A stretch of DNA of 38,726 bases from Mesoaciditoga lauensis cd-1655R = DSM 25116 (lineage in GTDB: Bacteria > Thermotogota > Thermotogae > Mesoaciditogales > Mesoaciditogaceae): the NCBI RefSeq assembly GCF_000745455.1, contig NZ_JQJI01000022.1:1-38726 (forward strand). The letters run 5' to 3'. A program made the position numbers and the translations under genes. Numbering within the stretch: position 1 is the first letter of the stretch; every line of letters begins with the position of its first letter. Under the pieces are notes generated by a model. It was not told where the DNA came from and ran no database searches. It saw only the letters and a program-made list of their open reading frames with translations. Shown here one piece after another: positions 1 to 38,726 of the stretch.

Positions 1-62
1 TTTTAAAAGCAATGTCCAAGGATTTAAGCTATATTCAAGGGCTTGAGAGTTTTCATATTCAG

Positions 63-113
63 ACTTGCATAATTTGAGTGATGGTTCTCGTATTTAAACT
101 TGCATAATTTGAG
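63..113. repeat. Short direct repeat pair
   Basis: The 16-base word ACTTGCATAATTTGAG occurs at 63-78 and again at 98-113, 35 bases apart. The gap from 1 to 331 holds no gene that I can support; it contains this pair and a decayed R3-type repeat. The function of the pair is unknown, and it may be a duplication remnant. Confidence 0.5.
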
Positions 114-119
114 AAACTT

Positions 120-290
120 ACATTGTGTGTCGACGTTACAAAGTATTTCAAAAAAAATCAAATCTCACTCTCGAAGTACTTGTCAGAACAGATGAGCTCT
201 CATTAGATTAGAGCCTTTGACCTTTCTGTCATACTAAACCAGCCATAGGCTGTCCTGAGCTTGACTCAGGATCTCATATTTTGAATTGAA
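120..290 (+). repeat. Decayed R3-type palindromic repeat with replaced interior
   Basis: The left part (120-204) matches the intact R3 copy that begins near 2990: the flank ACATTGTGTGTC, then the outer arm TCGAAGTACTTGTCAGAAC at 171-189, then the internal-loop segment ATGAGCTC. The end of the second stem survives at 273-287 (CTCATATTTTGAATT). The two-hairpin head of an R3 element is missing, and an unrelated hairpin lies in its place at 253-271. The closing outer arm is absent or eroded. Confidence 0.6.
253..271. repeat. REP-like hairpin (TCCTGAG/CTCAGGA)
   Basis: This is a perfect 7-bp inverted repeat, TCCTGAG at 253-259 and CTCAGGA at 265-271, with loop CTTGA. From memory the word resembles a hairpin repeat seen in many bacterial genomes; I could not check this. 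Here it sits inside the remains of an R3 repeat and so probably inserted into it or recombined with it. Confidence 0.5.
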
Positions 291-331
291 GTTTTTTGCC
301 GTTTTTTAGAATTTTTTGTACGATGAAGAGA

Positions 332-943
332 TCATTTGGTAGATTTTGTGAATTTCAACTTGAATTCATAAAACTCTTCTTTGCCATTTTTCATTAAAGG
401 CAAAACAAACGAAATTTTTCCATCTTCTTTTGCCAGCAAAGTTACCAGCCACACCTGACTTTTCCCAATTTTTACATATTGCTGTCCTTTTTCAGCCACG
501 AGTGATACCTTGTATTTTTCGGAAGGAAGAATTTTTATCATATCAGGTGTTTTAGAAAATTTTCTGTAACCGGTTACGACTTCTGTCATCACTTTTTCGC
601 CGTTCTTGTTGATAAAAAATGCATCTTTTAAAAGCACATCTATTTCGTCGTCTGATGTATTTTCCAAAGCCAATTTTACCCCTATTATTCCTCTATCACC
701 TTTTGGGTTGTAAAAGTAGTCAATAGCGGTTATTCCTTCGATTTTTACCGTTAATTTTCCTATCTGATAAGTGTTTTCTGTTCCTTCTAACGTTGAGGAA
801 GTAGAGTAAACGATCCATTTGCCGTTGACGGGTTCATTCATCTTGTTTGTTGCGCTATTGATTACCATAAAGAATATTCCTGCCACTACAAGCGCTGTTA
901 ATGCCACAACTACCGCTAATGTTGTGAGCTCCTCACCGCTCAT
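332..943 (-). CDS. Hypothetical membrane-anchored protein with DUF4352-like C-terminal domain
   Basis: This 203-residue protein has an N-terminal hydrophobic segment at about residues 8-30 (LAVVVALTALVVAGIFFMV) and then a soluble region rich in beta-strand-like sequence. Phrases such as IIGVKLALENTSDDEIDV and a final strand-rich block resemble the Ig-like fold of DUF4352-type extracytoplasmic domains; this is a family-level guess. There is no lipobox cysteine, so the segment is more likely a membrane anchor than a lipoprotein signal. The start is well placed: GAGGGGG lies 7 bases upstream of the ATG. The gene stands alone, with its own promoter-like sequence at 977-985. Its function is unknown. 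The gene is surely real, but the domain call is uncertain. Confidence 0.8.
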   Translation of the reverse strand: MSGEELTTLAVVVALTALVVAGIFFMVINSATNKMNEPVNGKWIVYSTSSTLEGTENTYQIGKLTVKIEGITAIDYFYNPKGDRGIIGVKLALENTSDDEIDVLLKDAFFINKNGEKVMTEVVTGYRKFSKTPDMIKILPSEKYKVSLVAEKGQQYVKIGKSQVWLVTLLAKEDGKISFVLPLMKNGKEEFYEFKLKFTKSTK

Positions 944-976
944 ATGGATACCCCCTCTTCATATTAGATTAACATA

Positions 977-985
977 ATTATAACA
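977..985 (-). promoter_or_regulatory. Extended -10 promoter of the 332-943 gene
   Basis: The minus strand reads TGTTATAAT: a perfect TATAAT at 977-982 preceded by TGn. It lies about 35 bases upstream of the start codon. No good -35 hexamer is visible at normal spacing, which fits an extended -10 promoter. Confidence 0.5.
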
Positions 986-1017
986 TCTTTGGAGATATTT
1001 TTTATGCCGCTCCCCCT

Positions 1018-1094
1018 AAAGTATTTGTCAAAACATGGTAAAGAGTGATTAGTGAACAGTAAACAGTGAGCGGTAAAAAGTGAATAGTTAAGAA
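1018..1094. repeat. Repeat-arm remnant plus decayed GTGAACA-type tandem
   Basis: Positions 1018-1040 (AAAGTATTTGTCAAAACAT) look like a decayed outer arm of the R2/R3 family. They are followed at about 1043-1094 by imperfect tandem words AGTGATT-AGTGAACA-GTAAACA-GTGAGCG-GTAAAAA-GTGAATA, ending AGTTAAGAA. A similar stretch lies on the opposite strand at 22718-22765. No coding function is apparent. Confidence 0.45.
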
Positions 1095-1218
1095 CGACTA
1101 AGAGCAAATGGTAATTTCTCTAAGAGCTTCAAAATTAGATATGTGACTTTTTCTCATCGGCAGTAAAAATTTAGAACTGCAATGCTTGAATTTTTTCGCT
1201 TTTACTCTTGCCCTCCAC

Positions 1219-1276
1219 TGAAGTTTTGTTAAATAAAACATATGAAGACGCCATACAAGATGCGAAATAATAGAGT
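1219..1276 (+). repeat. R2-type repeat, 5' half only
   Basis: A degenerate outer arm is followed by ATATGAAGACG at 1239-1250 and the left half of the second stem (CCATACAAGATGCGAAATAA...) up to TAGAG at about 1275. The element then breaks into a pyrimidine-rich linker (1277-1301) leading straight into an R1 copy. The same R2-half/linker/R1 junction recurs at 8008-8128 and, inverted, at 26207-26290. Confidence 0.75.
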
Positions 1277-1301
1277 TTTTTCTTCCCTCTTCTCCTTTAT
1301 C

Positions 1302-1472
1302 GAAACACTTGCCGGCACTTATGAACTCTCCATCTGAAGACTCATAAAACGAGGTTGGGAAACACACGGATGTGTTGAAAAAGCGAAGCACTCATGGACG
1401 AGTGTCTGAGCGTGCCTCGTTTTTTGAGTCGTAAGATGGATAAAAGAGTGAATCCGTGCCTGCAAGTGTTTC
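1302..1472 (+). repeat. R1-type nested palindrome, complete 171-bp copy
   Basis: The outer arms are GAAACACTTGCCGGCAC (1302-1318) and the complement at 1456-1472. The second stem pairs 1330-1354 with 1415-1439 at 22 of 25 positions. The head carries hairpin H1 (AACACA-CGGA-TGTGTT, 1361-1376), the joining segment GAAAAAGCGAAG, and hairpin H2 (CACTC-ATGGAC-GAGTG, 1389-1404). Unpaired segments TTATGAACTCT and GAGTGAATCC form an asymmetric internal loop. Open frames crossing it exist only because the palindrome lacks stops and are not genes. Whether it acts as DNA or RNA is not known. Confidence 0.85.
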
Positions 1473-1513
1473 AAATTAATTATGGCTTTTCTCTGCCTTT
1501 CTCTCTTCCTTTT

Positions 1514-1697
1514 TTGAAGTTTCTGCCAAAACATATGAAGACGCCATAGAAGATGCGAAATAACAGAGTTGGAGGCACACGATGTGCCGAGAAAGCGAAT
1601 CTAACAGGACGTTTGTATGCAGCGGGCTCTGTTATGAGCATCTTGTATGGGTATACGTCTGAATCAGTTTTGACAAAACTTCAAAAATTCTTTTTCG
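1514..1697 (+). repeat. R2-type nested palindrome, complete 171-bp copy plus tail
   Basis: The outer arms are TTGAAGTTTCTGCCAAAAC (1514-1532) and the complement ending at 1684. The second stem pairs 1544-1568 with 1627-1650. H1 is GGCACA-CGA-TGTGCC (1574-1588), then GAGAAAGCGAA, then a weak H2 around AACAGGACGTT. The tail AAAAATTCTTTTTCG (to about 1697) is shared with the copy at 8339-8521. The element ends 10 bases from the stop codon of the MFS gene, which reads toward it. It is joined to the preceding R1 by a 41-base linker (1473-1513) also found in the other arrays. Confidence 0.85.
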
Positions 1698-1707
1698 TGT
1701 GCATAAC

Positions 1708-2874
1708 TCATATATTCACTTTTTCTTTGAAGAAAAAAAGTATCATAAAAAATGCGGAAAGTACGAGGGTACACATAACAAGAAAGGCATTTTCATAGCC
1801 AAAGAGCTGAGACATCATTCCGGCCGTTAAGGATCCTAACACCACTCCCACAGAACGTGCGGATGTGAAAAGGCCCATGAACTTCCCTCTCAAACTTGAG
1901 GAAACTGCGAAGGAAATGTAAGTTGTCGTTCCTGAAATAAAAGCTCCATATCCTAGTCCCAGACAACTGTATGCTGATGCTATGCCAAGGGGGCTTTTCC
2001 AAACGGCAAAAAATAGAAGTGATAACACTGAAAAAAACATTCCAAAAAGAATAGATGGTTTTGAGTTTCTCTTTTTCTCTGCCATTCGCGCAAAGAAGAG
2101 AATGGAAAATATTTGCACTAATGGGTTCAAACTCGCCAGAAAACCAACCATGAATGGAGAAAGCTTTACACCATAAACCATATACACGGCGGCTATTGAC
2201 AACATGCCGTTTACTCCAAATTGTCTTAAAAACGTTCCCACGTATATGCTCCACAAATTGCTCTCTCTCATAAGTTTCATGTCTTCCATGTTGAAAAACA
2301 ACTTTCTCTTTTTCGTATCGCGGTGATTGTTTCTTTCCTTAATCCAAAATAGCGGAATAACGCTTATGGTAAATATCAATATGAAGATCCACAAGGATGT
2401 TTTAACTGATATGATTAGCAAGGTGAATCCTATCATGATTTTTGAAGTGAAATTTCCAATTGAAATGGCCGTGTTGAAAAAGGAAATTTCAACTCCTCTT
2501 CTTTTGGAATTTTCGGATGAAAGTGCTGTGGCTATTGGGGTGAATCCAGAGTTTGCAGCCGCAAAAATTGAAACAAGAATTATGATAAGCAAGGGAGTTG
2601 AAGCGGATGGATAGAATAGAAGCACAAGCAGAGAAATAAGTGATGATATCAAAAGATAGCGCTTTCTTCCATGTTTATCCGATAACGAACCCCATATTGG
2701 CGAAAATATGATCGTTGCTAAACCTCTTAAAGAAGACATACTTCCAATTTCCAAAAGTGAGGCACCAAGATCGGCCATATAAAGTTGTAGAACAACAGAA
2801 ATGCCGGCAGTAGATGTTATTCTAAAAAAGGTTGACAATAGAAGTGGCAAACGTTTCTTCAAAATCTTAGCCAT
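1708..2874 (-). CDS. Major facilitator superfamily transporter
   Basis: The 388-residue protein has about 12 hydrophobic segments and a basic cytoplasmic loop near the middle (KERNNHRDTKKRK), as in MFS carriers of 12 membrane helices. The MFS loop 2-3 signature is clear: GSLSDKHGRKRYL near residue 62. Family knowledge says such proteins move small solutes or drugs across the inner membrane by proton coupling, but the substrate cannot be told from sequence. The start has AGGATG about 9 bases upstream. The gene is monocistronic. Downstream there is no ordinary terminator; the R2 palindrome starts 10 bases beyond the stop and may end transcription. Confidence 0.88.
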   Translation of the reverse strand: MAKILKKRLPLLLSTFFRITSTAGISVVLQLYMADLGASLLEIGSMSSLRGLATIIFSPIWGSLSDKHGRKRYLLISSLISLLVLLFYPSASTPLLIIILVSIFAAANSGFTPIATALSSENSKRRGVEISFFNTAISIGNFTSKIMIGFTLLIISVKTSLWIFILIFTISVIPLFWIKERNNHRDTKKRKLFFNMEDMKLMRESNLWSIYVGTFLRQFGVNGMLSIAAVYMVYGVKLSPFMVGFLASLNPLVQIFSILFFARMAEKKRNSKPSILFGMFFSVLSLLFFAVWKSPLGIASAYSCLGLGYGAFISGTTTYISFAVSSSLRGKFMGLFTSARSVGVVLGSLTAGMMSQLFGYENAFLVMCTLVLSAFFMILFFFKEKVNI

Positions 2875-2990
2875 TTTTTCACATCCTGCAAATTTTTCAA
2901 ATCAACTTAAATGATAACATAGCAAGTTAGCTAAACGTATTATTTTCTTGTTCGCATTTTTTGACAGTTGAAAGTCTTAATAGTAACTCC

Positions 2991-3250
2991 CATTGTGCGT
3001 CAATGTTACAAAGCATTTCAAAAAAGGATTAAACTTCACCCTCGAAGTACTTGTCAGAACATATGAGCTCCCATCTGGAGATTCAAAATATGAGGTTGAG
3101 AGGTCACAGGACGTGTCGAGAAAGCGAAGCACTCACGGATGAGTGTCTGAGCGTGCCTCATATTTTGAATCAGAAGATGGAAAAAGGAGCGAATCCGTTC
3201 TGACAGGACTTCGAAAAAAATTGCCTTGGGCGCTTGAAAAGCGGATCCTA
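2991..3250 (+). repeat. R3-type nested palindrome, complete copy with flanks
   Basis: The palindrome proper is 3042-3214 (173 bp). The outer arm TCGAAGTACTTGTCAGAAC (3042-3060) pairs with 3197-3214. The second stem pairs 3071-3095 with 3156-3180 at 22 of 25 positions. The head has H1 around CAC-AGGAC-GTG, the joining segment GAGAAAGCGAAG, and H2 CACTCA-CGGA-TGAGTG (3129-3144). The left flank (2991-3041) matches 121-170. The right flank contains CGCTT-GAA-AAGCG (3231-3243), a hairpin present at the same place in the other R3 copies. The rest of the gap up to 3450 is AT-rich with no clear promoter. Confidence 0.85.
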
Positions 3251-3450
3251 AATCAAAAACGTTGTACTCAAATGTTGCTCACATGTTTTCATAAAAAAAT
3301 TTTTGTAATGTCTCTTGTAATACTTTTCGTAATGTTCACGCACAGCATGAGTAGTAAAATAGTTCATTGAGACATCACACAACATGGCAAGAATCTCAAA
3401 TAGAAAGGCAGGCGAAGCGGCATTTACAAAATTTTTCCGCCGCGAACTCG

Positions 3451-4104
3451 ATGAAATACTTTTTTTCTTTTCTTTTGATAATTGGCAGTTTACTCTTGTT
3501 TATTTACTATGCGGTTGCAGAGCATCTTTTATCTTTTTCCGAGCCTTCTATACAACGTTTTTTGGAATCGCAGTATTTTCCATCCTTACTATGGCTGGGA
3601 TTATTACTTATCGTGTTTTCTTTATTTTCACTTTTAATCTATGGAATTTATAAAAGAAGCATTTTGTCAAGATTGAAAAAAGAGTTTTACAGATTCGAAG
3701 AAAGAGGCGACGGCAAAGAATTTGAAGAGTTTCTTGCTCATCTTTTTAAAGCATGTGGATGGAAGGTAACGACACCTACTCCTTCTACAAATGCTTCTGA
3801 TCAAGGAATAGATCTAATACTGGATTCTAAAGTGGCAGTTCAAGCCAAACATTATACAAACTCAACAGGTAACAAAGCTGTTCAAGAGGTAATGTCGGGG
3901 TTGATTTATTGGAAGAAGCATGGTTTTCCACATCTTAAATGGAAAGCCGTGGTTACGACTTCCTATTTTACCCATCAGGCTATTGAACTTGCCAAAAGTG
4001 GGAATGTGGTTTTAAAGGAAGGAATAGACATAGAAGAATTGCTAAACGGCAAGCTTTCAAAAAAGTGGATTTTGAAAATGCCAAAAAGATTTTTAGAAGA
4101 ATGA
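3451..4104 (+). CDS. Membrane-anchored Mrr-like restriction endonuclease domain protein
   Basis: The protein has two hydrophobic helices (residues about 3-22 and 44-66 counted from this start) followed by a cytoplasmic nuclease domain. The domain keeps the Mrr/PD-(D/E)XK pattern: GIDLILD with an acidic residue (D121), then a strand ending QAKHY (Q131, K133), as in type IV Mrr-like enzymes. Known members cut DNA, often modified or foreign. Two-helix membrane forms occur in bacterial conflict systems, but no partner gene is seen here. The start is uncertain. The frame stays open to a TTG at 3367, and another frame from ATG 3384 encodes a charged N-terminus, so a frameshift near the T-run at 3459-3467 is possible. 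It is followed after 13 bases by the PfkB kinase, probably co-transcribed. Confidence 0.75.
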   Translation: MKYFFSFLLIIGSLLLFIYYAVAEHLLSFSEPSIQRFLESQYFPSLLWLGLLLIVFSLFSLLIYGIYKRSILSRLKKEFYRFEERGDGKEFEEFLAHLFKACGWKVTTPTPSTNASDQGIDLILDSKVAVQAKHYTNSTGNKAVQEVMSGLIYWKKHGFPHLKWKAVVTTSYFTHQAIELAKSGNVVLKEGIDIEELLNGKLSKKWILKMPKRFLEE

Positions 4105-4117
4105 CAGGAGGTAAATT

Positions 4118-5041
4118 ATGATATTCACGTTGACGCTCAACCCGAGTCTTGATAGATACCTTTACGTTGATGAGCTAAAAGAAGACGACACAATGCGAGT
4201 GAACAAAGTTGAAGATTACGCTGCTGGTAAAGGTATCGATGTTTCAAGAGTGATAAAGGAAATTGGAGGTACATCTGTTGCCATCTGCCCTCTTGGAGGC
4301 GAAAATGGAGAAAAGATCTCTTTTTTGCTTGATGATGAGTTGGTGCTATATGCCGGAATTAGAGTAAAAAAAGAAACCAGAATGAATGTGCTCGTACAGA
4401 CAAAGGAAAAACAGTACAGAATGAGTCTTCCTGGTCCTACTTTATCCGACAAGGAATTTTCTATGATCACCTCTATGCTTGATGCGACTTTAAGAGAGGG
4501 GGATACCCTTGTGGCCAGCGGTAGCCTTCCTTTGGGCTTCTCTCCTGAAACGTATTACGAGATCACCAATTTGGCAAAATCAAAGGGAGCTAATGTTTAC
4601 GTCGATAGCGATGGAGAAAATCTGAAAGCAGCACTCAGAGCCCATCCAACCGGGATAAAACCGAACATTTATGAACTTTCCCGTTTGGCAGGTAAAGAGA
4701 TAAAAAATGAAGCTGAAATCCTGGAAGTGGCAAAACATATAAGCAAAGAATACGGTGTAAAAGATGTGCTTATAACCCTTGGAAAAGAAGGAGCAATAGC
4801 TTTATGTGAAGGAAAAGCCTACAAGCTCTTTCCAATAGATGTTGAAGTGTTGAGCGCTGTCGGGGCTGGTGATGCGTTTCTAGCAGGATTTGTTTACAAG
4901 AGAAATTCTTCTTTGGATGAAGCCTTGAAATTCGCACTAGCAGCAAGCACGGCAACTGTCATGACACCCGGAACAATGCTCTGCTTAAAAAAAGATGTTG
5001 ATCGATTGCTTAAAAAAGCAAAAATCTCTCAAATATATTAA
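4118..5041 (+). CDS. PfkB-family 1-phosphofructokinase-like hexose kinase
   Basis: The 307-residue protein starts MIFTLTLNPSLDRYLYV, typical of the FruK/LacC branch of PfkB sugar kinases. AGKGIDVSRV follows near residue 37, and the catalytic/anion-hole signature VGAGDAFLAGF lies near residue 248. Family members phosphorylate fructose 1-phosphate or tagatose 6-phosphate with ATP in the cytoplasm. No PTS or tagatose genes are nearby, so the substrate is open. A strong AGGAGG ribosome site lies 7 bases before the ATG. It probably shares a transcript with the nuclease upstream. The stop codon lies 3 bases before the remnant of an R3 repeat, so the 3' end was a repeat insertion or recombination point. 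Confidence 0.87.
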   Translation: MIFTLTLNPSLDRYLYVDELKEDDTMRVNKVEDYAAGKGIDVSRVIKEIGGTSVAICPLGGENGEKISFLLDDELVLYAGIRVKKETRMNVLVQTKEKQYRMSLPGPTLSDKEFSMITSMLDATLREGDTLVASGSLPLGFSPETYYEITNLAKSKGANVYVDSDGENLKAALRAHPTGIKPNIYELSRLAGKEIKNEAEILEVAKHISKEYGVKDVLITLGKEGAIALCEGKAYKLFPIDVEVLSAVGAGDAFLAGFVYKRNSSLDEALKFALAASTATVMTPGTMLCLKKDVDRLLKKAKISQIY

Positions 5042-5043
5042 AG

Positions 5044-5165
5044 AAGAGCGAATCCGTTCTGACAGGGTTTCGAAAGAAATCACCTTGACCGCTTGGAAAG
5101 CGGTAGTGAAATGTCAAAGGATGCTATTATTCGAAATATGTTACCCCCACAATCCCGTAGAGAAC
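5044..5165 (+). repeat. R3-type repeat, right half and tail only
   Basis: The sequence begins inside the 3' internal loop (GAGCGAATCC), continues through the outer arm GTTCTGACAGG, and carries the R3 tail with hairpin ACCGCTT-GGA-AAGCGGT. The tail matches 35327-35417 almost to the end (ATGCTATTATTCGAAATATG is identical). The left half is missing. It begins directly after the stop codon of the PfkB-like kinase. Confidence 0.75.
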
Positions 5166-5171
5166 CATTAA

Positions 5172-5204
5172 AAATAGTTCAGTTTAAACCAAACTGAACT
5201 ATTT
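5172..5204. terminator. Perfect 14-bp AT-rich hairpin between convergent genes
   Basis: AAATAGTTCAGTTT at 5172-5185 pairs perfectly with 5191-5204 around loop AAACC. It lies between the converging PfkB-like kinase and the DEAD-box helicase and so could stop transcription from both sides. GC content is low and no long T-run follows on either strand, so it is not a classical strong terminator. Confidence 0.5.
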
Positions 5205-5238
5205 GAATGTTTGTATTGAATTGTTTTCTATTTTGATA

Positions 5239-6666
5239 TTAAGCGCGTGTTCTTCTTTTAAAAGTTCTGGAAGAGTATTTGCGCCCTTTGGAATTGCTTT
5301 TTCCAAAGTTGAAAGATCTAACCCTTTTTTCTTTTTTGAAGTCCTGATCTATCTTCCTTTTTAAGATCGGATTATCCAATTCCGAAGTTTTAGCAACCAT
5401 CTTTAAAAGGGCGGCGGCTATTTGAAGTGTGGAATAGTTCTCTTCAGTCATTATCTCAACCATAGCTTCGTATTTTTCCAGATCGCCTTCATCGATGATC
5501 TTCATGATGTCTTTTGAAAGAGATTTTGCCCTTGTCCTTTGAACATCTTTAAGAGATGGGATTTTTGCCTTCTCTATTTCTATCTTAGCGTATCTTTTGA
5601 TCATCTGGAGTTTGCCAAATTCCCTTTCCGTTACAAAGGTGTAAGCGTACCCTTTCTTTCCCATGCGCCCTGTTCTTCCTATTCTGTGAACGTAGTATTC
5701 GTGATATTGGGGCAAGTCGTAGTTTATAACCATTTCCACGTTTTCCACATCTATTCCCCTGGCTGCTACATCCGTCGCGACCAAGATCTTTGTGTGTTTG
5801 TTTCTGAAATCGTTCATGACACGGTCTCTAGACATTTGCTTGATATCCCCGTGTATGGCATCGGCTTGGAAACCAATGGATTTCAAAGCGCTAACAAGTT
5901 CATCCACTTTTTTCTTCGTGTTGCAAAAAACCATGGCACTGTGAGGATTTCTCATGACCAGAAGCCTCGAAAGAAGCGTCGTTTTGTCGCTTTCCCTAAT
6001 TTTGAAGTAAAGCTGTTTTGTGTTTTCCACCGTCAATTTTTGATTGGGAACCTTTAAGAACTGTCGGTTTTTCTGGAATTTTTCGCTCAAATTCAAGATA
6101 GTTTTTGGCATCGTGGCTGAAAACAAAGCACTTTGTTTCTGAAATGGGAGCTTTTCCAAAATCGCTTTTATATCCTCTATAAAACCCATGTTCAGCATTT
6201 CATCCGCTTCGTCTAGAACCAGCATTTTTACATCCTTAAAGTTGAGTGTTTTTCTTCTCATGTGATCCATGATTCTTCCAGGAGTGCCTACGACAATCTG
6301 AGCACCTCTTTTAATGGCCCTTATTTGAAAATCTATTCTTTGTCCGCCGTAGATAACCACGGAATTAGCTTCTTTTTTGTATTTCAGAAGGTTATTTATA
6401 ACCTTTGAAACTTGTATTGCCAATTCTCTGGTGGGGCAAAGTATTAAAACTTGTGGGTTTTTGTTGTTCCCCACAACTTTTTCGACTGCTGGTATTGAAT
6501 AGGCAAGGGTTTTTCCCGTGCCGGTTTGTGCTTGACCGATAACGTCTTTCCCTTCTATTAGAGGTAAAATTGTCATTGATTGAATAGGCGTGGGGGTCTC
6601 AAAGCCCATACTTTTCAGCGCTTTTTCTGTTTCGTGAGATAAATTCATGGAACTAAAATCATTCAT
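5239..6666 (-). CDS. DEAD-box ATP-dependent RNA helicase
   Basis: All helicase motifs are present in order (numbering from this start): Q motif FETPTPIQ (22-29), AQTGTGKT, PTRELAIQ, TPGR, DEAD, SAT, ARGIDVENV and HRIGRTGRMGKKG. A C-terminal extension follows, ending in a basic RGRK/RR-rich tail that would bind RNA. The 475-residue length fits CshA/DeaD-type proteins, which unwind RNA in ribosome assembly, mRNA decay and cold adaptation. I chose the ATG at 6666 because GAAAGGA precedes it by 8 bases; the frame extends to 6693 without a clear ribosome site. The gene has a good promoter (6776-6804) and a leader of about 100 bases with a terminator-like hairpin, suggesting regulated expression. 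Confidence 0.93.
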   Translation of the reverse strand: MNDFSSMNLSHETEKALKSMGFETPTPIQSMTILPLIEGKDVIGQAQTGTGKTLAYSIPAVEKVVGNNKNPQVLILCPTRELAIQVSKVINNLLKYKKEANSVVIYGGQRIDFQIRAIKRGAQIVVGTPGRIMDHMRRKTLNFKDVKMLVLDEADEMLNMGFIEDIKAILEKLPFQKQSALFSATMPKTILNLSEKFQKNRQFLKVPNQKLTVENTKQLYFKIRESDKTTLLSRLLVMRNPHSAMVFCNTKKKVDELVSALKSIGFQADAIHGDIKQMSRDRVMNDFRNKHTKILVATDVAARGIDVENVEMVINYDLPQYHEYYVHRIGRTGRMGKKGYAYTFVTEREFGKLQMIKRYAKIEIEKAKIPSLKDVQRTRAKSLSKDIMKIIDEGDLEKYEAMVEIMTEENYSTLQIAAALLKMVAKTSELDNPILKRKIDQDFKKEKRVRSFNFGKSNSKGRKYSSRTFKRRTRA

Positions 6667-6728
6667 TGAGAAAATCCTTTCTTCGTTCATCAAAAAGATG
6701 AGTTATTGCGAATGGCGCAAAAATAAAT

Positions 6729-6749
6729 GCTCCCTATAAAACGGGGAGC
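6729..6749 (-). promoter_or_regulatory. Terminator-like hairpin in the helicase mRNA leader
   Basis: On the minus strand GCTCCC-CGTTTTATA-GGGAGC is followed by ATTTATTTTT. It lies about 20 bases downstream of the predicted transcription start and about 60 bases before the helicase start codon. The layout resembles a transcription attenuator or a cold-shock-type leader. No alternative antiterminator pairing was worked out. Confidence 0.45.
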
Positions 6750-6775
6750 GTTCACTGCCTTTCGTCTTACGTTGC

Positions 6776-6804
6776 ATCATAACATAAAAAGTGGATTAAT
6801 GCAA
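6776..6804 (-). promoter_or_regulatory. Sigma-70 promoter of the DEAD-box helicase
   Basis: The minus strand has TTGCAT (6799-6804), a 17-base spacer, and TATGAT (6776-6781). Each hexamer is close to the housekeeping consensus, and the position is right for the helicase transcript starting near 6769. Confidence 0.6.
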
Positions 6805-6855
6805 ACTTCTATGATTTTTTGAGCAAATTCATGTTGGCCGCATGTAATTTAAAAG

Positions 6856-6864
6856 TGTTAGAAT
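6856..6864 (+). promoter_or_regulatory. Extended -10 promoter of the radical SAM gene
   Basis: TGTTAGAAT (TGn followed by TAGAAT at 6859-6864) lies about 67 bases before the start codon. The only -35-like hexamer, TTGGCC at 6834, is at a poor 19-base spacing. It is divergent from the helicase promoter. Confidence 0.4.
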
Positions 6865-6930
6865 ACAAAGAGATTGCTACACGGCGCACGTCAAGAGTTA
6901 AAGTATGAAAGAACATGAAAGGAATTTACG

Positions 6931-7845
6931 ATGATTGAAGAAAAAAACTTAAAGAAGGCTTTGAAATACTTTGAAAGAAACCTTAACAATTGCACAATGT
7001 GCGCACGAAATTGCCACGTGAACAGAACGATACAAAAAGGTTTTTGCGGTCAAGGAGTACAAGCGAAGATAAGTGGCGCTTTGCTCCATTTTGGAGAAGA
7101 ACCTCCGTTGGTTGACAAAAATGGTGCCGGTGCAGTTTTTTTCGTTGGCTGTGGCATGAGATGTGTGTATTGTCAGAATTTTGCCTTTAGTCATCTTAAC
7201 CACGGAAAGGAAATAAGTGATGAAGAACTGGCAAGGCTATTTATTTCCCTTCAAAGATCTGGAGCACAAACTCTGGATTTGGTAACGCCGGAGCCCCATC
7301 TTTACGCGATAATTTCAGCTTTGTTGAAAGCCTCACGAGAAGGTTTTACCCTTCCAATTGTATTTAACACTTCGAGCTACGTAAATGTGGAAACTTTGAA
7401 AGAACTGGATGGAATAGTTGACATTTACCTCGCTGACATTCGCTACACAAACGATGAATTTTCTTTAAAATATTCTGCAAGCCCAGAATACTGGGAGATA
7501 ACTCAAAAAGCTTTGAGAGAGATGTATAGACAAGTTGGGGCGTTTAATTCTGAAAAAATGAAAGGGCTCATAGTTCGTCATTTGATTCTCCCAAATGGTA
7601 TTTCTGGCACTCGAAAGGCAATGAGATTTGTAGCGGAAGAACTTTCGACATCTGTGCCAATTTCATTGATGTCTCAATATTTCCCAGTGTACAAAGCTAA
7701 AAAAATCCCAGAACTGAGCAGAAAGATAACAGAGGAAGAATACGAGCAGGCGCTTTCCATTGTAGAAGGATATGGACTTCGTGGTTGGTATCAACCATGG
7801 GGAGAAAAGGAAAATAACGTGTACGCCAAGTCGATTCATTGGTGA
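6931..7845 (+). CDS. Radical SAM protein related to pyruvate formate-lyase activases (PflX type)
   Basis: The 304-residue protein carries the radical SAM cluster motif CGMRCVYC (C74, C78, C81) near the start of the core barrel. Before it lies a separate cysteine set, C21-x2-C24-x3-C28 and C39, which could bind an extra iron-sulfur centre or zinc. This layout and the conserved GAGAVFFVGCGMRCVYCQN region match the uncharacterised PflX family (COG1313). Members resemble glycyl-radical activating enzymes, but their substrate is not established. AAAGGA precedes the ATG by 8 bases. The gene stands alone, with no glycyl-radical enzyme or AMMECR1/Memo gene next to it. The family call is firm, the function unknown. 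Confidence 0.87.
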   Translation: MIEEKNLKKALKYFERNLNNCTMCARNCHVNRTIQKGFCGQGVQAKISGALLHFGEEPPLVDKNGAGAVFFVGCGMRCVYCQNFAFSHLNHGKEISDEELARLFISLQRSGAQTLDLVTPEPHLYAIISALLKASREGFTLPIVFNTSSYVNVETLKELDGIVDIYLADIRYTNDEFSLKYSASPEYWEITQKALREMYRQVGAFNSEKMKGLIVRHLILPNGISGTRKAMRFVAEELSTSVPISLMSQYFPVYKAKKIPELSRKITEEEYEQALSIVEGYGLRGWYQPWGEKENNVYAKSIHW

Positions 7846-7882
7846 TGCAATAGCAAATGATGAATAACTTTTGATGTGCATC

Positions 7883-7995
7883 AAGTTTAAGAAATCAATT
7901 GGAAAATCTTCGGCATTGAATGAACCCTCCTCGCCAACTTCGTTGGCTCCTCCTCCCAGTTTTGGGCGGAGACTAAAGAAAAGAAGTAATGAATC
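7883..7995 (+). repeat. R4 intergenic repeat
   Basis: The element runs from GTTTAAGAAATCAATT to GAAGTAATGAAT. It contains a perfect hairpin GCCAAC-TTC-GTTGGC (7933-7947) followed by CCCA-GTTT-TGGG inside CTCCCAGTTTTGGGCGGAG. An inverted copy lies at 26529-26677. In both places R4 leads into R1/R2-type repeats, so it may be an end module of the same arrays. It lies 38 bases after the radical SAM gene. Confidence 0.7.
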
Positions 7996-8007
7996 CTTCT
8001 CTGTCCC

Positions 8008-8103
8008 TTGAAGTTTCTGTCAAAACATATGAAGACGCCATACAAGATGTGAAATAACAGAGTTGGAGGCACACGACGTGCCGAGAAAGCGAATCTAACA
8101 GAG
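8008..8103 (+). repeat. R2-type repeat, 5' part
   Basis: The outer arm TTGAAGTTTCTGTCAAAAC, left second-stem arm (CCATACAAGATGTG...), H1 GGCACACGACGTGCC and the joining segment GAGAAAGCGAATC are intact. The sequence then jumps at CTAACAGAG into a linker (GCTTTTTTCTTC) before R1. It carries more of the head than the copy at 1219. Confidence 0.75.
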
Positions 8104-8127
8104 CTTTTTTCTTCTCCACCCAACTTC

Positions 8128-8298
8128 GAAACACTAGCCAGCACTTATGAACTCACCATCTGAAGACTCATAAAAACGAGGTTGGAAAACACACGGATGT
8201 GTTGAGAAAGCGAAGCACTCATGGACGAGTGTCTGAGCGTGCCTCGTTTTTTGAGTCGTAGGGTGGATAAAAGAGTGAATTTGTGATGGCATGTGTTT
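8128..8298 (+). repeat. R1-type nested palindrome, complete 171-bp copy
   Basis: The architecture and length match the copy at 1302-1472. H1 is AACACA-CGGA-TGTGTT, the joining segment GAGAAAGCGAAG, and H2 CACTC-ATGGAC-GAGTG. The right outer arm (GTGATGGCATGTGTTT) has drifted and pairs less well than in the first copy. Confidence 0.8.
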
Positions 8299-8338
8299 TG
8301 AGTTAATTACGTTTTTCTTCTCCTTTCTCTCCCCTTTT

Positions 8339-8521
8339 TTGGAGTTTCTGTCAAAACATATGAAGACGCCATACAAGATGTGAAATAACAGAGTTGGAGG
8401 CACACGACGTGCCGAGAAAGCGAATCTAATAGGATGTTTGTATGCAGCGGGCTCTGTTATGAGCATCTTGTATGGAGATACGTCTGAATCAGTTTTGACA
8501 AAACTTCAAAAATTCTTTTTC
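8339..8521 (+). repeat. R2-type nested palindrome, complete copy plus tail
   Basis: The palindrome runs from 8339 to 8509 (171 bp), with the same stems as the copy at 1514-1684 and a tail AAAAATTCTTTTTCG to 8521. It ends 14 bases from the stop codon of pyk, which reads toward it. The arrangement is the same as at the MFS gene. No other terminator is seen for the long pyk operon. Confidence 0.85.
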
Positions 8522-8534
8522 GCACGTTAGAATT

Positions 8535-9956
8535 TCATTTACGTATTTCTTCGATTTTTATCATATTTGTCGTTCCAGATATACCCCATGGCATCCCAGC
8601 CGTGAGAACAAATCTATCTCCGGGATTGGCAAGTCCCAATGCTATGAGTTTTTGCGTTGAACGTTCTACCATTTCATCTGTGGAATCCACTTTTTCTATC
8701 ACCACTGGCAACACTCCCCATACAAGAGCAAGCCTGTGATAAACGATCCCGTTGGGGGTCGGTGAGAGTATCATCGCCGAAGGCCTGAATCTTGAAACAT
8801 GGCGCGCGGTCAAACCAGAGCTGGTGGAAGCAACTAAGGCCTTGCTTTTCAATTCCACACTCAATTGCCATGCCGACAAAGAAATAGCATCACTTACTCC
8901 ATCACATTTAAACGGGCTAAGAAGTCTTTCACTCTCAGACTTATCGAGAAATTCTTCCGCTTTTTTCGTGATCTTGCTCATGAATTCGACAGCTTCTAAC
9001 GGGTATTTCCCCATAGCCGTTTCTTCTGAAAGCATCACCGCATCTGTCCCATCCAACACCGCATTTGCAACATCTGTCACTTCTGCTCGCGTTGGACGTG
9101 GATTGTTAACCATTGATTCAAGCATTTGAGTAGCGGTTATGACAGGAAGGGCACGTTTGTTGCATTCTTTTATTATGCGTTTTTGTGCAACCGGCAGATC
9201 TTCAGGGTCAATTTCCACTCCCAAATCTCCCCTGGCAACCATCGCCCCATCGGAAACGTCAAGTATTTCTTCTAAATTTTCAAGCGCTTGTTTCGTTTCT
9301 ATCTTCGAAATTATTTTGACATCTTCCATACCGTTTTCTTTCAATATCCTTTTTGCCTTTAAAATGTCTTCAGCCTTTCTCACAAAGGATTGAGCCACGT
9401 ATTCTGGTTTCATTTCTGCGGCAAATTTTAAATCTCTCATATCTTTCTCTGTAAAAGGTGGAATGCTAAGGTCCACCCCCGGCACATTCACACCTCTATT
9501 ATGTGTTATCTGGCCAGAATTAAGAATCAGGGTTTCTATCTCATCTTCACTTGTAGAAAGCACTTCAAGGGCTATTAAGCCATCGTTCATCAATATCTTA
9601 TCTCCCTTTTTCACATCTGATGGGAGTCCTTTGTAATCGATGGAAATCTTTTTCTCGTCGCCGACGATTTCTTTCGTCGTGAGAATAAGTTTTCTCCCTT
9701 TTTCCAGAAAGACGTTATCGCTTTTCAGTTTTCCAGTTCTTATTTTTGGTCCCTCTACATCCACCATTATGGCGAGAGGAACCCCCATGCTTTTTCTTAT
9801 ATCCCTTAAAGTTATTATGAGATTTTTCTTTTCTTCATGTGTGCCGTGAGACATGTTCAAACGTGCAACGTTCATTCCCTTTCTGATGAGCCCTTCGAGC
9901 ATCTCTCTGCGTTCGGTAGAAGGCCCTATGGTACACACTATTTTGGTTTTTCTCAT
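8535..9956 (-). CDS. pyk: Pyruvate kinase
   Basis: The enzyme converts phosphoenolpyruvate and ADP to pyruvate and ATP, the last step of glycolysis. The 473-residue sequence has TKIVCTIGPS at the N-terminus, NMSHG, SKIETKQAL, MVARGDLGVE and TATQMLESM in the usual order, and a normal C-terminal allosteric domain without an extra PEP-utiliser domain. The start ATG at 9956 is favoured over the in-frame GTG at 9965 because GAGGTG lies 6 bases before it. The segment VDVEGPKIRTG carries Lys71 where potassium-dependent enzymes have Glu (GPEIR), which suggests a potassium-independent type. It lies 10 bases after pfkA and is the last gene of the operon. Confidence 0.97.
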   Translation of the reverse strand: MRKTKIVCTIGPSTERREMLEGLIRKGMNVARLNMSHGTHEEKKNLIITLRDIRKSMGVPLAIMVDVEGPKIRTGKLKSDNVFLEKGRKLILTTKEIVGDEKKISIDYKGLPSDVKKGDKILMNDGLIALEVLSTSEDEIETLILNSGQITHNRGVNVPGVDLSIPPFTEKDMRDLKFAAEMKPEYVAQSFVRKAEDILKAKRILKENGMEDVKIISKIETKQALENLEEILDVSDGAMVARGDLGVEIDPEDLPVAQKRIIKECNKRALPVITATQMLESMVNNPRPTRAEVTDVANAVLDGTDAVMLSEETAMGKYPLEAVEFMSKITKKAEEFLDKSESERLLSPFKCDGVSDAISLSAWQLSVELKSKALVASTSSGLTARHVSRFRPSAMILSPTPNGIVYHRLALVWGVLPVVIEKVDSTDEMVERSTQKLIALGLANPGDRFVLTAGMPWGISGTTNMIKIEEIRK

Positions 9957-9966
9957 TTGCCTCACC

Positions 9967-10926
9967 TCACGAGAGTGTATTTGCCAATTCGTAAAGGCTC
10001 AAATCCAATTCTTTCTTGTTTTCAAGCACCTCACTCAGTTTCATCGTCGCAATTCCACTTGATTGCAAACCAACCATAACATCACTTTCTCCATTCATGA
10101 GATTTTGAACTGCAGCAGCACCCAATCTAGATGCAAGCAATCTGTCAAACACCGTTGGTGATCCACCACGTTGAACATGTCCGAGAATGGTTACCCTTGT
10201 TTCATATCCCGTTTTGTTTTCCAAATGTCTTGCGACCGTGTAAGCGCTGGCAGCCCCTTCCGCCACCACGACGATACTGTTTACTTTGCCACGTTTTCTT
10301 CCGGCCAATAACTTATCGGCCAAGGATTGATAATCTATTTTCACTTCTGGAATTATGATGGCTTCTGAACCTGTTGTCAATCCAGCAACTAGTGCTATGT
10401 AACCACAGTTTCTTCCCATGGTTTCCACTATGAATGCCCTTTCATGGGAAGAAGCCGTATCTTTCAATTTTTGAATGTTTTCAACAACCGTGTTCAAACA
10501 GGTGTCAACCCCTATGCACATGTCTGTTCCATGAATGTCGTTGTCTATGCTGGCTGGGATTCCAACAACCTTAACTTCACTTTCGTTGGCTATAAGTGTT
10601 GCACCGTTTAAACTTCCATCGCCACCTATAACCACAAGTCCTTCTATTCCACGTTTCTTTAATATTTCGTATGCTTCTTTGCGTATGTTATCTACCTTGA
10701 ACTCCTCACATCTGGCGGTTCTAAGAATCGTCCCACCTTTTTCCATTATTCCGCCAACATCTGAAAAGTTCAAAGGAACAAAATCATCTTCCAGCAAACC
10801 CGCGTATCCTCGCATTATTCCAAGTACTTCCAAGCCTTTTGAAACTGCATACCTCACAATTGACCTAATAGCAGCATTCATGCCCGGAGAATCTCCTCCA
10901 CTGGTCATGACGGCAATTTTTTTCAT
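9967..10926 (-). CDS. pfkA: ATP-dependent 6-phosphofructokinase
   Basis: The enzyme phosphorylates fructose 6-phosphate with ATP in glycolysis. GGDSPG lies at residues 10-15. GGDGS at 101-105 has Gly where pyrophosphate-dependent enzymes have Asp, so ATP is the expected donor. Catalytic SIDND has D128 and D130. The length from the ATG at 10926 is 319 residues, exactly typical; GGGAGG lies 7 bases upstream of that codon, whereas the longer open frame (to 10956) has no ribosome site. It is 47 bases downstream of mutS and 10 bases upstream of pyk, so the two glycolytic kinases are translated from one message. Confidence 0.97.
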
Positions 10927-10973
10927 TTTCATCCCTCCCAATTCTTTATTCTTCATTTTTCACAAATTCATTT

Positions 10974-13388
10974 TCACTTTTTCAAAGTATCGCTGAAGAA
11001 GGTCAGCTGTCCTTTGCCAACTTTCTTCAATCTTTGTTTGATCTTCTCAACCTCTCCATTTGTAAGGAATCTGACACTTTTCTTTATTTGGCTGGTGGAA
11101 GCAAGAGCATCTGCCACTTGATACGCTCTCTTTATAACTTCTTCTGGAATTCCAGCTATTCTTGCCACTTCTATGCCATAGCTTTTATCTGCACTGCCAT
11201 TTATCACCTTGTGAAGGAATATCACACTATCTTCACTTTCCACAACTTTTATCGTAAGATTGAAAATTCCACTGTAAATTTTTTCCAATTCGGAAAGCTC
11301 GTTGTAATGGGTCGCAAAGATGGTAAAAGCTTTCAGTTTTTGTGAAATGTATTCTGACACAGACCACGCAATGCTTAAACCATCAAAAGTGCTCGTGCCA
11401 CGTCCCACCTCATCCAATATGATGAGTGAATCTCTGGTTGCAAAATGTAGAATGGTTGCAACTTCGGACATCTCAACCAAGAACGTGCTTCTATTCGATG
11501 CGATATCATCGCGTGCTCCTATTCTTGTGAAAATTCGATCGAAAATCTTCAAAACGGCCTTTTTCGCCGGAACAAAAGAACCCATTTGTGCCATCATGGA
11601 TATAAGTGCTACTTGCCTTATAAATGTGGATTTACCGGACATATTTGGCCCCGTGAGCACGACGAATCTTCTTTGTTCGTTCATTTTAAGATCGTTCGGA
11701 ACGAACTCTTTTACGTGTTTCTCAACAGTTGGATGCCTGCTTTCCACAAGTTCAACATGATCTGAGAAAATAGGCAAGGTGTAATTTTCATCCAATGCTA
11801 TTCTCGCAAAAGAGCCTATCATGTCGATAAAGGAAATCTTTTGTGAATTGGAAAATATTTCCTCCTTTTTCCTAAGTATCTCGTTGCAAACCCTTTCAAA
11901 TAGCTCTTTTTCAAGATTTTCTATCATTTCATTGGCATGAAGCATTTTCTTTTCTATTTCTAGAAGCTCTGGCGTTACATATCTCTCAGAGTTGACCAAC
12001 GTTTGCTTTCTCTTGTATTCCGGCGGAATCTCTCCTTTGTACGATTTAGAGATCTCGACGTAAAATCCGAAGACGGTACTGTATCCAACCTTTGCTTTGG
12101 TTTTAAGTTTATCTCTGATGCTTTCTTGATAGCCTGCCAGGTACTCATCCACATCACTTACCAAAGCGCGTGCTTCATCCAATTCCGCGGAAAACCCTTG
12201 GGCTATAACGCCACCTTTTCCCACTTCTCCAGTTGGTTCTTCTTTGATCGCATCTTCTAAAAATTCTCGGAGATCCCTCAAATCCGTCAAACGAAGTTCT
12301 TTGAATATTCCAGTTGAATCTATCCATAAATTCAATTTTTCAAAAGCTCGAAGGCTTTCCCGTAAAGCAACTATATCTGATGGAGTCGCTGCTGGATAAG
12401 CTACTCTGGCCATTATCCTTTCAACATCATGGATTTGCGAAAGCACTTTTCTTAAAGAGATAAGAAGTTCTTCGCTCTGTACAAGCTTTTTCACCAATGA
12501 GTGCCTGTATTCTATTTCTTCTCTTCTTCTCAAAGGAGCTATCATTTCCCTTTTCAAAAGCCTTTGCCCCATCCTGGTAACACATCTGTTCATATGACGA
12601 TAGAGAGAGCTTGTCCCTTTGGACAACACATCTAAGTTCGAAAGGGTATCAGAATCAAGGAACATGCGCGCGTTCTCTCTAAATTTCAATGGCATTTTGA
12701 GGTTGGACAACACCCTTTTTTGAGTATTTTGAAGGTATTTCAAAATCGCCGCGCATGCCACTATTTCATTTAAAGAAAGCTCCAGAAAAGAAATATCGTT
12801 AACCTTAAAATGCTCTTTGAGAAAAGATTCTGAATTCTGGCGATCGAAATACCAATCTTCTACCTTTTCTTTGAAGGTATCGCTGAAGTTTGGAGTGGGA
12901 TCTTCGCTGGTGTATATCACGTGCTTGGGGCTGTACCTGTTTATGGCATCAAGAGATGATTCAACTACAAAATCACCGGTTGATATATCCACCAGTGCCA
13001 CGCTTTTTTCATAAACGGCCGCAATGTAATTGTTTTCCTCGCTTAAAGCATCGTCTTCTATCAACGTCCCCGGTGTGACAACACGGGTTACATCTCTCTT
13101 AACGAGCCCTTTCGCATACTTCGGATCTTCCAACTGATCGCATATGGCAACCTTGTTCCCCTGCTCAACAAGCTTTTTTAAGTACACGTTTAAAGCATGG
13201 TGAGGAATACCTGCCATAGGCTGGTTCCCCCTATGCGTTAAAACCAGTCCCAGGGCTTTGGATATGTATTTTGCATCTTCTCCAAAAGCCTCGTAAAAAT
13301 CGCCGACCCGAAAGAGCAAGACGCTATCAGAGTAGTGCTCTTTCAAATCCATATATTGTTTCATCATGGGCGTTAGTTCATTTTGCAA
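10974..13388 (-). CDS. mutS: DNA mismatch repair protein MutS
   Basis: MutS binds mismatches and small loops and signals repair through ATP. The 804-residue protein has the N-terminal mismatch-reading FYE (31-33, in GDFYEAF), connector, lever and clamp domains, Walker A GPNMSGKST, and Walker B IILDEVGRGTSTFDG, then a short C-terminus. The TTG start at 13388 is supported by GAGGGTG 7 bases upstream and gives TPMMKQYMDLKEHYSDSVLLFRVGDFYE, well aligned with the family; an ATG pair follows at 13367. It overlaps the end of miaB by 11 bases, implying coupled translation. No mutL is present in the window. Confidence 0.97.
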   Translation of the reverse strand: MQNELTPMMKQYMDLKEHYSDSVLLFRVGDFYEAFGEDAKYISKALGLVLTHRGNQPMAGIPHHALNVYLKKLVEQGNKVAICDQLEDPKYAKGLVKRDVTRVVTPGTLIEDDALSEENNYIAAVYEKSVALVDISTGDFVVESSLDAINRYSPKHVIYTSEDPTPNFSDTFKEKVEDWYFDRQNSESFLKEHFKVNDISFLELSLNEIVACAAILKYLQNTQKRVLSNLKMPLKFRENARMFLDSDTLSNLDVLSKGTSSLYRHMNRCVTRMGQRLLKREMIAPLRRREEIEYRHSLVKKLVQSEELLISLRKVLSQIHDVERIMARVAYPAATPSDIVALRESLRAFEKLNLWIDSTGIFKELRLTDLRDLREFLEDAIKEEPTGEVGKGGVIAQGFSAELDEARALVSDVDEYLAGYQESIRDKLKTKAKVGYSTVFGFYVEISKSYKGEIPPEYKRKQTLVNSERYVTPELLEIEKKMLHANEMIENLEKELFERVCNEILRKKEEIFSNSQKISFIDMIGSFARIALDENYTLPIFSDHVELVESRHPTVEKHVKEFVPNDLKMNEQRRFVVLTGPNMSGKSTFIRQVALISMMAQMGSFVPAKKAVLKIFDRIFTRIGARDDIASNRSTFLVEMSEVATILHFATRDSLIILDEVGRGTSTFDGLSIAWSVSEYISQKLKAFTIFATHYNELSELEKIYSGIFNLTIKVVESEDSVIFLHKVINGSADKSYGIEVARIAGIPEEVIKRAYQVADALASTSQIKKSVRFLTNGEVEKIKQRLKKVGKGQLTFFSDTLKK

Positions 13389-14664
13389 TACCTATCACCC
13401 TCTTTGAAATTTCTCCATACAAAGGGCCTGCCGTTGAGCGTGTGATTTTAACTTTTACCTTTTCTCCATCTTCAATCGTTCCTTCAAAAAACACCATTCG
13501 ATTGTCAAGCGTCCTGCCGTATGATTGCGTTCCACTTCTGCCTTCTACTATGATTTCCACTTGAGTTCCCAGCAATTTTTCATTTAGTTCAAGCATTATT
13601 TTATGCTGAAGCGCAGAAAGCTTTGCCATCCTTCGTTTTTTTACGTCAAAAGGCACATCGTCTTTGTAAAATTTTGAAGCCACAGTTCCGGGGCGTGGGG
13701 AATAAGGTGCAAGGTTCAACCTTATGAATTTCACCGCTTTTACCAGAGAAAGCGTTTGTTCAAAATCTTCATCGGTTTCTCCCGGAAATCCCACTATTAT
13801 ATCGCCACCTATCGTGGCTTGCGGAATGGCCTTTCTGATTCTCGCAACTAAATCCAGATATTCCTGTCGAGTGTACCGTCTGTTCATGAGTTTTAGTATC
13901 CTATCGCTTCCCGATTGAGGAGGGAGATGAAAATTTCTTGATATACGTTCATGAGAGGCTACAACCTCTATAAGCTCGTCTGTCAAATCGGAAGGGTAAG
14001 AAGTTAAAAACCAGAATCTTTCTATGCCTTCTATCTTGTAAACCCTTCTGAAAAGCTCTGCAAGTGAAGTTCCATCTTTCAGATCTTTTCCATAAGAATC
14101 AACGTTTTGACCGAGAAATGTTATCTGATTGTGGCCCGTTTTCGCTAGGGCTCTCACCTCTTCCACAATTTCATCTATGGGTCTTGAAATTTCCCTTCCT
14201 CTCGTGTAAGGCACTATGCAGTAGGTGCAAAATTTATCACATCCAGATATTATGTTAACCCACGCATGACGCGCCCTGTCTCTTCCATTCAACATGGATT
14301 GATCTATTTCAAGGATATGATCGGATACATCTACATCTTTTTCTCCCTTAACGGCTTCTACAATGGAATTAAGTGCACGCGTTCCCAAAACGAAATCTGC
14401 CCCTCTTCTTTTGAACTCGCGTGCTTTTATTTGGGCCACACAACCTGTAACGCCAACTCTTATTCCACGTTTTTTCAACCTGCCTATCAAGCTGTACGCC
14501 TTATTCGCAGATTTTTCCCTTACGGCGCATGTGTTTAAAATGACCGTTTCGGCGTCTTTCATATTATCAACAACTTCGATTCCAGCGTTTAGAAGATACC
14601 CTTTCATTATTTCGGTATCCCGCATATTCATTTGACAACCATAAGTTTTAAAGAAAACTTTCAC
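13378..14664 (-). CDS. miaB: tRNA-2-methylthio-N6-isopentenyladenosine synthase
   Basis: MiaB adds a methylthio group to i6A37 of tRNAs that read UNN codons, using two iron-sulfur clusters. The 428-residue protein shows the N-terminal cluster cysteines C10 (YGCQMN), C46 (NTCAVRE) and C75 (TGCVAQ), the radical SAM motif C142, C146, C149 (GCDKFCTYC) followed by IVPYTRGREISRP, and a C-terminal TRAM-like RNA-binding region. All essential cysteines are present. The start overlaps the uspA stop as ATGA, and the end overlaps mutS. Confidence 0.96.
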   Translation of the reverse strand: MKVFFKTYGCQMNMRDTEIMKGYLLNAGIEVVDNMKDAETVILNTCAVREKSANKAYSLIGRLKKRGIRVGVTGCVAQIKAREFKRRGADFVLGTRALNSIVEAVKGEKDVDVSDHILEIDQSMLNGRDRARHAWVNIISGCDKFCTYCIVPYTRGREISRPIDEIVEEVRALAKTGHNQITFLGQNVDSYGKDLKDGTSLAELFRRVYKIEGIERFWFLTSYPSDLTDELIEVVASHERISRNFHLPPQSGSDRILKLMNRRYTRQEYLDLVARIRKAIPQATIGGDIIVGFPGETDEDFEQTLSLVKAVKFIRLNLAPYSPRPGTVASKFYKDDVPFDVKKRRMAKLSALQHKIMLELNEKLLGTQVEIIVEGRSGTQSYGRTLDNRMVFFEGTIEDGEKVKVKITRSTAGPLYGEISKRVIGIAK

Positions 14665-15134
14665 TTCTTTTTCCCACCTTCTGTTTTAACGATGAGTACA
14701 TCGCATGGCGCTTCTTTGAGTAACTTCTTTGCCGTTGAACCAAATAAAAATTCGGACAAGCTTCCGTCTTTATCATGACTTCCAACTACAAGCAAATCCG
14801 CTTTCCATTCTTTGGCATAAGTACCTATCTCTCTATGGGGTACCCCGTATTTTATTTCCTTATTTATCGTTACGCCACTCTCGGAAGATGCCAAATCGTT
14901 CATGAATTCCTTCAACATCTTTTCATTTTCCTTCAACAATTCCAGCTGAGCACCAGTCAACAACGCATCCGATTCATCGATCCCGGGAGAGAAATTCGTA
15001 ACGGTGGTCGTATCTACAACACCTATGAGTGCCACTTCCGATTTTAAAATCTTGGCCAGTTCTATTCCTTTTCTAAACACAGTCTTTGAAGCTTGCGAAG
15101 AATTAACCGCTATAAGTATCCTTTCGTATTCCAT
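14661..15134 (-). CDS. Universal stress protein (UspA family)
   Basis: This is a single-domain Usp protein of about 157 residues. It begins with the first strand ERILIAVNSS and ends with the ATP-binding loop GSHDKDGSLSEFLFGSTAKKLL, which has the G-x2-G-x9-G(S/T)-like spacing of nucleotide-binding members, and the final strand CDVLIVK. Members bind ATP or AMP and aid stress survival; the exact role is unknown. The start is one of three adjacent codons (GTG 15140, GTG 15137, ATG 15134), all served by GAAGGTG. The ATG overlaps the polA stop as TGATG and the stop overlaps miaB as ATGA, so it is tightly coupled in the operon. Confidence 0.9.
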   Translation of the reverse strand: MEYERILIAVNSSQASKTVFRKGIELAKILKSEVALIGVVDTTTVTNFSPGIDESDALLTGAQLELLKENEKMLKEFMNDLASSESGVTINKEIKYGVPHREIGTYAKEWKADLLVVGSHDKDGSLSEFLFGSTAKKLLKEAPCDVLIVKTEGGKKK

Positions 15135-17779
15135 CACCACGTTTCACCTTCTTCCATGTCAACAACTAACGGTACCTTCAGTTTTATGACGTTTTCCATG
15201 TTTTCCTTAACGATATTTTTTACTTCTTTTACTTCTTCTTTCGGTAATTCAAAAACAAGCTCATCATGAACCTGAAGTATCATCATGGCCTGGAATTTCT
15301 TGAGCTTTTCATGAATTCGTGCCATGGCTATCTTTATCATATCGGCAGCACTTCCTTGAATGGGAGCGTTTATAGCCATTCTTTTTCCCTCTTCAACGAC
15401 GTTGTAGTTTTTGCTTTTCATCGCAGGGATATCCCTTCTTCTTCCAAAAAGGGTTTTAACGTATCCATTCTCTTTGGCGAACTTGACGGTGCTATCCAAA
15501 TACTCTTTGACTTTTGGATAATTTTGGAAGTAATTCGCTATGAGCAATTGAGCATCTGAATTACTCATTCCCAACCTTTTTGCCAGCCCGTATGAGCTGA
15601 CTCCATAGGTAACGGCAAAATTCACCATCTTTCCAACTCGTCGCATTTCCTTAGTCACTTCTTCTTCCTTCACGCCAAACACCTTAGCTGCAGTGGCGAT
15701 GTGAATATCGATTCCGTTTTTAAAAGCCTCAATAAGCGCAGGGTCTTCGCTTACATGTGCAAGTACCCTAAGCTCTATTTGGGAATAATCAGCACTCAAT
15801 ATAATCCAGCCAGGTTTTTGAGCCTTTATCGCTTTCCTTATTTCGCGTCCCTCTTCGTTGCGAGCGGGAATGTTTTGAAGATTTGGGTCGCTACTTGAAA
15901 GTCTACCTGTTGAAGTACCGGTCTGATTAAAAGAGGTATGTACGCGTGACGTTTTTGGATTCACCATCTTCGGAAGCGCATCCAGATAAGTCGATTTCAA
16001 TTTGAAATATTTCCTGTATTCCAGCAAAAGCGGAATTATAGGATGTTCATCCCTCATTTCCTCCAAAATCTTGGCGTTTGTTGAAAAAGCTCGCGACTTC
16101 GTCCTTTTTCTTGGATGCAGTCCCAACCTTTTAAACAACACTTCCGAAACCTGCTTGGGTGAATTTATATTAAAAGGCATTCCGCCGGCTAATTCGTATA
16201 TTTTATCTTCTATTTCCGAAAGCTTCTTGGAGTATCTCTCAGAAATTTCTTTCAGGTAATTAGTATCCACGTAAACTCCATTTAACTCCATAGTGGAAAG
16301 CACTTCTACGAGAGGCATCTCTATATCATGAAAAACATTCAAAAGATCGTATTCGTACATCTTTTTAACGAGCTTTTTATACAACCTGTAAGTTACGTCC
16401 GAATCCTCAGCCGAATATTTCCCGGCTTCTTCAACGGCTACTTTTGAAAAGTCCCCATTTTTTCCAGCTATTTCGGTGTAAGTTATGGTCTTGTATCCTA
16501 AATATTTCATGGCAAGCTCATCTAATGAGAATCTTCTTTCATTTGGATTTAAAAGATAAGCCGCTATCATCGTGTCAAAATAGGGTTTAAATTCCAAACC
16601 GTACTTTTTCATGACACTTAAGTCGTATTTCACGTTCTGACCTATGACTTTCACATTTGAATTTTCAAAAAATTCTTTGAATTTCGAGACAACATCTCCA
16701 ATTGGAAGATTTTTGCCTTCCGCATGACCAAGTGGTATGTAATAACTTTCGGTTTCCCACGAAAGAGAAATTCCCACAAGCTTAGCGTCGATTGGATTTA
16801 AAGAAGTGGTTTCCGTATCAAACGCTATCTTTCCATTCTTCTTTGCCTTTTCTAAAACCTCATCGAGTTTGTCCAAAGAATCTATTATAGAGTAAGTGTT
16901 TTTCCGCGCGTCCACATCTTCGTACAATTTGAATTCCTTTTTCAGCGAAGCGAATTCAAGTTCGTCGAAAAGTTTGGATAAGTCGGATTTGTTTGGCCCG
17001 GAATAAGGCTTCAAATCGAGTTCTATTGGCACATCGTAAGAGAGTTCCACCAATTTCCTTGATAAAAACGCGGAGTCTTTTCCGTCTTTTAAAAGGTTCG
17101 AATATCTTTTCTGAATCTCATCTAAATGTTCGTAAATCTCATTTAAATTCCCATAAGAGGTCAAGAGTTTAACGGCAGTTTTATCTCCTATGCCTTTGAC
17201 ACCTGGCACGTTATCTGATTTATCACCAACAAGGGCCAAATAATCACCCATTTGATAGGGTTTAACACCGTATCTCTTAACAACCGTATTCTCATCGTAT
17301 TCCTTCAAATCAGTCACACCTGTTGAAGAAAAGCGGAGCACTCTAACATTTCCACCCACAAGCTGCAAAAGATCTTTATCTCCCGTTACCACATAGATGG
17401 TATCGAACTTATTGGAGTACCTTTTGGCAAGCGTTGCTATGACATCGTCCGCCTCATAACCTGTTCCTTTTAGAAGAGGAATGTTAAGGGCTTTTACAAG
17501 CTTTTCCACATATGGCAACTGCTCTATCATCTCATCGGGGGCTGGTTTCCTGTTGGCCTTGTAACTTTCAAAAAGGGTGTGCCTAAAAGTTTTTTCTTTG
17601 GAATCCATAACAAAGATAACGGAATCGTCTTCCTTTATATGCTCGCGAAGAAACTTGGAAAGCATCTTCGCCAGGCCAAAAACGGCGTTGGTTTGGAGGC
17701 CCTTGGAGTTCGTCATCTGTGGCAACGCGTAAAACGCTTTGTAAACAAGAGCTGTGCCATCAAATACGAATAAGTTCAT
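15134..17779 (-). CDS. polA: DNA polymerase I with 5' nuclease and proofreading domains
   Basis: The 881-residue enzyme fills gaps and removes RNA primers. The N-terminal 5' nuclease has FDGTALVYKAFYAL, GYEADDVIATLA, TGDKDLLQL and GIGDKTAVKLL. The middle 3'-5' exonuclease domain keeps DTETTSLN, GQNVKYDL and YSAEDSDVTYRL, so proofreading should be active, unlike Taq polymerase. The polymerase domain has DYSQIELRVLAH, the O-helix region FAVTYGVSSYGLAKRLG and the catalytic QVHDELVFE (about 836-844). The open frame extends 39 residues further to 17896, but that stretch overlaps lgt and is unlike the family. The ATG at 17779 overlaps the lgt stop as ATGA. Confidence 0.97.
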   Translation of the reverse strand: MNLFVFDGTALVYKAFYALPQMTNSKGLQTNAVFGLAKMLSKFLREHIKEDDSVIFVMDSKEKTFRHTLFESYKANRKPAPDEMIEQLPYVEKLVKALNIPLLKGTGYEADDVIATLAKRYSNKFDTIYVVTGDKDLLQLVGGNVRVLRFSSTGVTDLKEYDENTVVKRYGVKPYQMGDYLALVGDKSDNVPGVKGIGDKTAVKLLTSYGNLNEIYEHLDEIQKRYSNLLKDGKDSAFLSRKLVELSYDVPIELDLKPYSGPNKSDLSKLFDELEFASLKKEFKLYEDVDARKNTYSIIDSLDKLDEVLEKAKKNGKIAFDTETTSLNPIDAKLVGISLSWETESYYIPLGHAEGKNLPIGDVVSKFKEFFENSNVKVIGQNVKYDLSVMKKYGLEFKPYFDTMIAAYLLNPNERRFSLDELAMKYLGYKTITYTEIAGKNGDFSKVAVEEAGKYSAEDSDVTYRLYKKLVKKMYEYDLLNVFHDIEMPLVEVLSTMELNGVYVDTNYLKEISERYSKKLSEIEDKIYELAGGMPFNINSPKQVSEVLFKRLGLHPRKRTKSRAFSTNAKILEEMRDEHPIIPLLLEYRKYFKLKSTYLDALPKMVNPKTSRVHTSFNQTGTSTGRLSSSDPNLQNIPARNEEGREIRKAIKAQKPGWIILSADYSQIELRVLAHVSEDPALIEAFKNGIDIHIATAAKVFGVKEEEVTKEMRRVGKMVNFAVTYGVSSYGLAKRLGMSNSDAQLLIANYFQNYPKVKEYLDSTVKFAKENGYVKTLFGRRRDIPAMKSKNYNVVEEGKRMAINAPIQGSAADMIKIAMARIHEKLKKFQAMMILQVHDELVFELPKEEVKEVKNIVKENMENVIKLKVPLVVDMEEGETW

Positions 17780-18672
17780 GAATTCCTCACTTCTTCCACT
17801 CTCTTTCCATTTTTGGAAACGTATGCAAAAAGAACAGCACCTATGATTATCAAAACAACGGATACCACTTGCGCTATCCTTAAATTGTAAAACCACAAAC
17901 TGTCAAGCCTGAACGATTCGTTGAAGAATCTGAAAACCGAATACAATATCAAGTACAAAGCAAAAGTCTGCCCAAACCTTGTGCGTTTTTTCTGAGTGTA
18001 AGTGTAGACTATGTAAAAGACTATTAGATCTGCAATCGTCTCATAGAGAAAAGTTGGCGTGAAAAATTTGTAACTCATGTACTGAGGCATTCTGTATTGA
18101 GGTGGAACGAACATCTTCCAGGGAAGATTTGTTGGGGCTCCATAAGCTTCGTAGTTGAAAAAATTTCCCCATCTTCCCATCGCTTGGGCAAACGGTACAA
18201 CCATTGCAAACGCGTCCATAGCTTGAAGATAGCTAAAAGAACAGCTTCCCTTTATTTTCCTTCTCAACAGAATGAAAACTTCTGTCATTAAAAAGGTGGC
18301 AAATAGTGCACCGTGTATGGCCATACCACCTGTTCTTGTATCCAAAACCAAGTTAAGATGTTTTGAGAAATAGCTCCATGTGAACGCAACGTAATAAAGT
18401 CTTCCACCTAAAACCGCAAAAGGGATCACGAAGACCATGCCCAACAAGAATTCATCTTCTTTTACGCCTTCTTTTAAAAGCTGATGGCGTGCCAAGAGAT
18501 ATGCCACTATGACAGATGAACCTATTATGGCACCATACCACTTGATTTTTATGGCTCCAACACTCAAGAGATAAGGATTGAGTATCAAACTTCCGTTGAA
18601 AACCGCTTTCATAAAAAAGAAAATGGCTATTACGCCTGCTGTTAGCATTGACCAAAACAATATTTTTTTCAT
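17776..18672 (-). CDS. lgt: Prolipoprotein diacylglyceryl transferase
   Basis: Lgt moves diacylglycerol from phosphatidylglycerol to the lipobox cysteine of prelipoproteins, in the inner membrane. The 298-residue protein has about seven hydrophobic helices, the TGGMAIHG motif with the conserved His, and the signature MGRWGNFFNYEAYG. It also has the C-terminal RFFNESFR region. It is slightly longer at the N-terminus than many Lgts because of an extra membrane helix (residues about 4-24). GAGGAT lies 7 bases before the ATG. It follows rarA by 10 bases and overlaps polA by 4. Confidence 0.95.
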   Translation of the reverse strand: MKKILFWSMLTAGVIAIFFFMKAVFNGSLILNPYLLSVGAIKIKWYGAIIGSSVIVAYLLARHQLLKEGVKEDEFLLGMVFVIPFAVLGGRLYYVAFTWSYFSKHLNLVLDTRTGGMAIHGALFATFLMTEVFILLRRKIKGSCSFSYLQAMDAFAMVVPFAQAMGRWGNFFNYEAYGAPTNLPWKMFVPPQYRMPQYMSYKFFTPTFLYETIADLIVFYIVYTYTQKKRTRFGQTFALYLILYSVFRFFNESFRLDSLWFYNLRIAQVVSVVLIIIGAVLFAYVSKNGKRVEEVRNS

Positions 18673-18682
18673 TTTTTTATCC

Positions 18683-19957
18683 TCATTTCTTGAAATCTTT
18701 CCAGAGTTTTTTTAATTTCTCTTTTATCTTAGCCTCCAGTCCGCGCTCAGTCGGACGATAAAATACCCTTCCTTTCAGCCTTTCTGGTAAGTAATTCTTC
18801 AACACAAATGCGTTCTTTGTATCATGGGGATAAACGTATCCCTTAGAATATCCAAGATCTCTCATCAACTTCGTTGGCGCGTTTCTCAACATCAACGGTA
18901 CCTCATCGAAAGGATGATTTCTTGCCTCATTGGCAGCTTCGTTGTAAGCTTTGTAAATGGCGTTGCTCTTTGAGGCAACAGAACAATACACCACCGCTTC
19001 TGCCAACGCCGTCGAGCATTCCGGCATCCCTATAAAGTGTGTCGCCTGGTAAGCATCAACGGCTATACTCAGTGCGCGAGGATCGGCCAATCCAACGTCT
19101 TCCGAAGCGAACCTCACAATTCTTCTTGCTATGTAAAGGGGATCTTCACCGGCTTCTAACATGGCAGCCAAATAGTAAAGAGCCGCATCCGGATCGCTTC
19201 CTCTCATGGATTTATGGAGTGCTGATATGAAATCGTAATGCTCATCCGCATGTTTTCTGTATCTCGGAATGCTCTTTTGTATGAGCCTTTCAACATCATC
19301 TATCTCTTTTAAGTTCATTGAAGTTGCAGCCTTCAGCGCTTCCTCTGCCAGGTTAAGAGCCGTCCTTGCATCTCCTCCAGAGAGCTCGGCTATATCCAGC
19401 AAAGCTTCATCTGAAAAGGTGATTTTAGAATCTTTCAGCGCCCTTTTCAGAATTGTGAGTATGTTTTCACGGGAAAGGGGTTTAAAGGCAAAAACACGAC
19501 ATCGTGAAAGCAACGCCGGATTCACTTCGAAACTTGGATTTTCCGTTGTCGCCCCTATTAGTATAACCGCTCCTTCTTCCACATATGGCAAAAGAGTATC
19601 TTGCTGAGATTTTGTGAACCTATGTATCTCATCCACAAATATCACCGTTGGTCTACCGGTTTTGTTAAACCTTTCTTCTGCCTCTTTCATCATGGGCTTT
19701 AAAATTCCCACACCCTGTGTGGCAGCGCTGAAATGTTTGAATTCGTTGTGAGTTTTATTTTTTATTATCTCAGCAAGAGATGTTTTCCCACTGCCAGGAG
19801 GACCATACAATATGCAACTGTAAAGTTTGTCATTTTCTATGGCTAACCTTAGCGGCATTCCTTTTGAAAGAATATGCTCCTGACCAATGAATTCATCAAA
19901 ATCCTTTGGCCTTGCCTTTGCAGCTAAAGGCTCTTCATTCCAAAGGCTTTTCTGCAA
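18683..19957 (-). CDS. rarA: Replication-associated recombination protein A (MgsA/RarA AAA+ ATPase)
   Basis: RarA/MgsA is a clamp-loader-like AAA+ ATPase acting at stalled replication forks. Numbering from the TTG at 19957 (424 residues): [15 protein letters not shown] (16-30), Walker A GPPGSGKT (52-59), Walker B with DEIHR (109-113), sensor 1 [12 protein letters not shown] and arginine-finger region LLSRCRVF. The C-terminal MgsA tetramerisation domain ([19 protein letters not shown]) follows. The start is uncertain: the frame runs to a TTG at 19981 inside galE, but GAAGGTGA sits 7 bases before the TTG at 19957, which I prefer. Confidence 0.93.
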
Positions 19958-19964
19958 AGAGCGT

Positions 19965-20900
19965 TCACCTTCTACCTTCAAAGAATCTCACTGTTTCTCT
20001 TAGACCATCACTAAAAGAGTATTTTGGTTTCCATTTCAGTACTTCTTTGGCGTGCGAATTGTCTAAAATGCTCTTTCTGAGATCTCCTGGCCTTGGAGGG
20101 CCGTATATCGGGTCTGCATCGTAATAGATGTGTTCTTTCAAAGAGCGAAAGACATCGTTTACGCTTTTTCCCGTTCCCGTTCCTATGTTGAAAATCTCTC
20201 CATCACCATTTTCCATGGAAAGAATGTTGGCATTTACCACATCTTTCACATACACGTAATCCCTTATATATTCGCCATCACCGTTTATGGTTACCGGGTC
20301 TTTGTTCAACATTTTTTTAGCAAATATGGCTATCACGCCGGCTTCGCCGTCAGGACTTTGCCTTGGACCGTAAACATTTCCATATCGCAGAATGGTGTAA
20401 CGTAATCCTTTTTCTATGCCGAAGAATTTAACGTATTTTTCTCCTGCGAGCTTTGAAATTCCGTAGGGAGAAACCGGATCTGGGCAAATGCTTTCCGGAG
20501 TCGGAAATGGTGGATTTTCTCCATACATAACCCCACCAGATGAGGTGAAAACTATCTTTTTCACCCCGTATTTGTGGCACATTTCCAAAACATTTAGCGT
20601 TCCCTTTATATTCACATCTTCATCGTAAATTGGTTCTCTTACGGATCTGGAAACGGATATCTGGGCAGCCAAGTGCAAAACGTAATCTGGCTTGTGCTTC
20701 GAAAATATCTTGTCCAATCCTTCTGCATCTCTTGTGTCTTGTTCGTACATGATGGCATCAGGATTAACGTTTTTAGCTTTTCCGGTTGAAAGATCGTCTA
20801 TAATTATGGGAGTCATACCCATTTCTAAAAGAGTATCTACGATATTTGAGCCAATGAACCCCGCCCCACCTGTAACAACCACTTTTGCATTTTCCGTCAT
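19965..20900 (-). CDS. NAD-dependent sugar epimerase (UDP-glucose 4-epimerase-like)
   Basis: This is an extended short-chain dehydrogenase of 311 residues. TGGAGFIG (10-17) binds NAD, IDDLSTG follows the second strand, and the catalytic TSSGG plus Y146-x3-K150 (YGISK) are present. RYGNVYGPRQ and the C-terminal GDLRKSILDNSKA-like region match UDP-glucose 4-epimerases and related nucleotide-sugar epimerases; the exact substrate (UDP-glucose, UDP-GlcNAc) is uncertain. AGGAGGT lies 7 bases before the ATG. It is the first gene of a nine-gene operon, with an extended -10 promoter and a long inverted repeat just upstream. Confidence 0.9.
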   Translation of the reverse strand: MTENAKVVVTGGAGFIGSNIVDTLLEMGMTPIIIDDLSTGKAKNVNPDAIMYEQDTRDAEGLDKIFSKHKPDYVLHLAAQISVSRSVREPIYDEDVNIKGTLNVLEMCHKYGVKKIVFTSSGGVMYGENPPFPTPESICPDPVSPYGISKLAGEKYVKFFGIEKGLRYTILRYGNVYGPRQSPDGEAGVIAIFAKKMLNKDPVTINGDGEYIRDYVYVKDVVNANILSMENGDGEIFNIGTGTGKSVNDVFRSLKEHIYYDADPIYGPPRPGDLRKSILDNSHAKEVLKWKPKYSFSDGLRETVRFFEGRR

Positions 20901-20944
20901 GGCAAACCTCCTAAATTTAATTGATCGCTTTTTAAACCTTCGAT

Positions 20945-20953
20945 ATTATACCA
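20945..20953 (-). promoter_or_regulatory. Extended -10 promoter of the galE-like to pyk operon
   Basis: The minus strand reads TGGTATAAT, a perfect -10 (20945-20950) with TGn. It lies 45 bases before the galE-like start codon. The base immediately upstream is the end of an 18-bp inverted repeat that covers the spacer and the region where a -35 would be. Confidence 0.65.
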
Positions 20954-20999
20954 TTCTACTTTAGGATGGTTTTGGATTTACAACCGTCCTAAAGTAGAA
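20954..20999. promoter_or_regulatory. 18-bp inverted repeat: operator or terminator
   Basis: TTCTACTTTAGGATGGTT (20954-20971) pairs with 20982-20999 with one imperfect position (T opposite G) and a 10-base loop. It lies between the stop of the SAM hydrolase gene (21024) and the -10 of the next operon, on the same strand. It may terminate the upstream transcript, although no T-run follows, or be a regulator site covering the promoter. Confidence 0.6.
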
Positions 21000-21023
21000 A
21001 GGCAAAAACGCTTGAAACGACGA

Positions 21024-21791
21024 TCAATCAACATTTTTTATGGAAAGAATGTCCCCGGAAGAAACATTTAAAAAATTCGACGCGTTTCCCTGATTAAGCG
21101 AAATTTCCAAATACCCCGAACTGTCAAAATGAGCTATAAGAGAATCTTGAGCCTGAGCATACTTTCTTCCCAGAATAGCTTTAACTCCGTTAATTTCAAA
21201 ATGATCCTTTATGCCTGCCTTTTCAATGTGTTCCTTCTTCACGATCGTTTCAACGTTGCCAAAACCGTCAACGTAGGCAACGTCTGCTTCTATTTTTCCC
21301 TCAGCCACAGAAGGATCGGTAAAATTCAACTTCACAAGATCTTTAAGTTCTTCTCCAAATTCTTCAATGGGTGTTCCTTTATCAACATAGGCTGCTGCCG
21401 CTGCAAATATATCTCTTCCATGGAACGTATCAGAAGGTGGATACTTGTACATGTATTTTGGATTTTCTATCGCATAACAGGAAAAATCAGATGTGAGTAT
21501 GCGAGTAAAAATTCCGTTATCCGGACCAACGCAGTATCTTCCGTTTATCTTTAAAACGATCGCTTTTCGCTCAGTTCCAACACCCGGATCCACCACGGAA
21601 AGCAAAACGCTCCCTTTTGGTAAATCTTCGAATATCCTTTCCGTGATGTGCGCCGCTTCCCGAACGTTGAAAGGCGTTATCGTATGAATCAAATCGATCA
21701 CCACAGAGTTAGGTGAAATGGTATAAATAGCACTTTTAGCTACTCCCACATAGTAAGATTGATATCCCCAATCAGTCATAAAAGCTATCAT
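21024..21791 (-). CDS. S-adenosyl-L-methionine hydrolase (SAM hydroxide adenosyltransferase, DUF62)
   Basis: Members split S-adenosylmethionine to adenosine and methionine with water as nucleophile; the physiological role is unsettled. The 255-residue protein has FMTDWG at the start, VDPGVGTERK, GPDNGIF and FHGRDIFAAAA. The family triad can be placed as D68, R75 and H124. The C-terminal beta domain (DGFGNVET) is also present. I chose the ATG at 21791 because CAGGAGGG lies 6 bases upstream; the frame extends to 21833 without support. It has its own promoter-like TATAAT at 21845 and lies 101 bases downstream of the MBL hydrolase gene. Confidence 0.92.
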   Translation of the reverse strand: MIAFMTDWGYQSYYVGVAKSAIYTISPNSVVIDLIHTITPFNVREAAHITERIFEDLPKGSVLLSVVDPGVGTERKAIVLKINGRYCVGPDNGIFTRILTSDFSCYAIENPKYMYKYPPSDTFHGRDIFAAAAAYVDKGTPIEEFGEELKDLVKLNFTDPSVAEGKIEADVAYVDGFGNVETIVKKEHIEKAGIKDHFEINGVKAILGRKYAQAQDSLIAHFDSSGYLEISLNQGNASNFLNVSSGDILSIKNVD

Positions 21792-21844
21792 CTTTTTCCC
21801 TCCTGTTTTGCTTTCATTGCCAATGTGCATCAAGAATTTCCATT

Positions 21845-21850
21845 ATTATA
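21845..21850 (-). promoter_or_regulatory. -10 element upstream of the SAM hydrolase gene
   Basis: A perfect TATAAT lies on the minus strand 54 bases before the start codon. The best -35 candidate is TTTTGA at 16 bases, which is weak. No S-adenosylmethionine riboswitch structure was recognised in the leader. Confidence 0.45.
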
Positions 21851-21892
21851 GAGCAAAGCATGAAAATCAAAAATCAAGAGATCTGATTCGAA

Positions 21893-22642
21893 TTAAACCT
21901 CTACGATGTCCCCGGCTCTGGCAATTATGCACCTATCTTCCAAATTCTCTTTGAAAAACTTTATGGCTTTTTCACCGGTACAATGCATGGGAATGACTTT
22001 TACATCGTGCTGCTTGAAAACTTTGAGCACCTCTTCAATCCTCTCCATTGAAGAATCTTTTAAATGAAATCCTCCCATAATCACACGAACATCGAAGATC
22101 TCAGAAGCCCTTTCTAAGATGTTGTCGACACCTCTGTGAGCACAGCCCGTTATGAGGAAGCCGTCCTTATATAGATTTATCTCATCTTCGAATAGATCGT
22201 GTCTCCCCTCTACTAAAAAATTTGGATCTATGTTCTTTTCAACTGTGGGAACGTTGTTTATGATGTTAAAGCCGTCAACTTTCATATCTCCTTCAACAAG
22301 ATGAACACGGGCTTTTCTTTCAACTTCTTTCCAATCGTAGGGAACGCCAGCGAAGCGTTTTCCACTGTATTTGGGGATCAAGGCTTTTTCATGAACGTAA
22401 AGATCGACATTTGACATTTCTTTTAGCAAATAAACAAGTCCGCCTATGTGATCGTAATGCCCATGACTTATGAATATTCTCTTTACTTTCGAAAGATCTA
22501 CCCCTAACTTATGGGCGTTCTTCAACGCAACATCACTTGTTCCCGTGTCAAAGAGTGTGTAATCGTTTATCAGCAAAGACAAACCATGTTCGAAAAAGAA
22601 CCCTTCTCTTGCAACATCGTTGCATAGCACGGTGATTTTCAT
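21893..22642 (-). CDS. MBL-fold metallo-hydrolase (COG1237-like)
   Basis: This 249-residue metallo-beta-lactamase-fold protein has the metal motif HGHYDH (H60, H62, D64, H65), FDTGTSD before it, and ITGCAHRG and MGGFHL further on. This set is typical of the COG1237 group, sometimes annotated as a dihydropterin-RFA-P synthase, an activity shown for archaeal relatives; the substrate here is unknown. AGGAGGC lies 8 bases before the ATG. The promoter TTTACG-16-TAGAAT is at 22664-22691, overlapped by an inverted repeat. It is divergent from apgM. Confidence 0.88.
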   Translation of the reverse strand: MKITVLCNDVAREGFFFEHGLSLLINDYTLFDTGTSDVALKNAHKLGVDLSKVKRIFISHGHYDHIGGLVYLLKEMSNVDLYVHEKALIPKYSGKRFAGVPYDWKEVERKARVHLVEGDMKVDGFNIINNVPTVEKNIDPNFLVEGRHDLFEDEINLYKDGFLITGCAHRGVDNILERASEIFDVRVIMGGFHLKDSSMERIEEVLKVFKQHDVKVIPMHCTGEKAIKFFKENLEDRCIIARAGDIVEV

Positions 22643-22663
22643 ATTACTCGCCTCCTACAAATT

Positions 22664-22691
22664 ATTCTACCACTTCTATGTTGCGCGTAAA
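22664..22691 (-). promoter_or_regulatory. Promoter of the MBL hydrolase gene
   Basis: The minus strand has TTTACG (22686-22691), a 16-base spacer and TGG-TAGAAT (-10 at 22664-22669), an extended -10 form. It lies 22 bases before the start codon. Confidence 0.55.
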
Positions 22692-22698
22692 GGCGCAA
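22681..22698. promoter_or_regulatory. Inverted repeat TTGCGC-N6-GCGCAA over the -35 region
   Basis: Perfect 6-bp arms at 22681-22686 and 22693-22698 bracket a 6-base centre and cover the predicted -35 of the MBL hydrolase promoter. This is a possible operator; a chance palindrome cannot be excluded. Confidence 0.4.
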
Positions 22699-22717
22699 GC
22701 TTGAACAGCACGAATAT

Positions 22718-22765
22718 CACTCATTCTTAACTCTTCGCTTTTCACTTTTCACTATTTATGACTCA
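22718..22765 (-). repeat. Decayed GTGAAAA-type tandem
   Basis: On the minus strand, words such as AGTGAAAAGTGAAAAGCGAA and AGTTAAGAA repeat imperfectly, resembling 1043-1094. The stretch lies in the gap between divergent MBL hydrolase and apgM genes. No function is apparent. Confidence 0.4.
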
Positions 22766-22823
22766 TTACAAACCATTTTTTAAAAACTTCACATACGAAG
22801 CCCACAATGTGAGATTTTTAATG

Positions 22824-22838
22824 TATAATCTATATAAT
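22824..22838 (+). promoter_or_regulatory. Twin -10 elements upstream of apgM
   Basis: Two perfect TATAAT hexamers occur at 22824-22829 and 22833-22838, 30-40 bases before the apgM start codon. No convincing -35 is seen at normal spacing for either. Confidence 0.5.
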
Positions 22839-22867
22839 AGTGAATGTGCAAAAAAGGAGGAATAAAA

Positions 22868-24091
22868 ATGGATAAGCAAGAATTCGTAAGCAAACTGGTC
22901 GTAAAAAACGACACAAAAATACTCATGTTGATAATGGATGGTCTTGGAGGAGCACCAGAACTTGGTGGAATGACAGAACTTGAAGCTGCTAACACTCCAA
23001 ATATGGACGCTTTGGCAAAAGCATCTGATTTAGGACAAAGTGTGCCGGTTATTCCTGGCATTACTCCTGGAAGTGGGCCGGGGCATCTTGGATTGTTTGG
23101 TTACGATTCAATTCAATATCAAATAGGCCGGGGTATTCTTGAAGCTCTTGGAATAGGCCTTGAAGTCTCCGAAAAAGACGTTGTCGCAAGGGGAAATTTT
23201 GCCACGTTCAAAGATGGCATAGTAGTCGACAGGAGAGCTGGAAGACCGGCTACTGAAGAAAACGTAAAGGTTTGTGAAAAGATAAACGCCACGATCAAAG
23301 AAATAAACGGGGTGAAGGTACAAGTTTTTCCCGGAAAAGAACACAGATTTGTTTTGAAACTCACGGGAGATGGACTTGACGACAAGTTGACGGATGCGGA
23401 TCCACAAAGAGCGGGAGAACCCGTGATGTATGCTGAAGCGCTCGACGAAAATTCCAAAAAAACTGCGGAAGTTGTCAATGAATTCATAAAACGCGTTGCG
23501 GAGCTTTTAAGAGATGAAGAGAAGATATCGGGTTGTCTCTTAAGAGGATTTTCAAAATATCCCTCTCTTCCTCAATTCCCAGAAGTGTATAAGTTGAGAA
23601 GCGCTGCAATAGCAACTTATCCGATGTACAAAGGGCTCGCAAAATTGGTTGGAATGGACGTTTTGGATGTCCCTTCAAAAGAAGAAGAGATGGACATGAT
23701 AAAAGCCGAAATAAAGGTGCTAAAAGACAATTACGATAAATACGACTTTTTCTACTTCCATGTAAAACATACGGATTCTTTTGGTGAAGATGCGAACTTT
23801 GAAGCAAAGGTTAACGTCATAGAAGTAGTAGATCAGGTGCTTCCAGAGATCCTCGCAATGAAGTTTGACGCCGTTGCCATAACAGGTGATCACTCCACAC
23901 CGGCTCTGGTTGGAGGACACAGCTGGCATCCAGTGCCACTTTTGGTGCATTCAAAATATTCAAGATATGGTCTTTCTTCGTCATTCAACGAAAAAGAATG
24001 TGCCAGGGGAAGTCTTGGGACGATCGAAGCAAGAGATTTGATGACATTGCTGTTGGCAAATTCGATGAGGCTTGAAAAATACGGCGCCTGA
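22868..24091 (+). CDS. apgM: Cofactor-independent phosphoglycerate mutase, archaeal type
   Basis: The enzyme interconverts 3- and 2-phosphoglycerate in glycolysis and gluconeogenesis. The 407-residue protein belongs to the alkaline-phosphatase-like archaeal ApgM group: LMIMDGLGG-like start with metal Asp (D24), the serine-containing PGSGPGHLGLFGYD, VARGNFAT, and the metal-binding HVKHTDSFGEDANF and TGDHSTPALVGGHSWHP near the C-terminus. GGAGG lies 7 bases before the ATG at 22868; the frame extends 8 codons upstream through the ribosome site. It is followed by a hairpin and the PEGA-domain gene. Confidence 0.94.
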   Translation: MDKQEFVSKLVVKNDTKILMLIMDGLGGAPELGGMTELEAANTPNMDALAKASDLGQSVPVIPGITPGSGPGHLGLFGYDSIQYQIGRGILEALGIGLEVSEKDVVARGNFATFKDGIVVDRRAGRPATEENVKVCEKINATIKEINGVKVQVFPGKEHRFVLKLTGDGLDDKLTDADPQRAGEPVMYAEALDENSKKTAEVVNEFIKRVAELLRDEEKISGCLLRGFSKYPSLPQFPEVYKLRSAAIATYPMYKGLAKLVGMDVLDVPSKEEEMDMIKAEIKVLKDNYDKYDFFYFHVKHTDSFGEDANFEAKVNVIEVVDQVLPEILAMKFDAVAITGDHSTPALVGGHSWHPVPLLVHSKYSRYGLSSSFNEKECARGSLGTIEARDLMTLLLANSMRLEKYGA

Positions 24092-24102
24092 TTTTTAATA
24101 TT

Positions 24103-24124
24103 TTGGACACCTGCGGGTGTCCAA
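24103..24124 (+). terminator. Perfect 9-bp hairpin between apgM and the PEGA gene
   Basis: TTGGACACC-TGCG-GGTGTCCAA is a strong hairpin but has no T-run after it. It ends 5 bases before the ribosome site of the next gene. It could partly stop transcription, mark RNA cleavage, or modulate translation of the downstream gene. Calling it a terminator is tentative. Confidence 0.4.
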
Positions 24125-24140
24125 TAAAGAGGTGATATTT

Positions 24141-25985
24141 GTGAAAAAAGTATTTTTCATCCTTCTGTTCTTTTCATTGCTTATCAGAGGTGCTTTGTTT
24201 GCCGACACTCATACGTTGCCTGTACAAAAGATCCCACCAAGTGTGAGCGCGCTCTCAAGGGCAAAGCTTATAGACATCAAGCCAAACAAGAGCTTAACCG
24301 CTCAAATGAATAAACCTGACGGTAGTGTTTACAACTACGGCGATATCATATGGTTTAACGTGAAAAACACGGTGGATGGGTATCTCTACATATTGGATAT
24401 TCCACCCGAAGGAACAATCACACAACTATTTCCAAACTATTACCAACCAAATAATTTTATAAGAGCCGGAACTCATAAAATTCCTTCCATTTCCACTTAT
24501 AAATTCATAGTTGGTGGAAAAAATTCAGGCTTGGAATTCGTGGAGTACATCTTATCTTCCAAACCATTGAATTTTCTTCAGGGATCGGTAAAAACAAAAG
24601 CTCATCCTTTTCCAAACCTCGGAAAAACGACAAAAAAAGAATTCGTAAAATTCAAACTTAACATGATGAAATCTTTAATGTCAGTTCCGAAGAAATGGAC
24701 GGCATGGAATTATTTTTACGTCAACAACGGAAAAATTCAAACCTCTTTGAACATAAACAGTACGCCAAGTGGGGCGAAGGTCACGATAGATGGAAAATTT
24801 TATGGAACCACGCCTCTCACAATACAAATAAGTCCTGGATATCATCAAGTGACCATATCGCTTGCGGGATACAAGGAATGGGAAGGCGTTGTATACGTCG
24901 AATTTGGCCAAGCGAAAAAAATGGACGTAAAGCTGATGTCCACAACGCAAATGATGTTCGGTGAATTGTATATAAAAGTAACTCCAAAAGATGCTGTCAT
25001 TTACGTTGACGGACGAGAAATAGGAGAAGGTGAGCAAAAGTTAACATTGTTAGCCGGATATCATAGCGTAGAAGTTAAACACGAAAATTATCAAACGTAC
25101 TACAACGACTCCGTTGAAGTAATACCAAACAACACAACGGTGTTGAAAGTAAAATTGACACCTTTAACGGCAAACATCTACATTCATTCTCAACCATACG
25201 TTAATGTATATGTAGATGGCGTGTTTGCAGGTGGAACTGGTTATGAGGGCGTTCTCTATCTTCAGGGGGTGAAGATTGGTTACCATAAAATAAGATTTTC
25301 AAAAGAATGGTACGTCGATCAAACGATAGAGTACAACGTTTTACCGGGAGATAATTTCGTTTCCGTTATGCTGACAGCAGCCGGCATGCTTAAAGTAAAT
25401 TCAAACGTTTATCCAATATCGGTTAAAGTGGACAACGAAGATTTTGGAAAAATAGATGATCAAAACGAAGGGATATACGTTCCAATAGGTTCCCATACGA
25501 TCACATTCTCAAATCCAGAGTACGTTTCCACAACCAAAATCTTGAATTTCTATTTCCAAAAAACGACAAACGTGAATCTCATCATGAATCTAAAACCTTT
25601 GAGTATGTCCGTAAAAATCTCTCCAAATCCCTTCAGCCCAAATGGCGATTGGTACGAAGATACAACAACATTCCATGTTGTTCTAAGTCGAAAAGGAATG
25701 GTAAAGATTCAAATATATTCTAATGATAAACTAATATGGTACCGTGAGTTCAATGCCTCCTACGGTGACAACGCCGTATCATGGGACGGGAATTCCATAG
25801 AAGGTAGGCCAATGCCAAACGGTGTCTACAAAGTTGTTTTCACGGTTGAGAGTTATGGACAAACGATGACAAAATCAATGAACGTTGTGATAAATAAGAA
25901 CACGTACACCTATTTCAAAGAGATAATAATAGTTGGAGCTATAGCATTGCTGGCGGGCATACTTTACTTGTTGTTTGCTAAATAA
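24141..25985 (+). CDS. Exported DUF4384 / PEGA-repeat envelope protein with C-terminal anchor
   Basis: This 614-residue protein starts with a signal peptide (KKVFFILLFFSLLIRGALFA). A DUF4384-like domain follows (GDIIWFNVKNTVDGYLYILDI...). There are four PEGA-type repeats: the first has STPSGAKVTIDGKFYGTTPL and AGYKEWEG, the next three are more diverged (IYVDGREIGEG, VYVDGVFAGG, VKVDNEDFGK). A FlgD/CHU_C-like Ig domain comes next (ISPNPFSPNGD... WDGNSIEGRPMPNGVYKV), and finally a hydrophobic helix before the stop. PEGA domains are thought to bind surface or wall components, so a cell-envelope role is likely. The GTG at 24141 has GAGGTG 7 bases upstream. Confidence 0.87.
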   Translation: MKKVFFILLFFSLLIRGALFADTHTLPVQKIPPSVSALSRAKLIDIKPNKSLTAQMNKPDGSVYNYGDIIWFNVKNTVDGYLYILDIPPEGTITQLFPNYYQPNNFIRAGTHKIPSISTYKFIVGGKNSGLEFVEYILSSKPLNFLQGSVKTKAHPFPNLGKTTKKEFVKFKLNMMKSLMSVPKKWTAWNYFYVNNGKIQTSLNINSTPSGAKVTIDGKFYGTTPLTIQISPGYHQVTISLAGYKEWEGVVYVEFGQAKKMDVKLMSTTQMMFGELYIKVTPKDAVIYVDGREIGEGEQKLTLLAGYHSVEVKHENYQTYYNDSVEVIPNNTTVLKVKLTPLTANIYIHSQPYVNVYVDGVFAGGTGYEGVLYLQGVKIGYHKIRFSKEWYVDQTIEYNVLPGDNFVSVMLTAAGMLKVNSNVYPISVKVDNEDFGKIDDQNEGIYVPIGSHTITFSNPEYVSTTKILNFYFQKTTNVNLIMNLKPLSMSVKISPNPFSPNGDWYEDTTTFHVVLSRKGMVKIQIYSNDKLIWYREFNASYGDNAVSWDGNSIEGRPMPNGVYKVVFTVESYGQTMTKSMNVVINKNTYTYFKEIIIVGAIALLAGILYLLFAK

Positions 25986-26037
25986 CAAAATTAACAATTT
26001 TATCGGGACGAAAAGACGGTCATTGAAAATATTTATC

Positions 26038-26207
26038 GAAACTCAGCCGGCACGGATTCACTCTTTTATCCATCTTACGGCTCAAAAAACAAGGCACGCT
26101 CAGACACTCATCCATGAGTGCTTCGCTTTCTCAACACGTCCATGTGTTTCCCAACCTCGTTTTTAGAGTCTTCAGATGGAGAGTTCATAAGTGCCGGCAG
26201 GTGTTTC
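26038..26207 (-). repeat. R1-type nested palindrome, complete copy (inverted)
   Basis: This is a 170-bp copy in reverse orientation, with the same stems, joining segment and hairpins as 1302-1472. H1 shows loop change CGGA to TGGA and H2 reads CACTCA-TGGA-TGAGTG. It begins 53 bases after the PEGA gene stop. The gap 25986-26723 is almost wholly filled by repeats; open frames through it are not credible genes. Confidence 0.82.
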
Positions 26208-26235
26208 GATAAACGGGAAGCGGAAGAAAAAGAAA

Positions 26236-26290
26236 CTCTGTTATTTCACATCTTGTATGGCGTCTTCATATGTTTTGACAGAAACTTCAA
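26236..26290 (-). repeat. R2-type repeat, 5' half (inverted)
   Basis: Read on the minus strand, it has the outer arm TTGAAGTTTCTGTCAAAAC, ATATGAAGACG and the left second-stem arm ending AACAGAG. It then breaks into the pyrimidine linker joining R1, as at 1276 and 8103. Confidence 0.75.
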
Positions 26291-26330
26291 AAAAATGAGA
26301 GGGAAAGGCAGAGAAAAGCATGATTAATCC

Positions 26331-26501
26331 GAAACACATTCCAGCACGGATTCACTCTTTTATCCATCTTATGACTCAAAAAACGAGGCACGCTCAGACA
26401 CTCATCCATGAGTGCTTCGCTTTCTCAACACGTCCATGTGTTTCCCAACCTCGTTTTTAGAGTCTTCAGATGGCGAGTTCATAAGTGCCGTCAGGTGTTT
26501 C
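26331..26501 (-). repeat. R1-type nested palindrome, complete copy (inverted)
   Basis: This is a 171-bp reverse-orientation copy with intact second stem and both head hairpins. It is joined to the R2 half on its left by the 40-base linker (26291-26330) that also joins R1 to R2 at 1473-1513. Confidence 0.82.
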
Positions 26502-26528
26502 GATAAAGGAGAAGAGGAAGAAGAAAAA

Positions 26529-26677
26529 AGCTCTATTATATTCGTTACTTCTTCTCTTTAGTCTCCGCCCAAAACTGGGAGGAGAGCGCCAACAAGGTTG
26601 GCGAAGAGGGTTGCATTTTTTCTTTTTCCCTCTTGACTTTCAATACCGAAGAGTTTTAAATTGATTTCTTAAACTTA
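26529..26677 (-). repeat. R4 intergenic repeat (inverted copy)
   Basis: On the minus strand it runs from GTTTAAGAAATCAATTTAAA to TAGAGCTTTTTT. It contains GCCAAC-CTT-GTTGGC (loop differs from the 7883 copy, arms identical) and CTCCCAGTTTTGGGCGGAG. It lies 46 bases before the start of the FAD reductase gene. Confidence 0.7.
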
Positions 26678-26723
26678 ACGCATATTGGAATAAGCATATA
26701 AAAATAAGGCGGAGGTGAACATT

Positions 26724-28079
26724 TTGAAGTTCGATGTGGTAATAATTGGTGGAGGGCCAGCAGGAATGGCTGCGGCATCCACGGCGTTGGCGTCCTATCC
26801 AAAGAAAAAAATTGCGATGGTGAAAAAAGAAAGTCAAACGTTGATCCCATGTGGAATTCCTTACACTCTCTCAACACTTCCTTCGGTGGAAAGCGACGTG
26901 ATGAGCACCAAACCATTGGAGGAAAAGGGATTGGAAGTTATCATTGATGAGGTAAAAGAAGTAGATGTAAACTCAAAACAAATTTTTACGGATTCGGGAG
27001 AAACAATAGAATACGATAAATTGGTCTTTGCCACAGGTTCAAGACCGGTCTTTCCTCCCATACCGGGTGCCGACTTGGATGGCGTTTTCACCGTTCCAAA
27101 GGATATTCAACAAATATCAAGGATGAAAGATGCTCTGAAGAAGATGAACAAGATAGCGATCGTAGGTGCGGGATTCATCGGCATGGAAATGTGCGATGAA
27201 ATCCACAAGATGGGAAAACAAGTCACGATCATAGAAGCAAGAGAAAGAGTTTTACCAATAGCCTTCGATCCTGAATTTTCATTGGAGGTCCAAAAAGTTT
27301 TGGAAAAAAATCACATCAAAACTTTAACTTCAACAAGGGTTAAGGAAATAACGGGAAATGGACATGTCGATGGTATAAATTTTGAATCTGGTGAACACAT
27401 AGATGTTGATGGTGTTATTTTGAGTATAGGCTACCGCCCAAATAGCGCATTAGCCAAGAATGCTGGACTTTTCATAGGGATGACCGGAGGAATATGGACT
27501 GACGAATACATGAGGACAAGCGCAAAAGATGTCTTCGCCGTTGGTGATTGTACAGAACACAAAGAGTTTTTTTCTAGAAGGCCAAGTAAACTCATGCTTG
27601 CTTCAACAGCGGCATTTGATGCACGGGTTGCGGGAACAAATCTTTTTAACGTTAGGTTGATAAGGGAAATAAAGGGAAATATCGGAATATTCTCAACATC
27701 CATATTTGGAAAGACGTTAGGAGCTGCCGGCGGAACCGAAACGGATGCGCTAGAGAGCGGCTTCGAGGTGATATGTGGCAACGCATCAACGGTAGATAGA
27801 CATCCAGGTTCTATACCGGATGCAAGCAAAGTAAGGGTTAAACTCGTTTTTTCTAAAGAAAGTGGAATACTCTTAGGCGGACAAATAATGGGAGGGAAAT
27901 CCGTTGGAGAGATGATCAACGTGTTGGGAGTTGCCGTTCAAAGCAGAATGAGCGCTACAGAGCTCGTGGCACTTCAAATAGGCACTCAACCTCTTTTGAC
28001 AGCATCGCCTGTCGTTTATCCTATAATAACAGCTGCTCTGGATGCTTATTCCAAAATGCACGCTTCGCATGAGGAGTGA
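26724..28079 (+). CDS. FAD-dependent NAD(P)H disulfide reductase (CoA-disulfide reductase/NADH oxidase type)
   Basis: The 451-residue flavoprotein has two dinucleotide-binding folds: VVIIGGGPAGMAAA at the N-terminus and IAIVGAGFIGMEMCDEI near residue 150. It also has the FAD signature DVFAVGDCTE and a C-terminal dimerisation domain. A single redox cysteine, C43 in IPCGIPY, sits exactly where CoA-disulfide reductases and NADH oxidases/peroxidases of this family carry theirs. Likely roles are reduction of CoA-disulfide, oxygen or peroxide with NAD(P)H; the exact substrate is not decided. The TTG at 26724 is 7 bases after GGAGGTG. A short promoter candidate TTAACG-16-TATAAA lies at 26675-26702. 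It is probably co-transcribed with rmlA, 4 bases on. Confidence 0.88.
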   Translation: MKFDVVIIGGGPAGMAAASTALASYPKKKIAMVKKESQTLIPCGIPYTLSTLPSVESDVMSTKPLEEKGLEVIIDEVKEVDVNSKQIFTDSGETIEYDKLVFATGSRPVFPPIPGADLDGVFTVPKDIQQISRMKDALKKMNKIAIVGAGFIGMEMCDEIHKMGKQVTIIEARERVLPIAFDPEFSLEVQKVLEKNHIKTLTSTRVKEITGNGHVDGINFESGEHIDVDGVILSIGYRPNSALAKNAGLFIGMTGGIWTDEYMRTSAKDVFAVGDCTEHKEFFSRRPSKLMLASTAAFDARVAGTNLFNVRLIREIKGNIGIFSTSIFGKTLGAAGGTETDALESGFEVICGNASTVDRHPGSIPDASKVRVKLVFSKESGILLGGQIMGGKSVGEMINVLGVAVQSRMSATELVALQIGTQPLLTASPVVYPIITAALDAYSKMHASHEE

Positions 28080-28083
28080 TAAA

Positions 28084-29157
28084 GTGAAAGCGATAATCCT
28101 TTGTGCAGGTAGAGGAACCAGACTTAGACCACTGACTTTCACCAGTGCAAAACAGCTCATTCCCGTTGCCAACAAACCTGTTATACTGTATTCTATTGAA
28201 AAGATTCACAAAGCCGGTATAACCGATATTGCCATGATAGTGAATCCAGATAACATGAAGGATTTTCAAGAAGTTCTGGGCGATGGGCATGACTTTGGAG
28301 TCCATTTGTCTTACATCGTTCAAAAAGAGCCAAAAGGATTGGCACATGCCGTTTCACTTACGGAAGAGTTCATAGATGGTGACGACTTTCTGATGTACTT
28401 GGGAGATAACTTGATCCAGGAAGACCTTTCAAAATTCGTTTATGACTTTCGAAAGGCGCATGCGGATGCATCGATCCTTCTAACTCCTGTGGAAGAACCA
28501 ACGCGTTTTGGAATAGCCATTATGGAAGGCGAAAAGGTAACGCAAGTTGTTGAAAAACCAAAAATCCCACCTTCCAATTTGGCGATAATAGGCGTTTACA
28601 TGTTCAGTTCAAAGATATTCGAAGGGGTAAAAAATATAAAACCTTCTTGGAGAGGAGAATTGGAAATAACAGATGCCATTCAGTATTTAATAGACAATAA
28701 TGGTAACGTCCAAGGACATGTGGTTTACGGTTGGTGGAAGGATACAGGTAGGCCCACCGACCTTCTTGAGGCCAATCGTCGTGTGCTATCTGAAATAAAG
28801 ACTTCTCAAGTGCTCACACAGTTAAATGATGGGAACTACAAAATAGAAGGTCCTGTTGTGATAGAAAAAGGAGTTACCATTTCGAATACCCTCATCAGAG
28901 GACCCGTTATAATCGGCAAAGGTGCTTCTATAATAAATTCTTACGTTGGGCCTTACACATCTATAGGTCCAAATGTCACAATAGAAAACTCGGAAGTTGA
29001 AAACTCCATATTCATGGAAAATTCTACCATTAGGGATGTTGATGTCAGAATAGATGCAAGTATAGTAGGGAAAAACGCCATGATATCCAGCATTAAAATT
29101 AAGCCACGAGTTCACAATCTCGTGGTTGGAGATTACAGCACCATTAGGTTAAGTTAA
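28084..29157 (+). CDS. rmlA: Glucose-1-phosphate thymidylyltransferase, long form
   Basis: The enzyme makes dTDP-glucose from dTTP and glucose 1-phosphate for surface-sugar synthesis. The 357-residue protein has the nucleotidyltransferase start AIILCAGRGTRLRPLT, then KQLIPVANKP, YLGDNL, RFGIAIME and VEKPKIPPSNLAI. The C-terminal third is a left-handed beta-helix of hexapeptide-like repeats (VVIEKGVTISNTLIRGPVII...). The long form with this tail is common in archaea and some thermophiles. The GTG at 28084 follows GAGGAG, within the end of the preceding gene. No rmlBCD genes lie beside it. It ends at the terminator 29169-29195. Confidence 0.9.
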   Translation: MKAIILCAGRGTRLRPLTFTSAKQLIPVANKPVILYSIEKIHKAGITDIAMIVNPDNMKDFQEVLGDGHDFGVHLSYIVQKEPKGLAHAVSLTEEFIDGDDFLMYLGDNLIQEDLSKFVYDFRKAHADASILLTPVEEPTRFGIAIMEGEKVTQVVEKPKIPPSNLAIIGVYMFSSKIFEGVKNIKPSWRGELEITDAIQYLIDNNGNVQGHVVYGWWKDTGRPTDLLEANRRVLSEIKTSQVLTQLNDGNYKIEGPVVIEKGVTISNTLIRGPVIIGKGASIINSYVGPYTSIGPNVTIENSEVENSIFMENSTIRDVDVRIDASIVGKNAMISSIKIKPRVHNLVVGDYSTIRLS

Positions 29158-29168
29158 AAAAGCTAACA

Positions 29169-29195
29169 AAAAAGGGCGATTTAATCGCCCTTTTT
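29169..29195. terminator. Bidirectional intrinsic terminator between rmlA and rpoD
   Basis: AAAAAGGGCGAT-TTA-ATCGCCCTTTTT is a perfect 12-bp stem with A-run and T-run on opposite sides, so it works in both directions. It lies 11 bases after the rmlA stop and touches the rpoD stop codon. Confidence 0.9.
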
Positions 29196-30366
29196 ATTCA
29201 CCACCATTTTGCTCTTCTTCATCTTCATTTTCAGCTAATCCCATAAACACTTTTAGATGTTTACTGCGGCTTGGATGTCTCAACTTTCTCAAAGCTTTTA
29301 CTTCTATTTGTCTGATCCTTTCACGGGTAACGTTGAAATACTGCCCTACTTCCTCAAGCGTTTTTGCCTTTCCATCTATCAAACCGTATCTCATTTTCAA
29401 CACCATTGCCTCTCTCGGGCTCAAAGTGTTCAAAACCTTTTCTATTTGTTCATGAAGCATCATCTGTGACGCTGCATCTTCTGGTGAGATAACGGTAGCA
29501 TCTTCAACAAAATCGCCTATCGTGGATTCATCATCATTTCCGACAGTTGATTCTAAGGAAATGGTTTCTCTTGCTGCTTTCAATATTTCGGCTATCTTTT
29601 CACGTGATTTTCCCATGAGTTTAGCCAGATCATCGACTGTTGGATAGGAACCGTTTTTTTGCATGTAATCCCTTATAACCTTATTCAATTTGTTTATGGT
29701 TTCAACCATATGAACGGGTACTCTTATCGTTCTTGCCTGATCGGCTATCGCTCTTGTTATGGCTTGCCTTATCCACCATGTGGCGTACGTTGAAAATTTG
29801 TAGCCTTTTTTCCAATCGAATTTTTCAACGGCTTTTAACAAGCCTATGTTTCCTTCTTGAATCAAATCAAGGAATGAAAGCCCTCTTCCCATATACTTCT
29901 TCGCGATGCTAACGACCAATCTCAAGTTGGATGTGCACAATTTTTGTTTTGCTTTTTCATCGCCATTTGCGGCTTTTCTAGCGAGCCTTCTTTCTTCGCT
30001 TGGGGAAAGCAAGGGTATTCTTCCTATTTCTTTCAAATAAAGTTTGACAGGGTCTTTCAAATTTGCGTTGTCATAAATTTCGGGTTTTTGTCCATCAAGA
30101 AACGAAAGATATCTTTTTACCTCGGAAGCTTCAGCATCACCGTATTCCTCCAACTCATCTACTATATCTGAAGAATCATCTTTTATCTTTATGTTTTCTT
30201 TCTCCATGATATCGTATATATTTTCCAATAAGCTTGAATCAAAATCCTCATAATTTATCGGAATCGCGTTATCAATATCAGCGTAAGTTACGTATCCCTG
30301 TTTTTTTCCTTTACGAATAAGGCTTTTGATCTTTTTTTGAAGAAGAGCAGTTTTATTTTCTGCCAT
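29194..30366 (-). CDS. rpoD: RNA polymerase primary sigma factor
   Basis: This is the housekeeping sigma factor of 390 residues. It has a short region 1.1-like N-terminus ([16 protein letters not shown]), region 1.2 ([16 protein letters not shown]), region 2 ([50 protein letters not shown]), region 3, and region 4 ([33 protein letters not shown]). It lacks the long insert of E. coli sigma-70. The ATG at 30366 has GGGAGGTG 6 bases before it, located inside the end of dnaG, with a 14-base gene overlap. It is the last gene of the operon. Confidence 0.97.
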
Positions 30367-32053
30367 GAGAAGCACCTCCCTTTCTTTTCAATAGGGAACG
30401 AAGTTCCATAGCTTCTTTCATCAACTTTGCCTTTAATTTGGCGTCAGGCGTAGAAATCATCTCCCTTTCCAGCTTTTCGATCCGGTGCTTCAACTTACGC
30501 TCTTCCAGTTTTGAAACGCAAAGCTCAAATATTTTTTCGGCGTTAGAATCAGGTATTCCCTTGGTAAATATCTGAAAGAATCTTTCTCCTTCTCCCCTTT
30601 CCATAAGCCTCATAGCCTCTTGAGGACTTGTTATGCCTGATTTCACAATATTCAACGCTTTTTTGGCAAATGGAGAAATAATAGCTTCTTCTAAATGTTC
30701 CACAATACGTCTTCTCATTTCATCACTGTAAAACAGCAGATAAACTATATAATCGTCAACGTTAAGCTGAATATTTTCCGTATGCTTTATTTGTGACTCT
30801 TCTTTCTTTTCTTTCAACGGTTGTTGCAACTCGTACATCACATCTTTTTCTTCCATCATGAGAATACGCGCTGCTTTTGAAGCCAACTGTCGTTTTAGAA
30901 CTGAAGAATCCATCCACGAAATTGAACGCCTCAACCGGAAAAGAGCCTTAATTGGGTCGCCAACTTCTCCCAAAGATTTTTGAACGTAAAAATCCCAGTA
31001 TTCCACCGCTTTTTTCAAAATTTCCCTAAATCCATCTTTTCCATGTTTGGAAAAGAACTCATCTGGATCTTTCGAATCTTCGAACGTCAAAACTTTAACG
31101 TTCAGATCTTCATTTGCCAGAATCTTAGCAGCTCTTTTCATCGCGTTTATGCCAGCATTATCGCTGTCTAAAACGAGAAGAATGTTACGTGTAACGCCTT
31201 TTAGGATTTCTATATGGAACTTCGTCACTCCGGTTCCCAAAAGTGCACAGGCATTTTCAAAACCGTTTCTATGAAAAGCTATTGCATCCATATAACCTTC
31301 GCACACTATTGAGAAGCCGGCATCTTTTATCTTATTTCTGTTAAAAAGGTATAAAATTTTTGACTTGGAAAAGTACTTGTTTTCCGCAGAATTAAGATAC
31401 TTCGGCTCTTCGTCGTTTAAAGCTCTTCCACCAAAAGCAACTACCCTTCCACTTGAATTTTTCACCGGGAAAGTTATTCTATTCCTGAAAAATTCCCTTA
31501 ATCTGCCATTCTTGCCTCTGATCAACAGACCGATCTTTATTAAAGTGTTCTCATCAATTTTCAATTCTTTAGCGCTTCTTCGGACGATATCCGAATCTAT
31601 TGGGGCATAGCCCAAAGTGAATTTTTCAACCTCTTCTTTAGAGAGGCCACGTTCCTTGGATAGATATTGCCATGCTTTTTTTCCTCGAACACTTAGCAAG
31701 ACACTCTTGTAATTTGCAGCTATTTTTTCCATCAATGAGGTATATTTCACGTAAAATGTATCCTTTGACATCAAAGGAGGATCTATTCCACATAGCTCTG
31801 CAACTCTTTGGACTGCTTCAATGAAAGAAATGTTCTCTATTTTTTTAACAAATTCTATTACATCTCCACCTGCACCGCATCCAAAACAATGAAAGAATCC
31901 TTTGTCAGGATTTACATAAAAAGAAGGTGTCTTTTCCTCATGAAAAGGACACAAACCACGATAATTGGAACCTACTTTCTCAAGTGAAACATAGTGCGAC
32001 ACAACTTTTGCTATGTCGCACTTTGATTTGAATTCGTCTAATTCTTTGCTCAC
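30353..32053 (-). CDS. dnaG: DNA primase
   Basis: DnaG makes RNA primers for replication. The 566-residue protein has the zinc-binding N-terminus (C35, H38, C56, C59), the RNA polymerase core, the TOPRIM fold ([14 protein letters not shown] and [16 protein letters not shown]) and a C-terminal helicase-interaction region. It starts with GTG at 32053. No Shine-Dalgarno sequence is visible in the 12-base gap after rpsI, so translation may be weak or depend on ribosomes finishing rpsI. dnaG-rpoD pairing is the classical macromolecular-synthesis arrangement, here attached to ribosomal protein genes. Confidence 0.96.
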
Positions 32054-32065
32054 AAGTAAGAAAAA

Positions 32066-32470
32066 TCAACGCTTGGAGAATTGAGGGCTTCTTCTTGCTT
32101 TCTTCTTTCCGTATTTCTTTCTTTCGACCATTCTTGGATCTCTTGTTAAAAGTCCGTTTTCGCGCAAAGTTTTCCTTAAGCTGTCGTTGAAATTAAGCAA
32201 TGCTCTTGCTACTCCAAGTTTAAGCGCTCCGACTTGCCCGGAAAGACCTCCACCATTAAGCCTGCATATTACATCGAATTGACCAATTGTATTTGTAACG
32301 ACAAAAGGCTTGTTGGCTTCCATGACAAGCGTATCTCTCTGAAAGTATTCCTTAAAAGAATCGTAAGTCTTATCGTTTATTACGATCTTTCCGTTTCCGG
32401 GTCTCAAGTGAACACGTGCAACGGAGGTTTTTCTTCTGCCTGTTCCGTAATAATCCACTTTTTCAGTCAT
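32066..32470 (-). CDS. rpsI: 30S ribosomal protein S9
   Basis: The 134-residue protein has [15 protein letters not shown] at the N-terminus, [19 protein letters not shown] in the middle, and the basic tail ending PQFSKR that reaches the P-site tRNA. AAGGAGG lies 9 bases before the ATG. It follows rplM by 12 bases; the rplM-rpsI pair is nearly universal in bacteria. Confidence 0.97.
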
Positions 32471-32482
32471 TCATGCCCCTCC

Positions 32483-32917
32483 TTAGATATCCAATTCTTC
32501 GGGTTTCTGAGCGGTGTGGGGATGTTCTGGTCCACGATAAATTTTCAATTTCTTCAACATATGTCTTCCCAATACACCTTTTGGCATCATTCCGCGAACG
32601 GCAAGCCTCACAACATCTTCAGGATGCTTTTTCAGCATATCTTTCGCACTCATGCTTCTGAGGTTACCCATGTAACCGGTATGATGATGGTAGAATTTGT
32701 CATCCAGTTTGTTACCAGTTAATGCGACTTTTTCGGCATTTACAACAACGACAAAGTCACCGGTATCCACGTAGGGAGTGTAAATAGGTTTGTTTTTACC
32801 TCTTAAAATAACGGCTATCTCCCTGGCTAACCGTCCAAGAGGTTTTCCCGTTGCGTCAACAACGTACCATTTTCTTTTAACTTCTTCTTTTTTAGCAAAA
32901 TAAGTTTTTTGAGTCAT
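32483..32917 (-). CDS. rplM: 50S ribosomal protein L13
   Basis: The 144-residue protein shows [32 protein letters not shown] and the signature region [21 protein letters not shown]. Its ATG overlaps the stop of the ECF transporter gene as ATGA, so the two are translationally coupled. Confidence 0.97.
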
Positions 32918-33477
32918 TTTTCGCTACTCCTCCATTTATGATTCGTTTTCCATGCCTCCATTTTGAAGACATTTGACGTTTTCTTGTAAATCAAGAATGT
33001 CACGAATCCATCAACACTTGCCTTTGCAAGGTTAAAAAGCGTTATTACCCACAAATAGTTTTTAAAGATAAACATGTACGAAACTTTCAAATAGGGGGGA
33101 TATACCACCATATTCAAAGCATCCATTCCTGCTGTCATTACCAAAGTTGCCAGTATCAGAGAAAACATGGCTCTTGCTTTTGTTTTGTTTCTAGAGTAAA
33201 ACCACGCCGAGAATCCTATGAACATCGTTCCGGCGGCGGCATTCATGAAAATTCCAACGATATCTGTCCCTCTGATGGCAAAGTAAAGCAAATCTTTTAT
33301 CAAAACTGTAACGATGCCTGGAATAGGCCCAAGCATGAATCCAACCAACAATGCGGCGATATCACTGGGATCGTATTTAAACCCAGCCAGCTGCGGAACC
33401 GGAATTTCTATTAACATAAGAACCGTTGCCAACGCAGCAAATACACCAATGATGGTTAGATTCTTAGTTTTATTCAT
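32914..33477 (-). CDS. ECF transporter substrate-binding (S) component, RibU-like
   Basis: This 187-residue integral membrane protein has about six hydrophobic helices. Its N-terminal [20 protein letters not shown] and [22 protein letters not shown] match the S component of energy-coupling-factor vitamin importers. The K-x-D-x-SD segment is most like riboflavin transporters (RibU); this substrate call is tentative. S components work with shared EcfA/EcfT modules, not seen here. GGAGGAAA lies within the last codons of rpmA, and the stop overlaps rplM. Its place inside a ribosomal-protein operon is unusual. Confidence 0.82.
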
Positions 33478-33479
33478 TA

Positions 33480-33761
33480 TTATTTTTCCTCCACACTCTG
33501 GTAAACGCTTGCATACTTTCTGTTTTTATGTTTTTCAAACTTTACAATACCTTCGACCAACGCGAAGAGAGTAAAATCTTTGCCAAGTCCTACATTCTTA
33601 CCAGGCCATATTTTAGTTCCTCTTTGCCTCACCAAAATGCTGCCTGCTTTTACCCTCTGTCCATCTCCAACTTTGGTTCCTAAGTACTTCGGGTTTCCAT
33701 CTTTGCTGTTTTTACCGACGGAACTTTTTGAGGCAAAGACTTGAATATCAAGTTTCATCAC
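33480..33761 (-). CDS. rpmA: 50S ribosomal protein L27 with cleavable N-terminus
   Basis: The 93-residue protein has [38 protein letters not shown], the classical L27 body. It begins with a leader, [12 protein letters not shown], before the mature N-terminus. The leader aligns with the Firmicutes-type MLKLNLQFFASK peptide cut by the protease Prp; cleavage is expected after Phe9. The gene for Prp is the neighbour upstream, overlapping by 4 bases. Confidence 0.96.
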
Positions 33762-34075
33762 TGCACCTCCATTTCTGAGACAGATAAGTTCTTGGGATAC
33801 TGAATGGATAATTGACTTACCGTTTTATGAAGCGTTTCAACCATTCGCTGAGCACATTCCATTTCTCCGTGAATAGTACATCTTATGCTGCCGTCTTTGA
33901 CTTCATATTCTACTTCTTCTCCTAGAACTTCTTCAAGCCCTATGATCGTCGCTTGTGTCACAGCACTTACCGCTGCGCAAACAACATCTTTCCCTTTTCT
34001 ATCTATTCCCACATGGCCGTAAAAACGAAACCCGACGTAAAGCCCTTTGTGGAAAAGAAATTCACATCTTGTCAC
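33758..34075 (-). CDS. prp: Ribosomal-processing cysteine protease Prp
   Basis: The 105-residue protein has the catalytic His in YGHVG (H21) and Cys in VVCAAVSAV (C33), the Prp (YsxB-like) pattern. Prp trims the N-terminus of L27 and is essential in species whose L27 is extended. It starts with GTG at 34075, overlapping the rplU stop as GTGA, and its end overlaps rpmA. The conserved order rplU-prp-rpmA and the extended L27 support the call. Confidence 0.94.
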
Positions 34076-34386
34076 GCTTCGATCTTTTCAACTTTCAGCA
34101 GTGAATACCACTGCCTATGGTTCTTGGTGCGCCTGTATCCCTTTCTTCCCTTGAATTTAACGGTAAACACCTTTTTGTATCTGCCGTTCTTCACAAGGGT
34201 GGCTTTAACTTTTGCACCTTCAACGTAAGGGGAACCTATTTTAGAATCGTTTTCATTTTTAACAGCAAGCACCTTGTCAAGTACCACGCTTTCGCCTTCT
34301 TTAACATTTCTCAGCTTTTCTGTTTCAAACGATTCGCCTTCGGAAACCTTGTACTGCTTGCCCCCTACTTCTACAATTGCATACAT
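34072..34386 (-). CDS. rplU: 50S ribosomal protein L21
   Basis: The 104-residue protein has MYAIVEVGGKQYKVSEG at the start and GRKGYRRTKNHRQWYS near the end, the L21 signature. The ATG at 34386 lies 7 bases after GGAGG; the frame continues 6 codons upstream through that site. It is the first gene of the operon, with a structured leader and an extended -10 promoter. Confidence 0.96.
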   Translation of the reverse strand: MYAIVEVGGKQYKVSEGESFETEKLRNVKEGESVVLDKVLAVKNENDSKIGSPYVEGAKVKATLVKNGRYKKVFTVKFKGRKGYRRTKNHRQWYSLLKVEKIEA

Positions 34387-34415
34387 CAGCATACCTCCTT
34401 CCACAAAACATCCGC

Positions 34416-34458
34416 CGATCCCAGGTGTGGCTTTTCAACCATCTTCAAACCCGGATCG
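34416..34458 (-). promoter_or_regulatory. Candidate ribosomal-protein leader structure upstream of rplU
   Basis: On the minus strand, CGATCC (34453-34458) pairs with GGATCG (34416-34421). Inside lies a hairpin TGGTT-GAAA-AGCCA (34428-34441) capped by a GNRA tetraloop. It is placed between the promoter and the ribosome site. L21 leaders that bind ribosomal protein are known in Firmicutes; whether this is one is an inference. Confidence 0.5.
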
Positions 34459-34470
34459 AGCGCCTATCAC

Positions 34471-34479
34471 ATTTTACCA
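34471..34479 (-). promoter_or_regulatory. Extended -10 promoter of the rplU-rpoD operon
   Basis: The minus strand reads TGGTAAAAT, with TAAAAT at 34471-34476. It lies just before the leader structure and about 85 bases before the rplU start. The -35 is poor. Positions 34480-34722 beyond it are AT-rich, with only a weak hairpin at 34562-34591. Confidence 0.5.
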
Positions 34480-34722
34480 CGAAAAACTTCAAAGATAAAA
34501 AGAAAGATTTTTTTCGATTTGATTACATTTCATGATGTGCAGCGAATATCAAAACTTTTCTTTACATGGTTAAGCATCAAATGCTCTGTAATAAAGTTTT
34601 AATTAAATTCGTTAACGATGCAAATGGATTTTGATCCAGTTCATAAAGTCATCTAAAAACAAAGAGTATAAAATCAAGATGAAAGATGAAAAAATAAAAA
34701 AATCAAAAAGGGAGGGATCAAC

Positions 34723-34845
34723 ATGAAGAAGAGAAATTTAGATCCTGAAAAGATATTTCAAATTTCCAGAATGAGAAAAATGGCAGAAAAACTTAGAATA
34801 GAAAACACGATAAAACTTGCCAAGTACGGAATGCCTCGATTTTAA
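34723..34845 (+). CDS. Small basic protein of 40 residues
   Basis: I do not recognise this protein. It begins MKKRNLDPEKIFQISRMRKM and is strongly basic, likely one or two helices with many Lys, Arg and Met and no membrane segment. The gene case is good: GGGAGG lies 7 bases before the ATG, and a strong terminator starts 8 bases after the stop. A TATAAA-type sequence at 34667 is a possible -10. Its size and charge would suit an RNA- or ribosome-associated protein, but that is a guess. It is divergent from the rplU operon. Confidence 0.7.
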   Translation: MKKRNLDPEKIFQISRMRKMAEKLRIENTIKLAKYGMPRF

Positions 34846-34852
34846 TAGAAAC

Positions 34853-34880
34853 AAGGGGAATGCAAAAGCATTCCCCTTTA
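34853..34880 (+). terminator. Intrinsic terminator after the 40-residue gene
   Basis: AAGGGGAATGC-AAAA-GCATTCCCCTTT gives a perfect stem followed by TTTATCATTT. It is well formed for the plus strand. Confidence 0.85.
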
Positions 34881-34995
34881 TCATTTCTTATTTGCAAAGC
34901 CTTGAAACGTATTCTTCAAAGTTCCCTTTTTCAAAGAGCTTAAAAGCTTACGTGATAAAATACAATTGAATTTGCTTCGTGCAAGATAGGTTGAT

Positions 34996-35030
34996 AGTAC
35001 GTCTGAATTGGTTTTGACAAAACTTCAAAA
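34996..35030 (+). repeat. R2-type repeat, 3' end only
   Basis: The stretch TACGTCTGAATTGGTTTTGACAAAACTTCAAAAA matches the 3' internal loop and outer arm of R2 at 1653-1687. The rest of the element is absent. It stands about 120 bases before a complete R3 copy. Confidence 0.65.
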
Positions 35031-35152
35031 AATTTTGGTTCTCATCAGTTTAGTGCGGGTAAAACATGCCGATTCTCTATTCTGTCTGTTGTTGTAGTTC
35101 TGAATAAAATCATTCCAAAATACCTTGTTATCAAGTAAAAGAACAAGCACCC

Positions 35153-35417
35153 TCGAAGTACTTGTCAGAACATATGAGCTCTCCATCTGGAAATTCACAA
35201 ATATGAGGTTGAGAGACACAGGACGTGCCGAGAAAGCGAAGCACTCACGGACGAGTGTCTGAGCGTGCCTCGTATTTTGAATTGTAAGATGGACAAAAGA
35301 GCGAATCCGTTCTGACAGAACTTCGAAAAAAATATATTGATCGCTTGGAAAGTGGTAGTAAAATGTCAAAGATGCTATTATTCGAAATATGTTATCCACG
35401 CAAATTCGTAAAGAACT
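35153..35417 (+). repeat. R3-type nested palindrome, complete copy with tail
   Basis: The palindrome is 35153-35326 (174 bp): outer arm TCGAAGTACTTGTCAGAAC, second stem starting CCATCTGGAAATTC, joining segment GAGAAAGCGAAG, and H2 CACTCA-CGGA-CGAGTG. The tail to about 35417 matches 5075-5165. It includes the hairpin ATCGCTT-GGA-AAGTGGT, whose base changes keep pairing through G-T wobbles. It lies 46 bases before the phospholipase-D-like gene. Confidence 0.85.
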
Positions 35418-35462
35418 AAAATTTTTCAGGGTGAAAACTGAATTTTCTGAAAGGATTCCAAA

Positions 35463-36464
35463 ATGCTAAGAGCTCCAAAATTCTTATTTTTGTCAATTGT
35501 AGCGCTTTGCATTTTTACAAGCGCCCTAGCGTTCGGATGGGGCGTTTATTTCAACACTCCACCTCGTGCTGGGACTCTTAAATCCTCTTTTATAAATCTG
35601 ATATCAAGAGCCAAATATTCAATAAATTTGGCAATTTACAATCTGAACGATGAAGATGTTATCAACTTGCTTACAGAAAAAGAAATGGAAGGAGTAAAAG
35701 TGCACATAGTTATGGAAGGAGAAAACTACGTTGATAACATTCAGCATCTAAAAGCGCTTAACGTGGTTGCAGATCCGGTAGAAGGTGGGCTCATGCATGA
35801 AAAATTTGCCGTTGTGGATGATGAATACGCGTGGCTTGGATCTGCAAATTTGACCCATTCTTCTTTTTATGACGATTTAAACAACGCTTTGATTCTAAAA
35901 TCCCATTCCATGGCCAAGGTTTTAAATGAAGAATTTAATCTGATGTATGAAAAAGGCTTCTTCTCCAATTCGAAATCAAATCTTGCCACTTCTCTAAGTG
36001 TCGAAGGAATCAAAACAAAAATAGCGTTTTCACCTAATGGTGGCGTTTTTAAAGAAATAATAGATGAAATCAAAACGGCAAAACAAGACATATATGTGGC
36101 GATGTATGCCTTTTCGGATCCACGGATAGCTCTAACGTTGATGCTCATGGAAGAAAAAGGGGTAAAAATACACGTGCTTGCCGACTCTTCGTGGAACAAA
36201 TCAAGATACAGCATTGTAGAGGATATGAAAGAATTCGATTTCAACCTTTACGATAATCCATATGGCTTGCTGCACGATAAATACATGATAATAGATCCAG
36301 CTTTAAGGGATGCAAGGGTTATCACCGGTTCCTACAATTTTACACGATCTGCCCAAACGAAAAACGACGAAATACTCGTCGTTTTTCACTCCAGAAAGAT
36401 GGCCCAAATTTATTTGGAAAATTTCGAATCGCTTTGTACGCCTTTATCCAAAAGTCTTAAATAA
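35463..36464 (+). CDS. Secreted phospholipase D-like (HKD) protein
   Basis: The 333-residue protein starts with a signal peptide (FLFLSIVALCIFTSALA). It holds two HxKxxxxD motifs: H112, K114, D119 in MHEKFAVVD and H271, K273, D278 in LHDKYMIID, each followed by GSANLT or GSYNFT. The family includes phospholipases and nucleases such as Nuc; both halves make one active site. The substrate is unknown and the site of action is probably outside the inner membrane. AAAGGA precedes the ATG by 7 bases. Its last 55 bases overlap the end of hflC on the opposite strand. Confidence 0.88.
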   Translation: MLRAPKFLFLSIVALCIFTSALAFGWGVYFNTPPRAGTLKSSFINLISRAKYSINLAIYNLNDEDVINLLTEKEMEGVKVHIVMEGENYVDNIQHLKALNVVADPVEGGLMHEKFAVVDDEYAWLGSANLTHSSFYDDLNNALILKSHSMAKVLNEEFNLMYEKGFFSNSKSNLATSLSVEGIKTKIAFSPNGGVFKEIIDEIKTAKQDIYVAMYAFSDPRIALTLMLMEEKGVKIHVLADSSWNKSRYSIVEDMKEFDFNLYDNPYGLLHDKYMIIDPALRDARVITGSYNFTRSAQTKNDEILVVFHSRKMAQIYLENFESLCTPLSKSLK

Positions 36465-37303
36465 TCCGATGTAGTTGACAGAATTATAGTGGTGCCCGTT
36501 GCAAGCGCAACCTTGTAAGATTCCAAAGTTCTCCAAAATCCGTAAAATTCTGGATCCTGATTGTAAGCATTGGCATATATTTCAAGAGCTTTGGCATCGC
36601 CTTCACCCTTATATTCGCTAGCCTGTTTTTGAGCCGTTGCCAGTATGATTTGTGCTTTTTTATCAGCTTCCGCTTTTATTTGAGCTGCTTGCTGTTCACC
36701 TTGTGCCCGGTACATCGCGGCTACTTTTTGTCTATCCGACTTCATACGCTGATAAACCGCATTCTCATTTGTTTGTGGAAGATCGGCTCTCTTTATTTTT
36801 ACATCTATCGTGTATATTCCAAAGCCCTTCAACGCTTTCCTTGTTAGAAGCGTTACCTGTTGAAGATAGGCGGTCCTCTTATCAGAGATAATATCACTCA
36901 ACGTATGTTTAGCAAGTATATCTCTTAAATAGGAATAAACTATGTCATCCATACGCATTTGAGCACCTTCAATGGTTTTAACCTTTTCAACGAAAAGTTT
37001 TGGATCGTCTATCCTCCAAAGGGCGTAATTGTCTATCCTAAGCCGCTTTTGATCTGAAGTGATAACCTCTTCCGGCTGTATATCGTAGTTGTTAATTCTC
37101 TTTTCAATGTATATAACACGATCCAGGAAAGGTGTTTTGGTGTACAAGCCCGCATCTTTTATAACCCTCGTTATCTTACCAAAACGCAAAACGACAGCCT
37201 GTTTAGTTTGATCTACCGTAAAAAAGAACATTCCTGATACTATGAAAAATGCCACCACAACAATGCCAATTATTACAAGTGCTTTTTTCACATTTTTTCT
37301 CAT
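36410..37303 (-). CDS. hflC: HflC, membrane SPFH/band-7 protein
   Basis: The 297-residue protein has one N-terminal membrane helix (about 8-30) and then a band-7 domain: TKQAVVLRFGKITRVIKDAGLYTKTPF, and IDVKIKRADLPQTNENAVYQRMKSDRQK before a long helix rich in Ala, Glu and Lys. HflC pairs with HflK in a large ring that surrounds and restrains the FtsH protease in E. coli. The ATG overlaps the hflK stop as ATGA. No ftsH is in the window. Confidence 0.93.
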   Translation of the reverse strand: MRKNVKKALVIIGIVVVAFFIVSGMFFFTVDQTKQAVVLRFGKITRVIKDAGLYTKTPFLDRVIYIEKRINNYDIQPEEVITSDQKRLRIDNYALWRIDDPKLFVEKVKTIEGAQMRMDDIVYSYLRDILAKHTLSDIISDKRTAYLQQVTLLTRKALKGFGIYTIDVKIKRADLPQTNENAVYQRMKSDRQKVAAMYRAQGEQQAAQIKAEADKKAQIILATAQKQASEYKGEGDAKALEIYANAYNQDPEFYGFWRTLESYKVALATGTTIILSTTSDYLRLLDKGVQSDSKFSK

Positions 37304-38295
37304 TTTTTAACATCTCCCTTTGAAAGGGAATCGATGTCAAGCAGTTTTAAAACCCCGTTGTCATCGCTTATCAGGATCTTTTTCATTCTGGGAAACACGT
37401 ATTCCATGGTTTCAATGTACATTCGTTCCCTTGTTATTTTTTCTCCAAGACTATATTTTTTCAGCACTGCAAGGAATCTGGCAACTTCCCCTTCTGCATT
37501 TAAGATCTTTGACTCCCTGTAAGCTTCAGCTTCATTGAGTATCTGCTGGGCTTGACCGTTTGCCTTTGGAATGACCGAGTTTGCATATTCTTCAGCAACG
37601 TTTATAGATCTTTGCTCATCTTCTTTTGCACTGTTAACGTCATCGAAGGCGGCTATCACCTCGGATGGTGGACTAACATCCTGAAGTTTGACATTCACAA
37701 CATGAATACCAGCATTGTAAGAGTCAAGTGTTTTTTGAACGCCTTGCTGTGTTTCTTCTGAAATCTTATCCCTATCACTCGTTAAAACGGCTTCTATGTC
37801 TCTAACTGCCACCCTTTCTCTTAAAAAAGATTCTGTGGTTTGCTTTACTATTTTGGCACCATCGATGAGGTTGAAGGCATACTTAACCGGATCATCAACG
37901 ACATATTGGATAACCGCTTCAACCGACACGATGTTGTCATCGCCTGTGAGCATTAAAGATTCCTGAGGCACTTCACTGTATCTGGGATTTGGAGGAGGAG
38001 AAACCGTTCTGAAGCCAATCTCTATTTTTTTAACGGTCCTCACGTCGACTTTCACGACACTTTCAATAGGGTAAGGAAGGTGATAATGAAGCCCAGGCCC
38101 AACCGTGAAAGCATATTTTCCAAACTTCTTAACCAATCCGTCTTCAGACGGTCCTACTTGGTAAAAACCTGCCAAGAAATAAATGATTCCTCCAATTGCT
38201 ATCGCCAAAATTGTCATATACATCCAAAATCTCCGGCTTAAATTTCTTCTAGGCGGAGGTGGTTCATTTCCCGTAAAGGGATGTTGGTAATCCAT
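37300..38295 (-). CDS. hflK: HflK, membrane SPFH/band-7 protein
   Basis: The 331-residue partner of HflC has a Pro- and Arg-rich cytoplasmic start, a membrane helix at about 26-46, the band-7 domain (FYQVGPSEDGLVKKFGKY, GPGLHYHLPYPIE), and a coiled helix (DVNSAKEDEQRSINVAEEYANSVIPKA) typical of HflK. GAGGTG lies about 6 bases before the ATG. A weak promoter (TTCAAG-16-TAAATT) may lie about 20-50 bases upstream. The gap 38296-38423 otherwise holds no gene. Confidence 0.93.
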   Translation of the reverse strand: MDYQHPFTGNEPPPPRRNLSRRFWMYMTILAIAIGGIIYFLAGFYQVGPSEDGLVKKFGKYAFTVGPGLHYHLPYPIESVVKVDVRTVKKIEIGFRTVSPPPNPRYSEVPQESLMLTGDDNIVSVEAVIQYVVDDPVKYAFNLIDGAKIVKQTTESFLRERVAVRDIEAVLTSDRDKISEETQQGVQKTLDSYNAGIHVVNVKLQDVSPPSEVIAAFDDVNSAKEDEQRSINVAEEYANSVIPKANGQAQQILNEAEAYRESKILNAEGEVARFLAVLKKYSLGEKITRERMYIETMEYVFPRMKKILISDDNGVLKLLDIDSLSKGDVKK

Positions 38296-38423
38296 TTTCT
38301 CACCTCAAATACATAATTTATCCACTGGTTCTTGAGCTTGAAAAGCCCTTTAATTTGTTTAACACTTTTGGAATTCACCAGATTTACCTGACAGGGCCCC
38401 AAATTAACAAATGAAAGTTAATA

Positions 38424-38726
38424 TTATCTAAAGCGCCTGTGAGTAATCTTGAACTCGTTCAGCTTTTCAAAGAAAACATTCCTAAGCCCGGCATAAATCA
38501 TCTCATTTCTAAATCTCGTATAGAACGAATATCTTCCGTCTTTGACAATGTTCTCTCTCATCTCATACATAACCATGTACGCAAGCGTGTACGTGCATAA
38601 CAACGCGAGCAATCTTTTCTCATTCATCCCATTCGAATATTTTCCAAAGCCCATTCCACTCTTGTAATCCCTAAAGGTCTCTTCTATGAAAAATCTCTTT
38701 CGGTATGTGTCCACTATGTACAAGGG
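38424..38726 (-). mobile_element. IS4-like DDE transposase, C-terminal part cut by the window edge
   Basis: About 100 residues of the C-terminus are visible; the gene continues past 38726. YRKRFFIEETFRDYKS fits the IS4-family Y-(2)-R-(3)-E-(6)-K motif around the catalytic glutamate. The helical LLALLCTYTLAYMVMYEM that follows is also typical. It lies downstream of no partner gene here. An element end may occur near 38389-38400 (CTGACAGGGCCCC), but the other end is not visible, so this cannot be confirmed. Confidence 0.75.

Follow-up and report, generated by a model that had tools for sequence, protein, structure and literature searches.

The intergenic repeats R1, R2 and R3 share a structured core of 170–174 bp that is a diverged form of the TwoAYGGAY-type fold, carried as cargo by several types of MITE. 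The finding is real and unusual, but the fold is not wholly new; what is new here is that MITEs with unrelated ends have a TwoAYGGAY-like fold as their common interior. The original prediction offered the repeats as the best candidate for an undescribed system. In that respect it needs amendment, as the head adopts a diverged version of a motif already known, TwoAYGGAY, and the copies are MITE-borne; for the tie of the motif to mobile DNA we found no earlier description.

Repeat copies and their fold

The window, that is, the whole stretch of 38,726 nucleotides analysed, contains eight complete copies of the three repeats, all within 1–2 bases at most of the positions originally given for them (Table 1). 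R1 and R2 form arrays in which a truncated R2, ending at position 57 or 94, closely precedes R1. In the window arrays (1235–1686, 7874–8511 and 26046–26584) about 25 pyrimidine-rich bases lie between the R2 fragment and R1, and a full R2 often comes next.

Table 1. Repeat cores, repeat fragments and carrier elements in the window; scores are those of the host-built covariance model unless another is named.
Feature	Position	Strand	Score and remarks
Unit A left-end fragment with R3 positions 1–33	117..203	+	
R2 fragment (R2 positions 15–57), directly 5′ of R1	1235..1277	+	mosaic array
R1 core, complete	about 1300–1473 (1302..1471)	+	182.8 bits; RF01731 29 bits at 1322–1447
Head-hairpin loops of the R1 core at 1302..1471	1366–1371; 1394–1399	+	ACGGAT; ATGGAC
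R2 core, complete	1514..1686	+	118.8 bits, model built without R2
Unit A MITE, 365 bp	2987..3351	+	inverted ends 2987–3017 and 3321–3351 (CTCN..TTGTGCGTSAA..); R3 core central; target duplication TAGTAA on both sides
R3 core within unit A	3042..3213	+	184.7 bits
Unit B right-half fragment (R3 positions 140–172 and right arm)	5040..5165	+	
R2 fragment (positions 1–94), 5′ of R1	8008..8101	+	
R1 core, complete	about 8126–8300 (8128..8298)	+	178.2 bits
R2 core, complete	8339..8511	+	115.7 bits
R1 core, complete, inverted	26037..26209	-	183.4 bits
R2 fragment (positions 1–57)	26234..26290	-	separates the two inverted R1 cores
R1 core, complete, inverted	26330..26503	-	174.8 bits
R2 3′ fragment (positions 141–173)	34998..35030	+	adjoins unit B
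Unit B MITE, 381 bp	35037..35417	+	ends GGTTCTCATCAGTTTAGTG../..AAAGAACT; R3 core central; 8-bp target duplication AAAATTTT at 35029–35036 and 35418–35425
R3 core within unit B	35153..35325	+	197.0 bits

In the host, a Mesoaciditoga-like bacterium of the Thermotogota, sampling of 758.6 kb of the genome yielded 70 near-complete copies (30 of R1, 13 of R2 and 27 of R3) and 48 fragments, grouped in 71 clusters. If the density is even, the 2.17-Mb genome would hold approximately 200 complete copies. Nearly all of them are intergenic, in both orientations, and the orientation of copies relative to genes shows no significant overall bias (35 versus 48, p = 0.19). An apparent bias of R1 against both neighbours, 18 to 3 in the first sample, fell to 22 to 11 in an enlarged set, some loci of which overlap the first sample; R3 shows no such bias, and the preference was discarded. 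The strand opposite the fold stays open across the cores, and the resulting ORFs of about 110–124 aa (LTIQNTRHAQTLVRECFAFS...; window 35025–35399 and 8134–8466 (-)) are probably spurious, although gene callers may report them as proteins. A short REP-like palindromic repeat at 240–272, CAGCCATAGGCTGTCCTGAGCTTGACTCAGGATCTCA, is apparently unrelated to R1–R3.

Each of the eight complete copies folds as a single long interrupted hairpin. In the three copies tested, the folding energy is -74 to -79 kcal/mol compared with means of -37 to -43 for shuffled sequences (z = -8.4, -9.3 and -9.9), and none of 200 shuffles was equally stable. The nested plan first proposed for the repeats holds overall, except that its second stem of 24–25 bp resolves into 6 bp (CCATCT/AGATGG), a 3×3 internal loop and then 17 bp. 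R1 and R3 show the two-hairpin head clearly, but it is missing from the minimum-energy fold of R2 itself, even though R2 aligns with the model over its full length. All three families have tandem G.A pairs (TGA/GAA) within the asymmetric outer internal loop; in the alignments they are seen as ATGA/GAAT in this loop and as GCGAAGC/GTCTGAGC in the second hairpin. In two loci (L190 at about 2138–2260 and L210 at about 1115), the first head hairpin is preceded by a foreign hairpin stretch (GAGCGAGATTGCACTGTGTGCAATGTTTTCTCGC...), an insertion into the core.

Covariation was assessed in an alignment of 30 sequences, those of R1 and R3 together with relatives drawn from several other genomes, with R2 excluded and used as the test set; when R2 was included, RNAalifold lost the middle stem because R2 was misaligned. 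Among the 1803 cells of paired columns, 94.7% pair, compared with 32–40% when the partner is slid by 1–3 columns. Changes on both sides occur in 23 of the 61 pairs, and the cells changed on both sides number 140, compared with 52 ± 8 in shuffles that keep the relatedness of the copies. Both compensatory changes noticed originally are borne out, the change of GACTC/GAGTC to GATTC/GAATC at column pair 43/134 (UA 17, CG 13) and that of ACGAGG to ATGAGG at column pair 53/124 (CG 15, UA 12, UG 3). The model built from R1, R3 and their relatives, which had not seen R2, recovers both complete R2 copies (Table 1).

G.U cells are more frequent than A.C cells across families (65 versus 21; by site 27 versus 17, p = 0.17), an excess that we do not use as proof of the RNA strand, since the noted strand is the one that was folded to obtain the structure. 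The reverse strand also folds, with 30–48 bits. Among stem changes found in single copies, those that keep pairing are not in excess on the noted strand (62 versus 57 distinct changes), so the strand test is neutral.

Relation to TwoAYGGAY

To our knowledge, TwoAYGGAY (RF01731, clan CL00106) is so far without a settled function. In the accessible parts of the published accounts, the motif is reported from the human gut, gamma-Proteobacteria and Clostridiales (PMC2864571), and it is proposed to bind CsrA on the strength of the CsrA-site pattern, with tandem G.A pairs also reported (PMC4333381).

In the comparison with Rfam, RF01731 aligns with R1 from end to end, a full-length match with a sub-threshold score of 29 bits (E 0.071, cut-off 43). 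The window copies score below the curated gathering cut-off (43 bits) and are therefore not filed as RF01731 members; the search of the class gave no match in genome G000 at E 0.01. RF01731 reaches its cut-off in four genomes (G043, G053, G083 and G015) of one genus (g10, family f7), which we take to be a Marinitoga-like genus, and a fifth genome matches more weakly; there are 2–19 matches per genome. The host-built model matches copies in the same genus (best in G043, with 60.9 bits, E 1.3e-12), reaches 41.6 bits in a second genus of this family (G059) and gives weak matches in family f6. The two best loci (L298 and L302) are scored by RF01731 at 40.9 and 40.5 bits, and other copies in the genus at up to 50.8 bits; BLAST with the R1 head matches the same G043 loci. 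Since two independent models converge on the same loci, the simplest explanation is homology, and R1–R3 are a diverged branch of the TwoAYGGAY-type fold, cross-detected by both models.

The likeness consists in two hairpins with AYGGAY loops set on one long stem, tandem G.A pairs and the same strand. The loops are exact in R1 copies, while the first loops of R3 and R2 are one base shorter (AGGAY). The differences are the score of the window copies (29 versus 43 bits) and the occurrence of the motif in many copies inside MITEs, a feature absent from the accessible parts of both accounts (PMC2864571, PMC4333381). In a literature search conducted largely outside subscription journals, we found no description of a link between TwoAYGGAY and mobile DNA.

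Many of the model matches in two further genomes (G008 and G004) span the head alone (model positions 47–125 or 60–114), and the head may sit on other stems there. A contig of a gammaproteobacterial MAG (Granulosicoccaceae, L189:947–1055) contains a head with GGTTGAA..GAAAGCGAAGC..CTGAGCGTACC on a stem of its own, scoring 57.7 bits. This match is the sole one in its 6.8-Mb assembly; the follow-up around it covered 14 named genomes. Other matches to the exact pattern outside Thermotogota are probably due to chance, and the model recovers L189 only.

Mobile carriers of the core

R3 is housed in two different MITEs, and the window has one of each. Unit A measures 361–366 bp and has paired inverted ends CTCAYRTTGTGCGTSAAYRTTAC; unit B measures 382–387 bp (381 bp for the window copy), with paired inverted ends GGTTCTC..GTGTGGGTAAAACAT (also GGTTCTC..GTGTGGGTAA). 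Neither contains a coding gene. The terminal repeats lie about 25–100 bp outside the core and differ between carriers. Target duplications are of 7 bp in unit A (TAATGGA, TTATCAC, TCTTTTA, ATAAAAT and others) and of 8 bp in unit B (GTTTTTAC, GTTAAATT and AAAATTTT). Identical flanks of 6–8 bp were found in 8 of 15 unit A pairs selected by their TIRs, and of 8–11 bp in 4 of 7 unit B units, whereas about 2.5% of random pairs have identical flanks of at least 6 bp. One locus (C2:31050) joins the left half of unit B to the right half of unit A, fused through R3. Intergenic gaps of 43, 35 and 53 bp in a congener (G001) measure 814, 564 and 723 bp in the host, where they hold copies, and represent empty sites.

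The TwoAYGGAY copies of the Marinitoga-like genus take the form of foldback elements of about 230–370 bp with ends CAGACTGTTGACAAA../..TTTGTCTACAAACTG. A direct repeat of 18–28 bp, itself a hairpin and mostly terminator-like, stands on both sides of the element in 11 of 16 intact finds (about 10 of 15, one element having been counted on both strands). Whole-hairpin flanking copies are seen in L268–L302 (G053, G043; for example L286, L281 and L279), as if insertion had duplicated the terminator.

One core type recurs between mobile ends of at least three kinds, and we hold with high confidence that the repeats are MITEs with a TwoAYGGAY-like core. The original prediction named as one possible refutation a match to a known IS-derived MITE whose palindromy follows only from its terminal repeats; half of this applies, as the copies are MITE-borne, but their palindromy does not come from the terminal repeats. 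Searches for a parent gave no ISL3 transposase for unit B, no autonomous element with unit A ends among ten stretches and, by inspection, no transposase inside the TIR-flanked stretches examined. A transposase-looking ORF truncated at the contig end (window 38424–38723 (-)) has no Pfam match. Just past unit A starts a gene for a protein with an Mrr-type restriction endonuclease domain (PF04471; window 3367–4104 (+)).

Within unit A, the core departs from the consensus at 3.8% of sites compared with 6.9% and 9.7% in the arms, and it is the lower in 13 of 14 copies. These copies were chosen by their TIRs and replace an earlier set, chosen by R3 matches, that gave a larger contrast. Paired sites vary less than unpaired ones (2.8% versus 6.4%). 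The contrast is weak in unit B (n = 8 copies), with 5.8% in the core compared with 5.4% in the left arm and 8.5% in the other. These values suggest that the core is the part kept, and gene conversion among copies could contribute. Selection on the fold, as originally proposed, is supported by the compensatory changes between families and genera, by the recovery of the same fold in another family by a naive model, and by a core that is steadier in unit A than the arms around it.

Quasi-palindromes are known to self-correct, and the compensatory changes could in principle arise from template switching, together with the relatedness of the copies, if the repeats were no more than functionless palindromes of ordinary MITEs. 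In favour of this account, the copies form the interior of MITEs, and relatedness remains in the shuffle control. We nevertheless regard it as very improbable and already weakened, because template switching would be expected to remove the asymmetric loops (ATATGA opposite CGAATCC), which every family retains, and leaves the persistence of the tandem G.A pairs unexplained; the drop in pairing with slid partners, the same fold with other stems in another family and the steadier core of unit A speak against it as well.

Another alternative, which we consider unlikely, is that the fold works as DNA, with an extruded single-stranded hairpin serving as a substrate or enhancer of transposition, so that it is kept in mobile lineages while decaying in each copy. 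The mobility of the copies, their random orientation to genes and the lack of a strand preference in single-copy stem changes are in line with this view, and so is the fact that one-sided stem changes in unit B mostly abolish pairing (25 cases, against 17 in which G.U preserves it). However, the carriers have unrelated ends and duplicate 7 bp, 8 bp or an entire hairpin at their targets, so that no single transposase explains the one head, and two features specific to one strand, the GGA loops and the tandem G.A loops, have been kept.

A possible role in CsrA binding

R1–R3 are best understood as one family of structured cores placed centrally in non-autonomous MITEs, whose dispersal through the genome would be due to whichever transposases recognise the MITE ends. 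In the core, two hairpins that expose A(Y)GGAY cap a long stem with interruptions and tandem G.A loops. If transcribed on the noted strand, the head would present two CsrA-type sites and could act as a CsrA-binding RNA, either as a decoy whose effect is summed over many copies or as a site recruiting CsrA to the transcript that contains it. Elements bearing the core might be kept because CsrA binding makes their insertion neutral or useful. We give an even chance to this explanation as a whole, a mobile MITE-borne TwoAYGGAY-like core acting as a CsrA-binding RNA; the CsrA-binding role of the core, predicted from its sequence, is put tentatively at slightly below even.

GGA is retained in 223 of 234 head loops of R1, R2 and R3, next to a Y that switches freely between C and T; the first loop of R2 reads ACGAY in 8 of 25 copies. 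CsrA sites follow the pattern CAYGGAYG, and the head loops likewise present GGA in hairpin loops in the context CANGGANG. The host has a single csrA behind fliW (the latter named by eye), with equivalents of leucine 4 and of arginine 44, a residue of CsrA that contacts RNA. Of the 103 genomes of the class, 78 have csrA, as do 11 of the 12 that carry the fold; the gene was not seen in G008, which is rich in copies and whose genome is 87% complete. Because csrA is widespread in the class, its association with the fold is weak and confounded by descent, and its presence in fold-bearing genomes is permissive rather than proof. Against a CsrA-binding role stand the promoter-like sites near the window copies, which occur at chance level, the neutral strand test, the lack of a significant orientation bias, the ACGAY loops of R2, the G008 result and the weak core–arm contrast in unit B.

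The fold could also act in RNA by a route other than CsrA, as a transcript end or a processing or stabilising structure (an RNase III site, a 3′-end protector or an insulator) that makes intergenic insertion harmless. Such a role would fit the intergenic location of the copies, the folding of both strands (30–48 bits for the reverse) and the placement of the Marinitoga-like copies exactly in terminator-like hairpins. It appears decidedly unlikely to us, as no T-run follows the core, and it would leave unexplained both the GGA loops, which stay constant while the bases next to them vary freely, and the sequence-conserved head common to another family.

Among known systems, the CsrA sponge RNAs of CsrB/RsmZ type are similar in their GGA-loop hairpins matching CANGGANG, and the host has CsrA; they differ in that each is one long RNA, whereas here two predicted sites per element are dispersed in hundreds of copies. 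REP/BIME repeats of RAYT transposases are likewise high-copy extragenic palindromes in mosaic arrays, but in the accessible parts of the literature REPs are palindrome units of 20–40 bp, a size that excludes the R1–R3 cores, which measure 170–174 bp and lie inside TIR-type MITEs with target duplications. The sequences, ends and folds of BOX, RUP and SPRITE, compared from general knowledge rather than by alignment, differ from those of the R1–R3 carriers. These pneumococcal repeats are also small, intergenic and MITE-like, with clustering, nested insertions and, in some, terminator-like or RNA-like folds (PMC10969869), but in R1–R3 one fold is common to carriers with unrelated ends.

The occurrence of TwoAYGGAY as the common interior of MITEs with unrelated ends, at copy numbers of up to about 200 in a genome, provides the motif with an evolutionary setting and offers a direct test of a global regulator's binding site multiplying by transposition. 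About 200 natural variants are usable for mapping structure and binding. The same occurrence is a warning that models of "structured RNA" families may be models of mobile-element cores.

A broader scenario, which we offer as speculation and consider rather unlikely, is that TwoAYGGAY acts as a mobile module that binds CsrA: its RNA core, whether selfish or domesticated, would have been taken up by several unrelated MITE lineages, and its transposition would shift free CsrA up or down. In the Marinitoga-like genus, it would insert into and duplicate intrinsic terminators, so that a new RNA gene would arise beside a ready terminator, and the gammaproteobacterial head would hint at spread between phyla. 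At the left end of the Marinitoga-like elements, TTGACA is followed about 18 bp on by TAATAT, a lead for a promoter of their own.
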